DNA from: Methylotenera versatilis 7
Lineage (GTDB): Bacteria; Pseudomonadota; Gammaproteobacteria; Burkholderiales; Methylophilaceae
Assembly (NCBI RefSeq): GCF_000799165.1
Contig: NZ_JUGF01000002.1
Span: forward strand, 434,001 to 498,000
Direction of reading: 5' to 3'
DNA length: 64,000 bases
Part shown: piece by piece, positions 1 to 64,000 of the stretch
Layout of the letters: each line of letters begins with the position of its first letter
Position numbering within the stretch: the first letter of the stretch is position 1
Translations under genes and position numbers: made by a program
Notes under the pieces: generated by a model
What the model was told of the DNA's origin: nothing
Database searches by the model: none
Seen by the model: the letters and a program-made list of their open reading frames with translations, nothing else

Positions 1-282
1 TACCGCCGCAACAACCCACATTAACATACCCGACTGCAAGGCCAGCCAAACAGGCAACCAGCCTTTAAATGCATCACCCAGCAAAGTTAAAATCGCCGGT
101 AATTTTTTACCGCTACGCGCAACGTTAGTCGCCCCAATATTGCCGCTACCCACAGTGCGCGGATCTGGCAAACCGAATAACCTGCAAATCAAAATACCAA
201 ACGAAATTGATCCCAGCAAGTATGCCGCTACAATCCAAACGATTGGAATAAGAGTGACAGGAATAAAACCTAACTCATTCAT
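1..282 (-). CDS. plsY: glycerol-3-phosphate acyltransferase PlsY, N-terminal part (runs off left edge)
   Basis: Reading the minus strand from ATG at 282 gives 94 codons that stay open to the window edge. Seen: a hydrophobic first helix, then a GSISFG turn and the block [17 protein letters not shown] at about residues 41-57, which is the first cytoplasmic PlsY motif, followed by a second hydrophobic segment. Known role: an integral inner-membrane enzyme that transfers an acyl group from acyl-phosphate to glycerol-3-phosphate, the first step of phospholipid synthesis. GSISFG replaces the more usual GSIPFG. It is divergent from folB with 52 bp between starts, a common arrangement in Proteobacteria. 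The C-terminal half lies outside the window. Confidence 0.93.
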
Positions 283-334
283 ATTAAGATGCTCTAAAAT
301 CTAACTACACACATTCTAAACCATCGCAAAATTC

Positions 335-688
335 ATGGACACCATATTTTTAGAGCAAGTTAAAGTACAAACCAAACTCGGCGTGCCCGATTGGGAGCGT
401 CTGATTCCGCAAACCATCATTCTAGATATTGAAATTGGTTACGATTTAAGCAAATCTTGCAAAAGTGATTCAATCAATGACACTATCGACTACGGTGCCG
501 TAGTAACACGCATACGCGAAACATTAAGCCTGAGCAGCTTCAAATTGGTAGAGTCTTTAGCAGAACATATCTGCCAATTGATTTTGAGTGAGTTTGGCGG
601 GTTAAGTGTAAAAGTGAGAGTAGCTAAACCTGGAATATTGCCAGGGTTGAAGGCGCTTGGTGTGTCAATAGAAAGGCTTGCAAAATGA
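335..688 (+). CDS. folB: dihydroneopterin aldolase
   Basis: 117 residues, the normal length for the family. Seen: GVPDWER near residue 16, the DTIDYGAVV segment around residue 49, LVESLAEHI around residue 71 and the C-terminal KPGILPGLKALGVSIER that carries the conserved lysine. Known role: converts 7,8-dihydroneopterin to 6-hydroxymethyl-dihydropterin and glycolaldehyde in tetrahydrofolate synthesis in the cytosol. Its stop overlaps the start of the next gene in ATGA, so the two are probably translated together. Start ATG at 335 leaves only a short upstream space from divergent plsY. Confidence 0.95.
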   Translation: MDTIFLEQVKVQTKLGVPDWERLIPQTIILDIEIGYDLSKSCKSDSINDTIDYGAVVTRIRETLSLSSFKLVESLAEHICQLILSEFGGLSVKVRVAKPGILPGLKALGVSIERLAK

Positions 689-939
689 TAGCTGTTTACA
701 ACGCATCGAATAGTATCGAAGCTTATTTGATTAAAAACTTGTTAGAACAGCAAGAAATTCCTGCTTATGTTTTTGGCGATTACTTACAGGGCGGTGTTGG
801 TGATATACCGGCTATTGGCTTAGTCACCGTAAACGTGAGTGATTCAGATTATACAAACGCCAAAGAAATCGTTGATGCTTGGGATAGCAGCACCATTATT
901 GAAAATATTGATACTAACTATGCGTTAACTCCAACTTAA
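685..939 (+). CDS. DUF2007 family small protein
   Basis: 84 residues. The N-terminal pattern, YNASNSIEAYLIKNLLEQQEIPAYVFGDYL, is broken here only for description: the family signature is the start NASNSIEAYLIKNLLE followed by a glycine-rich segment (QGGVGDIPAIG) and a V-x-V strand with D-x-x-x-A-x-x-I-V. This matches DUF2007, small proteins described as putative signal transducing; no reaction is known. The gene overlaps folB by four bases (ATGA), which suggests co-translation. Its stop codon shares the bases TTAA with the stop of convergent xerD. Function remains unknown. Confidence 0.8.
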   Translation: MIAVYNASNSIEAYLIKNLLEQQEIPAYVFGDYLQGGVGDIPAIGLVTVNVSDSDYTNAKEIVDAWDSSTIIENIDTNYALTPT

Positions 940-1868
940 CCGCGTGGATGATGCGCACTATGTAGCTTTTTCAAACGCTCTCGCGCCACATGCGTATAAA
1001 TCTGTGTAGTCGAAATATCCGAATGCCCCAGTAGCATCTGTACTACACGCAAATCTGCGCCATGATTGAGCAAATGTGTGGCAAATGCGTGGCGTAGCAC
1101 GTGTGGGCTCATGTGCTTAGTAATGCCAGCGATTAATGCATAACGTTTAATTAAGTACCAAAAGGCTTGGCGTGTCATCATTTCTGCGCGATTCGTTACA
1201 AATAGCGCATCGCAAGGCCGCTTCTGCAAAATTTCTGGTCGTGCATATTTTAAATAGCGATCAATCCAATCTGCCGCTTCTTCGCCCATTGGCACCAACC
1301 GCGTTTTACTGCCTTTACCCGTCACGCGCACCACGCCGTCCTGTGTACTAACCTCATTCACATTAACAGTCACCAACTCTGAAACGCGCAGCCCGCTGGC
1401 GTACAACAACTCCAACATCGCCCTATCACGTAAACCGATATGCTGGCTGATGTCAGGCGCATTCAGCAAATCGGTCACTTCTTGTTCATTTAAACTTTTA
1501 GGCAAACTGCGTGGCAATTTGGGTGATTCAATTTGTAGCGTCGGATCTATTCCAATTAAATGTTCACGCAACGCATAACGATAAAACCGCCGCATACTGG
1601 CAATAAGCCTGCTAATACTACGTGGTTTGCTTTGTGGGAATTTAATGGACAGATATTGCTGAATATCCGCTTGGCTAACAGAGAACAATTGAACTTCCTG
1701 CTTGTTCAACCATGCATTAAATTGGCTTAAATCGGCGCGATAGCTTTCCAATGTATTTTTAGATAAGCCATCTTCCAGCCAAAGATGATCAATAAACGTA
1801 TCAATTTGGCTTGTGCCGTTAATCTCTGTCGTACTTTTACCGGCGTTATCGGTAGTGCTATCTATCAA
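936..1868 (-). CDS. xerD: site-specific tyrosine recombinase XerD
   Basis: 310 residues with an N-terminal SAM-like DNA-binding domain (DHLWLEDGLSKNTLESYR around 27-44) and a C-terminal catalytic domain. Catalytic residues are all visible: Arg in ASGLRVSEL, Lys in GKGSKTR, His/Arg in HVLRHAFATH, His in LGHSDISTTQ and the nucleophile Tyr in QIYTHV. Known role: with XerC it resolves chromosome dimers at dif. The WLEDGLS start pattern favours XerD over XerC. No ATG exists before the conserved region; the start is TTG at 1868, supported by GAGAGG nine bases upstream, making the protein slightly longer at the N terminus than usual. It lies 13 bp behind ogt, likely one transcript. Confidence 0.93.
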   Translation of the reverse strand: MIDSTTDNAGKSTTEINGTSQIDTFIDHLWLEDGLSKNTLESYRADLSQFNAWLNKQEVQLFSVSQADIQQYLSIKFPQSKPRSISRLIASMRRFYRYALREHLIGIDPTLQIESPKLPRSLPKSLNEQEVTDLLNAPDISQHIGLRDRAMLELLYASGLRVSELVTVNVNEVSTQDGVVRVTGKGSKTRLVPMGEEAADWIDRYLKYARPEILQKRPCDALFVTNRAEMMTRQAFWYLIKRYALIAGITKHMSPHVLRHAFATHLLNHGADLRVVQMLLGHSDISTTQIYTHVARERLKKLHSAHHPRG

Positions 1869-1881
1869 GCCAAGACACCTC

Positions 1882-2448
1882 TCAAGCTAATGTGCCTTTT
1901 TCGACTACTTTTGCTTTTACTGTTTTTGTTTTTTGGCTCTGTTTAATTAAAACGCCTTCATGTTTAAGCAGCCATTTTTTAATTTTAAGTCCATCTTTAT
2001 TGCCCTGCATAAACCCACCCAAACCATTCTTTGCCACTACTCGGTGGCAGGGAATCACTAGGGGTAAGTTGTTAGCACCGCAGGCATTGGCAACGGCGCG
2101 CGGACCAGAGCCAATCTGCTGGGCGATTTCGCCGTAAGTGAGCACTCGCCCGCAAGGAATCGCGCTGATTGCTTGCCATACACGGCGTTGGAATGGCGTG
2201 CCTTTATAAATAAGCGGTAGATTAAAATCGTTATGCGCATTATCAAAATAGGCAGCAATTTGGCTGGCTACCTGTGATGTTAATTTATGTACGGCTGGCT
2301 TAGCATCATGCTGCTGAGGCAGCAATTCAATAGCGACTTGCACACCTTGTATCGCAATACCAACAGAACCAAATGGTGCTGTCACTATCGCATCGTATTG
2401 CAATGGATGCTTGTTTTTTGTAACTTGCGATAGGCTTTTATTTTGCAT
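1882..2448 (-). CDS. ogt: methylated-DNA--protein-cysteine methyltransferase
   Basis: 188 residues. The active-site motif IPCHRV with the acceptor cysteine is present near residue 133, preceded by the helix-turn-helix region GRVLTYGEIAQQIGSGPRAV and followed by GLGGFMQG. Known role: suicidal removal of methyl groups from O6-methylguanine (and O4-methylthymine) in DNA. The N terminus is a loosely conserved ribonuclease-like domain; the C-terminal tail is lysine rich. There is no AdaA-like domain, so this is the Ogt type. It sits upstream of xerD on the same strand with a 13-bp gap. It could equally be called mgmt. Confidence 0.92.
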   Translation of the reverse strand: MQNKSLSQVTKNKHPLQYDAIVTAPFGSVGIAIQGVQVAIELLPQQHDAKPAVHKLTSQVASQIAAYFDNAHNDFNLPLIYKGTPFQRRVWQAISAIPCGRVLTYGEIAQQIGSGPRAVANACGANNLPLVIPCHRVVAKNGLGGFMQGNKDGLKIKKWLLKHEGVLIKQSQKTKTVKAKVVEKGTLA

Positions 2449-2500
2449 ATGCTAATTTAACTTAAACCTTAAAGTGAAAGCAAATTAAAAAGCAAAAGCC

Positions 2501-2540
2501 AATAAAAAAGCCTTAAACAATTTACATTGCTTAAGGCTTT
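2501..2540 (-). terminator. terminator of the rpsP-rimM-trmD-rplS operon
   Basis: The + strand shows AAAGCCTTAAACAAT, four bases of loop, then ATTGCTTAAGGCTTT: a 15-bp stem with a single mismatch. Read on the minus strand the stem is followed by TTTTTTATTG. It lies 46 bp past the rplS stop and before ogt, so it should separate the two transcripts. Confidence 0.8.
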
Positions 2541-2585
2541 AAATATTCAGTAGAAACTTACTGAATACAGCAACTAATCGCGGTA

Positions 2586-2981
2586 TTACGCTTTAACTTC
2601 TGGTGCCAATACTTCTTTTTCACGCGCTACTAATTTTTCTTTAATACGTGCAGATTTACCTGAACGCTCACGCAAGTAGTACAGTTTCGCACGACGTACA
2701 TCACCACGGCGTTTCACTTCAATTGAAGCGATTAATGGTGAGTAAGTTTGGAATGTACGCTCTACACCTTCACCAGATGAGATTTTACGCACGATGAATG
2801 ATGAGTTAAGGCCACGATTACGGATCGCAATCACAACGCCCTCATAAGCCTGCACACGTTTACGTGTACCTTCAACAACGTTCACACCAACAACAACGGT
2901 ATCGCCTGGTGCGAAAGTTGGAATAGTTTTGCCTAAACGCGCAATTTCTTCCGTTTCCAACATTTTAATAATATCTGCCAC
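2586..2981 (-). CDS. rplS: 50S ribosomal protein L19
   Basis: 131 residues. The L19 core is clear: [22 protein letters not shown] near residue 23, [18 protein letters not shown] and [12 protein letters not shown], then [25 protein letters not shown]. It is about 15 residues longer than the E. coli protein because of a charged C-terminal tail. Known role: a large-subunit protein at the interface with the 30S subunit. It is the last gene of the rpsP-rimM-trmD-rplS operon; a 200-bp gap that holds a palindromic repeat separates it from trmD, which is unusual within this operon. Confidence 0.98.
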
Positions 2982-3021
2982 TTTGTGCTCCTTTTAATTG
3001 TAAAAAAGCTTGTTCCTGCTA

Positions 3022-3164
3022 AAAGCACTTCGTAAAAACCTGTCTTGCATTCAGATTACTGCGTTGCGCGGTACTCGCAATCCTCATGTACTAAATGTAC
3101 ATTCCGGTTACTGTGTTCCGTGCGCCTTGTAACTAAACGCAACCCACATTTTTCCAAAGCACTT
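3022..3164. repeat. imperfect palindromic intergenic element with 9-bp flanking direct repeats
   Basis: Between trmD and rplS lies about 125 bp of imperfect inverted repeat centred on CATGTACTAAATGTACATT (3084-3102). The left arm holds TTGCGCGGTACTCGCAATCC, the right arm the partly complementary GGTTACTGTGTTCCGTGCGC. The element is bordered by AAAGCACTT at 3022-3030 and again at 3156-3164 in direct orientation. The palindromic core resembles intergenic repeats found in many betaproteobacterial genomes (recollection, not checked). The flanking repeats could be a target duplication, or chance. No protein is encoded. Confidence 0.6.
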
Positions 3165-3181
3165 TTGTTTTAAAAATAGCG

Positions 3182-3943
3182 CTAATTACTTTCAGCATCT
3201 ATTTCTTTAAGCAGCCGAGCTTCCTCTTTCGTCAACGACCTTGCGGCCAATAAATCAGGGCGTTTCGCCCTTGTTAGCAATAACGATTGTTTCAATCGCC
3301 ATTCTCTAATCTTTGCATGGTTGCCAGACAACAATACTTCCGGCACCTTAAGAACTTTACCAAAAGCCCCTACATATTCTTCTGGTCGGGTATAGTGCGG
3401 ATAATCCAGCAAGCCATTCACAAACGAATCTTCTATTGCTGAATCTGCATCACCCAACACACCTGGTAATTGCCTTACAACTGCATCTATTAACGCCATG
3501 GCGGGCAATTCGCCGCCACTTAATACATAATCACCAATCGATATCTCTTCATCCACCAGCGCGTTTAACAAGCGCTCATCTACACCTTCGTAGCGACTTG
3601 CCAACAATATTAAGCCTTGCTGCTGGCTTAACTGCATCACCTTTTGGTGATTTAACGGCACACCACACGGCGATAAATGAATCACATGCGACTTAATACC
3701 CAAAGCCGCTTGATTTTTTTTTGCCAAAGCAATCGATTGTGCCAGTGGCTCCGCCAACATCACCATGCCCGGGCCACCGCCATAAGGCCTGTCATCGACA
3801 GTTTTATGATTATCCTTGGTAAAATCCCGTGGGTTAATCACGTTTAAATCATAAATTTTGCGTTCTAATGCCCGTGATGTAATGCCATATTGGCTGATTG
3901 CATCAAACATATCGGGAAACAAGCTAATAACATCAAAGCGCAT
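3182..3943 (-). CDS. trmD: tRNA (guanine-N1)-methyltransferase TrmD
   Basis: 253 residues, normal length. Seen: start [22 protein letters not shown] near residue 57, [14 protein letters not shown] and [16 protein letters not shown], the trefoil-knot SAM-binding segment, then the [13 protein letters not shown] motif. Known role: methylates G37 of tRNAs reading CNN codons, preventing +1 frameshifting; SAM is the donor. It follows rimM by 20 bp and belongs to the ribosomal protein operon. Start ATG at 3943. Confidence 0.98.
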
Positions 3944-3963
3944 TTTATTTTAGATGCCGAATG

Positions 3964-4503
3964 CTAAAAATCCGCATCCCAATCGACTAACATAGTTTTT
4001 GCAGCCAAATCCACATCTAAAATAACGTGTGGCGTAAATGGGATCAAGCGCTCTCGCTCACCATTCAACTGTCCGCCATTCACGACAATCACATCATTAG
4101 CACCTGTTTCAAACACATCGGCAATTTGCCCAAACACGACATCCTGCTGATTCTTTACTGTTAACCCGATTAGATCGGACCAGTAATATTCGTTTTCTGC
4201 AGCTTCAGGCAGCGCATCTCGTGGAACTGCTACCTGCTTACCTTTGCAAGCAAACGCCGCATCACGGTCGTCTATACCTTGCAACTTCACAACCAATACA
4301 TCGTTATGTATTTTTGCTTCGATGACATTTAGCTCGCGCCAGTTGCCATCCTTGCCAACCCACCAAGTGTCGTAATCAAACAAGCTATCCATTGTTTCGG
4401 TATCAGGCAGCACTTTAAGCCAGCCAAAAACGCCGTAGGGCGCAACGATGCGCCCCATGACTACCAAGTTGCTTGATTCTAAATTACTTACTACCAAAGC
4501 CAC
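3964..4503 (-). CDS. rimM: 16S rRNA processing protein RimM
   Basis: 179 residues. The N-terminal RimM domain starts at VVMGRIVAPYGVFGWLKV, the family's typical opening, and the C-terminal PRC-barrel contains YYWSDLIGLTV, VIVVNGG and LIPFTPHVILDVDLAAKTMLVDW. Known role: binds S19 and assists maturation of the 30S head. The start given is GTG at 4503, 55 bp after rpsP; a start closer to the conserved MGRI (ATG at 4458) would give a 164-residue protein of more ordinary length, so the first 15 residues are uncertain. It is the second gene of the operon. Confidence 0.95.
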   Translation of the reverse strand: MALVVSNLESSNLVVMGRIVAPYGVFGWLKVLPDTETMDSLFDYDTWWVGKDGNWRELNVIEAKIHNDVLVVKLQGIDDRDAAFACKGKQVAVPRDALPEAAENEYYWSDLIGLTVKNQQDVVFGQIADVFETGANDVIVVNGGQLNGERERLIPFTPHVILDVDLAAKTMLVDWDADF

Positions 4504-4558
4504 CGCTTAAACCAGCCTTAAGCTTAATAGAAAGATGCTTAGTAGAAATAACGTGAGG

Positions 4559-4999
4559 TTAAGCGTCAGCTGCAGGAGTTTCTGCTGGAGCTTCAGCAAC
4601 TTCTGCTGCGGCTGCCTCTGCAGCTTTTTCTGCGTCAGCTGCTGCTTTAGCATCTGCAGCAGCTTTTACTTTTGCCGCTTCTAATGCAGTTGCTTTCGCT
4701 TTTGCAGCATCTGCTTTAGCAGCGTCTTTAGCTTTAGCCGCTAATGCCGCTTCCGGGCCTTTAGCGTGCGTTTTTACTAAACGCGCAACAGTGTCAGACA
4801 ATTGTGCGCCGTTGCTAGTCCAATGACTAACACGTTCAGCATCAATACGCAGACCTTCTGCATTAGCTCTGGCGGATGGATTATAAAAACCAACGCGCTC
4901 AATAAAGCGACCGTCACGACGATTGCGTGAATCAGCTACTACTACATTGTAAAATGGGCTCTTTTTAGAACCACCACGAGATAAACGAATCACTACCAT
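4559..4999 (-). CDS. rpsP: 30S ribosomal protein S16 with long Ala/Lys-rich C-terminal tail
   Basis: 146 residues. Residues 1-80 are a normal S16: [20 protein letters not shown], then [19 protein letters not shown] and the [17 protein letters not shown] segment. Residues from about 83 form a low-complexity tail of alanine, lysine and glutamate that turns to Ala/Glu/Pro near the end; typical S16 is 80-90 residues. Known role: assembly protein of the 30S subunit body. First gene of the operon, with a strong promoter just upstream. The tail is probably disordered or helical and its function is unknown. Confidence 0.97.
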
Positions 5000-5044
5000 A
5001 GCTATATTTCTCTTTAATAGAAAAGGTTATGCAGAAAGGCGCGG

Positions 5045-5074
5045 ATTATACTTGAAAAACCAGAATACTGACAA
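5045..5074 (-). promoter_or_regulatory. sigma-70 promoter of the rpsP operon
   Basis: On the minus strand TTGTCA (complement of 5069-5074) and TATAAT (complement of 5045-5050) are separated by 18 bp. The -10 box is perfect and lies 45 bp before the rpsP start. This is the expected strong promoter for the rpsP-rimM-trmD-rplS operon. Confidence 0.75.
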
Positions 5075-5134
5075 GCAAAATATTTAGGCAATCCAAACTT
5101 TACGCGCTTAAAAACAGTTAATTTTAATGATTAA

Positions 5135-5761
5135 CTATCGGTTTCTACGATATTCCAGCGCCATACTAACCAGTTCGTGCTGTTTTTGCACGTCCATCTT
5201 CTTGAATACATTCTTAATATACTGCCGCACGGTTTCCGTACTGATACCCATTACTTCGGATACCTCTTTGGTACTTCTACGTTCAGTTAACAACACAACG
5301 CATTCAACTTCACGGCGCGATAGATTAAATTCTGCACTTAATCTATCGGTCCAATACTCATAATTTAAACTTAAATCTTTTACCAAAATCAATACACTAT
5401 GGCCATCTCTGCGCTCATCTTCTTGCTTTTGCATGCTGCTGATTGATAAATAATACGGCTTAGGATGTTCACTACGGTGCACGTAAATACTGATTGAGTT
5501 TTCTTGCGTATGGTTCGCGTCTATTGCCGTGTGTATCGCTTTTTGCAAGCGCGTATTATCTGGTGCCAAATCTGCAGTTAATTGCTGATTCACAACACGG
5601 AGGCCATGCTGATTTTTAAGCAGTACTTCCGCAGCGCTTGATGCAAATAAAACTTCTGCACGACTAGAAACAATAATTAATGCCTGACCCAAATGCGCCA
5701 AGCCTTGCTCTAGCATTTTTATGCGCCAACTATCATCCTGATTTGATTGACTCACACTCAT
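5135..5761 (-). CDS. LuxR-family transcriptional regulator with PAS-like N-terminal domain
   Basis: 208 residues. Residues 1-135 look like a PAS-type sensor (GQALIIVSSRAEVLFASSAAEVLL at 26-49, then strands ending in VLILVKDLS). Residues about 143-205 form a LuxR-type helix-turn-helix: FNLSRREVECVVLLTERRS, then TKEVSEVMGISTETVRQYI and NVFKKMDVQKQHELV. There is no receiver domain with a phosphorylatable aspartate and no autoinducer-binding pattern. The likely role is a cytosolic DNA-binding regulator sensing a small ligand; its targets cannot be told. It is followed by rpsP on the same strand with 135 bp between, and preceded by queC with 52 bp. Confidence 0.82.
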   Translation of the reverse strand: MSVSQSNQDDSWRIKMLEQGLAHLGQALIIVSSRAEVLFASSAAEVLLKNQHGLRVVNQQLTADLAPDNTRLQKAIHTAIDANHTQENSISIYVHRSEHPKPYYLSISSMQKQEDERRDGHSVLILVKDLSLNYEYWTDRLSAEFNLSRREVECVVLLTERRSTKEVSEVMGISTETVRQYIKNVFKKMDVQKQHELVSMALEYRRNR

Positions 5762-5813
5762 TATTTTATTGCCGCCCGAATAAGGGAAAACAAACTATAA
5801 CGTATTGAAGTTA

Positions 5814-6491
5814 TTAAGCAACTCTATAACGGGTAGGATCTTGCATATTGGCCTGAACAAAACCGTCGCGTCGCAAACGACAAGAGTCACACCTTCCACA
5901 GGCACGACCCAAATCATCGGCCTGATAGCAGGAAACTGTGATTGCATAATCCACACCCAGTTGCGTACCCAGACTGATTATTTGCCCTTTAGTCATATCG
6001 ATTAACGGTGCATGTATGGTGATTTTCTGGCCTTCTACTGCGCTTTTAGTCGCCAAATTAGCCATTTGCTGAAACGCCGCCACATATTCACCGCGGCAAT
6101 CCGGATAGCCGGAATAATCCAGCGCATTCACACCGATAAAAATATCTTGCGCACCCAACACCTCTGCCCAAGCTAAGCTTAATGACAGCATAATCGTATT
6201 GCGTGCAGGCACATAAGTGACTGGAATGCCTGCTGTTTCTGTCATCGGCACATCAATTGCGTTATCCGTTAATGCCGAACCGCCAAATAAACTTAAGTCC
6301 AATTGCGCCGTTTTGTGGGTGATAGCACCTAGTTTCAAAGCGACATTATTGGCCGCCTGTAACTCAGCGATATGGCGTTGATGGTAGTCTAAACTTAAGC
6401 AATAACAATCAAAGCCTTGCGATTTTGCAATCGCCAAACAAGTAGCAGAATCCAGTCCGCCAGAGAGCAAAACAACCGCTTTTTTTGTCAT
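5814..6491 (-). CDS. queC: 7-cyano-7-deazaguanine synthase
   Basis: 225 residues. The PP-loop [11 protein letters not shown] lies at residues 9-19, [13 protein letters not shown] near 91 and [13 protein letters not shown] style substrate segment ([16 protein letters not shown]) near 118; the C-terminal zinc site is [17 protein letters not shown]. Known role: ATP- and ammonia-dependent conversion of 7-carboxy-7-deazaguanine to preQ0, for queuosine tRNA modification. The start overlaps the queE stop by four bases, so the two are co-translated. Confidence 0.97.
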
Positions 6492-7126
6492 ACGCCTTGC
6501 TTTTCACCCCATAAAATCTTATGCAACTGAATTTGCATACGCACCTGCAGCTTGTCGGCCAAAACCCAAGTAGCTAACTCATTGGCAGCCAACTCATGAA
6601 AACTGGGTGAGAATAACACTGGGCATTTTTCAACCAACTTTAGCTCATTCAGTTTAGCTTTTGCCCAATCATAATCAGCACGATTGCACAGCACAAACTT
6701 AATCTCATCGCTGGGTTTAATATGCGCTAAATTGCTCCAAAGATTCTTTTTCTCTTCATTTGAAGCAGGTGTTTTAATATCTAAGATAATTGACACGCGC
6801 TTATCAACCGGTGCAATGTTCATTGCACCGCCAGTTTCTAGCGACACGCTATAGCCCGCATCACATAAAGATTTTAGCAAATCGTGACACTGCTTTTGCG
6901 CCAGCGGCTCGCCACCTGTCACCGTTACATAATGCGCACCAAACTCGGCCACTTTAGCTAAAATATCCGCAATTTCCATATTGGATCCGCCGCTAAAAGC
7001 GTATTCGGTATCGCAATAAGTACAACGCATAGGGCAACCCGTCAGACGCACAAATACCGTAGGCAAACCAGAACGACTGGTTTCGCCTTGCAGTGAATGA
7101 AATATTTCGTAAATTTTTAAAGCCAT
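6488..7126 (-). CDS. queE: 7-carboxy-7-deazaguanine synthase (radical SAM)
   Basis: 212 residues. The radical-SAM cluster motif CPMRCTYC is at residues 32-39, preceded by [29 protein letters not shown] follows at about 68-78, the SAM-binding GGE motif. Known role: rearranges 6-carboxy-tetrahydropterin to 7-carboxy-7-deazaguanine, the step before QueC. It begins the queE-queC unit. No preQ1 riboswitch was recognised upstream; only the terminator of the preceding gene was seen there. Confidence 0.97.
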
Positions 7127-7150
7127 TAGTTTTAACTACTTGAATACATA

Positions 7151-7180
7151 AAAAGCAAAACGCCAACGTTATGTTGGCGC
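7151..7180 (-). terminator. rho-independent terminator downstream of eptA
   Basis: The minus strand reads GCGCCAAC, loop ATAAC, GTTGGCG followed by TTTTGCTTTTT. The stem is seven to eight GC-rich pairs. It lies 80 bp past the eptA stop and 25 bp before the queE start, so it should isolate queE from the lipid-modification genes. Confidence 0.75.
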
Positions 7181-7258
7181 TATTTTACCGCGAAAAGACT
7201 AAAGAATTAATGATTAACGATACTTAAAAATTTCCTCAAAAAAAAATGGTTAAGTATT

Positions 7259-8911
7259 TTAATGCGTCACTCTTAAATCATTATTCTGCATTAATATTTG
7301 CTGCTTGCTCTCACAAGTTTTCGATTGCATCTCAAACGCTACCAACAAGGTACAAAATACATCATCATGACTTAACGGGTAATCTTTAAAAGGTTTGGCT
7401 TGATCAACTGTGAAGTCAAAATTCTTGCCCATCCAAACGATTGCCGGTACATGGGTTTGCTCTTTTGGTGCAATTGAATATGGGGCAGCATGCAGATATA
7501 ACCCATGCTCACCCAGCGATTCACCATGATCGGAGACATACAGCATAGCTGTTTCATGTGTATCATCATATTTTTTTAGAAATTGAATAACTTCAGATAG
7601 GAAATAATCCGTGTATAAAATCGCGTTATCGTAGCTATTATCTATTTCTTCCTGACTGCAATCCCTCAACTCACCCGTCATGCACATTGGTTTAAATCGC
7701 TCGAATTCCGCTGGATAACGGCGATAATATTCAGGCCCATGATTACCCATCTGATGCAGTACAATCAAAATATCCTGGTCTTTTCTGGCCTCTATATATT
7801 TATCCAAGCCACTCAACATACCAATATCCCTGCACTCTTTATCACAGACAGGATTTAATGTTGGCGTCTTAAAGTTTTCATACTTAAGCCTAGTAGCCAC
7901 ACCTTTTGAATCTGAATTATTATCGCGCCATAAAATTTGTACTTTGTTTTCAAATAAAACATCTAAAGCATTTTCGGTATGCAAGGCTTTTTCTTTGTCA
8001 TACTTTTCTCGGCCCAACACTGAAAACATACACGGCACAGAGACGCCTGTAGAAGTCCCGCAAGAACTTACATTGCTAAAGCTGACAACATTTTCTTTTG
8101 CCAACAGTGGGTTGGTTAATTTTTCATAACCATTTAACGAAAACCGGTCTGCACGCGCAGTTTCGCCCACCACCATAATTATCAGCTCATGATGTTTGTA
8201 CGTGTCCAGGTTTTTTGCATCCAGCGCGACTCGTGTAATGTCTTTTGAAGGCGCTGGCTGTAGTTGTTCTTGCACATACTTAATCAAAGAGTAAGTAAAA
8301 TAGGTTGGATTTGCATAGAAGCGCGTCACACGATGCTCTCGGATAAACGACGTATAGCCAGCGGTAAATGGCACGATAACCACGATTAATAGCAACAAAA
8401 GAACAGCTACTGCCAGCAAGCGAGATTTAAGTTCCGGCCATACTTTTTTGGCTGCAGGCGTGTATTTAATCGCTAGCCACGCGGGAATAACACCAAAAAA
8501 TATTGCCCTTAAAATAAACATTGGGGTAACTAAACCAGCAAACTCTTGCGGATTGGTCTGTGCAATATTATCCAGCATCACAACGTCAACAATGACGCCG
8601 AATTGATCCATATAATAAGCAGCAAGCGATGCCGCAAATAGAAAGAACGCGAGAACCCAGCGCGTAAATCTGCCATGCGAAATCGCCAGTAAAAATAAAG
8701 TGGTCAGTATGCTAAAAAATACTACCAGAGAAGCTAAAAATGGCAGGTTGGATAATTTTGCCGGGTACACTTCTAAAATCCTGCCAAATAGCGCATGGTT
8801 ACCCGTTAACATGATAAATGCCGCAGTTAGCAGTATGGCTTGTGTTTGCGTCTTAACCTTGCTCAACAAGCTATGCAAAGCTAATAAAAATTTATTCATG
8901 GTTGGCATCAT
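7259..8911 (-). CDS. eptA: lipid A phosphoethanolamine transferase
   Basis: 550 residues. Five hydrophobic helices fill residues 1-190, followed by a periplasmic sulfatase-fold domain. Metal and catalytic positions are visible: VVGETARADRF (Glu), SSCGTSTGVSVPCMFS (Thr nucleophile between cysteines) and YVSDHGESLGEHG (Asp/His); paired cysteines also occur at CDKEC and CMTGELRDC. Known role: transfers phosphoethanolamine from phosphatidylethanolamine to lipid A on the periplasmic face, which lowers surface charge and polymyxin binding. ATG at 8911 is used; ATG at 8899 (MNKFLL) has AGGA about 11 bases upstream and is an equally good start. A PAP2 gene lies 47 bp upstream on the same strand. Confidence 0.92.
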   Translation of the reverse strand: MMPTMNKFLLALHSLLSKVKTQTQAILLTAAFIMLTGNHALFGRILEVYPAKLSNLPFLASLVVFFSILTTLFLLAISHGRFTRWVLAFFLFAASLAAYYMDQFGVIVDVVMLDNIAQTNPQEFAGLVTPMFILRAIFFGVIPAWLAIKYTPAAKKVWPELKSRLLAVAVLLLLLIVVIVPFTAGYTSFIREHRVTRFYANPTYFTYSLIKYVQEQLQPAPSKDITRVALDAKNLDTYKHHELIIMVVGETARADRFSLNGYEKLTNPLLAKENVVSFSNVSSCGTSTGVSVPCMFSVLGREKYDKEKALHTENALDVLFENKVQILWRDNNSDSKGVATRLKYENFKTPTLNPVCDKECRDIGMLSGLDKYIEARKDQDILIVLHQMGNHGPEYYRRYPAEFERFKPMCMTGELRDCSQEEIDNSYDNAILYTDYFLSEVIQFLKKYDDTHETAMLYVSDHGESLGEHGLYLHAAPYSIAPKEQTHVPAIVWMGKNFDFTVDQAKPFKDYPLSHDDVFCTLLVAFEMQSKTCESKQQILMQNNDLRVTH

Positions 8912-8958
8912 CCTATTTTATTTCTGTTTTGTTTGAATTGTTTTGTTTAATTTTTAGT

Positions 8959-9666
8959 TTAAAACTGTGGCTTGAATTGTTTGGTAAAACCTAACATGAT
9001 GAATATGACCAATGCCGCCAACCATACAGACCATAATGTGTGAAATAAAAAATGTGCACCACGCATTTGCTGTACCCAACCGAGTGCGAATCCTACACTT
9101 AAGCCTGACAAAAAGACAACCAAAGCCGTTTTTGGTTTAGTTGGAAGCCAAAATACACAAAATGCGGCCAGCCACAAAGCAACTGTCGCATGTCCAGCAG
9201 GAAAACAAGCACCGGCCTTCATCGCGCTGGGCACATGGTCAAGTAGCCGAACAAACGGCGCAAACCCGCCATAGCGCGTTAAATCCCACGGGCAATGCAG
9301 GGCAGAAAAATGTTTCAGTATTGCAACAAGAGAAGGTATCAAGACTGAGGCAATAGCCACAAAGCGCAAGCGCACACGCAACCATTGTTCAATAATGCGC
9401 CATGGGTAAATAATATCTAAAAGTACGATTAACCATAACAAGCGACCAATATCTGTAATGACGTATTTCACATAACCATGCATTAAGTCTTTGGCAAACC
9501 ACGTGTCTTTCCAGGGAAATTGCTGCGTGTTTATATCGAAATAATAGTCTTCGATGATTAAATCGATATGAGTGAATTGTCCTATAAGGATATTAAGCAC
9601 AGCAAATATACAGAGCGCAATCGCGCAACGCTTATAGAGAGTGAAATGTACTTTAGGAAAAGTCAT
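8959..9666 (-). CDS. PAP2-family membrane phosphatase
   Basis: 235 residues with about six hydrophobic helices. PAP2 signature pieces are visible in order: KHFSALHCPWDLTRYGG (first motif region), CFPAGHATVALW (the GH motif, residues about 151-162) and RGAHFLFHTLWS (third motif with the catalytic His). The family removes phosphate from lipids such as undecaprenyl pyrophosphate, phosphatidylglycerol phosphate or lipid A. Pairing with eptA suggests work on lipid A or recycling of a lipid carrier, but the substrate cannot be fixed from sequence. It is first in a probable PAP2-eptA unit. Confidence 0.82.
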   Translation of the reverse strand: MTFPKVHFTLYKRCAIALCIFAVLNILIGQFTHIDLIIEDYYFDINTQQFPWKDTWFAKDLMHGYVKYVITDIGRLLWLIVLLDIIYPWRIIEQWLRVRLRFVAIASVLIPSLVAILKHFSALHCPWDLTRYGGFAPFVRLLDHVPSAMKAGACFPAGHATVALWLAAFCVFWLPTKPKTALVVFLSGLSVGFALGWVQQMRGAHFLFHTLWSVWLAALVIFIMLGFTKQFKPQF

Positions 9667-9683
9667 TCAGTAGCATAATTTTC

Positions 9684-9718
9684 ATAATGCGCCGCAATAG
9701 TGGATTGCAACGCATTAT
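9684..9718. repeat. 35-bp inverted repeat between cpoB and the PAP2 gene
   Basis: ATAATGCG, two unpaired bases, GCAAT, loop AGTGG, ATTGC, two unpaired bases, CGCATTAT. The arms are perfectly symmetrical around two internal CC/AA mismatches. It fills the gap between the cpoB stop (9726) and the PAP2 start (9666). No T-run follows on the minus strand, so it may be a weak terminator, an RNA processing site, or a binding site. Confidence 0.5.
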
Positions 9719-9725
9719 ATACAAG

Positions 9726-10553
9726 CTATTTCAATGACTCTAGCGCTTTTAATCGCTTTTGAGCATTAGGCGTTACGTCTGCATTGGGATGCTTTGTCAC
9801 TAAATCTCGCAAGGTTTTTTTTGCATTAGTCACTTGTCCCAACTGAATTTGGCTATTTGCGATGCTATACATCGCATCTGGCGCTTTTGCACTTTCTGCA
9901 TACAAAGTAACCACTTTTTGTTGCGTGGCAATGCTGGATTTGTAATTTTTTAACGCAAACTGTGAATAACCCATGCCATACAGCGCATCAGCTGTAAGCT
10001 TACTATTTGGATATTCTTTTAAGAAAGCATCAAACGCAGTAAAAGCCTCTTTGTGCTTGCCAGACTTACTTAAACCGTCAGCGTCAGCAAAAGCTTTTAT
10101 ATCTCTCTCCTCTACCGCTGGGGCTGCCGTATTCGCTGGACTATCACTATTTGCTCCAGTACCACTTAACGATGGCGTAACGCCACTTTCTATTTTGCGC
10201 AACCTAGTATCGGTATCGGTATATAAATCTTTTTGGCGCTGCTGCGTGGTATTAATATTATGGCTTGCAACTTCCAGCTCACCTTTTAAATTGGCAACTT
10301 CCTGCTTTAGGCTCTCAATCTGGTTCTGCATATCAACCAAACCCTGGCCTTGTATAACCGCCTCAATCGCAACCAGTCGCTTTTCAATTGCAGCCTGGTT
10401 TTTCTTCAAATCATTAATTGAGGCCTGACTAGTAGCCTCTACTTCTAAAATCTTCTTGCGCGCTTCTTTATCGTCAAATATTGCGGCATGGCTGGTGATT
10501 GCCGTTGTAGCAATCACCAGTACAATCAGATTTTTAATCGATTGATTAACCAA
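9726..10553 (-). CDS. cpoB: Tol-Pal system protein CpoB (YbgF)
   Basis: 275 residues. A signal peptide (hydrophobic stretch NLIVLVIATTAITSHA) is followed by an N-terminal coiled coil (about 30-115, LKKNQAAIEKRLVAIEAVI and SLKQEVANLKGELEV) and a TPR domain from about 150 (AFTAFDAFLKEYPNSKLTADAL, YGMGYSQFALKNYKSSI). Known role: periplasmic partner of TolA and PBP1B linking outer-membrane constriction and peptidoglycan synthesis. The start is TTG at 10553, five bases after the pal stop; no ATG lies before the signal peptide. Last gene of the Tol-Pal group. Confidence 0.92.
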   Translation of the reverse strand: MVNQSIKNLIVLVIATTAITSHAAIFDDKEARKKILEVEATSQASINDLKKNQAAIEKRLVAIEAVIQGQGLVDMQNQIESLKQEVANLKGELEVASHNINTTQQRQKDLYTDTDTRLRKIESGVTPSLSGTGANSDSPANTAAPAVEERDIKAFADADGLSKSGKHKEAFTAFDAFLKEYPNSKLTADALYGMGYSQFALKNYKSSIATQQKVVTLYAESAKAPDAMYSIANSQIQLGQVTNAKKTLRDLVTKHPNADVTPNAQKRLKALESLK

Positions 10554-10558
10554 AACTA

Positions 10559-11122
10559 TTACTCGCCAGCATGCACGATATCAACGCGACGATCTTTATC
10601 GCAAGCTTCACCGGCACAATTTTGCGTTGCTTTTTCTTCGCCGTAGCTCACTGTTTCAATTTGTTTATCTTGCACACCTAATAAATTGAATGTTTGCTTA
10701 ACAGCTACTGAACGGCGTTGGCCCAATGACAAGTTGTATTCACGTGTACCGCGCTCATCTGTGTTGCCTTGCAAAACAATTTTAGCATCAGTATGCGCTA
10801 ACAAATATTTGGCATGTGCTTCGATAAGCGGACGATATTCTGCTTTAACTGCATCACTATCAAAATCAAAATAGATATTACGTTTTGATAGGATATTGTT
10901 TGGATCACGTAATGCGCTATCACCACCGTTTTCGTTACTATCAATAACAACTTCTTTCACGCCATTGGTATCAGCGCCGTCGTTTGCGCCTGTTTGTGAT
11001 GAACCTGCGCTTTTATCTTCTACTTTAGCTGGTGTGATTGGTGTGCTTTTACAAGCAACCAATAGCATAGCCAAACTTAAACCTAATGCTAATTTTGCGT
11101 TAATTGTTGATGGTTTATACAT
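10559..11122 (-). CDS. pal: peptidoglycan-associated lipoprotein Pal
   Basis: 187 residues. A lipoprotein signal ends at LLVACKS, with the lipidated Cys at about 24. After a Gly/Ser/Asp linker the OmpA-like domain starts near IYFDFDSDAVKAEYRPLIE and includes LQGNTDERGTREYNLSLGQRR and DKDRRVDI, the peptidoglycan-binding Asp/Arg pattern. Known role: outer-membrane anchor of Tol-Pal that binds diaminopimelate in peptidoglycan and TolB. Two extra cysteines occur in NCAGEACDK near the C terminus. It follows tolB by 107 bp with a hairpin before its ribosome-binding site. Confidence 0.96.
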   Translation of the reverse strand: MYKPSTINAKLALGLSLAMLLVACKSTPITPAKVEDKSAGSSQTGANDGADTNGVKEVVIDSNENGGDSALRDPNNILSKRNIYFDFDSDAVKAEYRPLIEAHAKYLLAHTDAKIVLQGNTDERGTREYNLSLGQRRSVAVKQTFNLLGVQDKQIETVSYGEEKATQNCAGEACDKDRRVDIVHAGE

Positions 11123-11138
11123 ATTACTCTCCCGTTTA

Positions 11139-11156
11139 TTACCCAGATTTGGGTAA
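11139..11156 (-). promoter_or_regulatory. hairpin in the pal leader
   Basis: The minus strand reads TTACCCA, loop AATC, TGGGTAA, a perfect seven-pair hairpin. It ends 16 bases before the pal start and directly precedes the GGGAG ribosome-binding site. It could stabilise the pal mRNA 5' end, tune translation, or act as an operator. No T-run follows, so it is not a terminator. Confidence 0.45.
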
Positions 11157-11229
11157 GGTTGTTAAATTAAAAACTCATTTGGTACAAATCATTTAAAAAT
11201 GGCGTTAACCATATCCGATACTATTACTG

Positions 11230-12504
11230 CTAGTTGAGCAACGGCCCCCAAGCTGGCTCACGCACGTCACCCGTTGCATCATTTAAGCGTTGGCGTACTT
11301 TACCATCAGATGACACCGCCGCCAATGCTCCGCGCCCACGTATTTTAGTCGCGTATAAAATGACACGTCCGTTTGGCGCAAAACTGGGCGATTCATCCTG
11401 ACTGCCTTCGCTTAACAATTGCACCTGGCCTGTGGCTAAATCCTGTAAAGCAACTCTAAATTTGCCGCCATCGTTACGTATGTAGGCCAAAGATTTACCA
11501 TCTGGTGAAAATTTTGGCGAAACATTGTAACCTCCCTCAAACGTCACGCGCGTTGGTGTGCCGCCATTAGCAGAAACTTTATATATTTGCGGTTTACCGC
11601 CGCGGTCTGAGCTAAAGTAAATCGAATTGCCGTCTGGTGAAAATACTGGTTCGGTATCAATTGCACTACTTTTTGTAATTTGTTTTAAACCACCGCCACC
11701 TACATTGATGGTATAGACCTGTGAGTTTGCGCCGTAAGTCAGCACAACTGCCAACTTGCTACCGTCTGGCGACCAAGCTGGCGCGCTGTTGTTACCCTTA
11801 AAGTTAGCCAAAACTTGGCGGCTACCACTGCTGAGTGATTGCACATAAACAATCGGCTTTTTCTTTTCAAAAGAAACATAAGCTAATTTTGACCCATCTG
11901 GTGACCAGGCTGGCGAAATAATCGGCTCATTCGATGACACGACGGTTTGCGGATTGAAGCCATCGGCGTCTGCCACTTGCAAGACATAACGTTTGTCTTT
12001 TTTCGTGATGTAGGCAATACGACTGGCAAATATGCCAGACTCACCCGTCAATTTCTGATAAATAACATCAGCAATTTTGTGTGCAGTAGTGCGCACTTGA
12101 CTCGGCGAAATTTGATAATCCATGCCTGCCAATTGTGTTTGTTTTAATACATCCAACAATTGGAAAGTCACTTTCAATCGGCCGCCAGCAATAGGCTCAA
12201 CACGCCCGACAGTTAGCACCTGTGCCTGCAAAGCAGACCATTCAGCGTATTTAACCTGTGCAGGCGTAGTTGGCAAATTAGCCATGCCACGCGTTTCCAA
12301 CACGCGGAATAAACCGCTGCGCTTTAAATCGGCCGCCACAATATCACCAATACTATCTTTGATACTAGCAGCGTCGCCAAAAGGCACTATTGCGATAGGG
12401 ATTTGTTGTGCACCACCACCACTGATTTCAATATCAAGCTCAGCATGCGCGCTAACAACAATAAAAAAACTGATGATAAAAACGATTAATTTTGAAAAAT
12501 TCAT
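11230..12504 (-). CDS. tolB: Tol-Pal system beta-propeller protein TolB
   Basis: 424 residues. A signal peptide (FSKLIVFIISFFIVVSAHA) is followed by the N-terminal alpha/beta domain (IPIAIVPFGDAAS) and a six-bladed propeller whose blades repeat the pattern P-x-W/F-S-P-D-G (AWSPDGSKLAYVS, AWSPDGSKLAVVL, VFSPDGNSIYFSS, KFSPDGKSLAYIR, SFAPNGRVILYA). Known role: periplasmic protein that binds Pal and TolA. It is 176 bp after tolA; that gap holds a pair of 15-bp direct repeats, so tolB may have its own promoter. Confidence 0.97.
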   Translation of the reverse strand: MNFSKLIVFIISFFIVVSAHAELDIEISGGGAQQIPIAIVPFGDAASIKDSIGDIVAADLKRSGLFRVLETRGMANLPTTPAQVKYAEWSALQAQVLTVGRVEPIAGGRLKVTFQLLDVLKQTQLAGMDYQISPSQVRTTAHKIADVIYQKLTGESGIFASRIAYITKKDKRYVLQVADADGFNPQTVVSSNEPIISPAWSPDGSKLAYVSFEKKKPIVYVQSLSSGSRQVLANFKGNNSAPAWSPDGSKLAVVLTYGANSQVYTINVGGGGLKQITKSSAIDTEPVFSPDGNSIYFSSDRGGKPQIYKVSANGGTPTRVTFEGGYNVSPKFSPDGKSLAYIRNDGGKFRVALQDLATGQVQLLSEGSQDESPSFAPNGRVILYATKIRGRGALAAVSSDGKVRQRLNDATGDVREPAWGPLLN

Positions 12505-12600
12505 TGTGCCCAGTGTGTGATTAGTTTCAACTGTTGGTAATCCAGTTTTTAAAAAGGTTCCGCCAAATTTTACTGCAAACAGATTCTGATATTACCGCAA

Positions 12601-12634
12601 TTACACTTTATTACATTTTTTACGCTTTGTTACA
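12601..12634. promoter_or_regulatory. pair of 15-bp direct repeats upstream of tolB
   Basis: TTACACTTTATTACA (12601-12615) and TTACGCTTTGTTACA (12620-12634) agree at 13 of 15 positions with a 19-bp period, close to two helical turns. On the minus strand they read TGTAAY-AAAG-YGTAA and lie about 100-130 bp upstream of tolB. Tandem half-sites of this kind are typical of OmpR/PhoB-type response regulators. The bound protein is unknown. Confidence 0.45.
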
Positions 12635-12680
12635 TTGTTAAAATAGACCAAATACATTGATCGCCAATCGACTCAGCTCA

Positions 12681-13520
12681 TTACTCGTTTGGTCTAAACG
12701 TCAGATTCAGGTTCCTGAATTTGGCATAAATCGCGGGATCTGATGGCAGTGGCAAGGGCTCAGAAGCAGCAATAGCACGTTCTACAGCGGCGTCACATGC
12801 AGCGTTCCCACTGGACTTTATCAACTTAGGCGCACTGCTAAAATCACCCGTTGGCAACAAACCAATGGTAAATCTAAGCTCTGGATTACCATCGCCACAC
12901 AACGTTTTATTCACATTGCCGCGAATTTTCGATTTAATCCTATCGGTATACTCACCTATAACACTGGCATTTGCAGCAGCACTTGCGGCATTTGCCTGTT
13001 TATTTTCCGCTGCATTTTCCTCAGACAACATATCTTGTTGCATTTTTTTCAGTGCATCCGCTTGTTTTTTCTCTAACGCTTTTTTCTCACGCAACTCATC
13101 TTCACGCGCTTCTTTTTGGAGTTTTTCCAACACATCTTTTTTCCGCTGTTCGTCTAGCGCTTTTTGTTTTATCTCTTCTTTTTTCTTAAGCTCTTCTTTC
13201 TTTTTCTCAAGCTCAATATCCACTTTTGGCTCTTCTGGCTTAGGCTTCTCTTCGACAACGGGTTTAGGTTCAGGCTTGGGCTCTGGTTTAATTTCTGGCT
13301 TTTCTTCAACAATAGGTTTGGGTTCAGGCTTAGGCGGTTCGCTAATCACGGGTTTAGTGCTGGGCAATTTATCCCACAATTCAACCTCTGTCACACTCAA
13401 CACAGGATGTGCCGCTTTCCAATTAAATGAAACCAGCATGGCGCCCAGCAAAAATACATGCACAGCGATCGCCAGTGCGCCTGCTTTCCATGAGTCGGTA
13501 CTTTCGTGAGGTCTTAACAT
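12681..13520 (-). CDS. tolA: Tol-Pal system protein TolA
   Basis: 279 residues. One N-terminal transmembrane helix (about 14-34, ALAIAVHVFLLGAMLVSF) is followed by a proline-rich segment with repeated KPEPKP and KPVVEEKP units (about 50-100), a long charged coiled coil rich in Lys/Glu (100-180) and a C-terminal globular domain containing LRFTIGLLPTGDF and the SGNAACDAAVERAI segment with conserved Cys. Known role: spans the periplasm from TolQR to TolB/Pal and uses the proton gradient for outer-membrane constriction. It follows tolR by 51 bp. Confidence 0.93.
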   Translation of the reverse strand: MLRPHESTDSWKAGALAIAVHVFLLGAMLVSFNWKAAHPVLSVTEVELWDKLPSTKPVISEPPKPEPKPIVEEKPEIKPEPKPEPKPVVEEKPKPEEPKVDIELEKKKEELKKKEEIKQKALDEQRKKDVLEKLQKEAREDELREKKALEKKQADALKKMQQDMLSEENAAENKQANAASAAANASVIGEYTDRIKSKIRGNVNKTLCGDGNPELRFTIGLLPTGDFSSAPKLIKSSGNAACDAAVERAIAASEPLPLPSDPAIYAKFRNLNLTFRPNE

Positions 13521-13571
13521 TTGATGATTACTTTTGCATTAACTATTTGTGCTACTTAATTTTAGAAATAA

Positions 13572-13961
13572 TTAAGATGCAGGTTTGAATAGCAAACCCA
13601 CTTTATCGACTTTGGCTTGTTTCAATAAATCCATCACTTCAACCACTTTGCCATACTGGGTTTTTTCGTCAGCCGCGACCACTACTGGACGCTCTTTAGT
13701 TTCAAGTTGTTTTTTGATTTCAAACAACAATTCATCTCGCTGCAGTCTTTTACCGTTAATTTCGGCCATACCATCTTTTTTAATCGTCACAACTATCGGC
13801 GCGCCAGTTTGCTTTAAGGCTTGACCGACCTTAGGCAATTCAACCACGCCAGGGTTGGTCATTGGCGCAGTCACCATAAAAATAACCAGCAACACCAAAG
13901 TCACGTCGATATAAGGCACAACGTTAATTTGATTCATCATGCGGCGTTTACGAGTTCGCAT
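13572..13961 (-). CDS. tolR: Tol-Pal system protein TolR (ExbD family)
   Basis: 129 residues. One N-terminal helix contains VVPYIDVTLVLLVIFMVTAP, in which the conserved Asp (about residue 19) lines the proton path. The periplasmic domain has the ExbD/TolR pattern (VVTIKKDGMAEINGKRL, VVAADEKTQYGKVVEVMDLL). It forms the inner-membrane motor with TolQ, 15 bp upstream, and energises TolA. The TolR identity rests on neighbours as much as on sequence, since ExbD is similar. Confidence 0.95.
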   Translation of the reverse strand: MRTRKRRMMNQINVVPYIDVTLVLLVIFMVTAPMTNPGVVELPKVGQALKQTGAPIVVTIKKDGMAEINGKRLQRDELLFEIKKQLETKERPVVVAADEKTQYGKVVEVMDLLKQAKVDKVGLLFKPAS

Positions 13962-13976
13962 TTTAATTTCCTAACG

Positions 13977-14651
13977 CTATGACTTGCGTTGCAAGATGTT
14001 GGTGAATTCTTCCATAAAGCTTTCGTAGCGCACCGATAATCTATCCACGTTGGAAGCAAAGCGGTTATAGGCAATCACTGCTGGAATCGCTGCAAATAAG
14101 CCAATTGCCGTGGCAATCAATGCTTCTGCAATACCCGGCGCCACCTGACTTAATGTAGCTTGCGCTACGCTGGATAAGCCTCTAAACGAATTCATAATAC
14201 CCCAAACTGTACCAAACAGCCCGATATACGGACTTACCGAACCAACCGATGCCAAGAAAGGTAAATGTGCATCCAGGTCATCAAGCTCGCGGTTGTACGC
14301 AGCACGCATGGCACGGCGCGAACCTTCCATTACATCACTCACCTCCATTTTGCCTTGCTGTTTGTGACGAATATATTCTTTAAAGCCAGCCTCAAAAATA
14401 CTGGCCATGCCTCTTGGTTTACGACGGCCGGCAGTGATGCCTTCATAAAGCTTATTCAAATCACCGCCAGACCAGAATTTATTTTCAAAATCCTCAGATT
14501 CAGTTTCAGCGCGTTTAATGGTGGCCACTTTGATAAAAATGTACCACCAAGAAAATAACGATGTAATCAACAATATCACCATCACCAGTTGGACAGGCAA
14601 ACTTGCACCTGTGATTAGGGTTAATAAAGACATATCACTTGCTACACTCAT
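13977..14651 (-). CDS. tolQ: Tol-Pal system protein TolQ (ExbB/MotA family)
   Basis: 224 residues with three hydrophobic helices: about 16-40 (LVMVILLITSLFSWWYIFI), 128-155 (PFLASVGSVSPYIGLFGTVWG) and 165-195 (APGIAEALIATAIGLFAAIPAV). The GLFGTVWGIM motif is the MotA/TolQ/ExbB signature. Known role: proton-channel subunit of the Tol motor with TolR. Its start overlaps the ybgC stop by four bases, tying it to the ybgC-tolQRAB operon. Confidence 0.96.
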   Translation of the reverse strand: MSVASDMSLLTLITGASLPVQLVMVILLITSLFSWWYIFIKVATIKRAETESEDFENKFWSGGDLNKLYEGITAGRRKPRGMASIFEAGFKEYIRHKQQGKMEVSDVMEGSRRAMRAAYNRELDDLDAHLPFLASVGSVSPYIGLFGTVWGIMNSFRGLSSVAQATLSQVAPGIAEALIATAIGLFAAIPAVIAYNRFASNVDRLSVRYESFMEEFTNILQRKS

Positions 14652-15103
14652 GCTGGCTCCATTTGATAACTACCGCTTGATAATTGCTGCAGTTTTAATT
14701 TAAGTTGATTCGGAATCTTGCTGGGTTTAAAGGTTAATGCATCAACACACGCAATTTTTACATTGGCTTCAACTAAAGTTTGTGTGTCTAGACTAATTGT
14801 TTGTAAAAAGACAAAACTACCATGACCTATCATGGATAGCTCACTTGTAACAGTCAGTAAATCGTTAAATTTTGCGGGTTTTTTAAACTGAATTTGCATG
14901 CTATGCACCACAAACAGGGAGTTTAACGCATCTTTTAGCTCTGTTTGCTCAAACCCTAAATGGCGTAGCCATTCAGTACGGGCACGTTCCATGTATTTCA
15001 AATAGTTGCTATGGTAAACCACACCGCCGCTATCTGTATCTTCGTAATATACACGCACTTGCCAATTAAACTGGCTTTTTGTTGCAAATTCTACTGCTGC
15101 CAC
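14648..15103 (-). CDS. ybgC: acyl-CoA thioesterase YbgC
   Basis: 151 residues, a hot-dog fold. Seen: [26 protein letters not shown] style signature ([17 protein letters not shown], residues 19-35) with the catalytic Asp and the conserved His, then TEWLRHLGF. Known role: hydrolyses acyl-CoA thioesters; in E. coli it associates with the acyl carrier protein and phospholipid enzymes. The start is GTG at 15103 inside the end of ruvB (13-base overlap). First gene of the tol operon, but likely transcribed through from ruvB. Confidence 0.94.
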
Positions 15104-16128
15104 GCTTCACCTGTCGCCAATGTTTTCGGCACATCCAAGCCAAAATGTTGATATGCCAAACTGGTAGCCATGCGCCCACGCGGTGTACGCATTAAATAAC
15201 CTTGTTGAATCAAATAGGGCTCTAGCACGTCCTCAATCGTGTCGCGCTCTTCGCCAATCGCAGCCGCTAAATTATCCAACCCAACCGGGCCGCCACCAAA
15301 TTTTTCTAAAACAGCCTGCAATAATTTTCTATCCATCACGTCAAAACCCAAACTGTCGACATCCAGCATTTTAAGTGCAGCATCCGCCACTTCCGAGCTG
15401 ACAATGCCATCTGCTTTTACTTGTGCATAATCGCGCACACGGCGCAATAATCGATTGGCAATGCGCGGTGTACCTCGTGAGCGTTTGGCGACTTCCAATG
15501 CACCAGTTGCTGTTATTTGCACATCCAATAAGCCTGCACTGCGATGCACAATACGTCCGAGTTCTTCTGCGGTATAAAATTCCAAGCGCGATACGATACC
15601 AAAACGATCTCTGAGTGGGTTAGTCAGCATACCCGCACGAGTAGTTGCACCCACTAGCGTAAACGGCGGCAAATCCAGCCTTACCGAACGTGCGGCAGGC
15701 CCTTCACCAATCATAATATCCAGTCGATAATCTTCCATCGCTGGGTATAAAATCTCTTCCACCACAGGGCTTAAGCGATGGATTTCATCAATAAATAAAA
15801 CATCATTTGGTTCTAAGTTGGTGAGTAAAGCGGCCAAATCGCCTGCGCGCTCCAACACCGGGCCAGAGGTTTGACGCAGGTTAACGCCCATTTCACGCGC
15901 AACAATATGAGCCAATGTTGTTTTACCCAAGCCTGGCGGCCCAAACAATAGTACATGGTCTAATGCTTCGCTACGGCCGCGCGCAGCATTGATAAAGATT
16001 TCCAGCTGGCCACGTGCTTTTTCCTGCCCCACATACTCATCCAAAACTTTAGGGCGAAGTGCGCGTTCAATCGCCTCTTCTTGTGGGCTGGCAGCGGAGG
16101 GAGCAATTAGGCGATCGGTTTCAATCAT
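15091..16128 (-). CDS. ruvB: Holliday junction branch-migration ATPase RuvB
   Basis: 345 residues. Seen: [16 protein letters not shown] at 28-43, Walker [12 protein letters not shown] near 64, Walker B FIDEIHR, sensor GATTRAGML and the arginine finger NPLRDRFG, then the winged-helix end ([13 protein letters not shown]). Known role: hexameric motor driving branch migration with RuvA. In this window it is separated from ruvA-ruvC by four unrelated genes (6.4 kb), although the order ruvC-ruvA-ruvB-ybgC-tolQ is otherwise kept. Confidence 0.98.
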
Positions 16129-16162
16129 GTGATTTAGGGCTTAAAAACGTGAAAACACCCTA

Positions 16163-18304
16163 TTATGAGTTTAATTGCGAAAAATTCTCAATTAATTTTT
16201 TTATAGCGACTGGTGAACCGAGATGCATGCCTTGTCCATAATGCACGCCAATGGTTTTTAATTCTTTCAGAATCGCTTCATTTTCAACAAACTCTGCAAC
16301 CGTTTTAATGTTCATGGCTTCCGCCACACTATGTATTGAGCGCACCATGGCGTGATCAATTTTATTAATGTGCATTTCTTTCACAAAAGCACCATCAATT
16401 TTTAGAAAATCCACCTCAAAGTTTTTTAAATAGGTAAATGATGACATACCGCTGCCAAAATCATCCAATGCAAAACTACAACCTAACTTCCTGAGCGCTG
16501 TAAAGAGTTGAATGGTGTTTTTTAGGTTAACAATCGCAGAAGTTTCAGTGATTTCAAAACAAATGGATGTTGGCGGGATGGCATAAACCGCCAATTGCTC
16601 GCGAATAAAACCCAGCAGACTTTTATCACCAAGTGACGTGCCGGATAGATTAATTGAGAAGACATAATTACATTTCTCATTACTCCTATCCAACATGTCA
16701 CGATAAGCCGAAAAAGTATTTCGAATCACCCAGCGATCGATATTAGGCATCAAATGATACCGCTCGGCAGAAGGAATAAATGAAGTTGGCAATATGATCG
16801 TGCCATCCAAACTTATTTTTCTGATCAGCACTTCATAATGATGTTGTGCCGGCACATTAGACGAAAGTGGCACAATTGGCTGACAGTACAACATAAACTG
16901 TTCATCATCAATTTCATTCGTAATATCTGAAATAGCCTCTACTTGGCTGCGTCGCTGTGTGACCTCAATATCGCCGGCACTAAACAAAAAACTTTGATTG
17001 CGACCCGCTTTTTTAGCCGAATAGCAGGCAGAATCAGCCGCATGCACAATCTCACTCACGCTAGCAAAGCTAGTATTAATGACGACCATACCAATACTGA
17101 CGCCGATATTAAAAATCTTATCATCGTGCATGAATCGATAATCGTGCACTATTTTCAATAAGGTATTGGTGATTTGACTGGCGTCCGACAGGCTGCAATT
17201 TTCAAGCAGCAAGCCAAATTCATCTCCACCCAAACGCGCCAACGTGTCTCTATCACGCATTCTATTGGCTAACAGAACGCTAATTTGTCTTAAAAGTTCA
17301 TCCCCCGCAGCATGGCCACAAGTGTCGTTAACCAACTTAAACTGATCCAAGTCCATATAGCAAAATACGTGCTGCGCGTTCATTTCATGTACGCTTTTCA
17401 AACTACGCTCTAACCTGACTTCGAACTCACGCCGATTCACCAAACCCGTTAAATCATCATGCTGTGCCTGATGACGTAACATGCTGGTAGCATCATTGAT
17501 TCTATCCTGCATACTCTCATAAGCATGCTTAAGGCTAGTGGACATGGAGTTAAAGCCTTTTTGCAGGGTTTTTAATTCACCACTGGAATTTTCAGTGATG
17601 GTTTGCACAAAGATTCCTTCACCGACTTTATTCACTGCACTCGCAATTTCCTGAATCGGTTTAGTGATATTACGGCCAAGACGCCATGCAATTAATGCGC
17701 TCACCATCAACCCGAACAAGCCGATTAAGACGATCTTAGTGATTAAATCCAGCTTGATATTTTGTAAAGTCTGATTACTTAAGGCCACATAGACATGCCC
17801 AATTTCCAGTTGATTATCCACTATATCTGCACCCGATCCAGCATCATATCCACTGGAAAAATCCTCAATTTCAACCAAACTGCGGTAAATAGGTGAGGTA
17901 AAAATAATGCCATTGCTCAGCTTGAATTCGTTCAGATTATTTTTATCAATACGGTTAATTAAATCTTGCGACAATGGGCGACCACTTAATGCCAACACCA
18001 TGCCTTTATTATCAACTACCAGCACAGTCCTGACTTCCTGCTCATTAGATAGCGCTTGCTGTACTAGCTTTTGTAATATCTGGCGGTTGCCTGATATGAC
18101 GCCATACTCTGCCGCTGGCGACAATTGCGATGCAATGATGCGACCACGATCACTCAGTGATTGATTCAACACCCCGAAAACGTTAGAAATAGCGTAACCA
18201 GCTAAAATAATCGCGAATAGCAAGGCAGGAATAGTCCCCAGCAAAATCACTCTGGATTTAATACCTATATTATTAAAGCCTAATCGATCCGTCTCATTTT
18301 TCAT
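16163..18304 (-). CDS. membrane sensor HAMP-GGDEF-EAL c-di-GMP protein
   Basis: 713 residues. Transmembrane helices at about 18-42 and 188-208 flank a periplasmic sensor region of about 145 residues; a HAMP domain (RLGRNITKPIQEIASAVNKV) follows. The GGDEF domain has DDLTGLVNRREFE and an intact LGGDEFG, so diguanylate cyclase activity is possible. The EAL domain has EVLIR in place of EALVR (Glu kept), EITET, LDDFGSG, FLKIDG and GQGMHLG, consistent with an active phosphodiesterase. Its start overlaps the stop of the substrate-binding gene by 11 bases, so the periplasmic protein and this sensor are probably made together. Signal: unknown. Confidence 0.88.
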   Translation of the reverse strand: MKNETDRLGFNNIGIKSRVILLGTIPALLFAIILAGYAISNVFGVLNQSLSDRGRIIASQLSPAAEYGVISGNRQILQKLVQQALSNEQEVRTVLVVDNKGMVLALSGRPLSQDLINRIDKNNLNEFKLSNGIIFTSPIYRSLVEIEDFSSGYDAGSGADIVDNQLEIGHVYVALSNQTLQNIKLDLITKIVLIGLFGLMVSALIAWRLGRNITKPIQEIASAVNKVGEGIFVQTITENSSGELKTLQKGFNSMSTSLKHAYESMQDRINDATSMLRHQAQHDDLTGLVNRREFEVRLERSLKSVHEMNAQHVFCYMDLDQFKLVNDTCGHAAGDELLRQISVLLANRMRDRDTLARLGGDEFGLLLENCSLSDASQITNTLLKIVHDYRFMHDDKIFNIGVSIGMVVINTSFASVSEIVHAADSACYSAKKAGRNQSFLFSAGDIEVTQRRSQVEAISDITNEIDDEQFMLYCQPIVPLSSNVPAQHHYEVLIRKISLDGTIILPTSFIPSAERYHLMPNIDRWVIRNTFSAYRDMLDRSNEKCNYVFSINLSGTSLGDKSLLGFIREQLAVYAIPPTSICFEITETSAIVNLKNTIQLFTALRKLGCSFALDDFGSGMSSFTYLKNFEVDFLKIDGAFVKEMHINKIDHAMVRSIHSVAEAMNIKTVAEFVENEAILKELKTIGVHYGQGMHLGSPVAIKKLIENFSQLNS

Positions 18305-19271
18305 ATTGTGCTAATTCAGCGTCAGCTATTTTTTTCTGCAATTTGTCTTTATCTTCCACCACGATATTCAGCGAGCGTGCGACTTGATAATTGACAGCTA
18401 TTGAAAAATATCGCGGCGTCTGTGGCGGTGGCAAAAGACCTGGGGACGCCTGGGATTGCACTGCAATTTCTGCCGCCTGTTTAGCCAGTTGCTTAGTCGT
18501 GCTATACACTGCAGCCAACGCACCTGCTTGTACGTATGACCGAGAGTAGCCAAATACTGGCTTGAGATGTCGGTATGTCGTCAGCAGAATAGGTTGCGCG
18601 GTTTCACGGCTATACACAAGTGGATCGGGAATCGCGATTAACGCATCGTTACTGTCTAATATTTTATTCAGTTTAGGGATTAAGTCAGCTTCTTGCACAA
18701 TGCTTTCCTCAGTGACATTAATGGCGTTCTTTTCACCTGCATCTTTAATTAACTCACCATATTGAGATGAGTTTTTACCCAGCAGAACACCTAAATTCCT
18801 GATATTAGGCATTACCGTCTTAATAAGCATCATTTGTCGCATATAAGGCTGATCCAATACGATTGCACTAAAATTACCCAAATCACGCCTGCTGGCGGCA
18901 AGCAATCTGTTAAATGCTGGTAAAGGCGTAAATACGCCAACAACAGGTGTGGTATGTTTTAATTTACTGGCGGCCTGTAGTGCATTAACACCCAGCGCAA
19001 TCACTAGCTCACTATTTTCGGCGACCACTAATCTCTCTGTTTCCTGTAAATCAATCACTTTCACACGCAGTGCCGTGTTTTTAGAACTGATAAGTTCATC
19101 TCTAAAATGCTCTACAAACTCTAAATTAGTTGGTGTGGGCGCACTTAATATAATAGTGACGCCTGTATAAGCAAATGAAAGTGTGGGCGCAAAAAAACCA
19201 CTTATTAACGCAACAAGCATTAACAGTTTTAAAAAATTCCTGCTTATTGTATTAGTACGCAAATAAATCAC
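18294..19271 (-). CDS. periplasmic ABC-type substrate-binding protein (PF04392-like), no permease nearby
   Basis: 325 residues. A signal peptide with core LKLLMLVALISGFFAP ends near SFA (residue 34). The mature part has an alternating alpha/beta pattern typical of the tryptophan/tyrosine-type binding proteins: SELVIALGVNALQAASKL, PVVGVFTPLP, IRNLGVLLGKNSSQYGELI, DALIAIPDPLVYS, KPVFGYSRSYVQAGALAAVYS. The C terminus ends in a short coiled segment. No ATPase or permease gene is in the operon. Start GTG at 19271, 30 bp past the receptor gene, and an overlap with the GGDEF-EAL gene suggest it feeds a signal to that sensor rather than transport. That is inference from context. Confidence 0.78.
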   Translation of the reverse strand: MIYLRTNTISRNFLKLLMLVALISGFFAPTLSFAYTGVTIILSAPTPTNLEFVEHFRDELISSKNTALRVKVIDLQETERLVVAENSELVIALGVNALQAASKLKHTTPVVGVFTPLPAFNRLLAASRRDLGNFSAIVLDQPYMRQMMLIKTVMPNIRNLGVLLGKNSSQYGELIKDAGEKNAINVTEESIVQEADLIPKLNKILDSNDALIAIPDPLVYSRETAQPILLTTYRHLKPVFGYSRSYVQAGALAAVYSTTKQLAKQAAEIAVQSQASPGLLPPPQTPRYFSIAVNYQVARSLNIVVEDKDKLQKKIADAELAQYEK

Positions 19272-19301
19272 TTTAGCGTCGCAAGCTCACATTTAAATGC
19301 A

Positions 19302-21362
19302 TTAGAAATCCAACTTAACATTAATACGCGCGCGCCGTTTCAGCGTGTTGTAATCAGCAAACTCCTGATAATGATCATTGAATAGATTTTCAACAACAAT
19401 CGCAACTTCGCCATTGCGGCGACCATAATCAAATTTTCGCGCCAGTCTAACATCACATTTTCTGATTAAATCGACTGGGTCGCCATCCCCCAAAAGGGTA
19501 GTTGCGCTTGTTTGATAATAGGCAAAACTGCCATCCCATTGAGGATTAAAGCGATGCGTTATAAGCGTGCTAATCGTATTGCGCGGCATTGACTTTATAT
19601 AATTACGCTTTAATCCATCCTGTGTCTCGCGAATATGCACATAAGCATGATTAAACAATAATCGGGTATTGCGAGTTAGCGGCCAATTTGCCTGATATTC
19701 AATACCTTCTACCTTTGCACTCCCTTGATTCTCGCTGGAAAAAACATCTCTATCGATATCTGGATTTAACAAATAAGTATTTACAGGCACAGTAAAATTG
19801 GTACGTCTAACATCCCTCACTACATGATTGATACGATCACTGAACAACCGCATATCTAAATGCAAACGGCCAATTTCACCAATATAGCCCAGCTCGGTTG
19901 ACACAATTTGTTCAGGCTCTACACCGCCCTTATTGGCTCGATATTGATAAATCAGCGCACTGGGATTTGCCAATGTGGTTGGTATGACTAAGCGATTCTG
20001 AAATTTCTCTTCCACATAATTGGGTGTACGCAACGCACTGGAAACGCCGAACCTAAAACTATGATTCGCATTTGGCTTAAAGTTAACACTCGCTCTGGGT
20101 GAAATATCCGTGCCAGTAAAATCGTTGTGTTCCAACATGGCACCTGCATTCACTGTCAATTTTTCATGTGGCCGTAACTCTACATGCCCAAACAAACGCA
20201 GCAGATCAAAATAATCGGTATTTTTACTAGCCAAGTAAAAAGGCGCATAAGTTGAATCTCGACGCATGCTTGCACCCCACACTGCGCGTGCATTACTGGC
20301 AAGTGTAAAAGTATGCTGTGCCTCAATGTCGGTGCGTTTTTGCACCACTTCATTATTAATAACCACGTTACCATTCACCAAACTGGCTGCCAGACCAGCA
20401 TCAAGTGGTGCAATTAAAGGCCTTAAATCTACGGTGGTGTTTACATCATCCGAGTGGTCATAGCTGTGATAGGCTTGTAGCGTTAAATCGCTAGTATCCG
20501 AAATGTTATGCCGCCAGCGAATTAACCCAAAATGATTGTCTATTTTTTTAGTGCGCGGTAAAAAAATAATATTATCTTCGTTAATATTGCCTTCACCGCG
20601 TGCGCCGTCGGTTATACCAAATTCAAACTCAAGATTATCATTCGAATCGAGCAGATACTCTGCTTGCGTGCTGATAAAACGTGTACGTTTAAAATCGTTA
20701 CGATTATCCAGACCATCATCTTGCCGATAACCAGTTGTCACTCGATAACTAAAATCATCCGCCTTACCTGCATGACGATAAAACACTTCGTTACGCCCAT
20801 TGCCGTGGGTTGCAACAATACTGTTATTTGGTGTTTCAGATGGCGTTTGTGTGATGATGTTAATCACACCAAAATAGGAATTCGCTCCATAGCTGGCAGC
20901 GTTAGGGCCACGTGTGACTTCAATACGCTCAATATCGACGATGGCAATTGGCAACTCGCTCCAATTAACACCGCCAAACAATGGGCTATAAACCGAGCGG
21001 CCATTTATCATCACTTGCATCGTACCCGCATAAGCCGTCGTCATGCCATGATAACTAAGCGTATGATTGGTGTTGTAAACATAGCCCGCATTAGTACCTA
21101 CGTACATGCCGGGCACTAACCGGAATATCTCCGGCAAATCAACGATACCGCTGGCGCGGATGGTTTCACGATTGATGACCGTCACCGCAGAAGGCACATC
21201 AGCAGGTGCCTGTGCCAGACGCGATACCGTCAGCACTTTTGGTACCTCCCCAATATAATCATCTTCAGACAACAGATCCAAAGACGATTCTTGTGCATAA
21301 GCCACAGACTCACCAGTGAGAAATATCGCCATAAACAATAATTGATACAGGTAACTTTTCAT
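19302..21362 (-). CDS. TonB-dependent outer-membrane receptor
   Basis: 686 residues. A signal peptide (LYQLLFMAIFLTGESVAYA) precedes a plug domain from about 40 (VLTVSRLAQAPADVPSAVTVI, LPEIFRLVPGMYVG, IERIEVTRGPNAASYGANSYFGVINI), then a beta-barrel ending in ARINVKLDF with a terminal aromatic residue. Known role: energised outer-membrane uptake of a scarce ligand or sensing of it; the ligand is not deducible. The plug resembles the vitamin B12/catecholate group rather than those with a secretin-like N-terminal signalling domain. First gene of a three-gene unit with the binding protein and the c-di-GMP sensor. No riboswitch or Fur-like box was convincing in the 157-bp upstream gap. Confidence 0.9.
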   Translation of the reverse strand: MKSYLYQLLFMAIFLTGESVAYAQESSLDLLSEDDYIGEVPKVLTVSRLAQAPADVPSAVTVINRETIRASGIVDLPEIFRLVPGMYVGTNAGYVYNTNHTLSYHGMTTAYAGTMQVMINGRSVYSPLFGGVNWSELPIAIVDIERIEVTRGPNAASYGANSYFGVINIITQTPSETPNNSIVATHGNGRNEVFYRHAGKADDFSYRVTTGYRQDDGLDNRNDFKRTRFISTQAEYLLDSNDNLEFEFGITDGARGEGNINEDNIIFLPRTKKIDNHFGLIRWRHNISDTSDLTLQAYHSYDHSDDVNTTVDLRPLIAPLDAGLAASLVNGNVVINNEVVQKRTDIEAQHTFTLASNARAVWGASMRRDSTYAPFYLASKNTDYFDLLRLFGHVELRPHEKLTVNAGAMLEHNDFTGTDISPRASVNFKPNANHSFRFGVSSALRTPNYVEEKFQNRLVIPTTLANPSALIYQYRANKGGVEPEQIVSTELGYIGEIGRLHLDMRLFSDRINHVVRDVRRTNFTVPVNTYLLNPDIDRDVFSSENQGSAKVEGIEYQANWPLTRNTRLLFNHAYVHIRETQDGLKRNYIKSMPRNTISTLITHRFNPQWDGSFAYYQTSATTLLGDGDPVDLIRKCDVRLARKFDYGRRNGEVAIVVENLFNDHYQEFADYNTLKRRARINVKLDF

Positions 21363-21519
21363 TGTTTTATTACCCTCGGGTAGGCCTCACCGTATACGTG
21401 GATGCTTTCATCTGACAGGTTACTATCATGCTTTAAATTAAATGTTAACTATTCAATTAAATCTATTTTTGCTTTTTTATTTAGCTGCCTTAAAAATGAG
21501 CATCTTAAAAATAGCCATT

Positions 21520-22371
21520 TTATTTGATTTTAAGCTTAACCCAGTATTTGCGTGCCAGCCAAATCACGGGAATACCAATCAATAACCAAGGAATCAAACC
21601 AACGACGAAAGTAATCACAGCACCAAAACTTTCCATCATCACCTGCCCTGCGTTTTTCAGGGCGCGCGCTACTGGCGCAAAAAAACCTTGTTCTGTAATA
21701 CCTTGGCTGGCGGTGAAATTAATATTCACCGCGACTAAATCGGTTTCCAATGCCAACACTTTGCGAATACTGGCAATGCTATCTAACTCACTTTGCGTAT
21801 TCGCCAACTCACGCTCTACATCGATAATATCTTTAAACTTGGCCGTTTTATCACCTAACATCAAGCGCAGTCTATCCCTCAAATCAGTTAGATTTTTAAT
21901 TCGCGCATCCGCATCCATTACTTGAATCGTTTTATCTTCGCTGTCTCGGCCATGCTGCATCACCTCGCCATTCTCAGCTAATCCAGTCAGAAATATGCTG
22001 ACATTTCTAGGTGGCACACGCAAACTTAAGGATGCAGATGGCGGGCTATACGGCGTTTCGCGATTGTAATTGGCGCTGAGCATTTGGCAGCCTAACGCCT
22101 CACAATGTTTGATGGCTGCATCAAAACTCGCCTGCATTTTTTCTGGTGCCGTTTCAATTTGTAGATGATGACGCAACGCGATGTATTTTTTAGCGGCGAC
22201 ATTAATTGGCTCGCTAATCTCAGTCAAACCTAGTTCAGCGCCACCTGCTGAATCAGCAGCCATTTTCGCTGTTGGGGCAGATCGTGCCATTTCGAACGAG
22301 TTAGATGTAGCATCCTGCTTATTACAAGCTATTAACAACAAGGTCAGTAGTGCAATTAAACCGTACTTCAT
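21520..22371 (-). CDS. DUF4349 lipoprotein
   Basis: 283 residues. A lipoprotein signal ends at LLIACNKQ (Cys about 16). The body holds the DUF4349 pattern: YIALRHHLQIETAPEKMQ, LSLRVPPRNVSIFLTGL, a long coiled coil (about 155-215, DADARIKNLTDLRDRLRLML and IDVERELANTQSELDSI) and one C-terminal transmembrane helix (AVITFVVGLIPWLLIGIPVIW) with a basic end. Function unknown; the architecture suggests an envelope-spanning protein. It is monocistronic as far as can be seen: 157 bp from the receptor gene and isolated from ruvA by a terminator. Confidence 0.82.
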   Translation of the reverse strand: MKYGLIALLTLLLIACNKQDATSNSFEMARSAPTAKMAADSAGGAELGLTEISEPINVAAKKYIALRHHLQIETAPEKMQASFDAAIKHCEALGCQMLSANYNRETPYSPPSASLSLRVPPRNVSIFLTGLAENGEVMQHGRDSEDKTIQVMDADARIKNLTDLRDRLRLMLGDKTAKFKDIIDVERELANTQSELDSIASIRKVLALETDLVAVNINFTASQGITEQGFFAPVARALKNAGQVMMESFGAVITFVVGLIPWLLIGIPVIWLARKYWVKLKIK

Positions 22372-22466
22372 GTGCGAATCCTTTTTCTCGTTATAAAGCT
22401 AATCACGCTTTTATATTGCCAAATTGTACCTTTTTAATGTGTAAAAGCTAGCAATGGCAAGGCATA

Positions 22467-22503
22467 TAAAAAAGCCGCCACTTATTTAGTGACGGCTTTT
22501 TTA
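22467..22503. terminator. bidirectional terminator downstream of ruvA
   Basis: AAAAAAGCCGCCACT, loop TATTT, AGTGACGGCTTTTTTAT forms a ten-pair stem with one mismatch, flanked by A-run and T-run. On the minus strand it ends the yebC-ruvC-ruvA transcript 31 bp past the ruvA stop. Confidence 0.85.
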
Positions 22504-22533
22504 TCAACATTGATTAATTAACTCACAATCAAC

Positions 22534-23112
22534 CTATTTAGAAAGCAATTTAAGCGATTGCCTAATGCCTTCTGAAACAGACAAATCTTTTGGTAATAAT
22601 TTAATCGTTGCTAGCGCTTCCTTATCGTTATAGCCCAGGGCCAATAAGGCATTTAATATATCGCTAGTGGCAGATTTTGGCTGGGCAATGCCAACACCGT
22701 TGACACCATTAATAGAGAATTTATCTTTGAGCTCAAGCAAAAGACGTTCTGCCGTTTTTTTGCCGATACCCGGAATACGCGTCAACATGGCGACCTCCTG
22801 CAGATTGACCGCATTAATTAAATCTTCAATGCTAACGCCACTTAAAATTGACAATGCAGACTTTGCACCTATGCCATTCACCTTAAGCAATTGTTTAAAC
22901 GTACTTTTTTCTTGCTCTGAACCAAATCCATACAATAGCTGTGCATCTTCACGCACCACCATATAAGTCAGCAACTGCACTTTTGCGCCAATCTCCGGCA
23001 GATTATAAAAAGTACTCATCGGCACTTCCACCTCATAACCCACGCCTGCGCAATCAATCAGCACTTGCGGCGGTGTTTTTTCAATCAGAATACCGTTTAA
23101 TCGTGCAATCAT
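22534..23112 (-). CDS. ruvA: Holliday junction DNA-binding protein RuvA
   Basis: 192 residues. N-terminal OB fold ([31 protein letters not shown]), two helix-hairpin-helix motifs ([13 protein letters not shown] near 79 and [16 protein letters not shown] near 114) and a C-terminal three-helix domain ([15 protein letters not shown]) that contacts RuvB. Known role: tetramer that binds the four-way junction and loads RuvB. The start overlaps the ruvC stop by four bases. Confidence 0.97.
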
Positions 23113-23669
23113 ACTAATCGTCCATTCTTAACTCTGTATCCCGCTGTAGCGAGTTTTCCTAATCCTTGTCCGCCGTGCGCATGGCAGATCGCACAAGCTA
23201 ATGCATCGGCAGAATCTGGTTTTGGGGTTGCGGGAAGGTTAAGTAAGCGCTTGACCATTTCCTGCACTTGCTCTTTTTGTGCATGACCATTACCGACAAC
23301 AGCCTGTTTAACTTGCAATGCAGTATATTCCGCCACGGTTAAATCACGAATCACCGCAGCACTGATTGCAGCACCGCGCGCCTGACCAAGTAATAAAGTC
23401 GATTGCGGATTTACATTGACGAATACTTTCTCAATTGCAACTTGGTTAGGCTGGTAAGTATCGATTACCTCAAACAGACCATCCAAGATGATTTTTAGGC
23501 GAGCAGGTAATTCTTCTCTATCCTCTTCGCCATCTATTTTATTCTTTTTGCCGCTAGCTGTTTTGATCGTTCCGCTAGCAATATAAGTAATTTTCTCACC
23601 TATTTTTTCAATCACACCAAAGCCAGTCAATCTAAGGCCCGGATCAATTCCTAGTATGCGAGTAATCAC
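23109..23669 (-). CDS. ruvC: crossover junction endodeoxyribonuclease RuvC
   Basis: 186 residues. Catalytic acidic residues are in GIDPGLR (Asp7), AIEKVFVN (Glu) and [15 protein letters not shown] (two Asp). Known role: resolves Holliday junctions by paired nicks, working with RuvAB. A basic insertion [17 protein letters not shown] lies near residues 37-53. The start is GTG at 23669, sharing one base with the yebC stop (TAGTG), so the genes are translated in series. Confidence 0.96.
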
Positions 23670-24394
23670 TATTCTTCAATTAGAGCGGTAGTGTAGACAT
23701 CCTGTACATCATCCAAATCTTCCAATGCGTCTAAGATTTTTTGCATTTTAATCGCATCATCACCCATAAATTCAACTTCATTCAGCGGCTTCATGGTCAC
23801 TTCACTTAATACAGGTTTTAAGCCAGCCGCTTCCAGCGCTTCTTTTACAGTCAGAAAATCATTTGGTGCCGTAATCACTTCAATACTGCCATCTTCATCT
23901 GTCACAACATCTTCCGCGCCTGCTTCCAGTGCAGCTTCCATCACTTTGTCTTCGCTGATGCCGGGTTCAAAAACCAAGCTGCCACAGTGTTTAAACATAA
24001 AAGCCACTGAGCCATCAGTGCCTAAATTACCACCAAACTTTGTCAGCGCATGACGAACATCTGCCACCGCGCGCTGTTTATTATCAGTCAAGCAATCAAT
24101 AATAATGGCGGCACCATTGATGCCGTAGCCTTCATAACGGATTTCTTCGTAATTCACGCCTTCCAATTCACCCGTGCCTTTTTTAATAGCGCGAGTAATG
24201 TTGTCTGCTGGCATGTTTTCTTCTTTGGCCTCAGCAACTGCGGCGCGTAAGCGTGGATTCATGCTGATATCGCCGCCACTTAAGCGGGCTGCGACAGTGA
24301 TTTCTTTAATGATTTTGGTGAAAATTTTGCCGCGTTTGGCGTCTTGGCGCCCTTTGCGGTGTTGGATATTTGCCCATTTACTATGTCCTGCCAT
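23669..24394 (-). CDS. yebC: YebC/PmpR-family transcriptional regulator
   Basis: 241 residues, with the family opening [18 protein letters not shown], then [33 protein letters not shown], and [23 protein letters not shown]. Acidic C-terminal domain with [19 protein letters not shown]. Known: members act as DNA-binding regulators or, as TACO1-like factors, assist translation of proline stretches. Placement before ruvC is the standard proteobacterial order. Confidence 0.96.
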
Positions 24395-24492
24395 GCTATT
24401 CCCTTGATATTTTTAGATTCTTCGGCATTTTATCATAGGCTTTAAATGTGCGAGAAATGTGGGCTTTAAAGACTCAAATCACGAATAATGGA

Positions 24493-25812
24493 TTAATGCG
24501 CACTCATGTGCTGTGCTTCAATTTTAGGATAAACCCGCACCAGCAACACACGTGGGCCGACCATTTTCTTCACCACCACTGAAAATTGGTCAAACTCAAT
24601 GCGCTGACCTTCTTCCGGCAATTCGGTTAATTTCCACAAAACCAATCCCGCAACCGTATCGGCATCGTCTGATTCGATATCAATACCCAGCGTGCGTTCC
24701 AACGTGTTGATTGACAATGAACCCTTGCCCAGCAGAGACCCATCATCTAATTTAGTCCATTCACTTTGCGATTGCCTGAATTCATCATGAATATCACCAA
24801 CCAAGGCAGACAACAAATTGTCCAATGTAATAAATCCCACTGGCGGATTATCGGGATACGCAACCACCGTAAAATGTGGCGCACCACGCTGCAGTTTTCT
24901 AAAAAGCTCAGTCGCTAATGTATTGGGCGAAACCATTTTCACCGGCCTCATCAGGCTTTGAATATCGGTAAATTGGCTGTCTTTTGTGAGCGCGATAAAA
25001 ATATCTTTAATATGAACAATACCAATCACTTGTCCATCACTCGCCACCAGCGGGTACCGGCTGTAGCGATGCTGCACGATGCGTTCCATATTCTGCTTAA
25101 AGGTTTCGTCCGCCTGCAAAGCGATGGCTTCATGAAAAGGGTGCATCAGATCTGACACGGCTAACTCTCTAAAATCAATCGCCTGCGCCAGCACTTTCCA
25201 TTCTGATGAGCTGAAACTTTCATTGGGATGCGAACTACGCAAAATAAGCTTCAATTCCTCATTGGAATATTGCACCTCATGCCCGGCTTTGTTTTTTAAC
25301 TTTAAGACATTAATGATCATATTTGAGCTTTTGTTTAATACCCAAATAGCAGGGAACATTAACCAGTAAAATCCATACAATAATGGCGCTGTCCACAAGC
25401 TCACACGTTCTGCCATGCGGATAGCCAATGTTTTAGGTACTAATTCACCTAGCACAATATGCATATAAGAAATGGTAAAAAAGGCGACGACAAACGCAAT
25501 GCCGTGAATAAGTTTTTGACTTTCCACCCCAACGCTGACTAAAGCTGGCTCAATTAATGCCGCAAAGGCAGGTTCACCCACCCAGCCTAAGCCCAGCGAT
25601 GCTAACGTGATTCCCAGCTGACAAGCAGATAAATATGCATCTAAACTGCCATGTACTTTGGCCAGCATTTTGCCACGCCAGCCTAAATTATTTGCAATGG
25701 CACGTACGCGCGTGCTACGAAGCTTGACTAGTCCAAACTCCGCTGCAACAAAAAAACCATTCAACAGAACTAGTAGTACGGCGAGAAAAATTAAAAACAG
25801 ATTGGCGCTCAT
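24493..25812 (-). CDS. CNNM/CorC-type membrane protein with CBS pair
   Basis: 439 residues. N-terminal DUF21/CNNM membrane domain (1-190; about four hydrophobic segments, AAEFGLVKLRSTRVRAIA, YLSACQLGITLASLGLGWVGEP, VLGELVPKTLAI), a CBS pair (about 210-335; RYSRYPLVASDGQVIGIVHIKD and FTVVAYPDNPPVGFITLDNL) and a C-terminal CorC_HlyC domain (about 350-430, ending VLLVRVYP). Known: the family is linked to magnesium/cobalt efflux or polyamine export; older names call it hemolysin-like without toxin activity. It stands alone between yebC (99 bp away) and the DMT exporter gene. Confidence 0.87.
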   Translation of the reverse strand: MSANLFLIFLAVLLVLLNGFFVAAEFGLVKLRSTRVRAIANNLGWRGKMLAKVHGSLDAYLSACQLGITLASLGLGWVGEPAFAALIEPALVSVGVESQKLIHGIAFVVAFFTISYMHIVLGELVPKTLAIRMAERVSLWTAPLLYGFYWLMFPAIWVLNKSSNMIINVLKLKNKAGHEVQYSNEELKLILRSSHPNESFSSSEWKVLAQAIDFRELAVSDLMHPFHEAIALQADETFKQNMERIVQHRYSRYPLVASDGQVIGIVHIKDIFIALTKDSQFTDIQSLMRPVKMVSPNTLATELFRKLQRGAPHFTVVAYPDNPPVGFITLDNLLSALVGDIHDEFRQSQSEWTKLDDGSLLGKGSLSINTLERTLGIDIESDDADTVAGLVLWKLTELPEEGQRIEFDQFSVVVKKMVGPRVLLVRVYPKIEAQHMSAH

Positions 25813-26036
25813 GGCTGGTAAAAGTACTTTTTATTATGCAAATAACAGCCTTCAAGTTTAACATGAAGTGGTTATTCTTAAATGACAGCTACAAAGCAGG
25901 CTGATTAATATAGCGAATAGGCGCGATGGATACTTGTTAAATGCTTAATTAAGACAGATAGTCTAGTTAAATTCTTGGTAAAACTTCTGACTTAACCTTT
26001 TATTTAACCTAATTTGATTGGTTAAGTTTTGAATCA

Positions 26037-26957
26037 CTAGCTGTCTTGCGCCATAGCTGGTTCTATCGGTTTATGTTGACGAATGCTGATATAAGAAATG
26101 GTGACGAGTGACAAGCCGATTAATAGCATGCCAATTGTTTCCATACGATCAGGCACTTCGTTTAGCTGTATCCAAGCTGCTATTACGCCAATCACAGGCG
26201 CCAACATAGATGCCATGCTGGCCACGCCTGCAGGCAAACGTTGCAGCGCATATAACCATAATAACCAAGCCAATGCACCACTTAAAAACACGTTAAACAA
26301 CACCGAGCCAATAAAATAACCAGTCCATTGAATCGGCGGTGCAGGTACGATAAAGGCAATTGCCAACATCGGCACTGAGCCTAGCAACATTGGCCAAGCG
26401 CTTAAGTTTAGCAAATCCAAATTCGGGCGACGCTGATGCAGTTTTTTAGAAATAATCGCCGATAACGCCCATGAAACGCCTGAACATAAGGCCAAAAACA
26501 TGCTGAATCCATCTGCCTTGATATGCAGCGGATCAAAAATCAGCACCATGCCAAATATTCCGGAGAATACTGCCAACCATTGCCAGCCTTGCACTTTTTC
26601 ACCCAACATTGGCCATGCGAATAACATCACCCAAAATGGCATGGTGTAAGTCAAAACAGCAGTTTTGCCTGCGCCACCTTCTACCAGCGCCCATACCAGC
26701 AACCCTGTAAAGCCAATTGTTTGCAGCAAACCCAGCACTAGCATGGTGGGAAACTCTTTTAAGCCCATTGGTCTTTTAGTGAAGTACATCACCACAAACA
26801 ACACAATTCCGCCAAAAAAAGTACGTATCGCGGCAAACTGAAAAGGCCCTGCATATTGCAGCGCGCTTTTCATCACCACCCAGTTATAACCCCAAATAAT
26901 GGTTAATATCAGCAGCGCGATAAACGCGCGAATAGTCACTTTTGTGCTGTTTTGCAT
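26037..26957 (-). CDS. EamA/DMT-family permease
   Basis: 306 residues with ten predicted helices arranged as two EamA repeats: the first starts at LIWGYNWVVMKSALQYAGP, the second at FLALCSGVSWALSAIISKK. Short charged C-terminal tail. Known role: the family exports metabolites or amino acids; the substrate cannot be assigned. It is the last of three same-strand genes (MarR, SnoaL-like, permease; gaps 41 and 84 bp), so it may be under the MarR regulator. Confidence 0.82.
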   Translation of the reverse strand: MQNSTKVTIRAFIALLILTIIWGYNWVVMKSALQYAGPFQFAAIRTFFGGIVLFVVMYFTKRPMGLKEFPTMLVLGLLQTIGFTGLLVWALVEGGAGKTAVLTYTMPFWVMLFAWPMLGEKVQGWQWLAVFSGIFGMVLIFDPLHIKADGFSMFLALCSGVSWALSAIISKKLHQRRPNLDLLNLSAWPMLLGSVPMLAIAFIVPAPPIQWTGYFIGSVLFNVFLSGALAWLLWLYALQRLPAGVASMASMLAPVIGVIAAWIQLNEVPDRMETIGMLLIGLSLVTISYISIRQHKPIEPAMAQDS

Positions 26958-27041
26958 ACGTTTTTATACCTTATTTGCGCGCTGTAGTTTTAATAGGCTT
27001 AAATTTATCGACTGGAATTTGACTGTATTTTAATTAATGCA

Positions 27042-27419
27042 TTAATTCCAAATATGCGTTACTGCTTTCCAAACACCATCAGCTTGTTTGCGATAAACAA
27101 GATGCACATTGCCACCAAAAGTTTGGCGCACACCCTCTGCATCAATCATCGCGCCAGCCCAATTACCACGTTGATAGGCTAAATTGCCATCGGCTACTGC
27201 CTCAGTCAATGTAAGTTTATGATCAATAACACCTGCTTCAATCAAACCTGCAAAAAATGCCTGAATTGCTTCCGCACCAACAACTGGCGCACCAGCCGGT
27301 GCCGGCATTACTGTTGCGTTTGCATCATATAATTGCGCAATATCTGCTGGTTTTTTTGCATTAAATGCCTGGTCAAACTTTGCGTTGATTGCTGTTATTT
27401 CTGCTTGAATATTGCTCAT
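27042..27419 (-). CDS. SnoaL-like / DUF4440 small protein
   Basis: 125 residues in an NTF2-like fold: AEITAINAKFDQAFNAKKP, AQLYDANATVMPAPAGAPVVG, VHLVYRKQADGVWKAVTHIWN. The pattern matches DUF4440/SnoaL-like proteins that often have no proven reaction. No catalytic residues could be named with confidence. It lies between marR and the permease gene and probably shares their transcript. Confidence 0.75.
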   Translation of the reverse strand: MSNIQAEITAINAKFDQAFNAKKPADIAQLYDANATVMPAPAGAPVVGAEAIQAFFAGLIEAGVIDHKLTLTEAVADGNLAYQRGNWAGAMIDAEGVRQTFGGNVHLVYRKQADGVWKAVTHIWN

Positions 27420-27460
27420 TTGATTACTCTCTTTTCAAAAATATTGATATTAACTTGGGG

Positions 27461-27964
27461 TTAAATAAGTGCAGGAATACCTTTATGGATTATTCCTAAT
27501 AACTGCTGAAGCTGCACGCGCTTGTCTTCATCTAAAGCCTGCATACACTGTCTTAAACGCCGATAGTAATCCGGCATCACTACGTCCAATTTCGCCTGTC
27601 CTGCGCTGGTTAATTGTATTTTTACGCTACGTCTATCTTCTTTGGCAAATACTCTGGTCACCAAACCATGCTGTTCTAAGCCGTCCAACAATCCAGTCAT
27701 GCTTGCGCGCTTTACACCTAACTTGTCTGCCAAAATGGATGGCGTAGAAATTCCTGACTCTTCGCGCATTAACAAAATTAGCACCCACCAACGCCCTTGC
27801 AATAAATCGTGTTTACTTAAGCACGCATCCAATGCAAGTGATAAATCAGTCGCCACACGCAGCAAATATAAAAAGCCAGATATCGCCGTCACATCCGCAT
27901 CAGGATAACGGTCAGCGAACTTGTCTAATATTTCGGGTGTTGGAAGGTCTCGTAATTGCAGCAT
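27461..27964 (-). CDS. MarR-family transcriptional regulator
   Basis: 167 residues. Helical dimerisation ends flank a winged helix-turn-helix: GISTPSILADKLGVKRASMTGLLDGLEQHGLV (recognition helix at RASMTGLLDGL), followed by the wing FAKEDRRSVKIQLTSAGQAKL, with the family's D-x-R-S/R motif. Known role: ligand-responsive repressor of neighbouring genes. A perfect 20-bp palindrome at 27978-27997 lies 14 bp upstream of its start, so autoregulation is likely. Downstream genes are SnoaL-like and a DMT permease. Confidence 0.88.
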   Translation of the reverse strand: MLQLRDLPTPEILDKFADRYPDADVTAISGFLYLLRVATDLSLALDACLSKHDLLQGRWWVLILLMREESGISTPSILADKLGVKRASMTGLLDGLEQHGLVTRVFAKEDRRSVKIQLTSAGQAKLDVVMPDYYRRLRQCMQALDEDKRVQLQQLLGIIHKGIPALI

Positions 27965-27977
27965 AGTTAGATATATT

Positions 27978-27997
27978 ATAGTTAGCTAGCTAACTAT
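27978..27997. promoter_or_regulatory. perfect 20-bp palindrome, probable MarR operator
   Basis: ATAGTTAGCTAGCTAACTAT is its own reverse complement. A further half-site ATAGTTAG lies at 27963-27970, overlapping the marR start codon. The palindrome lies between marR and the divergent CBS gene (starts 131 bp apart). Length and symmetry fit MarR-family sites. Confidence 0.7.
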
Positions 27998-28095
27998 GTC
28001 AACAACTTTATTGTTATTGATTTATTTATGGCCTTAGATATTGGCTAAATTATTTATCGGAGTATATTTAAACAGCTAACTCGCTGGAGAAGAAC

Positions 28096-28527
28096 ATGAA
28101 AACTTTACAACAAGTGTTAAACGATAAGAAGCATAAAGAGATCATTAGCATCGCGCCCAATCGCCCTGTCTTTGATGCGTTAGTTATCCTGGCTGAGTAT
28201 AAGATCGGCGCCTTAGCTGTGGTACAAGATGGCAGATTAGTCGGTATTTTCTCAGAACGGGATTACGCGCGCGAAGTGGTATTAAAAGGCCGCTCATCCA
28301 AAACGACCCAAGTAGCGGAGGTCATGACGCAAAAGGTAATTACAGGTCAACCTAACGATTTAGTTGAAGCAACACTGAGCATGATGAGTGAAAAGCGTAT
28401 TCGCCATTTGCCGGTGATGCATGACAAAATGATACTAGGCATGTTGTCGCTGGGCGATTTGGTGAAAGAGACAATTGCCTATCAGCAACGCTTAATCAAA
28501 GAGCTAGAGCAATATATTTGTGGCTAA
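28096..28527 (+). CDS. CBS-domain protein
   Basis: 143 residues made almost only of two CBS motifs: about 15-70 (VFDALVILAEYKIGALAVVQDGRLVGIFSERDYAREV) and 80-135 (DLVEATLSMMSEKRIRHLPVM then GMLSLGDLVKETI). Long quotations are avoided; the key elements are the GALAVV strand, SERDYAR and the S-L-G-D-L segment that bind adenosyl ligands. Known: stand-alone CBS pairs sense AMP/ATP/NADH or SAM. The start ATG at 28096 has GGAGAAGAAC just upstream. Divergent from marR, so possibly under the same palindrome. Target enzyme unknown. Confidence 0.85.
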   Translation: MKTLQQVLNDKKHKEIISIAPNRPVFDALVILAEYKIGALAVVQDGRLVGIFSERDYAREVVLKGRSSKTTQVAEVMTQKVITGQPNDLVEATLSMMSEKRIRHLPVMHDKMILGMLSLGDLVKETIAYQQRLIKELEQYICG

Positions 28528-28720
28528 AACTTAAGATTTCTAACCTAATTAATGACACTAGGCTCATGAAAATACGTAAGTGGAGTTAATGCCAAACTGT
28601 AGGTATTTAACTAAACACCGCGCGCATAATGCAGTCATACAAACAAGCAACGAATTAAAGAATTTTATTTATGTTTGTTGTGAATTTGAATGTGTACTTA
28701 ATTTTAAAAGGAGATTTATC

Positions 28721-28792
28721 ATGTGGACAACACCAGCAGCTACAGAAATGCGTTTTGGTTTTGAAGTGACTATGTACGTCATGAATAAATAA
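28721..28792 (+). CDS. pqqA: PQQ precursor peptide PqqA (orphan)
   Basis: A 23-residue peptide. Start ATG at 28721 is preceded by AAAAGGAGATTTATC, a strong ribosome-binding site at good spacing. The peptide opens MWTTPAATEMRFGFEV and carries Glu15 and Tyr19 in E-V-T-M-Y, the two residues that become the PQQ skeleton. Known role: ribosomally made precursor cross-linked by PqqE and trimmed to pyrroloquinoline quinone, the cofactor of methanol dehydrogenases. No pqqB, C, D or E is within the window. A terminator follows 20 bp later. An in-frame open stretch upstream (from 28580) has no ribosome-binding site and is not family-like. Confidence 0.92.
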   Translation: MWTTPAATEMRFGFEVTMYVMNK

Positions 28793-28811
28793 GCCAGAAT
28801 TAAGTCATTTC

Positions 28812-28840
28812 AAAAAGGGAGCAATTGCTCCCTTTTTTAT
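28812..28840. terminator. bidirectional terminator between pqqA and yjbQ
   Basis: AAAAAGGGAGCAATTGCTCCCTTTTTTAT: a perfect stem GGGAGCAATTGCTCCC with A-run before and T-run after. It ends pqqA on + and the convergent yjbQ (stop at 28851) on minus. Confidence 0.9.
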
Positions 28841-28850
28841 TTAACCAAGC

Positions 28851-29270
28851 CTAGTCGCCAATAATCTTAACCAGCACGCGCTTTTTACGTCTGCCGTCAA
28901 ACTCGCCATAAAATATCTGTTCCCAAGGCCCAAAATCCAAGCGGCCTTCGGTAATCGCCACCACCACCTCACGCCCCATAATCTGGCGCTTCATGTGCGC
29001 ATCGGCGTTATCTTCGCCCGTATCGTTATGCCGATAGTTGCTGATTGGTTCATGCGGCGCAAGACGCTCAAGCCATTGCGTGTAATCGTGATGCAATCCA
29101 CGCTCATCGTCATTAATAAACACGCTGGCAGTAATATGCATGGCATTCACCAAAACCAAACCTTCGCGTACACCACTTTCTCGCAAGCATTCGTTAATCT
29201 GCTCGGTGATACGAATAAATGCCACGCGTGTTGGCGGATTAAACCAAAGTTCTTTACGATAGCTTTTCAT
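28851..29270 (-). CDS. YjbQ-family protein (secondary thiamine-phosphate synthase)
   Basis: 139 residues, normal for UPF0047. Seen: the H-x-T-A-S-V-F-x-N-D motif ([21 protein letters not shown], around residues 44-64), [18 protein letters not shown] around 79 and [29 protein letters not shown] quoted here in parts: the [12 protein letters not shown] block and E-F-D-G. Known: E. coli YjbQ has weak thiamine-phosphate synthase activity in vivo; its main role is unclear. Monocistronic, convergent with pqqA. Confidence 0.86.
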
Positions 29271-29354
29271 ATTTTGTTCCTTAATTTTCCTATTACTGCG
29301 TCAATTTTAGCACTGCAAGCTATTAACACAGATGACATTAATCATTTTTTGGCA

Positions 29355-29383
29355 TAAAAAAGGCTTCTCAAAAGAAGCCTTTT
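29355..29383 (-). terminator. terminator of the SoxYZ-like carrier gene
   Basis: AAAAAAGGCTTCT, loop CAAA, AGAAGCCTTTTAA. The stem is GGCTTCT/AGAAGCC extended by A-T pairs; on the minus strand a T-run follows. It lies 30 bp past the stop at 29413. Confidence 0.85.
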
Positions 29384-29412
29384 AACCAGGGCTTTACATG
29401 CAATTTTGATGG

Positions 29413-30222
29413 TTAACTTTTCACTTCAACCACATGTGTAAAGCTTTTCCCCTCATTATCAGTCGCCAGCACTTCTAATTTACCCGGCTCTTTTGGTACA
29501 AAATTAAATTTAAAATAAGGATCTTCCGCTGTGCCAACGCCCACATCTACTGTCATCACAGGTTTACCATTGTAAGTAAATTCGGTTTTTTTAATATAAA
29601 AAGCCGGTACATATCCTTGCGAAACCAAATCGCGCTGCAAGCCAGTGCGCATCACGTGTTTGATATTAAATGTAGCTGGCGTTGCCGCGCCAAATTTTGC
29701 TGGCGTTTCTACATTCATTTTAATTTTACCCGCCACTGCCCGGATTGCCACTTCGTCATTCTCTACCGCACCACCACAACCGCCAGCTGCACGTACTTCA
29801 CGTGAAGCTAAATACAATTTTCCGTCCGCTGTTTCGCCCACCAAGCGCACAAAACCGTCAGTCTCAAAACGAATCCGTGTCGATAAATGAAAATCGCCCA
29901 GTGCATCCGTTAAATGATAAGTCGCAGTTAGTGGAATAGGATTTGAATCTACGAAAACATACACCTTTTTAATGGCCACACCATTCGCTGCTGCATTATC
30001 AATCGTATACGTCACGGGCACCTGCGCGCCACTTTCAGCACGGCGTGGCGCATCAATCTTCATAAAAGTCACTTCTTGCATATCGCGTTTTGCAAAAAAC
30101 GCTTCTTTCATCACAGGCCATAATTCTGGGTTGGATTCAGCAAAAACAGGCAGACTGAAAACCAATAGAATAGTGCATCTCAGGGTATGCTTTAAAAAAT
30201 TATTATTGAATAACTTGTTCAT
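29413..30222 (-). CDS. quinoprotein dehydrogenase-associated SoxYZ-like carrier protein
   Basis: 269 residues from ATG at 30222, chosen because GGGGA lies eight bases upstream; an ATG at 30237 would add five residues. A signal peptide ends at SLPVFAES. The N-terminal SoxY-like half (VTFMKIDAPRRAESGAQVPV, VDSNPIPLTATYHL) ends at REVRAAGGCGGAVEND, where GGCGG is the carrier-cysteine motif; the C-terminal SoxZ-like half has HVMRTGLQRDLVSQG and GVGTAEDPYFKFNFVP. Known: the fused SoxY-SoxZ family co-occurs with PQQ alcohol dehydrogenases in methylotrophs; in Sox systems SoxYZ carries sulfur intermediates on that cysteine. Role here is unknown. It has its own terminator and no Sox gene beside it. 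Confidence 0.88.
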   Translation of the reverse strand: MNKLFNNNFLKHTLRCTILLVFSLPVFAESNPELWPVMKEAFFAKRDMQEVTFMKIDAPRRAESGAQVPVTYTIDNAAANGVAIKKVYVFVDSNPIPLTATYHLTDALGDFHLSTRIRFETDGFVRLVGETADGKLYLASREVRAAGGCGGAVENDEVAIRAVAGKIKMNVETPAKFGAATPATFNIKHVMRTGLQRDLVSQGYVPAFYIKKTEFTYNGKPVMTVDVGVGTAEDPYFKFNFVPKEPGKLEVLATDNEGKSFTHVVEVKS

Positions 30223-30357
30223 TTTTACATTCCCCATATTTGCAATACGACTTGCGCACTACATTACTGGCAATAACGCTTGGTTGATAGTTTGGATTAG
30301 AAAACGTAATTTAAGTTTTATTCAAATTGCTGTATGTGACCGACATCACACAATTGA

Positions 30358-30783
30358 TTATTGGTTCGGATCGCCAGAAGGTCGCATGACATAATCAGGA
30401 TTCCAAAATTCTTCAAAATTCAGTTCCACGCCATTACCCGCCGGGTCTTTTAAATTAATCTGCCGCACGCCATTAGCCAGAATACGTGTGGTGAATGGCA
30501 CATTATTTTTGGTTAAGTGCGCTTCCATTGCAGGCATATCAGTGCAGGTAAAAGACACATGATCATAAGTACCATGCACATTGAGTTGTGGCGGCGTGGC
30601 GGTTTTATATTCCGCCAGATGCACCACATCGTTATTGCCAATATACAGCCAATAACCATAAGTAGTACTCGCCACACGTTTACCTACCGTTAAGCCAAGA
30701 ATATCGCAATAAAAATCACGCAGCTTAAACATGGTCTCGCGGTCAGTGCGGAAATTAACGTGGTTGATTTCGGTAAGTGGCAT
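30358..30783 (-). CDS. VOC (glyoxalase/bleomycin-resistance fold) protein
   Basis: 141 residues. The start MPLTEINHVNFRTDRE (ATG at 30783, five bases past the Mrr stop) is typical; a TTG at 30807 would overlap the previous gene. Seen: FYCDILGLTVGKR near 24, LNVHGTYDHVSFTC near 67 and a C-terminal LKDPAGNGVELNFEEF, giving metal-ligand His and Glu positions of the VOC fold. Known: metal-dependent lyases, isomerases or dioxygenases; no substrate can be assigned. Likely cotranscribed with the Mrr gene. Confidence 0.82.
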   Translation of the reverse strand: MPLTEINHVNFRTDRETMFKLRDFYCDILGLTVGKRVASTTYGYWLYIGNNDVVHLAEYKTATPPQLNVHGTYDHVSFTCTDMPAMEAHLTKNNVPFTTRILANGVRQINLKDPAGNGVELNFEEFWNPDYVMRPSGDPNQ

Positions 30784-30788
30784 TTTAT

Positions 30789-31643
30789 TTATATACTTTC
30801 GAACCAAGATTCATCAATAGTTATCTTTTCAACAAGCTCAATCTTCATTCCTAATTCAAGCTCTCTAAGCTTGTCAGCTAACTCATCACCATCAACCAAA
30901 TCAATTGGTGGAGCACCGTCTCTGGTGGCTTCTTTAAGTGCTGCAGCCGTGAATGTTCCTGTGGTAATAAAAAGACCTTTGTCAGCCCTGCCTACCATCG
31001 CCCCACGAAAATCTCTAATTTCACTTGCCCCTACTGAACCCTTATAGCGCTTACATTGAAATAACACGTGAAAACTCATAAAACCATTAATTCGAGCAAT
31101 GCCTTTACCATCTATGCCGCCATCACCTGTTTTTCCAGTGACCTCAACCTGAACAAAACCTGACTCTCTTAAAAGTCTTTGAATAAGCCGCTCAAAAGCT
31201 GACGGGTCTAGTTTTTGCGTAAGTACGACTGAAAGCTGTTGCTTCCATGAGGCCTCTTCAACAGCTTCAATTAAAACATCATTGATTTGCAATTGTTCAT
31301 TATTTTGTTGTATTTTATCTAAGCCTCTAACATACGTAACGACTTCAAGAGGACTAAATACTGGATTATTACGCGCTTTTTCTGTTAAAGCCCAAACACC
31401 TCTGCTAGAGTTTTCAAGAAAACCGAATTTTTTTAAATAAGTTCTTGCCCATGCCAATCTATAACCAATTTCTGTTTGGCTGCTTTTTTCTGGGTCATGG
31501 AGTTGATTAAGTATATTCTCTGAAAATTTAGTTATCTCTATGACTTTTGAATAAATCTCTTCAATTGAACCCGAACCACCAAGCTCATTTAACGCACCGA
31601 CTAGTGGAATCATCAACTCATCAAAAGAAGGTAACTTATTCAT
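30789..31643 (-). CDS. Mrr-type restriction endonuclease (type IV)
   Basis: 284 residues. N-terminal winged-helix domain (SFDELMIPLVGALNELGGSGS, IGYRLAWARTYLKKFG) and a C-terminal Mrr_cat nuclease domain (about 150-265). The PD-(D/E)xK centre is visible as GDGGIDGKG followed by VLFQCKRYKGSVG, i.e. Asp and the Q-x-K pair, and a GLFITTGTFT strand. Known: E. coli Mrr cleaves methylated DNA without a partner methylase; it is 304 residues. No methylase or specificity gene is nearby. It begins 3 bp after aspS ends, so it is read from the aspS transcript. Could also be a DNA-repair nuclease. Confidence 0.85.
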   Translation of the reverse strand: MNKLPSFDELMIPLVGALNELGGSGSIEEIYSKVIEITKFSENILNQLHDPEKSSQTEIGYRLAWARTYLKKFGFLENSSRGVWALTEKARNNPVFSPLEVVTYVRGLDKIQQNNEQLQINDVLIEAVEEASWKQQLSVVLTQKLDPSAFERLIQRLLRESGFVQVEVTGKTGDGGIDGKGIARINGFMSFHVLFQCKRYKGSVGASEIRDFRGAMVGRADKGLFITTGTFTAAALKEATRDGAPPIDLVDGDELADKLRELELGMKIELVEKITIDESWFESI

Positions 31644-31646
31644 TTT

Positions 31647-33437
31647 CTAAGCCGCTGGATTTTGAGTGCGAACGCGAATATGCAATTCTCTCAATTGCTT
31701 CTCATCCACCTCATTCGGCGCATTGGTCATTAAACATTGCGCGCGCTGGGTTTTTGGGAAGGCAATCACATCACGGATAGACTCTGCGCCAGCCATCAAT
31801 GTTACCAGACGGTCTAAACCGAAGGCCAGGCCGCCATGCGGAGGTGCGCCGTATTGCAAGGCATCCAGCAAGAAACCGAACTTCTCTTGTGCTTCCTCTT
31901 TGCTGATTTTTAGTGCGTCGAATACTTTGGATTGCACATCCTGTTTATGAATACGCACTGAACCGCCGCCCACTTCCCAGCCGTTTAATACCATATCGTA
32001 GGCTTTTGAAAGGGCAGCACCTGGATTAGAAGTTAACAAGTCCTCGTGACCATCTTTTGGTGCGGTAAACGGGTGATGCAATGCTACCCAGCGGTCGTTT
32101 TCTTCATCATGTTCAAACATTGGGAAATCCACCACCCACAATGGCGCCCATGCGCGACCATCTACATGGCCTTTATCGTGCCCGACTTTTAAGCGTAATG
32201 CACCTAGTGCTTCGTTAACCACTTTGGTTTTATCTGCGCCGAAGAAGACAATGTCGCCATTTTGTGCACCGGTGCGGTCGATAATCGCTTGCAGTGCTGT
32301 AACGTGAATGTTTTTAACGATTGGGCTTTGCAGGCCTTCTTCATTTAATTTAGTAATGTCGTTTATTTTGATATATGCCAAACCTTTTGCGCCGTAAATT
32401 TTGACGAATTCGGTATAAGCATCGATTTCACTTCTTGCAATCGCCGCGCCATTTGGTACGCGTAAAGCTGCCACTCGGCCGCCAGCCATATTAGCTGCGC
32501 CTGCGAATACTTTAAAATCTACATCTTTCATCACATCTGAAAGCTCTGTGATTTCTAAAGTCACGCGCATATCAGGCTTATCTGAACCATATCGATTCAT
32601 TGCTTCACTGAATGGCATACGCGGGAATTTAGCTGGCAAATCCACGTTCTGCACCGATTTAAGCATTTGTCGAATCATTTCTTCGACAATGTCCATAATC
32701 TCGTTTTCACTCAAAAATGAAGTCTCAATATCCACTTGGGTGAATTCCGGCTGACGATCTGCGCGCAAGTCTTCATCGCGGAAGCATTTAGTGATTTGGA
32801 AATAACGGTCAAAACCTGACACCATTAGCAATTGTTTGAATAATTGCGGCGATTGCGGCAATGCAAAAAACTGGCCGGCATGTACGCGGCTTGGTACTAG
32901 ATAATCACGCGCGCCTTCTGGCGTACTGCGCGTTAACATCGGCGTTTCCACTTCAATAAAACCATTAACATCTAAATAATCGCGCAAAGTTTTAGCCACG
33001 CGATAACGCAACATCATATTTTTCTGCATCGCTGGACGGCGTAGATCGATGTAGCGATGTTCAAGTCTTACGGTTTCAGTCAGGTTTTCGTCATCTAACA
33101 TAAATGGCGGCGTAAGCGATGCGTTTAAAATCTCGATTTCAGTCGCAATCATTTCTACTTCACCAGTAGATAAGTTAGCATTCACTGCGCCTTCTGGACG
33201 CGCGCGTACAACACATGTCACTTTAAGTACATATTCACTGCGCACACTTTCGGCAATCGCAAACGCAGCTTGCGTATCTGGGTTGACCACGATTTGTGCC
33301 ATACCTTCACGGTCACGCAAATCGATAAAAATCACACCACCATGATCGCGACGGCGATGCGCCCAGCCGCATAAACTAACAGTTTGGCCGACGTGGCTGC
33401 GGTTTAAGTGGCCGCAATAATGTGTACGCATAGTCAT
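31647..33437 (-). CDS. aspS: aspartyl-tRNA synthetase
   Basis: 596 residues from ATG at 33437 (MTMRTHYCG); ATG at 33431 is the usual family start, and an upstream TTG at 33455 seems unlikely. Seen: the OB-fold anticodon domain ([23 protein letters not shown]), class II motif 1, motif 2 ([16 protein letters not shown] around 215-230), the GAD insertion domain and motif 3 ([23 protein letters not shown]). Known: charges tRNA-Asp; bacterial-type enzymes of this length may also charge tRNA-Asn when the amidotransferase is present. It follows DUF502 and FmdB genes, the common betaproteobacterial order. Confidence 0.97.
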
Positions 33438-33487
33438 AAAATAAATTTCGTTCAAAAATAATGTTAAGTCTGTTGATTAGATAAAAA

Positions 33488-34102
33488 TTAAAGCGGTAAT
33501 TCTCGTGTTTTGCGGTCTTTTGGCGTTACGGTACCCATGCTGATAATGTATTTTAAAGCTTCGTCCACGCTCATATCCAGCTCAATCACATCCGCCTTGG
33601 GCAGCATCAGAAAAAAGCCAGAAGTCGGGTTTGGCGTAGTGGGCACGTAAACACTGACATAATCCCCCACCAGATGATTACTCACATCGCCACCAGGCAC
33701 GCCAGTTAAGAAAGCAATCGTCCAACTGCCTTGGCGTGGATATTGAATTAATAAAGCCTTGCGAAACGCATTGCCAGAATCTGAAAACAAAGTATCAGAC
33801 ACTTGCTTGACACTGGAATAAATGCTTTTTACGAACGGTACGCGCGAAAGTAAATTTTCCCACAAAGCAATTAATTGTTGGCCAAAGATATTGGTGGCAA
33901 TAAGGCCTGTAACAAAAATAATCAGCAAAGTGAGAATTGCACCCAAGCCAGGCATATTAAAACCAAATACATTTTCAGGCTGCCAAGCTTCCGGCAGCAA
34001 TAGCAAGCTTTGGTCCATGGTCTGAATGAGCGTCGCCACCACCCAAATGGTGATAAACAACGGCACCAACACCAGCAAGCCAGTAATAAAGTATTTTTTC
34101 AT
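33488..34102 (-). CDS. DUF502 membrane protein
   Basis: 204 residues. Two N-terminal hydrophobic helices (about 5-25 LVLVPLFITIWVVATLI, 52-72 LGAILTLLIIFVTGLIATNI) and a soluble C-terminal part with KSIYSSVKQVSDTLF, FLTGVPGG, VSVYVPTTPNPTSG, and FLMLPKADVIELDMSVDEAL. This is the DUF502 family signature. Function unknown. It sits between fmdB and aspS on the same strand, 50 bp and 19 bp away. Confidence 0.9.
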   Translation of the reverse strand: MKKYFITGLLVLVPLFITIWVVATLIQTMDQSLLLLPEAWQPENVFGFNMPGLGAILTLLIIFVTGLIATNIFGQQLIALWENLLSRVPFVKSIYSSVKQVSDTLFSDSGNAFRKALLIQYPRQGSWTIAFLTGVPGGDVSNHLVGDYVSVYVPTTPNPTSGFFLMLPKADVIELDMSVDEALKYIISMGTVTPKDRKTRELPL

Positions 34103-34121
34103 GTTAATTCAATGGATTGGA

Positions 34122-34397
34122 TTAATGACAGGCACAACCGGTTTGGCAGGCAGTGGACGCATCGGTTTTGGTCGTTGATTCTGCAGATTCACTTGAAGAC
34201 GACTTACTTACCTTTTTATCTTTAAAATCAGTCGCATACCAGCCACTACCACTTAGTTGAAAACTAGGTGCAGAAAGCATTTTAGAAAAGGTTTCTTGAT
34301 TGCAATTAGGACATACTGTGGTGCTTGAATCGCTTATTTTGCGCAATAACTCTAGCTTGTGACCACAACTGGTACATTGGAAATCATAAATCGGCAT
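34122..34397 (-). CDS. FmdB-family zinc-ribbon protein
   Basis: 91 residues. Two CxxC pairs, CTSCGH (9-14) and CPNCNQ (34-39), define the zinc ribbon of the FmdB/CxxC_CXXC_SSSS family; the tail is serine-rich and ends TGCACH with further cysteines. It is homologous to the FmdB regulator of formamidase/amide genes; no target is known here. Same strand as DUF502 and aspS, 19 bp upstream. Confidence 0.9.
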   Translation of the reverse strand: MPIYDFQCTSCGHKLELLRKISDSSTTVCPNCNQETFSKMLSAPSFQLSGSGWYATDFKDKKVSKSSSSESAESTTKTDASTACQTGCACH

Positions 34398-34492
34398 GAT
34401 TTTGGCTTATAAATTAACGTTTTAGTTGAAAGTAAAATTATAACTGATGTGCATCAATAGTTTTTTGTTTACCTATTCACTTAGGGTAAATT

Positions 34493-34996
34493 CTAAAAAG
34501 GAATATCGTCCTCAAAATCATCAAAATTACCACCACCAGTTTGCGTTGCTGCAGGTTTAGCAGCAGGCTGACTTGCTGGTGCTGATTGACGTGACGGCGC
34601 TTGGTTAAACTCATCTTGTCCGCCACCTTGATCCATGCCACCATCATAACTCGCATTACCACCGCCATCGCGGCCACCTAGCATTTGCATGCTGTCTGCA
34701 ATAATTTCGGTGCTATAACGGGTTACGCCATCTTTTTCCCATTTACGCGTTTGTAAACGGCCCTCTACATAAACTGGGCGGCCTTTTTTAAGGTATTCGC
34801 CTGCGATTTCGGCTAATTTGCGATACATCACAATATTGTGCCATTCGGTTTTTTCCTGTTTAACGCCTGATTTATCTTTCCAGTTTTCAGTCGTGGCGAT
34901 ACTAAAGTTAGCCACCGCTTCGCCGTTCGGCATATAGCGCACTTCCGGGTCGCGCCCTAAATTACCCACTAAAATCACTTTGTTGACTGATGCCAT
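34493..34996 (-). CDS. ssb: single-stranded DNA-binding protein
   Basis: 167 residues. OB fold from [20 protein letters not shown] through [18 protein letters not shown] and [16 protein letters not shown]; then a Gly/Gln/Pro-rich linker and the acidic C-terminal tip DDFEDDIPF that binds partner proteins. Known role: coats single-stranded DNA in replication, recombination and repair. The start shares one base with the stop of the MFS gene (TAATG), and uvrA is divergent beyond it, a standard arrangement. Confidence 0.98.
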
Positions 34997-36390
34997 TATC
35001 TGCTCCCTATCAATTTTAAAATATTCTGCTCTATTAACGTTTGGCGCTCAACACTTTGCTGATTGTTCACTTTCACTATCAGCATGTCCTCTTGGGCGAT
35101 TGCGACTGCTTCATACACACCCTCCATCTGCGCAACTTTATTGGCTAATGCAAGTGCTTGCGACTCATCAAATGAGTTCAAATGATACATCTTTGTGCGT
35201 ACAGCGGGTGGTGTTTTCATTCCAAAAGTCAACAGTAACCAGATGCCAATTAATATTGAGCAAAAAATAAATACGGCAGAATAATCAAAGCGATGTGATA
35301 GATACCCGCCCACCACTGCACCTAAAAATACGCCAAATGATTGCGCTGTACTGTGAATGCCCATCGCCGTGCCTTTGGAAGCGGCAGGTGCCATTTTTGA
35401 AATTAATGACGGCAACGACGCTTCTAAAATATTAAAAGCGGTGAAATAAATCAGCAACGAAACAACAACGCCCCAGAAATGATGAATAGTGTTCGCAAAC
35501 ATCAATTGCGCCACTAACATTAAAGCCACAGCGCCGATAAATACCAATTTTAATTTCGCGCGTTTTTCACCAATAATAATCGCTGGCAACATCAGCACAA
35601 ATGAAACGACCAATACTGGCAAATAAATTTGCCAATGTGAATTGACACTCATGCCGCTGGTTTCAGTCAAGGCAAACGGCACCACAATAAACATCGCCAT
35701 TTGCGCGGCATGTAATGAAAAAGTACCAAAATTTAAACGCAATAATTGTTTATCTTTTAGCACTGCTTTCATTTTGCTTGGTGCAGTTTGCGCATCTGAG
35801 TGAAAATGGCTGGCGACTGGATCTGGCACGTAATACTTAACTACCAAAATAGCCAATAATGACAAGACTGCTGTCATCCAGAAGATTCCGGATACACCAA
35901 TCCATTGATTCAGCAATGGTCCAGCCACAAGCGATAGCGCAAATGTGATGCCAATCGTTCCGCCAATCATCGCCATCGCTTTAGTGCGATGTTCTTCCCG
36001 CGTTAAATCGGCAACTAATGCGGTGACAACAGCAGAAACCGCCCCAGCCCCCTGAATTGCACGGCCAATAATCACCATGTAAATATCGGTCGCCAATGCG
36101 GCAATCACGCTACCGATAATAAATAAAATCAAACCGATATAAATGAGTCTTTTGCGGCCATATTTATCGGAAGCGATACCGAAAGGCAATTGCAGTAAAA
36201 CCTGTGTTAAGCCGTATGCGCCAAGCGCCAAGCCGATCAACGTATGATTGCTGCCGCCTTTTAATGTTTCAGCATATACCGCAAAAATGGGTAAAATTAA
36301 AAACATGCCCAACATGCGCAAACCATAAATTGAGGCCAAGCTGATGGTAGAACGCAATTCAGTTCGCGTCATTTTGTCGGAAATTTGCAT
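34996..36390 (-). CDS. MFS transporter with C-terminal ferredoxin-like domain (YajR-like)
   Basis: 464 residues. Twelve predicted helices span about 15-395; [12 protein letters not shown] in the second loop is the MFS motif A and [12 protein letters not shown] motif B. A 65-residue soluble tail ([18 protein letters not shown] then [14 protein letters not shown]) follows the last helix, as in E. coli YajR (YAM domain). Known role: a drug/proton antiporter-like carrier of unknown substrate. Read through to ssb with a one-base overlap; divergent from uvrA with 88 bp between starts. Confidence 0.86.
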
Positions 36391-36478
36391 GAAAACCTAT
36401 TTTTGAAGCAGAATAATTTAGCTGAAAACACAATAATTGCGTATATTAACAGGTTGCCTTAATTTTCGATAAAGCTAG

Positions 36479-39295
36479 ATGGAATATATCAAAATCCGTG
36501 GTGCGCGCACCCACAATCTTAAAAACGTTTCGCTGGATATTCCGCGCAATAAATTGGTGGTTATTACCGGGCTTTCAGGCTCTGGAAAATCTAGTTTGGC
36601 GTTTGATACATTGTATGCAGAAGGTCAGCGACGCTATGTAGAATCCTTGTCTGCATATGCCCGCCAGTTTTTGGCGCGCATGGATAAACCCGATGTTGAT
36701 TTGATTGAAGGCTTATCGCCGGCGATTTCAATTGAGCAAAAATCCACTTCGCATAACCCGCGCTCAACCGTTGGTACAGTAACCGAGATTCACGATTATC
36801 TGCGTCTTTTATATGCACGTGCTGGCGACCCAGAATGCCCGGATCACCATATCAAATTAGAAGCACAAACCGTTTCGCAGATGGTAGACAGCGTTTTACA
36901 ACTGCCAGAAGAAACCAAACTGATGATATTGGCACCAGTAGTTTCAAATCGCAAAGGCGAGCAACTGGATTTGTTTGATCAATTAAAGGCACAAGGCTTT
37001 GTACGTTTGCGTGTGGATGGCAAGATTTATGAAATAGATGATTTACCGAAATTAACGAAGACAGTGAAGCATTCTGTTGATGTGGTGATTGACCGCATTA
37101 AGGTAAAGGCAGATTTAAAACAGCGTATCGCCGAATCATTCGAAACCGCATTACGCCTGGCAGAAGGCAAAGCTATCGCTGTTGAAATGGATACTGATAA
37201 AGAACATCTATTCTCAGCCAAATTTTCATGCCCTGTGTGTGACTACTCACTAGCAGAATTAGAGCCGCGTTTATTCTCGTTTAACAATCCGATGGGTGCT
37301 TGCCCCAAATGCGATGGCTTGGGCAATATCAGCTTTTTTGATCCCAAACGCGTGGTGGCATTCCCTACGCTTTCGCTAGCAAGCGGCGCGATTAAGGGCT
37401 GGGACAAACGCAATCAATTTTATTTTCAAATGCTGCAAAGTTTGGCAGCGCACTATAACTTTGACTTGGAAATGGCCTTTGAAGAATTGCCAGAAGCAGT
37501 TCAAGATGTATTGCTAAATGGCTCTGGTCGTGAAGTGATTGCGTTCAAATATTTAAATGAGCGCGGTACATTCTTTGGCAAAACACATACTTTTGAAGGA
37601 ATTTTAAATAATTTACAACGCCGCTATCGTGAAAGCGACTCTACGGCGGTACGTGAAGAATTATCTAAATACTTAAACAATCAGGCTTGCCCAGAATGCA
37701 GCGGCACTCGCTTACGCCGCGAAGCACGCCATGTCAAAGTAGGTGGCCAGAACATTCATCAAGTGTGTGAAGTGCCACTTAAAATAGCGCTAAATTTTTT
37801 TGAATCCTTACAATTAGAAGGCGCAAAACTGGCGATTGCGGACAAGATAGTCAAAGAAATTGAAAATCGCCTTAAATTTTTAACCAATGTTGGCTTGGAA
37901 TATTTATCACTTTCTCGCTCAGCCGAAACGCTCTCTGGCGGCGAAGCGCAGCGCATTCGCTTGGCCAGCCAAATCGGTAGCGGCTTGACCGGTGTGATGT
38001 ATGTATTGGATGAGCCAAGTATTGGCCTGCATCAACGTGATAATGACAGACTGCTGGAAACGCTAAAACGCCTGCGTGATATTGGCAATAGCGTGATTGT
38101 GGTTGAACATGACCATGATGCGATTTTAGAAGCCGATTATGTGGTGGATATTGGTCCAGGCGCTGGCGAACATGGCGGACAGATTGTGGCAGAAGGCACA
38201 CCAGCCGAGATTTTAGCTAATCCAAAATCTTTAACCGGCCAATATTTAAGTGGCAAAAAACAAATCGAATATAAAAAAGTCCGTACAAAACCAGACCCTG
38301 CACGCTGGTTAAAACTTTCAAACGCCACGGGCAATAATCTACGCGATGTGTCGGTAGAAATTCCTGTTGGTTTGCTCACCTGCGTGACAGGCGTGTCTGG
38401 CTCAGGCAAATCAACGCTGATCAACGATACTTTATACCGCGTAGTTGCACAGCATTTATATGGCAGTAATGCAGAACCTGCACCATTTAGCGAAATCGAT
38501 GGTTTGGCATTTTTTGACAAAGTAGTCGATGTAGACCAAAGCCCGATTGGCCGTACGCCGCGTTCAAACCCTGCTACTTACACCGGCTTATTTACACCTA
38601 TTCGCGATTTATTTGCAGGCGTACCAGAAAGCCGTGCACGTGGCTACGGACCAGGTAGATACTCGTTTAACGTTAAAGGTGGGCGTTGTGAAGCTTGCCA
38701 GGGTGATGGCGTGATTCGCGTTGAAATGCACTTTTTACCCGATGTTTACGTACCATGCGACGTGTGCAAAGGCCAACGCTATAACCGTGAAACCTTAGAA
38801 ATTAATTTTAAAGGCAAAAATATTCGTGAAGTGTTAGAGATGACAGTCGAACAAGCACACGACTTCTTTATCGCGCAACCCGTGATTTCGCGCAAACTCA
38901 AAACCTTGCTAGATGTCGGCCTGGGCTACATCACACTGGGGCAATCTGCGACTACGCTAAGCGGAGGTGAAGCACAACGCGTGAAACTTTCACTTGAGTT
39001 GAGCAAACGTGACACAGGCCGCACCTTGTATATTCTAGATGAACCAACCACTGGCCTGCATTTTGCGGATATTCAATTGTTATTGGATGTGATCCACCGC
39101 TTACGCGATGCGGGCAACACAATTGTGATTATTGAGCATAACTTAGATGTGATTAAAACTGCCGACTGGCTAATAGACATGGGACCTGAAGGCGGCGATG
39201 GCGGCGGCATGGTGGTAGGAGTGGGTACACCAGAGGCTTTAGCTGATAATAAGCAAAGCTATACAGGAAAATACTTGAAAACGATGCTTGGATAA
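36479..39295 (+). CDS. uvrA: excinuclease ABC subunit A
   Basis: 938 residues. Two ABC ATPase modules: Walker [14 protein letters not shown] near 31 and [13 protein letters not shown] near 640; signature [12 protein letters not shown] and [12 protein letters not shown]; Walker [10 protein letters not shown] and ILDEPTTGL. Zinc sites CPVCDY...CPKCDG and CEACQGDG...CDVCKGQRY. Known role: dimer that finds bulky DNA lesions and loads UvrB. Long gene on its own transcript, with ssb/MFS divergent; no SOS box was recognised in the 88-bp gap. Confidence 0.99.
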
Positions 39296-39361
39296 TGCGT
39301 GATTGAATTAGTTCTTACATAACAGAATGGATGCCAGATTACTTAATCAATTGCAAAACAA

Positions 39362-39838
39362 CTACTTATAGTAAGCATAAGCAAACACAGCGAGCATTGT
39401 TAGCACTAACACAATTTTTATTGCCAGTGCCAACACAAAACCCAATCCAGCGGCAATGCCAACAGTCGTGGCTTTAGTTGCATCTTTATGTGTAATCAAC
39501 TCGCCAATAATTGCACCTATGGCTGGGCCAATAATGAGCCCAGCAACACCGCCCATTATGCCAAGCAAGGCACCTATGGCGGCACCCCATAGTGCATATT
39601 TGCTAGCACCAGCTTTTTTGGCAGTGAAGACTGAGGCAAAGAAATCTACCGCCCAAGCTATAACAGCGACAGTGCCTATCATCACCATCGTAAAAACACT
39701 CACTTGATCGAATCCGCCATGCCAAGCAATCAGTAGTAAGCCCGCAAAAACCAATGGCGTGCCCGGCAACATGGGCAATATTGTGCCAGCAATACCGGCA
39801 GAAATTAATAATATCGCCACGATGATTTGCCAATCCAT
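39362..39838 (-). CDS. DUF456 membrane protein
   Basis: 158 residues, strongly hydrophobic, with about four helices and repeated glycines (LLGIMGGVAGLIIGPAIGAII near 91-111). This is the DUF456 family pattern: MLPGTPLVFAGLLL, KKAGASKYALWGA and IGAIIGELI. Function unknown. It is convergent with uvrA (66-bp gap without a clear terminator) and 46 bp after mtgA. Confidence 0.88.
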   Translation of the reverse strand: MDWQIIVAILLISAGIAGTILPMLPGTPLVFAGLLLIAWHGGFDQVSVFTMVMIGTVAVIAWAVDFFASVFTAKKAGASKYALWGAAIGALLGIMGGVAGLIIGPAIGAIIGELITHKDATKATTVGIAAGLGFVLALAIKIVLVLTMLAVFAYAYYK

Positions 39839-39884
39839 ATTAATCTCCCTATTAATAAATTCAAAGCACCTCTTATGGAGCTAC

Positions 39885-40619
39885 CTAAGGCACTTCAACA
39901 AAACGCATTCTTGCCTGTATGGTTGCGGTACGACGATTTAAATAGCGCGTGTTGCGGTGGTTATCGTAAAACCGTGGGTTGGGGATCATCGCGGCTAATT
40001 TGGCAGATTGGGTTTTACCCAAACCACCTGCGCTGGTTTTAAAGTAATGTTTTGCAGCCGCTTCTGCGCCGAAAACACCGTTACCCCATTCAATTACGTT
40101 TAAATAAATTTCTAGGATTCGACGTTTGGTGAGCATTTTTTCCAGCATTAAGGTGATAACAGCTTCTTCCGCTTTGCGCCATGGCGTGCGGCCACTGGAT
40201 AGAAATAGGTTCTTGGCAAGTTGCTGGCTGATAGTTGAGCCGCCACCGACAATTTTGCCTTTTTTTAAGTTCTTTTCGTAGGCTTTTTCGATACCTTCCC
40301 AATCAAACCCTTCGTGATCATTAAATTTTGCATCTTCGCTGGCAATCACGGCACGCTTAAGGTGATTGGAGATTCTGGCGTAATCCACCCATTTATACTT
40401 AAGCTCGGCATCTGGTTGAGTTTCTTGAATAATCTCTAGCCTGTCTTGCATAAAGGAGGTTGAGCTTGGATTAAACTTAATCCACCAGCAGATATGTAAA
40501 AAAATCCATAGCTGATATAAGACTAGCCATGCAAAAAATAAAAATAATATTCGTTTAAAATAGCCGCCAAAACCCAATGGACTGGCATTTTTTTTATTAT
40601 TAAATAACCACCTTAGCAA
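39885..40619 (-). CDS. mtgA: monofunctional biosynthetic peptidoglycan transglycosylase
   Basis: 244 residues. One N-terminal helix (RILFLFFAWLVLYQLWIFLH) and a GT51 domain: ASEDAKFNDHEGFDWEGIE with the catalytic Glu, GGSTISQQLAKNLFLSSGRT and EIYLNVIEWGNGVFGAEAA. Known role: polymerises lipid II into glycan strands at the inner membrane. The start is TTG at 40619, directly after the aroE stop, so translation is coupled; no ATG precedes the helix. Confidence 0.95.
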   Translation of the reverse strand: MLRWLFNNKKNASPLGFGGYFKRILFLFFAWLVLYQLWIFLHICWWIKFNPSSTSFMQDRLEIIQETQPDAELKYKWVDYARISNHLKRAVIASEDAKFNDHEGFDWEGIEKAYEKNLKKGKIVGGGSTISQQLAKNLFLSSGRTPWRKAEEAVITLMLEKMLTKRRILEIYLNVIEWGNGVFGAEAAAKHYFKTSAGGLGKTQSAKLAAMIPNPRFYDNHRNTRYLNRRTATIQARMRFVEVP

Positions 40620-41459
40620 TTAAAGCGCTCTCATCATCTCAATAACGGGCTTAGTATCAGGCCTTACTCCGCGCCAAATGTAAAATGCCTCAGCGGCTTG
40701 CTCGACCAACATGCCCAAACCATCTGCAACTTGTGCGCCGTTTGCGCGCGCTTGTGTCATGAATGGTGTTTCGCGGCCGTACATCATGTCGTAAGCCAAA
40801 CAATCTTTAGCAAAAACCATGTTGGGAATAGGTAATTCCGTATCGGTTAATCCTGCTGAAGTAGCATTGATAATAATATCGAATGGATTGTTTAAGTCTG
40901 CGTACGTGCTGGCACTTAATTGATTCAATGCTCCGACTTGTCGGCTAATCATACGTTCTGCCTTCTCAATGGTGCGATTCGCAATCACTAAACCATCTAA
41001 CTCGCAAGCCAATAAAGGGTGTAATACACCTTCTGCGGCACCACCTGCTCCCAGTAGCAGGGTGCGTTTATTATGCAGAATATGTTTTAAGTTATGCGTC
41101 ATATCCCGGACCAATCCTGCACCGTCAGTATTATCACCGCTAATTCGGCCATCTTTAAACGTTAAAGTATTCACTGCGCCAGCGGCTTGAGCACGTTCGG
41201 TGAACATGTCACAAAGATTAAACGCCTTAAACTTAAATGGCACTGTCACATTCACGCCTTTATAACCTTGCGCAACCAACTCTTTAATCGTTGCTTCAAA
41301 ACTATCTAAAGGCGCAAGAATACGTTCATAGCTCATCTCTTGGTTGGTCTGTTTTGCAAACGCGCTATGAATCAGCGGTGATTTGCTGTGTGCAATTGGA
41401 TTGCCCACGACCGCATAGTGGTCAATATTTAGTACGGGCTTGGCATATTTATCGGTCAT
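40620..41459 (-). CDS. aroE: shikimate dehydrogenase (NADP+)
   Basis: 279 residues. Substrate site NPIAHSKSPLIHSAFA near 21, catalytic Lys in VTVPFKFKAF near 71 and Asp in GDNTDGAGLVRD near 109; nucleotide-binding GAGGAAEGVL and the NRTIEKAE basic patch that favours NADP. Known role: reduces 3-dehydroshikimate in the aromatic amino-acid pathway. It is followed immediately by mtgA and preceded by a rhodanese gene 26 bp upstream. Confidence 0.97.
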   Translation of the reverse strand: MTDKYAKPVLNIDHYAVVGNPIAHSKSPLIHSAFAKQTNQEMSYERILAPLDSFEATIKELVAQGYKGVNVTVPFKFKAFNLCDMFTERAQAAGAVNTLTFKDGRISGDNTDGAGLVRDMTHNLKHILHNKRTLLLGAGGAAEGVLHPLLACELDGLVIANRTIEKAERMISRQVGALNQLSASTYADLNNPFDIIINATSAGLTDTELPIPNMVFAKDCLAYDMMYGRETPFMTQARANGAQVADGLGMLVEQAAEAFYIWRGVRPDTKPVIEMMRAL

Positions 41460-41485
41460 ACTTTATTAATCTCAAAAAATAACCT

Positions 41486-41932
41486 CTAATTATTCCAAGG
41501 CAAACCAGCCTGTTTCCAGCCATTAATCAAAGTGCGTTGTTTTTGTGCGTTAGCCTCGCCTTCAAAGCCTTCCGCCATATTGAATACATGACTATATCCT
41601 AATTGCTGCGCCAACACGGCCGCATTGTGGCTGCGGCCTCCCGTACGGCACATAAATATAATGGTTTGATTAGGCTTAATTTGCGCTTGCAATTGCTGAC
41701 CAAACGCTGCATTTGCAACCATGCCAGGGTAAAAAGCCCACTCAATATGCATCGCATCAGGCACGCGACCAACCAAGTCAAGCTCGGCTTGACTGCGCAC
41801 ATCCACTAATAAAGCAGACCCTTGTTGCAATAGTACAAAAGCCTCTTGGGGAGTTAACTCACCTGAATATGGCAGTTTTTTTTCTGCTGCCCGATTTTTT
41901 GCCGCTCTTAACACATCATCAGTACTTTGCAT
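41486..41932 (-). CDS. rhodanese-like domain protein
   Basis: 148 residues from ATG at 41932, chosen because GGAG lies six bases upstream; ATG at 41947 would add five. Seen: ALLVDVRSQAELDLVGRVP then an active loop FMCRTGGRSHNAAV with cysteine near residue 104, and ending in NGWKQAGLPW. Known role: sulfurtransferase or persulfide carrier. Product and partner are unknown. On the minus strand TATAAT lies about 15 bp before the second ATG, so its promoter is probably in the region shared with glnA control sites. Confidence 0.86.
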   Translation of the reverse strand: MQSTDDVLRAAKNRAAEKKLPYSGELTPQEAFVLLQQGSALLVDVRSQAELDLVGRVPDAMHIEWAFYPGMVANAAFGQQLQAQIKPNQTIIFMCRTGGRSHNAAVLAQQLGYSHVFNMAEGFEGEANAQKQRTLINGWKQAGLPWNN

Positions 41933-42005
41933 CGCTTGCTCCAACATCGTTAATTTAAAATAAATTATAGCGCGAAAAACTGACCACTTAGGCAGCAAGT
42001 ACTTA

Positions 42006-42022
42006 AGCACCAAAACGGTGCA
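42006..42022. promoter_or_regulatory. NtrC-type binding site 1 upstream of glnA
   Basis: AGCACC, five bases AAAAC, GGTGCA. This matches the NtrC consensus TGCACY-N5-RGTGCA at all but the first base. Its centre lies about 105 bp upstream of the sigma-54 element, a typical enhancer distance. Confidence 0.7.
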
Positions 42023-42035
42023 GTTTTAGTTTAAA

Positions 42036-42052
42036 TGCGCTTTTTCTGTGCG
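42036..42052. promoter_or_regulatory. weaker NtrC-type binding site 2 upstream of glnA
   Basis: TGCGCT, TTTTC, TGTGCG keeps nine of the twelve defined NtrC consensus positions. Its centre is 30 bp from site 1, about three helical turns, as for the paired sites of enteric glnAp2. It is weaker alone and supported by spacing. Confidence 0.5.
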
Positions 42053-42111
42053 CGCTATTTTATGCCTATTTGCTAAGTGAATGATACAAAGCCATTTATA
42101 GCTATTTTTTG

Positions 42112-42128
42112 CTGGCACACTTCCTGCT
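42112..42128 (+). promoter_or_regulatory. sigma-54 promoter of glnA
   Basis: CTGGCACACTTCCTGCT contains the invariant GG at 42114-42115 and GC at 42126-42127 ten bases apart, close to the consensus TGGCAC-N5-TTGCW. The start would be near 42139, giving a 74-base leader before glnA. Together with the two NtrC boxes this predicts induction by nitrogen limitation through NtrB/NtrC. Confidence 0.8.
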
Positions 42129-42212
42129 AGAATACCTCGTTAAAAGTTATGCAGTTAATCGCCACGCGTTACACATTATTTAAATCTGTTATTTCAATTC
42201 TAGGAGAGAGCA

Positions 42213-43622
42213 ATGTCGGTTGCAAATGTAATGAAAATGGTAAAAGAAAACGACATCAAATTTGTCGATTTTCGTTTTACTGACACTCGCGGTAAAGAAC
42301 AACACGTTACGGTGCCTGTTTCTGCCTTTAACGAAGATAAATTTACCGAAGGTCATGCATTTGATGGCTCTTCAATTGCTGGTTGGAAAGGCATTCAAGC
42401 TTCTGACATGCAATTAATGCCTGACGCATCAACGGCAAACATCGATCCATTTATGGACGAACCTACATTGATTTTAACCTGTGACGTTGTTGATCCAACA
42501 GACGGTAAAGGTTACGATCGCGACCCGCGTTCATTAGCAAAACGCGCAGAAGCGTATTTAAAATCAAGCGGCTTGGGCGACACGGCTTACTTTGGTCCGG
42601 AGCCAGAATTCTTTATTTTCGATTCAATCAACTGGTCAGTTGATATGAGTGGCAGCTCAGTTAAAATCAACTCCGAAGAGGCCGCATGGTCATCTGGTGA
42701 GAAATTTGAAGGTGGTAATACTGGTCACCGCCCTGGCGTTAAAGGTGGTTATTTCCCAGTGCCACCAGTCGATTCATTACACGATGTACGCTCTGCAATG
42801 TGCATGACGTTAGAAGCGATGGGCGTGCCTGTTGAAGTGCATCACCATGAGGTTGCCACGGCTGGCCAATGTGAGATTGGTACTAAGTTTGCCACATTAA
42901 CGCAACGCGCTGATTGGACACAAATCTTAAAATATGTGGTGTTAAATACTGCACATGCGTATGGCAAAACAGCTACTTTCATGCCTAAACCAATGTTTGG
43001 CGATAACGGTTCTGGTATGCACGTACACCAATCTGTATGGAAAGATGGCAAGAACCTATTTGCTGGCGACGGTTATGCCGGCCTCAGTGAATTTGCTTTA
43101 TATTACATCGGCGGCATTATCAAACATGCGCGTGCATTAAATGCTATTACGAACCCTGGCACTAACTCATATAAACGCTTGGTTCCACACTATGAAGCAC
43201 CGGTAAAATTAGCTTACTCTGCTAAAAACCGTTCTGCTGCTATCCGTATTCCATTTGTACATTCTGATAAAGCCCGCCGTGTTGAAGCGCGTTTCCCAGA
43301 TCCGATTGCTAACCCATACCTGGCATTCTCTGCATTGCTAATGGCAGGTCTTGATGGCGTACAAAACAAAATTCACCCAGGTGAGCCAGCAACTAAAGAT
43401 TTGTACCATCTACCTCCAGAAGAAGATGCATTAATCCCAACAGTCTGCACTTCACTGGAGCAAGCGTTAGAGTATTTGGATAAAGATCGCGAGTTCTTAA
43501 CTCGTGGTGGCGTGTTCTCTGAGGATTGGATCGACTCTTACATTGCATTAAAAATGGAAGAAGTGACTAAATTACGCCAAACTCCACATCCAGTTGAGTT
43601 TGATCTGTACTACAGTTGTTAA
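42213..43622 (+). CDS. glnA: glutamine synthetase type I
   Basis: 469 residues. Seen: [19 protein letters not shown] start, metal ligands in [22 protein letters not shown] and ARFPDP, the catalytic flap region, and the adenylylation tyrosine in [11 protein letters not shown] near 398. The last identifies the GlnE-regulated beta subtype, dodecameric. Known role: ATP-dependent amidation of glutamate, the entry of ammonium. The start ATG at 42213 is preceded by AGGAGAGAGCA. A sigma-54 promoter lies upstream and a strong terminator 32 bp downstream. glnLG follow after one gene. Confidence 0.99.
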
Positions 43623-43653
43623 TCCAACATAGCTGTTAATTAATGCATGCACC

Positions 43654-43690
43654 AATAAAGGGCGACTTCGGTCGCCCTTTATTATTTTTT
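43654..43690 (+). terminator. rho-independent terminator of glnA
   Basis: AAAGGGCGAC, loop TTCG, GTCGCCCTTT, then ATTATTTTTT. A ten-pair stem with a UUCG tetraloop. It separates glnA from the downstream genes, so glnL/glnG must use their own promoter or read-through. Confidence 0.93.
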
Positions 43691-43796
43691 AACCGCAATC
43701 ACAATTTACAGTGGCCATACCTCACAAAAAACCACAGTCAACCACAATCACAAATAGCTCGTTGCTAACTACAACAGTCTCATCTAAACTATTGCC

Positions 43797-44315
43797 ATGA
43801 ATAAACAACTATCACTTTTAAGCATTATTTTATCGACATTAATCGTGCCTAATTTAGTGCATGCTGAAATCTATAAACATGTAGATTCTGAAGGTCGTGT
43901 TACGTATTCAAACGTAAAACTCAAAGGCGCCAAGAAACTAGATTTAGAGCCTGCGGACACTAATTTTGGCAGTGGTGGTAGCGAAGCTAACCGCTCGACA
44001 AACCGCGCTCCGCAAGCAAAGACAGCAACTCCCGCAAACTTCCCTAAAGTAGATGCAGGCACACAAAATCAGCGTGACGGCAAACGTAAAGATATTTTAC
44101 AAGCTGAGCTTGAGGCTGAAAAACAGGCTCTTGCCAAGGCGAAAGAGGCATATGCTGAAGGTGAATCCAAACCCGAAGTTTACAAAGCTGCCAATGGCAA
44201 AACCTTCCGCAACGTTGCGAAATTCGAAGAAAAAATGAAAGCTTTAAAAGACGATGTTGATGTTCATCAACGCAACATTGAGTTACTGACCAAAGAAATT
44301 AACGCCATTAATTAA
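43797..44315 (+). CDS. DUF4124 periplasmic protein
   Basis: 172 residues. A signal peptide (LLSIILSTLIVPNLVHA) is followed by the DUF4124 motif IYKHVDSEGRVTYSNVKLKG, then a Gly/Ser/Asn-rich linker and a C-terminal charged coiled coil (LQAELEAEKQALAKAKEAYA, FEEKMKALKDDVDVHQRNI). Known: DUF4124 domains are common in Beta- and Gammaproteobacteria and have no assigned function. It lies between glnA and glnL, 174 and 79 bp away. A run of CA-rich repeats (ACCACA/AATCACAA) lies just upstream at about 43695-43765. Confidence 0.85.
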   Translation: MNKQLSLLSIILSTLIVPNLVHAEIYKHVDSEGRVTYSNVKLKGAKKLDLEPADTNFGSGGSEANRSTNRAPQAKTATPANFPKVDAGTQNQRDGKRKDILQAELEAEKQALAKAKEAYAEGESKPEVYKAANGKTFRNVAKFEEKMKALKDDVDVHQRNIELLTKEINAIN

Positions 44316-44394
44316 TTTTTTTAAAACGTATTTAAAGCTGGCTTAGCTCTTGCTTATATACAAGCAATTATTTAATTGCTGTAGTATTTAACTC

Positions 44395-45489
44395 ATGGTT
44401 CAGAATATTCCCTCAGGCTTTTCTGGTTTAGAACACCTCGCCACTGCGGTGATACTGCTGAATCAATCACATCAAGTGGTCTATGCAAATCCCAGCACTG
44501 AAATTTTATTTGCCTTAAGCGCAACGCAAATATCCGGCAGTTATATTTCAGAAGTATTTTTGCATTGCGAAATATTACAGTTGGCCATTGATAATGCGGT
44601 TAAAAATGATAGCCCTTATCGCGAACATGAGTTTGCCATTACCACCGTGCGCCAACAATCATTTGCAGTCACCTGCACGGTAACACCAGTTGAAATGAGC
44701 CAAGCAAGTCTGTTACTAGAATTCCAGCAGATGGATCAGCAATTACGCATAGCGCGTGAAGAGCGTATGCTGATTCAGCAACAAGCCAACTCTGAATTAT
44801 TACGTAATTTAGCACATGAAATCCGTAACCCGCTTGGTGGTTTACGCGGTGCAGCGCAATTGTTGGAACATGAGTTACCTAACCCAAGTTTGCGCGAATA
44901 TACGCAGGTCATTATCAAAGAAGCGGATAGACTGCAAAGCTTGATGGACAGATTGCTGGTGCCGCATCGTGTACCCAAATATGAGCCAACCAATATTCAT
45001 GAAGTATTAGAACGCGTGCGTAGCTTATTGTTGGCAGAATCACCCAACAACATCAAAGTGCGCCGCGATTATGATACCAGTTTGCCCGATTTGATTGGTG
45101 ATCGCGAAAAACTGATTCAAGCTGTGTTGAATATTGCACGCAATGCCGTACAGGCGATGCAATCTAATGGCACAAGCGATGCCGAGATAGTTTTAAAAAC
45201 ACGTGCCGAACGCCAAGTGACCTTAGCAAAAAAACGTTATCGAGTCGCAATCAAATTACAAATTATTGATAATGGACCCGGCATCTCTGCCGATATAAAG
45301 GATAAGATTTTTTATCCGCTGGTGACTGGGCGTGAAGGTGGAAGCGGTTTGGGGCTTGCTCTGGCACAGACTTTTGTGACACAACACCATGGCATGATTG
45401 ATTGCGAAAGTCAGCCTGGTAAAACCTGCTTTACGATATTACTGCCCGTTGAAACATCGGCAATGAAATATGCCAATATTGTGCAGTGA
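44395..45489 (+). CDS. glnL: nitrogen regulation sensor kinase NtrB
   Basis: 364 residues, cytosolic (no membrane helix). PAS domain about 10-120 (LATAVILLNQSHQVVYANPS), HisKA with phospho-acceptor His in LAHEIRNPLGGLRGAAQ (about 140) and HATPase with DREKLIQAVLNIARNAVQAM, DNGPGIS and GGSGLGLALAQTF. Known role: phosphorylates NtrC at low nitrogen and dephosphorylates it when PII is bound. Followed 55 bp later by glnG, the cognate partner. Confidence 0.95.
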   Translation: MVQNIPSGFSGLEHLATAVILLNQSHQVVYANPSTEILFALSATQISGSYISEVFLHCEILQLAIDNAVKNDSPYREHEFAITTVRQQSFAVTCTVTPVEMSQASLLLEFQQMDQQLRIAREERMLIQQQANSELLRNLAHEIRNPLGGLRGAAQLLEHELPNPSLREYTQVIIKEADRLQSLMDRLLVPHRVPKYEPTNIHEVLERVRSLLLAESPNNIKVRRDYDTSLPDLIGDREKLIQAVLNIARNAVQAMQSNGTSDAEIVLKTRAERQVTLAKKRYRVAIKLQIIDNGPGISADIKDKIFYPLVTGREGGSGLGLALAQTFVTQHHGMIDCESQPGKTCFTILLPVETSAMKYANIVQ

Positions 45490-45544
45490 TCATTGATTGA
45501 ATAAGGCCTAAAGTAAAAGAGTTAAACAATTTTATGAGAGAAAT

Positions 45545-46933
45545 ATGAAACCAATTTGGATTTTAGACGATGATAAATCGATTCGCTGGGTGTTCGAAAA
45601 AGCCTTAGCACGTACAGATTTAGAGTTCAAAACTTTTTCTTCTGTCGCCGAAGCACTTAACGCTTTAAACCGCGAACAGCCACAAGTTGTGGTCAGTGAT
45701 ATCCGCATGCCAAACGGTTCTGGCTTGGATTTTTTAAGTGAGATCAAACAGCGTTATCCTGAAATTCCAGTCATCATCATGACAGCCTATTCTGACTTAG
45801 AGAGCGCAGTAGCAGCTTTTCAAGGCGGTGCATTTGAATATCTAGCCAAACCTTTCGATGTCGATCAAGCCATTGACGTGATTAAGCGCGCAGTAGAAGA
45901 AAGCATGCGCCAAGCCGTTGAAACGGTAGCTTTGGAAGAAACACCTGAAATCATTGGTCAAGCACCAGCCATGCAAGAGGTTTTTCGGGCCATTGGCAGG
46001 TTAAGTCGCTCACACGCAACAGTGTTAATCAATGGTGAATCGGGCAGTGGTAAAGAGTTGGTCGCCAGCGCATTGCACAAACACAGTCCGCGTGCAGAAA
46101 AACCATTTATCGCCATTAATACCGCAGCAATTCCAAAAGACTTATTAGAGTCTGAATTATTCGGCCATGAACGTGGCGCATTCACAGGCGCAGCAGCCTC
46201 GCGCCGTGGACGTTTTGAGCAAGCGGATAACGGTACATTATTTTTAGACGAGATTGGCGATATGCCAGCCGATTTACAAACTCGTCTATTGCGCGTGTTA
46301 AGTGACGGCCAATTTTATCGGGTGGGCGGCCACCAACCAATCAAAGTCAACGTGCGCGTGATTGCCGCTACCCATCAGGATTTAGAAGAGCGTGTGAAGC
46401 TAGGCTTGTTCCGCGAAGACTTATTCCACCGTTTAAATGTCATTCGCTTGCGGCTCCCACCACTGCGCGAACGTCGCGAAGATATACCACATTTGACAAA
46501 ACATTTTTTAACGCAAAGTGCGATTCAGCTGGGTGTAGAGCCGAAACAGCTATCGGCCGCTGCGCTGCGCTATCTAACCGCAGTTAACTGGAGCGGCAAC
46601 GTTCGCCAACTGGAAAATGTATGCCACTGGTTAACCGTGATGGCGCCGGGTCAAAGCGTGGACGTTGTAGATTTACCGCCAGAATTAAAAGAGGACACCA
46701 GCAAAACCATCAGTGCGAGCTCATGGCAAGAAGCCTTGGCGCAAGAGGTATCTGACGCATTGAATCGTGGCGAGCAAAATGTACTGGAAGCGCGCACCAA
46801 AGATTTTGAGCGCGTGATGATTATTAAAGCCCTGCAACATACCGATGGCCGTCGTATTGAAGCGGCCAATCAACTTGGTATGGGGCGCAACACTCTAACG
46901 CGGAAGATTCAGGAGCTGGATATTAAAGAATAG
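45545..46933 (+). CDS. glnG: nitrogen regulation response regulator NtrC
   Basis: 462 residues. Receiver with acidic pair DDD near 9-11 and phospho-acceptor Asp in VVSDIRMPNGSGL near 51; AAA+ domain with Walker A GESGSGKE near 166, the sigma-54 contact motif GAFTGAA near 215, Walker B LFLDEIGDMP and sensor VIAATHQDLE; Fis-type helix-turn-helix at the end (RRIEAANQLGMGRNTLTRKIQEL). Known role: sigma-54 activator of nitrogen genes, including the glnA promoter in this window. Start ATG at 45545 follows GAGAGAAAT. Confidence 0.97.
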   Translation: MKPIWILDDDKSIRWVFEKALARTDLEFKTFSSVAEALNALNREQPQVVVSDIRMPNGSGLDFLSEIKQRYPEIPVIIMTAYSDLESAVAAFQGGAFEYLAKPFDVDQAIDVIKRAVEESMRQAVETVALEETPEIIGQAPAMQEVFRAIGRLSRSHATVLINGESGSGKELVASALHKHSPRAEKPFIAINTAAIPKDLLESELFGHERGAFTGAAASRRGRFEQADNGTLFLDEIGDMPADLQTRLLRVLSDGQFYRVGGHQPIKVNVRVIAATHQDLEERVKLGLFREDLFHRLNVIRLRLPPLRERREDIPHLTKHFLTQSAIQLGVEPKQLSAAALRYLTAVNWSGNVRQLENVCHWLTVMAPGQSVDVVDLPPELKEDTSKTISASSWQEALAQEVSDALNRGEQNVLEARTKDFERVMIIKALQHTDGRRIEAANQLGMGRNTLTRKIQELDIKE

Positions 46934-46968
46934 AAAACTTAAAAAATCACTGTAACTGTGCATTAAGT

Positions 46969-47520
46969 TTATGTAGTTCTAAAGCTCCATCTAGGGATAA
47001 TAAGTAAAGCGATAATGGAAATCAAAGCAACACTTAAATTAACCCAAATGATCACCGGATAGGCGGCAATTCGTTCTGGATAGATAGCAATAGTTGCTCC
47101 CATACCAATTGCGTTTCCCCCAGCCACTAACACGGCAGCGGCAAACAAATGGAATCGTCTGGCTTTGTTGGCGACAAGCGTCCATTCTGGATCTGCATGA
47201 TAGCTAGGTAAGCTTTCATTTGCGCTATCCAGTTTTTCCAGCTCATAGAGAAAACGCCGAAGATTTGCAATTGCCCGCTCAGCCATTACATTCAGAAAAA
47301 CCAAGCAAATAGACGCGACTGAAAATCCTAAAACTAGCCATTCAATTGGCAGTGTGTTGCTGCCTGCAGAGGGTTTTAATGCAACAATTGCTGCCAGCAA
47401 ACTGACCGTTAACATAACATATAAGGTCAGTGCTTGTTGACGTTGTGCGATACGAACATTGATTTCTTGATATGCCGCAATAAAACGATAATTTGCATCT
47501 ACATGAGATTTAACAGCCAT
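46969..47520 (-). CDS. four-helix membrane protein of unknown function
   Basis: 183 residues not recognised as a named family. Four hydrophobic helices: about 32-47, 59-78, 127-147 and 157-176 (QALTLYVMLTVSLLAAIVAL, WLVLGFSVASICLVFLNVMA, AAAVLVAGGNAIGMGATIAI, VIIWVNLSVALISIIALLII). A cytoplasmic loop of about 45 residues (RRFLYELEKLDSANESLPSYH) separates helices 2 and 3. It starts 28 bp after prfA on the same strand and is convergent with glnG. It may share the hemA-prfA transcript. Confidence 0.75.
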   Translation of the reverse strand: MAVKSHVDANYRFIAAYQEINVRIAQRQQALTLYVMLTVSLLAAIVALKPSAGSNTLPIEWLVLGFSVASICLVFLNVMAERAIANLRRFLYELEKLDSANESLPSYHADPEWTLVANKARRFHLFAAAVLVAGGNAIGMGATIAIYPERIAAYPVIIWVNLSVALISIIALLIIPRWSFRTT

Positions 47521-47548
47521 GATTTAAATAGTCTTCTGATGATTTAAG

Positions 47549-48631
47549 TTAATTATCTTCACCCAAGCTCGCCAGCAAATCTGCCTGATGTTCTGCAGAT
47601 AACGCACTAATCAACTCATCCATATCACCTTCGGTAATCGCATCAATCTTATACAACGTTAAGTTGATGCGATGATCGGTGATGCGGCCTTGCGGATAGT
47701 TGTAGGTACGAATGCGCTCACTTCTATCGCCAGAGCCAATTAGGCTTTTACGCTCACTAGCGATTGCACTATTTTGCGCATCCACTTGTTTAGATTTAAT
47801 GCGTGCAGCAAGTACAGCCATCGCCTGAGCTTTATTCGCATGCTGGCTACGACCTTCCTGACATTCCACCACAATACCTGTTGGATTATGCGTAATACGC
47901 ACAGCAGAATCGGTTTTATTAATATGTTGCCCACCAGCACCTGATGCCCGATAAGTATCGATACGAATATCGGCTGGATTAATGACCACATCATCAATTT
48001 CGTCAGCTTCTGGCAGAACAGCAACTGTGCAAGCGGATGTATGGATACGACCTTGCGTTTCAGTGTCAGGCACACGTTGTACGCGGTGACCGCCACTTTC
48101 GAATTTCAATTTAGAATACGCACCGTAACCTTCAATTTTAGCGATGATTTCCTTGTAGCCGCCCATCTCACCTTCGTTGGCAGACATGATTTCCACGCGC
48201 CACTTTTGACGTTCTGCGTAGCGCGAATACATACGGTATAAATCGCCTGCAAACAAACCAGATTCATCGCCGCCAGTGCCTGCACGGATCTCCAGGAAGA
48301 TATTTTTGTCGTCATTGGGGTCTTTAGGCAGCAATAGTTTCTGCAATTCCATTTCAACCGTTTCCAGCTTGATTTTGCCTGCATCGATTTCTTCTTGGGC
48401 AAACTCCTTCATATCAGGATCACTTAACATTTGCTGTGCTTCGGCAATATCTGCCTCAGCCTGTTCAAATGCGTGATACTGCTCAACAATCGGTGTAATC
48501 TCCGCGTGCTCCTGCGTAAGCTTTCTGTAGGCATCCATATTATTGGTCACGCCCTCACTACTCATCAGGCGGTTTATTTCTTCTAAACGCTCGCTTAAAG
48601 TGGCGAGCTTTCTAATCATGCTAGGTTTCAT
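47549..48631 (-). CDS. prfA: peptide chain release factor 1
   Basis: 360 residues from ATG at 48631 (MKPSMIRKL), the usual length and opening; a TTG at 48652 would add seven. Seen: the stop-codon reading loop [19 protein letters not shown], with PDT at the P-x-T position, and the catalytic GGQ in [17 protein letters not shown]. Known role: terminates translation at UAG and UAA. Gap of 29 bp to hemA upstream. prmC, often next in order, is not present here. Confidence 0.98.
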
Positions 48632-48660
48632 AATATACCGGGTTTCATTCAATACTTCTT

Positions 48661-49905
48661 TTAGTGTTTAATTTGGTAAAGCTGGCGGACGATTTGTTCA
48701 ATCCTTGCGTGTTCATCGCCGTGCGTTTGATTGAGTAAATGACTAGGGGCGTGCAAAAATTTATTGGTTAAGGCATTACTGAGCGCCTCCAAAACAACCT
48801 CGGCACTTTCCCCCTTTTGAATCAGCTTAAGTGCTTTCCCCAGTTCAGTCTTTCGTACTGCTTCGGCTTGGTCGCGCAAGGCTTTAATGGTCGGAACCGC
48901 ATCACGTTTTTTAAACCATTGCATAAAGCCTTCAACGCGCGCGGCTACGATTAATTCCGCATTAACCGCTGCTTCCTGACGATTTTCCATGCCATCCGCC
49001 ACCACTTGTGCCAAATCATCCACGGTATACAAAAAAACATCGTCCAACTGTGCGACTTCCGGCTCAATATCACGTGGAACAGCTAAATCCACCATAAACA
49101 TCGGGCGATGACGGCGTGTTTTAATTGCACGCTCTACCATACCCAAGCCCACAATCGGCAATTGGCTGGCGGTACTGGTAATGACAATATCGAATTCAGA
49201 AAAATACCCCGGCAAATCATTTAGCAGAATCGCATGACCACCAACTTTATTGGCCAGTTGCAAGCCGCGCTCAATCGTGCGATTCGCAATGGTCATGGAT
49301 TTTGGCTTTTGCGCGGCAAAATGATCTGCGCACAGCTCTATCATCTCGCCAGCACCAATAAACAATATTTTCTGCTGGCTGATGTCACCAAATATTCGCT
49401 GTGCTAGCTTAATCGTAGCGGCTGCCATTGAAATGGAACTGCCACCGATGTCAGTATTGGTGCGCACCTCTTTGGCGACTTCAAATGTGCGCTGAAACAA
49501 TTTATGTAAAAGCGTTCCTAAAGTACCGGCATCTTGCGCGATTTTAACGGATTGCTTGAACTGCCCCAGAATTTGCGGCTCGCCTAACACCATGCTATCT
49601 AAACCAGATGCCACGCGAAACGCATGTTTTACCGCTTCCTGATTGCTCAAGGTATAAGTATAGGGCTGAATATTATTGAAATCTAAACGATGATAATTGG
49701 CCAACCAATTGACGATTGGTTCTGGCGTGTTGGTCTGCACGTAGATTTCCGTGCGGTTACAAGTAGACAAAATCGCCGCCTCAGCCACGTTCTGCGCGGT
49801 TAAATCGCTGAGTGCATGACGCAAAACATCTGGATTAAACGCGACATGCTCACGAATGGAAATAGGGGCAGTGGTGTGGTTAACACCAATTGTATAAAGC
49901 TGCAT
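48661..49905 (-). CDS. hemA: glutamyl-tRNA reductase
   Basis: 414 residues. Catalytic Cys in [12 protein letters not shown] near residue 50, tRNA/substrate pocket [17 protein letters not shown] near 99, NADPH fold [14 protein letters not shown] near 182, quinate/shikimate-like domain and the C-terminal dimerisation helices. Known role: reduces glutamyl-tRNA to glutamate-1-semialdehyde, the first committed step of heme synthesis by the C5 route. hemB lies in the same window, 9 kb away. Divergent from rpe with 132 bp between starts. Confidence 0.97.
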
Positions 49906-50037
49906 TATGTAATTTTGAAGTATCAGCTTATGTTAAGCAAGTTATCTTAAAGAAAAGCGCATTTCTTAAAAGCGTAAAATGGCGTTAAAATAACGCTTTA
50001 GCCATTAATTTAGATGACTTGTTAGGAAATTATAGCC

Positions 50038-50745
50038 ATGAGTAAAACTTTTAGAATCGCCCCAAGTATTTTATCCGCTAACTTTGCCAAGCTTGGTCAG
50101 GAAATCGACGATGTGATTACATCGGGCACAGACTTAGTGCACTTTGATGTCATGGATAATCACTATGTGCCAAACTTAACCATCGGGCCATTGGTGTGCG
50201 AAGCGATTCGTGAAACTGCAGCGCGCGTTGGCGGTATTATTGATGTACATTTAATGGTAGAGCCAGTGGATCGTATCATTCCAGACTTTGCCAAAGCAGG
50301 CGCGAACATTATTACATTCCATCCGGAAGCCTCTAAACATATCGACCGCTCACTAGCGATGATTCGCGATTTAGGCTGTAAATCTGGCTTGGTATTCAAT
50401 CCGGCAACACCGCTGCATTATTTAGACCATGTATTGGATAAAGTCGATATGGTGTTATTAATGTCGGTTAACCCTGGTTTTGGCGGCCAGAAATTCATTC
50501 CGGAAACCTTAAACAAACTACGTTTAGCACGTGCAAAAATCGATGCTTACACCGCACAAACAGGCCGTGAAATCTGGTTAGAAGTGGACGGCGGCGTAAA
50601 CGCTCAAAATATTGCAGAAATTGCACGCGCAGGCGCTGATACATTTGTTGCAGGCTCTGCCATTTTCAGCAAACCATTGGACTCTGACAAAAATCGTTAC
50701 AACACGATCGTAGGCGAAATGCGTGCGGCTTTAGCGACCGTTTAA
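50038..50745 (+). CDS. rpe: ribulose-phosphate 3-epimerase
   Basis: 235 residues. TIM-barrel with [17 protein letters not shown] near 34 (metal His/Asp), [14 protein letters not shown] near 68, [15 protein letters not shown] near 142 and [25 protein letters not shown] with the second Asp. Known role: interconverts ribulose-5-phosphate and xylulose-5-phosphate; in a ribulose-monophosphate methylotroph it also supports formaldehyde fixation, which is inference from the organism type. First gene of rpe-gph. RBS TTAGGAAATTATAGCC before ATG. Confidence 0.97.
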
Positions 50746-50768
50746 TTTTCTAGCTTAAAGTAATACAT

Positions 50769-51455
50769 TTGCAAAAAACGGCGGATAAGCAATTCAAGGT
50801 CAAGCTGGTGATGTTTGACCTTGACGGTACGCTGATCGATACCGCGCCGCAAATTGCAGAAGCTATGAACTTGGCACTGACTGATTTGGGCTTAAATAAA
50901 TTACCCATCAGCCGAATAACTGACTACATTGGCGCAGGTGTAGATGCACTGATTAAGCGTTGTTTAACAGATAATTTACATGATGAATCTGATGCAACAT
51001 TACTAGAGCAAGCACAAGCGGCTTTTTTTGTACATTATGCCAACAATGTCACAAAAAGTTTGCCATACCATGGCGTCATTTCTGGCCTGCGAGCGGTTAA
51101 GTCCAAAGATTTTAAGATGGCCTGCGTGACCAACAAACCGGAAAGATTTACGCTGCCTTTATTACAGGCAAGCGGATTAATCGATTTTTTTGAATTGGTT
51201 GTTTCTGGTGATAGTTTGCCAAAAAAGAAGCCAGACCCTATGCAACTGCAATATATTTGTGCAAAATTGGGTGTATTAACAACAAACGCTTTATTAGTAG
51301 GTGATTCAAACACTGATATTGCGGCAGCACGAGCCGCGGGGTGTCCGATTGTTACCATGTCTTACGGTTACAATCAAGGCATACCGATTGAGGTAACGAT
51401 GGTAGATGCAATAATTGACGATTTAAGCGGGTTAACTAAAATTTTAATGAATTAA
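50769..51455 (+). CDS. gph: phosphoglycolate phosphatase
   Basis: 228 residues, HAD fold. Motif I MFDLDGTLIDT near 15-25, motif II CVTNKPE near 118, motif III KKKPDP and motif IV GDSNTDIAAARAAG. Known role: hydrolyses 2-phosphoglycolate from DNA repair. TTG at 50769 is the only start leaving the first strand complete; it lacks a clear ribosome-binding site, so translation may depend on rpe, 23 bp upstream. The next start ATG at 50811 would cut into motif I. Confidence 0.93.
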   Translation: MQKTADKQFKVKLVMFDLDGTLIDTAPQIAEAMNLALTDLGLNKLPISRITDYIGAGVDALIKRCLTDNLHDESDATLLEQAQAAFFVHYANNVTKSLPYHGVISGLRAVKSKDFKMACVTNKPERFTLPLLQASGLIDFFELVVSGDSLPKKKPDPMQLQYICAKLGVLTTNALLVGDSNTDIAAARAAGCPIVTMSYGYNQGIPIEVTMVDAIIDDLSGLTKILMN

Positions 51456-51460
51456 TAAAT

Positions 51461-51517
51461 ATGACTTTTCGAAACAATCATTTTCACTATTGGCGCCCTT
51501 ATTGGCGAAGCGAATAA
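51461..51517 (+). CDS. candidate Trp-containing leader peptide before trpE
   Basis: An 18-codon reading frame, MTFRNNHFHYWRPYWRSE, with Trp codons at positions 11 and 15, lies between gph and trpE. The DNA repeats TGGCGAA at 51503-51509 and 51519-51525, and both can pair with TTCGCCA at 51557-51563, giving mutually exclusive hairpins as in attenuators. Against it: no ribosome-binding site and no intrinsic terminator before trpE. May be chance. Confidence 0.3.
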   Translation: MTFRNNHFHYWRPYWRSE

Positions 51518-51574
51518 TTGGCGAAACGCTAGATTGAAATCGAGCTTCCGCCTGGATTCGCCACAATAATGACA

Positions 51575-51604
51575 TTGCGTTACGCATTAACTTAACGCTA
51601 TAAA
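51575..51604 (+). promoter_or_regulatory. candidate sigma-70 promoter of trpE
   Basis: TTGCGT at 51575-51580 and TATAAA at 51599-51604 are 18 bp apart. The start would be near 51611, leaving about 22 bases before the trpE ATG. The -10 box is fair and the -35 box partial. If this is the main promoter the leader peptide upstream would not be in the trpE mRNA. Confidence 0.4.
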
Positions 51605-51632
51605 AACAGTAGAAAAATGATTAGGAAGACAT

Positions 51633-53126
51633 ATGATTACGCCTGCAGTAACGACCATTAACCAAGCCGAATTCAACGCGCTTGCCGCGCAAGGTTATAA
51701 CCGCATTCCACTTGTTCTGGAAACATTTGCGGATCTTGATACACCACTTTCACTTTATCTCAAACTAGCCAATCAGCCATTTTCTTATTTATTAGAAAGT
51801 GTGCAAGGCGGTGAACGCTTTGGCCGCTATTCAATTATTGGCTTACCAGCCAAAATACGTATTGAAGCGCATGGTTTTGATGTGCAAGTGATTGAGAATA
51901 ATGCCGTTGTAGAATCGCACGAAAATGTGAATCCGCTCGATTTTGTCAAATCTTTCCAAGCACGATTTAAAACGCCGCCTTATGCAGGATTACCGCGTTT
52001 TACAGGTGGCTTAGCGGGTTATTTCGGTTATGAAACTATTCGCTATATTGAAAAACGCTTGGCCAAGACATCTAAACCCGATGCAATTGGTACACCTGAT
52101 GTGTTACTGATGGTTTCTGAAGAAATCGCGGTGGTGGATAACTTAAGCGGCAAACTGTATTTTATTGTGTACGCCAATCCCACTGATGCCAATGCATATG
52201 AAAAAGCGCGTAATCGTTTAAGCGAGCTGATACAAATGCTGCGTAAAACGGCGGATATTCCAACTGCCAGTGCTAGCACTAGCACACAAGCAACTTCTGA
52301 ATTTGGCGAAGAAAACTTTAAAGCTGCGGTTAAAAAAGCACAAAGTTATATTATCGATGGTGACATTATGCAAGTGGTGTTAAGCCAGCGCATGTCACAG
52401 GAATTCACTGCACCGCCGTTATCGCTTTATCGCGCCTTGCGCAGCTTAAACCCATCACCTTATATGTTTTATTATGATATGGGCAATCATCATGTGGTGG
52501 GTGCCTCGCCTGAAATTCTAGTGCGTTTAGATAATGGGGTCGTCACCTCGCGCCCAATTGCAGGAACGCGCCCGCGCGGTGCAACGCGCGAACAGGATTT
52601 AGCATTATCAGTAGAACTGTTAGCGGATCCAAAAGAGCGTGCAGAGCATGTCCAGTTAATGGATTTGGGCCGTAATGATGTTGGCCGCGTTGCAATCACG
52701 GGTTCAGTTAAAGTGACAGACAATATGATGATCGAGCGTTACTCACACGTCATGCATATTGTCAGCAACGTAGAAGGCCAGCTGAAACCGGGCATGGATG
52801 CAATTGATGTAATTAAAGCCACGTTTCCGGCCGGCACAGTTTCTGGCGCACCAAAAGTACGGGCAATGGAAATTATTGATGAACTAGAGCCAAGTAAACG
52901 CGGCATTTATGCAGGTGCTGTGGGCTATTTGGGTTTTAATGGCGACATGGATGTTGCCATTGGCATTAGAACAGGTGTCATTAAAAATAATAGGTTATAT
53001 GTGCAGGCAGGTGCAGGTATCGTGGCAGATTCTGTACCGCAAAGCGAATGGACTGAAACGCAAAATAAAGCACGGGCTGTGTTACGTGCGGCAGAATTGG
53101 TACAAGCAGGACTTGATCTTAATTAA
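51633..53126 (+). CDS. trpE: anthranilate synthase component I
   Basis: 497 residues. N-terminal regulatory part with the LLES motif ([21 protein letters not shown], near 52) that binds tryptophan; C-terminal chorismate-binding domain with [11 protein letters not shown]-type lysine-rich strand ([24 protein letters not shown]), [17 protein letters not shown] and [10 protein letters not shown]. Known role: makes anthranilate from chorismate with TrpG. RBS TTAGGAAGACAT before ATG. A c-di-GMP gene lies between it and trpG. Confidence 0.97.
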
Positions 53127-53161
53127 GGCGTGTCGGAGAGAATGAACGTCAAGGTATAAGT

Positions 53162-55738
53162 ATGTTCACACATATCAATTCAGTTATCGCCAAATTTGTG
53201 CTGGTAGCATTAGCCTACTATGTGACGGCTAAACTCGGACTGATGGTACCGTACAAAGAATCAATCATCACCCCCATTTGGCTGCCAACGGGCATCGCTG
53301 CAGGTGCGATTATGCGCTGGGGCTACCTCAGCTTGCCCGCTATTTTTAGCGCAGCCACCTTTATAGAAGTATCACTCGGCGTGCCGTTTATATCAGCACT
53401 TGCCGTTGCCTGCACCAATACGCTCGCACCATTAGCAACGGCATATTTACTCAATCAATTTCAGTTCAATCGCAGTTTAACCAGGCAAAGAGATATCGCT
53501 CTCATCATTACTGCTTCCGCATTGGGCATGTTGATATCCGCTACAGGCGGAACATTTTTTTTATATATCAGCGATTTAATCTCGGCAGATAACTTAAGAA
53601 GCACATGGTCTTTTTGGTGGGTAGGTGACACTGTGGGCGTGCTACTTGCCTTGCCACTGGTTCTTAATATCCATAAAGCCAGTTTGCGCGTTAATGCAAA
53701 ACAAGTTTATCAATTTATAGCGTGGCTAATTATATTTGCGCTGTGCGAATTTATGCTTGCAGCATTGGTGCCAAGTCTGAATAGAAAATTCATGCTGTCA
53801 TTACTTCTAATCTTACCGGTTCTCATTTGGGCATCCATGAACTTTGGTATTGTTGGTGGCTCGTTTGTTGTGATTACCTTATCCGGTATCGCCGTATGGT
53901 CAACTTCGCAAGGCTACGGTGCTTTTTACAGTGCCTATATAGATCAGGGATTATTCACGTTATGGATGTTCATGATTACTTTAGTGGTAATGATGCTGCT
54001 GATTTCTGTATTGCAATCAGAACGCAATTTAGCGGAAAGTGCGCTGCGGAATAATGACATACAGCTGCGTGCCGTGATTAACGGCGCTTTAGATGGCATT
54101 GTCACCATTGACGAAAAAGGTGCGCTAACTGAATTTAACCCTGCGGCAGAACGCATTTTTGGCTATACGAAACAACAAGTAATCGGGAAATCGCTGGCAG
54201 AGGTCATGGTTCCGCCCGCATTACGTCAAGCACATAGCAAAAAGCATCAGCAGTTTGTGTTAACTGGTCAAAAGAATATATTTGATAGACGTGTGGAATT
54301 GAGCGCAATGCGTGCTGATGGCTCTGAGTTTCCAGTAGAACTTTCGCTCGCTTCTTTGAAGAATAATGGCCAGACTTTAGTAACAGGCTTCATACGCGAT
54401 ATATCGCTGCAAAGAAAAGCGCAGCGCGAAATCGAAAATTTTGCTTATTACGATGCATTAACAGGTTTACCGAATAGACGTCTGCTAATAGATCGTTTTC
54501 AACGCGCGGCTGTCACCAGTAAGCGGGCTAGAACGTTTTGTGCGCTTATTTTTATTGATCTCGATCACTTTAAATTGCTGAACGATACCAAAGGCCATGA
54601 TGCTGGCGACCATTTACTCATCGAAGTTGCCAATCGCATTCAGCAGACCATTAGAGAAGGTGACACAGTGGCACGCTTAAGTGGTGATGAGTTTATCATC
54701 ATCATCGAGAACCTAGACACTGATGAAAACATTGCGTACATGCAAGCAAATGAGGTCGCGCAAAAACTCTTGCTAGAACTAAATAAGAACTATCAACTTG
54801 AAATGTTCGAGTTTAATACCACAGCAAGCTTAGGATTAACACTCTTCAATAGTGACGAATTCAGCTTTGAAGACCATTTAAGGCATGCTGATACGGCAAT
54901 GTATCAATCCAAAGCAGCAGGTCGGAATACCTATCGATTTTATGATCAAATCACCCAGGATCACCTTCAAAGAAATCTGATAATTGAATCATCATTGCAC
55001 GAAGCATTAAAAGAAAACGAATTCTATATTCATTATCAATGTATGGTTGATGCGAATCAACATATTATCGCTGCTGAGGTTTTACTCAGATGGATGCATC
55101 CTATACTTGGCAATATTACTCCAGCGGAATTCATCCCAATAGCCGAAAGAAATAACCAGATTATTAAAATTGGCTATTGGGTGTTACTGCAAGCATGCCA
55201 ACAACTTAAAAAATGGGAAAACTCGCCCAAATTAAGTAAAATCAAAATTTCGGTGAATATCAGCGCCAAACAGTTCTTATATATTCACTTCATACAAGAG
55301 TTGCAAGATATTATCGCCCACACAGGCATTAATCCTGATTTTCTTAAGTTGGAGTTAACCGAAACAGCCGTCATCGACAATATTGATGACGTGATTAATA
55401 AGATGAATATTTTAAAAGATATTGGGATAAGAATTGCCCTGGATGATTTCGGCATGGGTAACTCATCCTTGGTTTATCTTAAAAAGCTGCCGGTAACACA
55501 GATTAAAATCGACCAATCATTCGTCAACGATGTATTAACTGATTCGAATGACGCTGCGATTATTCAAATGATATTGGCCATCGGCAAGACTATTCAATGC
55601 AATATTGTGGCAGAAGGCGTTGAGCAGTTAGAACAGTTTGAAATGTTAAAAGAATTCGGTTGCGATTTCTTTCAGGGTTATTATTTCAGCAAGCCGATTG
55701 ATTCTGCAGAATTTGAAAGAATGGTTGAAGCCAGATAA
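53162..55738 (+). CDS. membrane MASE1-PAS-GGDEF-EAL c-di-GMP protein
   Basis: 858 residues. MASE1 membrane sensor at 1-290 with about eight helices (ALAYYVTAKLGLMVPYKESI, IWLPTGIAAGAIMRWG, FWWVGDTVGVLLALPLVLN), PAS at about 300-415 (GALDGIVTIDEKGALTEFNPAAERIFGY), GGDEF at about 425-595 with SGDEF in place of GGDEF (DTVARLSGDEFII), and EAL at about 610-850 with EVLLR, ELTETAVIDN, LDDFGMGNSS, IKIDQSFV and FQGYYFSKP. Key metal and catalytic residues are kept, so both activities are possible. It sits between trpE (35 bp) and trpG (82 bp) in the trp cluster. Confidence 0.92.
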   Translation: MFTHINSVIAKFVLVALAYYVTAKLGLMVPYKESIITPIWLPTGIAAGAIMRWGYLSLPAIFSAATFIEVSLGVPFISALAVACTNTLAPLATAYLLNQFQFNRSLTRQRDIALIITASALGMLISATGGTFFLYISDLISADNLRSTWSFWWVGDTVGVLLALPLVLNIHKASLRVNAKQVYQFIAWLIIFALCEFMLAALVPSLNRKFMLSLLLILPVLIWASMNFGIVGGSFVVITLSGIAVWSTSQGYGAFYSAYIDQGLFTLWMFMITLVVMMLLISVLQSERNLAESALRNNDIQLRAVINGALDGIVTIDEKGALTEFNPAAERIFGYTKQQVIGKSLAEVMVPPALRQAHSKKHQQFVLTGQKNIFDRRVELSAMRADGSEFPVELSLASLKNNGQTLVTGFIRDISLQRKAQREIENFAYYDALTGLPNRRLLIDRFQRAAVTSKRARTFCALIFIDLDHFKLLNDTKGHDAGDHLLIEVANRIQQTIREGDTVARLSGDEFIIIIENLDTDENIAYMQANEVAQKLLLELNKNYQLEMFEFNTTASLGLTLFNSDEFSFEDHLRHADTAMYQSKAAGRNTYRFYDQITQDHLQRNLIIESSLHEALKENEFYIHYQCMVDANQHIIAAEVLLRWMHPILGNITPAEFIPIAERNNQIIKIGYWVLLQACQQLKKWENSPKLSKIKISVNISAKQFLYIHFIQELQDIIAHTGINPDFLKLELTETAVIDNIDDVINKMNILKDIGIRIALDDFGMGNSSLVYLKKLPVTQIKIDQSFVNDVLTDSNDAAIIQMILAIGKTIQCNIVAEGVEQLEQFEMLKEFGCDFFQGYYFSKPIDSAEFERMVEAR

Positions 55739-55820
55739 ACATCTTTGATGAACATAAGCAATAACAAACATTACGCAGTATTTAACCTTAAATTAAATTG
55801 AATAAAATTAAAGAGCAAAT

Positions 55821-56387
55821 ATGTTACTCATGATTGATAACTACGATTCTTTCACCTACAACTTGGTGCAGTATTTGGGCGAGCTGGGGCAAGACGTACA
55901 AGTGTATCGTAACGATGAAATTGATTTAGCCAAAGTGGCTGAATTAAAGCCTGAAAAAATCGTCATCTCCCCCGGGCCATGCACGCCAAATGAAGCGGGT
56001 ATTAGCGTGCCATTGATTAATGCGTTTGCAGGCAAAATTCCTTTATTAGGCGTATGTTTAGGCCATCAAAGCATTGGTCAGGCATTTGGCGGCAAGATTG
56101 TGCATGCTAAACAACTCATGCACGGCAAAACATCACTTGTTCATCATCACAATATTGGCGTATTTAAAGACTTGCCCAATCCATTTACCGCAACGCGGTA
56201 TCACTCATTAGTTATTGAGCGTGAAACCTTGCCAGATTGCTTAGAAATTACCGCCTGGACTGAAGATGGTGAGATTATGGGGGTTCGCCATAAAACGTTG
56301 CCCATTGAAGGCGTGCAGTTTCACCCAGAGTCCATTCTCACCGAACATGGTCATGATCTATTAAATAACTTTTTGAAAGCATATTAA
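55821..56387 (+). CDS. trpG: anthranilate synthase component II (glutamine amidotransferase)
   Basis: 188 residues. Triad: Cys in [15 protein letters not shown] near 79, His and Glu in [11 protein letters not shown] near 168. Oxyanion strand [12 protein letters not shown] near 52. Known role: supplies ammonia from glutamine to TrpE; such proteins often also serve PabB in folate synthesis. It ends in TAATG, sharing two bases with the trpD start. Confidence 0.96.
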
Positions 56388-57412
56388 TGGACATGTCGAT
56401 TAAAGCTGCCCTGCAGAAGCTGATACAACACGAGAACTTTACGCACGAGGAAATGCTATCGCTGATGCGTCAGGTAATGCGTGGCGACTTTACGCCTGCG
56501 CAGATTGCTGGCTTATTAATAGGTTTGCGCGTAAAAGTTGAAACAGTAGACGAGATCGCCGCCGCCGCACAAGTGATGCGTGAACTCGTATCCAAAGTCA
56601 GCGTGCAGGATAGCGTCAATTTGGTTGATACCTGCGGTACTGGCGGAGCAGCCAATAAGGCATTTAACGTATCCACCTGCTCCGCATTTGTGGCGGCAGG
56701 TGCTCAAGCAAGAATAGCCAAGCACGGCAACCGTGCCGCGTCTTCCAAAACCGGCAGTGCAGATGTGCTGGAGGCACTGGGTGTCAACATCCAGCTGCAA
56801 CCCGAACAGGTAGCGCGTTGTATTGATGATGTCGGCATAGGCTTTATGTTCGCGCCAAATCACCACGCGGCAATGAAGCACGCTGGTCCGGTTCGTCGCG
56901 AGTTAGGCGTGCGTACATTATTTAATCTTTTGGGTCCACTTACTAACCCGGCTGGCGCTAAACGGCAAGTGATGGGCGTATTCCATCGCGATCTGGTGCC
57001 GTTGCTGGCACATGCCTTACACAGACTAGGTAGCAATCACGTCATGATCGTACACAGCGCTGACGAAATGGATGAAATATCCTTTAGTGGTGACACTTAT
57101 GTCGCAGAACTGAAAGACGGTGAAGTGCGCGAGTATGTCATCAACCCAAAGCAATTTGGCATGCCGTTGCATGAGCACAACGCTATCCATGTCGAAAATG
57201 CTGAGGAATCCAAGGTCATGGTGCTGGATGTATTAAGTGGTAAGACTGGCCCGGCGCGGGATATCGTATTGCTGAATGCAGGCGCTGCGATTTATGTGGC
57301 AGGCATTGCAGACAGTCACCAAGAAGGCATCACGATGGCAGCGCTGTCAATTGATTCAGGTGCCGCCCTGAAAAAACTTGAGCAATTAAAAGTGTTAAGT
57401 AATAGTCTATGA
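56387..57412 (+). CDS. trpD: anthranilate phosphoribosyltransferase
   Basis: 341 residues. PRPP-binding DTCGTGGAANKAFNVST near 82, KHGNRAASSKTGSADVLEALG near 108 and NHHAAMKHAGPVRRELGVRT, plus LGPLTNPAGAKRQVMGVF. Known role: attaches the phosphoribosyl group to anthranilate, the second step to tryptophan. Its start overlaps trpG and its stop overlaps the DUF3465 gene in ATGA, so all three are translated together. Confidence 0.97.
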   Translation: MDMSIKAALQKLIQHENFTHEEMLSLMRQVMRGDFTPAQIAGLLIGLRVKVETVDEIAAAAQVMRELVSKVSVQDSVNLVDTCGTGGAANKAFNVSTCSAFVAAGAQARIAKHGNRAASSKTGSADVLEALGVNIQLQPEQVARCIDDVGIGFMFAPNHHAAMKHAGPVRRELGVRTLFNLLGPLTNPAGAKRQVMGVFHRDLVPLLAHALHRLGSNHVMIVHSADEMDEISFSGDTYVAELKDGEVREYVINPKQFGMPLHEHNAIHVENAEESKVMVLDVLSGKTGPARDIVLLNAGAAIYVAGIADSHQEGITMAALSIDSGAALKKLEQLKVLSNSL

Positions 57413-57873
57413 TGCGACTCTTGCTAATCATCGCCATCGCGGTAGGCTATACCGTTTATCACTCCCATAGCACTGGCGTTGATAGCGAACTAATATCTGA
57501 CAGGGCCAGTCAGTATGTACAGCAAGGCCTTGCCAACGGCGGCGAACAAGTTATTCGTAAGGCATTTGAAAATCAGTCCAGCAACCTGCAGGTTGAAGCC
57601 AGCGGAAAAGTCGTTAAGGTGCTTGAAGATGATACTAATCCACCACGCCATCAGCGCTTTATCTTAAAGCTGGATAATGGCATCAGCTTGCTGGTGGCAC
57701 ATAATATTGACTTGGCTAAGCGTGTCGAAAATTTGAACGCGGGCGATGTGGTCAGTTTTTATGGCGAATATGAATGGAACAAAAAAGGCGGTGTACTGCA
57801 CTGGACGCATCACGATCCACAAGGTAGTCATGCCGCTGGCTGGCTGCAGCATAATGGTCAAACTTATCAATAG
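57409..57873 (+). CDS. DUF3465 exported protein
   Basis: 154 residues. A short N-terminal hydrophobic segment (MRLLLIIAIAVGYTVYHSH) acts as a signal or anchor. The DUF3465 core has FENQSSNLQVEASGKVVKVL near 49, RHQRFILKLDNGISLLVAHN and FYGEYEWNKKGGVLHWTHHDP near 115. Known: OB-fold-like protein of unknown function. It overlaps trpD by four bases and precedes trpC by 41 bp, so it is embedded in the trp operon; nothing links it to tryptophan biochemistry. Confidence 0.85.
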   Translation: MMRLLLIIAIAVGYTVYHSHSTGVDSELISDRASQYVQQGLANGGEQVIRKAFENQSSNLQVEASGKVVKVLEDDTNPPRHQRFILKLDNGISLLVAHNIDLAKRVENLNAGDVVSFYGEYEWNKKGGVLHWTHHDPQGSHAAGWLQHNGQTYQ

Positions 57874-57914
57874 TTTAACTTAACTAAAGTAACTTACAAA
57901 AAGACGCATTAATC

Positions 57915-58703
57915 ATGTCAGATATCCTTAATAAAATTATCGCTACAAAAGTCGACGAAGTCGCAACGGCAAAAAACCTTAAGCCACTTTCAACCGTACA
58001 GGAGGAAGCATTGAACGCATCACCTGCGCGCGACTTTGTGGCGAGTATTCGTGCAAAAATCGCTAATCGCCAATCAGCCGTCATTGCAGAAATTAAAAAA
58101 GCCAGCCCTTCAAAAGGCGTGATACGCGCAGATTTCAACCCTGCAGAAATCGCCAAAAGTTACGAGCAAGGCGGCGCAGCCTGTTTGTCAGTACTCACTG
58201 ACATTGACTATTTTCAAGGTTCGCCAGAATACTTAAAACAGGCACGTGCCGCTTGTAAGCTGCCTGTATTGCGTAAAGATTTTATGATTGACGCGTATCA
58301 AGTGTACGAAGCGCGCGCCATGGGCGCGGATTGCATTTTACTGATTGCCGCGGCGATTGATTTAGCCAAAATGCGCGAACTGGAGCAGATAGCGCATAGT
58401 CTAGGCATGGCAGTTCTGGTAGAAGTGCACAATGGCGAAGAGTTGGATTTGGCACTGCAATTAAATACACCATTATTAGGTATTAACAACCGCAATCTAC
58501 GCACGTTTGATGTGACTTTAAATACCACGCTGGAATTATTAACGCGTATCCCAACAGATAAAATAGTTGTCACCGAGTCAGGTATTTTTACCAGCGATGA
58601 TGTTGCGCTAATGCGTAAAAATAACGTGCATACTTTCCTGGTTGGCGAAGCGTTTATGCGTCAAGACGACCCGGGCGCTGAATTAGCAAAGGTATTTGCT
58701 TAA
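57915..58703 (+). CDS. trpC: indole-3-glycerol-phosphate synthase
   Basis: 262 residues, TIM barrel. [18 protein letters not shown] near 55 (catalytic Lys), [21 protein letters not shown] near 76, [26 protein letters not shown] quoted in parts: [12 protein letters not shown] near 117 and [11 protein letters not shown] near 183. Known role: ring closure making indole-3-glycerol phosphate. Last trp gene of the cluster; trpF, trpB and trpA are not in the window. Confidence 0.97.
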
Positions 58704-58724
58704 GAGTAAATTACTTAAGCATGA

Positions 58725-59747
<1,023 letters not shown>

Positions 59748-59769
59748 TGTATATTTCACGTTAATACAA

Positions 59770-60251
59770 ATGATTTCCTTCAACATAGCCGAACAACGAT
59801 TCAATCTTCGAGCCGCAGCAATCATCTTACAAGATGATTTAGTCTTGCTTCATCGAGTGGAGGACGATGCAATCTGGGCTCTACCAAGCGGACGAGTTGA
59901 GCCAGGAGAAATGCAGCTTCAGCTGTCGTCCGGGAAGTGATGGAAGAGCTTGATGAAATAGTTTAGTGCGGTGAACTACTCTATGTAGTGGAGAACTTCT
60001 TTGAACATCAATCCAAGGCAAATCATGAAGTTGGCTTATACTTTCTAGCGCACTTGAAGCCAGATTCAGCGTTACACGTTTCCAATCATTCACATTTTGG
60101 TATTGAAAGTGGTAGCCGGCTCGAGTTCCGATGGTTCCTGCGCTCGAGACTTTCTGAGGTAAATCTAAATCCGTCTTTTTTACGAACTGCTCTCGCCAAG
60201 CCGAATCTAACTTTCGAGCACGTTGTCCATCATGAGAAGAATTCGCGCTAA
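59770..60251 (+). pseudogene. NUDIX hydrolase pseudogene (frameshift and nonsense codon)
   Basis: From ATG at 59770 the frame reads AIILQDDLVLLHRVEDDAIWA then LPSGRVEPGE, the start of a NUDIX box, and runs into TGA shortly after. A one-base deletion near 59912 explains the break: the third frame from 59913 gives AASAVVREVMEELDEIV, completing Gx5Ex7REUxEE. In that frame a TAG at 59964-59966 interrupts a further block (ENFFEHQSKANHEVGLYFLAH) that runs to 60251. Two independent lesions mean loss of function. Intact members hydrolyse nucleoside-diphosphate derivatives. Confidence 0.85.
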
Positions 60252-60322
60252 ACCTCATCTATGCGGTTATTTGCAATCATAGTTTTCAAATCAATTATTT
60301 GAGAATGAACACCTAATAACAA

Positions 60323-60949
60323 TTAAACTTGATTCAACAACTCTTTAACACTCTCAATATCCGCCCGCTCCGCATTTACACCATCTGCCGCACGCTTAGT
60401 CGAAACACGCATATCATCTACCTCAAACACGCTTAGTTTAATCAAGCCAGTATCCATTTCCAAGGTAAACAGCGGCACTTTTTTACGGTTATCGCCTTTT
60501 TTGTCACGTTTGCCATCGTTCATGATGCGATACGATTTTTCATTGGTTTCGAATGGAATATCCAAGTTAAGCAAGAACATTTCCAGCTCTTTTAAACTAT
60601 CAGCAAACAAATGAATGTGCGTTTCAGAACCTGCGCTGGCTGTTCCATCCAGCACACTACCAGTTAGATGCGGATTGAATTTTTCCAGCATCTGCATGGT
60701 AAATAATGCATTTTTACGCAAGTTCCGTAGATTCTCTGGCTGCTCATCACTTAAATACAGTGCGTTATAGAGTTTGAGTTCCGCCTCAATTTCGGCATTG
60801 GATGGCAATACGCTGTTGTCGGTTGCGCCAACTTGTCGGCCTGCTTTTTTCTTGGCATAGGAGAAGTCAGAAATACCATCCTCTGCCATCATGCGTGCGG
60901 CCGACTGGGCAATCAATTGCCGCATATGTTCTAAATTTTCGCGCGCCAT
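60323..60949 (-). CDS. conserved hypothetical protein, family not recognised
   Basis: 208 residues. No signal peptide and no membrane helix. Helical N terminus (about 1-75, MRQLIAQSAARMMAEDGI and AELKLYNALYLSDEQPENL), a central region SVLDGTASAGSETHIHLFADS with a cluster of acidic and histidine residues, and a C-terminal part with VPLFTLEMDTGLIKLSVFEV and RADIESVKELLN. Homologues are probably annotated as nucleotidyltransferase-like, but no catalytic motif can be shown here. It lies 38 bp beyond mrcA on the same strand. Confidence 0.75.
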   Translation of the reverse strand: MARENLEHMRQLIAQSAARMMAEDGISDFSYAKKKAGRQVGATDNSVLPSNAEIEAELKLYNALYLSDEQPENLRNLRKNALFTMQMLEKFNPHLTGSVLDGTASAGSETHIHLFADSLKELEMFLLNLDIPFETNEKSYRIMNDGKRDKKGDNRKKVPLFTLEMDTGLIKLSVFEVDDMRVSTKRAADGVNAERADIESVKELLNQV

Positions 60950-60987
60950 AAGTCTTTAATATGCTAGCAATTTATGTAAAAAATCTT

Positions 60988-63585
60988 TTAGTAGCCTGAT
61001 GGATTTAAAATGTTTGCAGCCGAATTAGTACTACTGGCTGGTTTTCTTGTGGGTTTAGCAACCTCATTAGGTTTAGAAGTAGGTTTTGCATTTGAGTTTA
61101 CATTAGCTGTTGAAGTCGCATTTACTGGAGCAGGACTAACCTGCCTATTGGTGCCAGCACCAGAAAATCCATCCTGTGGTTCTTGTGTAATCGGTGCACT
61201 TGGTGTTACTGGCGCAGATTGCGGTTGCATCGGATTTTGAATCAGGCTATCAGGGAACTCTGACTCTCCAGGCTCTAACATTGGCGGCAGCAATGTTTCT
61301 ACTGATGGTGGTGGATTTTCGTGATAAAAATACTCATCGATTCCCTCTTCATCCTGATCAACCAGCACACCGGTTTCTGCATCCACTCGCACAACCATCA
61401 CGCCATCAGGCACTTGCAGTGGTTTCTCAGGCACGCCTTTTAGCGCGGTGTCCATGTAACGAATCCAAATAGGCAAGGCCGCCTTACCACCTGTTTCAAC
61501 GCGGCCTAGCGAGCGTGGCTTATCGTATCCAATCCACACCACAGCTACCTGTTTAGGGTTATAGCCTGCAAACCATGCATCTACCTGATCATTCGTCGTA
61601 CCTGTTTTACCTGCCAAATCTTGGCGTCCAAGCTGTTTGGCTCTTGTTGCAGTACCTCTTTGCACTACATCGCGCATCATAGAAGTCATCAAAAATGCGT
61701 TTCGACTGTCAATTACTCTTGGTGCATCTTGATTGGCACGTGGATAGTGTATTTCTTCGACAACTTTGCCCTTGCTATCCGTTATTTTACTAATCAGATG
61801 TGGCTTAATACGAAATCCACCATTGGCAAATACTGCATAGCCATTGGCCATACTCCAGGGCGTTGTCGTACCCGCACCTAATGCCATCGTCAAATAGGCA
61901 GGATGATCCTTACGAGAAAAACCAAATTTTGTAATGTAGTCTTGCGCATATCGCGGCCCAATTTGCTGCAGTACGCGAATTGACACCATATTTTTTGATT
62001 TGGTTAATGCCGTGCGCAAACGCATTGGGCCAGAATAGGTGCCATCATAGTTTTTAGGCTCCCAAGCTTTGCTACCGCCCAGTTCGCTTGATGACATTGA
62101 AAGTGGCGTATCTTCTACAATGGTTGCAGGTGTAAATCCCTTTTCTAAAGCGGCCGAATAAACAAATGGCTTGAAGCTAGAGCCGGGTTGCCGCCATGCT
62201 TGCGTCACATGATTAAATTTATTTTTATTAAAATCGAAACCGCCAACCAGAGCAGTAATCGCACCATTTTCTGGGTCAAGCGCTACTAAAGCAGCTTCCA
62301 CTTCCGGCAGTTGCACAATATGCCAGCTATCCTGGCTTTTAATCACGCGCACAACAGAACCAGGTTTGATTTTATGTTTTGTAATATCTTTATCAGCCAA
62401 GTTTTTTTGCAACAAACTTAAACCCTCGCCGCTGATTTCAAGGCTAGCGCCTCTCTTACTAAATACCTTTACCAGCTTCGGTGAAACCTCAGTCACAATC
62501 GCTGGCACAAAACCTTTGTATTCTTCGATATCCTCTAATGCAATTTGCAAGCCTTCGGCTAGATCCGTGGATTTCAGTTTGTTTAAGTCAATGGTTTTCT
62601 CGGCCTTTTGATATCCATTGCGACGCTGATACTCCAGAATCCCTTGCAGAATAGCAACGTTTGCAGCCTCTTGATCGGCTTTGTTGATGGTGGTGTACAC
62701 CTTCAAACCACTGCTATAAATATCATCTTGATAACGCTCATACAAACTTTGCCGCACAATTTCTGCCACATAGTCAGCCTCTAAATCACGCGCTAATTTA
62801 GACGCTTTAAAGGTTAACTTCTGTTCTATTGCCTCATTAAAGTCAGCCTCATCAATAAAATCATATCGACGCATATCACGTAAAACCTCATGCTGCCTAT
62901 CCGTTGCACGCTTAGGGTTAATGAATGGATTATAGCCAGAAGGCGCTTTTGGCAAACCTGCAAGCAATGCGGATTCAGCCAATGTCAGCTTGGATAAAGG
63001 TTTTCCGAAATACATTTGAGACGCCGCTGCAAACCCGTATGAACGTTGACCCAAGTAAATTTGATTTAAATAAAGCTCGAAAATTTGATCTTTAGTTAAG
63101 GTTTTCTCAATTTTTAAAGCTAAAAGCGCTTCTTTAATTTTGATGATCATCGTGCGTTTTTTACCTGGGGTGGTAAAAAAGTTTTTAGCAACCTGCATGG
63201 TGATAGTACTAGCACCCTCATGGCTGACGCCTGTGATGTTATTTTTGATGGCTCGCAGCACGCCTTTGGTATCAACACCGCCGTGTTGATAAAATCGTCG
63301 GTCTTCAATCGCCAATACTGCATTCTTCAAGTTCTTCGGCACTTTATCAATGCTGACAAAAGCACGACGTTCTTCACCAAACTCACTAATTAAAAAACCA
63401 TCCGCTGTATAGACACGTAGCGGAAGCTTCGGGCGATAATCTGTTAGTGTTTCTAAAGATGGCAAAGTTGGGTAAATGAGCGTGATGGCAAGCGCTGCCA
63501 TTGCCGATATTGTTAACCCACCAACCACGATAAATAATATTAAAAAGTGCCACCATTTTTTTGGAGCTATATTTTTTAGAGCCAT
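60988..63585 (-). CDS. mrcA: penicillin-binding protein 1A (class A)
   Basis: 865 residues. One membrane helix near 15-35; GT51 transglycosylase with AIEDRRFYQHGGVDTKG near 92, GASTITMQVAKNFFT, and ELYLNQIYLGQRSYGFAAA; an OB-like insert; transpeptidase with SSFK in WRQPGSSFKPFVYS near 460, SKN in LTKSKNMVSI and KTGT in LAGKTGTTNDQVDAWFAG. The tail of about 100 residues is rich in Pro, Ser, Thr and Asn and probably disordered. Known role: polymerises and cross-links peptidoglycan. Divergent from pilM, a standard arrangement in Beta- and Gammaproteobacteria. Confidence 0.97.
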   Translation of the reverse strand: MALKNIAPKKWWHFLILFIVVGGLTISAMAALAITLIYPTLPSLETLTDYRPKLPLRVYTADGFLISEFGEERRAFVSIDKVPKNLKNAVLAIEDRRFYQHGGVDTKGVLRAIKNNITGVSHEGASTITMQVAKNFFTTPGKKRTMIIKIKEALLALKIEKTLTKDQIFELYLNQIYLGQRSYGFAAASQMYFGKPLSKLTLAESALLAGLPKAPSGYNPFINPKRATDRQHEVLRDMRRYDFIDEADFNEAIEQKLTFKASKLARDLEADYVAEIVRQSLYERYQDDIYSSGLKVYTTINKADQEAANVAILQGILEYQRRNGYQKAEKTIDLNKLKSTDLAEGLQIALEDIEEYKGFVPAIVTEVSPKLVKVFSKRGASLEISGEGLSLLQKNLADKDITKHKIKPGSVVRVIKSQDSWHIVQLPEVEAALVALDPENGAITALVGGFDFNKNKFNHVTQAWRQPGSSFKPFVYSAALEKGFTPATIVEDTPLSMSSSELGGSKAWEPKNYDGTYSGPMRLRTALTKSKNMVSIRVLQQIGPRYAQDYITKFGFSRKDHPAYLTMALGAGTTTPWSMANGYAVFANGGFRIKPHLISKITDSKGKVVEEIHYPRANQDAPRVIDSRNAFLMTSMMRDVVQRGTATRAKQLGRQDLAGKTGTTNDQVDAWFAGYNPKQVAVVWIGYDKPRSLGRVETGGKAALPIWIRYMDTALKGVPEKPLQVPDGVMVVRVDAETGVLVDQDEEGIDEYFYHENPPPSVETLLPPMLEPGESEFPDSLIQNPMQPQSAPVTPSAPITQEPQDGFSGAGTNRQVSPAPVNATSTANVNSNAKPTSKPNEVAKPTRKPASSTNSAANILNPSGY

Positions 63586-63883
63586 AAAGATGTTTTAACG
63601 AATTGAATCATTACCAGTTAAATTACAACTTATAGTATATAAGCTAATGGGAATTAACCAAAACCCCGAAGTGCATTTTAATGAAGATTCTAGGGGTGGT
63701 TTAATCATGCATAAATTGGCTAATTATTAAACTTGTATTAAAAATGGCACAGGCTTAATAATAGTGCGCTTAGAATAAATTTAAAATCAAAATTTACTTT
63801 ACAGGCCGTAAACTTGTTGCTAGGATTTAATGTAAATTATCACTATTGTGCGTAACCTATGAATATAGAAAGAGAATTCTAAT
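63586..63883. other. divergent regulatory region between mrcA and pilM
   Basis: 298 bp without a protein gene, AT-rich. On the minus strand TTGGTT (complement of 63656-63661) and TATACT (complement of 63634-63639) are 16 bp apart, a candidate mrcA promoter ending 48 bp before the start. AACCAAAACCCC and GGGGTGGTTT at 63656-63705 form an imperfect inverted repeat. No clear pilM promoter was assigned. A seven-codon ATG frame at 63859 ends just before pilM and is probably meaningless. Confidence 0.4.
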
Positions 63884-64000
63884 TTGAAATTCGATTTTTT
63901 CAATGAAAGTACTCCTCCACTCATCGGTGTAGACATTAGTACTTCGGCTGTCAAAATGGTAGAACTCTCGTCTACAGGCAAAGGTTCCTATCGTCTTGAA
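63884..64000 (+). CDS. pilM: type IV pilus assembly protein PilM, N-terminal part (runs off right edge)
   Basis: 39 codons from TTG at 63884, open to the window edge. The opening KFDFFNESTPPLIGVD is followed by ISTSAVKMVELSS, the first nucleotide-binding loop of the actin-like PilM/FtsA fold (G-V-D-I-S). GAAAGAGAA lies about eight bases upstream. No in-frame ATG precedes it. Known role: inner-membrane-associated cytosolic protein that binds PilN and helps align the type IV pilus machine; pilNOPQ normally follow, outside the window. Confidence 0.9.
   Translation, partial: MKFDFFNESTPPLIGVDISTSAVKMVELSSTGKGSYRLE

What the first reader, a model, noticed from the sequence alone, without database searches (positions are those of the whole stretch)
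28721..28792. Orphan pqqA: a single PQQ precursor gene apart from pqqBCDE
The 23-codon gene has a near-perfect ribosome-binding site, Glu15 and Tyr19, and its own terminator, but no other pqq gene is nearby. A free-standing pqqA lets the precursor be made in large excess and controlled apart from the enzymes. Genomes may hold several such copies that automatic gene finding misses.
Basis: partly seen in the sequence, partly recalled or inferred. Interest (0 to 1): 0.6.

Follow-up and report, generated by a model that had tools for sequence, protein, structure and literature searches.

The report
Spare PQQ-precursor gene of a methylotroph
This is a real stand-alone gene for the 23-residue peptide from which the methanol-enzyme cofactor PQQ is made, one of three copies with the same product in this bacterium; such spare copies are already known, but many of them in this bacterial family, and many in its viruses, turn out to share one conserved control site.

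Summary
28721-28792 (+) encodes a full PqqA (PF08042 40.3 bits, cut-off 21.1) with Glu15, Tyr19, a strong ribosome-binding site and a hairpin terminator; none of 16 neighbouring frames scanned is a pqq gene. It is not the only copy: the genome has three pqqA genes with the same peptide, this orphan, a second 137 kb away, and one directly before pqqB-E on another contig. The kind is in print: Methylophilaceae carry 3-12 pqqA copies with one pqqBCDE, and 'orphan pqqA' is an established term.

Beyond that: (1) the CBS-pqqA-YjbQ-SoxYZ site is intact in 4 of 15 genomes of the genus (own included) and in Methylophilaceae bacterium 11, decayed in one, empty in eight. (2) pqqA copies share a ~75-bp upstream element (dyad plus -10-like box); in 22 genomes of 20 other genera, 61 of 66 hits of its model lie before a pqqA, though only 62 of 118 pqqA genes were marked. 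(3) Phages carry orphan pqqA with the same dyad: 39 of 98 viral contig upstreams against about 1% of controls. The window copy has a weak, diverged version, so co-regulation of this copy is unproven.

The parts
28721..28792 (+). orphan pqqA, 23 codons plus stop, PQQ precursor peptide MWTTPAATEMRFGFEVTMYVMNK
   Evidence: third-position-only divergence from paralogues and orthologues
28708..28714 (+). ribosome-binding site AAGGAGA
   Evidence: read from sequence; AGGA or GGAG present before 59 of 60 pqqA genes of the genus
28562..28637 (+). upstream pqqA element: weak dyad GCTCATGAAAATACGTAAG (28562-28580), -10-like CATAAT (28625-28630), presumed start of transcription near 28637
   Evidence: aligned with 57 other pqqA upstreams; R1 29.5 bits with its own relatives in the model but only 6.3 bits, E 0.79, when this copy, its three orthologues and two paralogues are left out, still the best place in the window; dyad 5.9 bits left out, rank 18 on both strands of the window
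28622..28655 (+). block around the -10-like box, identical at all but one position in four orthologues
   Evidence: alignment (GCGCAYAATGCAGTCATACAAACAAGCAACGAAT)
28812..28838 (.). hairpin terminator AAAAAGGGAGCAATTGCTCCCTTTTTT between convergent pqqA and YjbQ
   Evidence: fold z -3.68; terminator-like hairpin after 59 of 59 testable pqqA of the genus against 1.5% of shuffles; not listed by the consensus scan
28096..28527 (+). flanking CBS-domain protein (neighbour, marks the site)
   Evidence: PF00571; synteny
28851..29270 (-). flanking YjbQ (UPF0047) protein (neighbour, marks the site)
   Evidence: PF01894 and TIGR00149; found in 15 of 15 genomes of the genus
29413..30237 (-). quinoprotein-dehydrogenase-associated SoxYZ-like carrier (neighbour)
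   Evidence: TIGR04557 233.8 bits, cut-off 140

Best explanation
An authentic extra copy of pqqA in a Methylotenera-like Methylophilaceae bacterium. It is a self-contained unit (own upstream region, ribosome-binding site, terminator) and its peptide is identical to that of the pqqB-E-linked copy, so it feeds the same single set of enzymes: PqqD presents the peptide, PqqE cross-links Glu15 to Tyr19, and the later enzymes finish PQQ for the cell's several PQQ alcohol dehydrogenases. Many copies in the family, and many in phages, share one upstream dyad with a -10-like box, best read as the site of one regulator; the window copy keeps a diverged form and may respond differently. Shown: gene, copies, identity, element, distribution of the site. 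Inferred: transcription, use by PqqD/PqqE, the regulator.
For: Family match and Glu/Tyr. Three pqqA and one pqqE over cut-off in the genome. 60 full-length pqqA of 15 genomes of the genus: 44 distinct coding sequences give only 3 peptides; 16 of 23 third positions vary against 1 first and 2 second positions. 121 of 121 family genomes have pqqA, 1-12 matches, median 4, 118 of 121 with two or more; pqqE at E 1e-60: one in 111, two in 7, none in 3 of 121. Four PQQ alcohol dehydrogenases over cut-off in the genome. Element: EM log-likelihood 443 against 54-58 in 5 shuffled sets; of 66 model hits in 22 genomes of other genera, 61 start 112-153 bp before a pqqA. The site CBS-pqqA-YjbQ-SoxYZ is shared with G007, G008, G014 and Methylophilaceae bacterium 11. 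In print, passages read: PMC4109929, PMC9851590, PMC11317620.
Against: No expression data for this copy. Left out of training, its element scores only 6.3 bits (E 0.79) and its dyad 5.9 bits, so shared control is not demonstrated for it. Eight of 15 genomes of the genus lack a pqqA at this site, one has a decayed one, and two have none with the neighbourhood changed, so the copy is dispensable. 56 of 118 pqqA genes in the other genera had no element hit at E 0.01, and 4 of those 22 genomes had no hit at all. In one search only the best 150 candidates were scored in 20 of 22 genomes, and 150 of 1556 in the own genome, so misses and further targets are possible.
Confidence: 0.88

Rival explanations
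1. A redundant copy on the way out: the window pqqA is intact but weakly or not expressed, a relic of an old duplication that the operon copy and the second orphan make superfluous.
For: Weakest element of the three copies; same site empty in 8 and decayed in 1 of 15 genomes of the genus; the model finds nothing above 2.6 bits at the decayed copy.
Against: Peptide unchanged in the four genomes of the genus with the intact gene, with third-position-only differences, and one residue different in Methylophilaceae bacterium 11; the block at the -10-like box is almost unchanged among the four orthologues while the rest of the leader drifts; ribosome-binding site and terminator kept.
Confidence: 0.2
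2. The peptide has a second job beyond PQQ, for example binding lanthanide or signalling, and orphan copies serve that job.
For: Authors of PMC11317620 suggest PqqA could be part of an alternative lanthanide uptake system and report that expression of orphan pqqA2/pqqA3 changes with the neodymium source (passages read).
Against: The peptide is identical to that of the operon copy in this genome, so nothing in the sequence separates a second role.
Confidence: 0.05
3. Chance small open reading frame, not a gene.
For: Short; one search lists 207 frames of 20 aa or more overlapping 22000-36000.
Against: Family match, codon-position pattern and conserved site.
Confidence: 0.005

Closest known systems
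Multiple pqqA copies of Methylophilaceae (PMC4109929, 2014; passages read)
   Same: 3-12 pqqA copies with, as a rule, one set of the other pqq genes; 'noted before' by those authors; Methylophilaceae 11 listed with 5 copies, and the genome here whose contig has the same length (G056) has 5 matches
   Different: The passages read count copies; they do not describe sites, promoters or history
Multiple pqqA of Methylovorus sp. MP688 (Ge et al. 2015; seen only as a title and through citing passages in PMC6520949, PMC9851590, PMC11317620)
   Same: Five pqqA copies; [quoted passage not shown]
   Different: I could not read the paper, so I do not know whether a shared element was described there
Orphan pqqA2/pqqA3 of Methylorubrum extorquens AM1 (PMC11317620; passages read)
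   Same: Free-standing pqqA called orphan; expression reported apart from the other pqq genes
   Different: Another class of bacteria; no sequence comparison made here
Viral pqqA of Lake Baikal (PMC7678222; passages read)
   Same: pqqA on a virus assigned to methylotrophs
   Different: The passages read do not mention its promoter or pqqA in cultured methylophages

Membership tests
PqqA (PF08042 / TIGR02107) | score over the curated cut-off along the whole model | tested here: met
   40.3 bits against 21.1, positions 1-19 of 19; 38.8 against 20, 1-21 of 21
PqqA (PF08042 / TIGR02107) | Glu and Tyr spaced E-x3-Y that PqqE cross-links | tested here: met
   E15, Y19; that PqqE links Glu and Tyr within PqqA is stated in PMC9851590 (passage)
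PqqA (PF08042 / TIGR02107) | pqqBCDE present in the same genome | tested here: met
   pqqE TIGR02109 502.6 bits at C2:317053; frames on L008 read by eye as pqqB, pqqC and pqqD, not scanned against families
PqqA (PF08042 / TIGR02107) | serves as PQQ precursor in vivo | not testable with these tools
   needs mutants
Orphan pqqA of methylotrophs | pqqA with no other pqq gene beside it while pqqA-BCDE exists elsewhere | tested here: met
Shared pqqA upstream element (defined here) | dyad CTMATGAWWWTCATKAG and -10-like box at fixed spacing, score clear of background | tested here: inconclusive
   dyad met by the two other copies (17.6 and 24.9 bits, 0 of 1000 shuffles each); window copy weak when left out of training
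Rfam RNA element | match over gathering score | tested here: not met
   0 matches in the window; leader folds show no pair with changes on both sides

The most novel reading that the evidence does not exclude
Across Methylophilaceae the scattered pqqA genes form one regulon: a single unidentified regulator reads a conserved dyad about 65 bp before the presumed start of the strong copies, whether orphan or operon-linked, and little else in the genome. Methylotroph phages have taken over both the 23-codon gene and this host site, so that during infection the host's own switch drives extra PQQ precursor. Copy number and site strength then tune precursor supply, and copies come and go while the switch stays.
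Probability: 0.42. Interest if true: 0.6.

Novelty: new member of a known kind. Interest (0 to 1): 0.38.

Why it matters
As given, the finding is one more example of a described habit of methylotrophs. What could matter is the shared element: a site that marks many pqqA genes in host and phage gives a defined DNA bait for finding the regulator of PQQ supply, which the papers seen here do not name for this family. Phage copies suggest that precursor supply is worth carrying, and show that small pqqA genes are missed in deposited phage annotation.

Tried and rejected
Leader RNA element: inverted repeats in the 5' leaders looked suggestive, but consensus folds gave 0 of 6 and 0 of 15 pairs with changes on both sides, and the four leaders folded alone had z 0.45, -0.71, 0.88 and -0.06; dropped. 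Rfam: no match in the window.

Adjacency to a PQQ dehydrogenase: the 602-aa frame at 31647-33455 that I hoped was one is aspartate--tRNA ligase; no PQQ alcohol dehydrogenase over cut-off lies in the window.

Large regulon: the dyad alone, up to one mismatch, gave 13 places in the genome against 6 for the reversed control pattern; in the window a looser pattern gave 5 matches against 2.3 expected. The whole element gave the three pqqA genes and then 16.5 bits, E 0.024, with 150 of 1556 first-look candidates scored. No other target is claimed. The 29.5 bits of the window copy are partly circular; left out it is 6.3 bits, E 0.79. The 5 shuffled sets kept base but not dinucleotide content and used fewer starts (15 against 30).

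Recent gain of the window copy: first favoured because of empty sites; withdrawn when the same site with pqqA was found in Methylophilaceae bacterium 11, another genus here; its dyad is weak too, 7.0 bits, 13 of 1000 shuffles as good. Repeated loss is likelier, but no tree was built.

Regulator identity: the dyad resembles a Fur box in my recollection, and its position about 65 bp upstream of the presumed start suits an activator; neither was tested.

Rows dropped: of 61 pqqA matches in the genus one 11-residue match at a contig end was left out, giving 60; two of the 60 with dyad under 10 bits were left out of the element alignment (58). Phages: 12 records matched; I fetched 8 and scored 7 (6, MEP401): 5 of 7 have the dyad at 12.8 bits or more; MEP401 and MEP402 (118 of 140 upstream bases alike) do not. 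Left unscored: an Acinetobacter record whose next genes are pqqB and pqqC, which looks like host DNA. Not fetched: three further Melnitz records and the second Acinetobacter record.

Full report
What is there. The frame at 28721-28792 encodes MWTTPAATEMRFGFEVTMYVMNK, a full-length PqqA by Pfam and NCBIfam. Upstream is AAAAGGAGATTTATCATG, downstream an 11-pair hairpin with a T run. Neighbours are a MarR regulator, a CBS-domain protein, YjbQ and a quinoprotein-dehydrogenase-associated SoxYZ-like carrier. None of the 16 neighbouring frames scanned between about 21.5 and 36.4 kb is a pqq gene.

Copies. The window lies at C1:434001-498000 of a 2.5-Mb genome in 3 contigs. It holds three pqqA genes: C1:462721 (this one), C1:599549 (second orphan) and C2:314679. 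pqqB begins 210 bp after the start of the last one, followed by frames read as pqqC and pqqD and by pqqE. All three pqqA give the same peptide; the 8, 4 and 8 nucleotide differences between them are all at third positions. The closest named relatives by YjbQ are Methylotenera records.

How general. In the genus, 15 of 15 genomes have pqqA, 1 to 7 matches. In the family, 121 of 121 genomes of at least 90% completeness have it, 1 to 12 matches, median 4; at E 1e-60 pqqE is single in 111, double in 7 and missing in 3. This agrees with print. PMC4109929 says Methylophilaceae tend to have several pqqA and a single copy of the other genes, that this had been noted before, and counts 3 to 12 (passages read). 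PMC11317620 uses 'orphan pqqA' and cites five copies in Methylovorus MP688 (passages). PMC9851590 reports five copies in its Hyphomicrobium strain, three of them separate, one of these among the two best expressed (passages). PMC5784242 reports pqqA1A2 and pqqBCDE responding differently (passages). Ge et al. 2015 I know only from its title and citations. So the finding is a new member of a known kind.

The site in relatives. YjbQ was found in all 15 genomes of the genus. pqqA sits between CBS and YjbQ in four (G000, G007, G008, G014). G001 has a decayed copy with peptide MRATLAVTEMRFGFEVTIYVMNK and no detectable element. In eight (G002-G006, G010-G012) CBS and YjbQ are 22 to 216 bp apart with no pqqA. 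In G009 and G013 CBS was not found next to YjbQ and no pqqA was found there. Methylophilaceae bacterium 11 (JCKJ01000001.1), placed in another genus here, has the same order CBS-pqqA-YjbQ-SoxYZ and a like terminator. The simplest reading is an old orphan lost several times; no tree was built.

Shared upstream element. I compared 160 bp before 60 pqqA genes of the genus (53 after removing alike ones). An 18-bp motif, consensus TCTAATGAAAATCATTAG, came out with log-likelihood 443 against 54-58 for five shuffled sets; 58 of 60 genes reach 10 bits. Lined up on it, information is concentrated in the dyad (columns 2-17), TT at 24-25, ATAG near 37-40 and a GCG-A--AT block at 59-67, with less between; the last looks like a -10 box. 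A sequence-only model of 58 of these (R1) finds in the own genome the three pqqA promoters at 45.8, 39.8 and 29.5 bits and then 16.5 at best (150 of 1556 candidates scored). The independent test is in 22 genomes of 20 other genera, none used in building: 66 hits at E 0.01 or better in 18 of the 22 genomes, 61 of them starting 112-153 bp before a pqqA on the same strand (one of these stands before two pqqA, at 122 and 305 bp); 62 of 118 pqqA genes are so marked, 56 are not (at most 150 candidates scored per genome). One of the five other hits lies before a distant YjbQ homologue without pqqA (L142).

The window copy is the weak case. A model of the remaining 52 sequences, without it, its three orthologues and its two paralogues, gives 6.3 bits, E 0.79, still the best place of the window. 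Its dyad then scores 5.9 bits, rank 18 in the window; another weak site just upstream scores 8.1 bits, 7 of 1000 shuffles as good; the other two copies score 24.9 and 17.6. Yet its -10 region is identical at all but one of 34 positions among four orthologues. So it is probably transcribed, but whether under the same switch is open.

Phages. PqqA matches 12 phage records: 9 named Methylophilales or Methylophilaceae phages, one unassigned spring phage, and two Acinetobacter records. One (P19250A) encodes the identical 23 residues with no annotated gene. With the host-trained matrix, 5 of 7 scored records have the dyad starting 69-110 bp upstream at 12.8-18.3 bits, against shuffle means of -0.7 to -2.3; 0 of 300 shuffles reach the score in four of the five and 3 of 300 in the weakest, and 0 of 46 other windows of each stretch do; MEP401 and MEP402 lack it. 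The full R1 model found only one weak hit in these stretches (13.2 bits), so the phages share the dyad, not the whole element. Among viral contigs (120 of more), 39 of 98 distinct upstreams reach 10 bits against 0.9% of shuffles and 0.55% of other windows of the same contigs. For ten of the 39 contigs I scanned the longest frame; nine match PHROGs, among them portal protein, DNA ligase and a UvsX-like recombinase; four match Pfam. Viral pqqA as such is in print (PMC7678222, passages). The shared site I did not find in print with the searches, of which I saw listings and a few papers' passages; the library holds open-licence papers only.

Mechanism. Identical precursor from three loci feeding one enzyme set is the best-supported picture; the precursor is consumed one per PQQ, so gene copies and promoter strength can set supply. 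This last part rests on established PQQ biochemistry (recalled) and on the citing passage that PqqA availability is rate-determining in Methylovorus, not on tests here.

Noticed in passing
L237-L242, L363 (phage records KX815270.1, MW202481.1, MW452941.1, MT375522.1, OP830907.1, MZ577095.1, OP830906.1): Methylophage-type phages carry a 23-24 codon pqqA that these records do not annotate as such; 5 of the 7 have the host-type dyad upstream.
   Followed up: partly
L364 (CAKLQF020000010.1 106710-109763): A record labelled Acinetobacter phage MD-2021a carries pqqA followed by pqqB and pqqC after a polyphosphate kinase gene; probably bacterial chromosome filed as phage.
   Followed up: no
L099 1357-1425: Decayed pqqA with altered N-terminal half but intact E-x3-Y, at the same site as the window copy in another genome of the genus.
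   Followed up: yes
L142 1501-1556: pqqA-type upstream element at 25.7 bits before a distant YjbQ homologue with no pqqA, in a genome of another genus.
   Followed up: partly
L048 2461 and 2812; L053; L058: Pairs of pqqA genes within about 0.35-3 kb of each other, suggesting local duplication.
   Followed up: no
window 29413-30237: A fused SoxYZ-like carrier of the quinoprotein-dehydrogenase-associated type lies next to YjbQ in 13 of 15 genomes of the genus, although no PQQ dehydrogenase over cut-off is in the window.
   Followed up: partly
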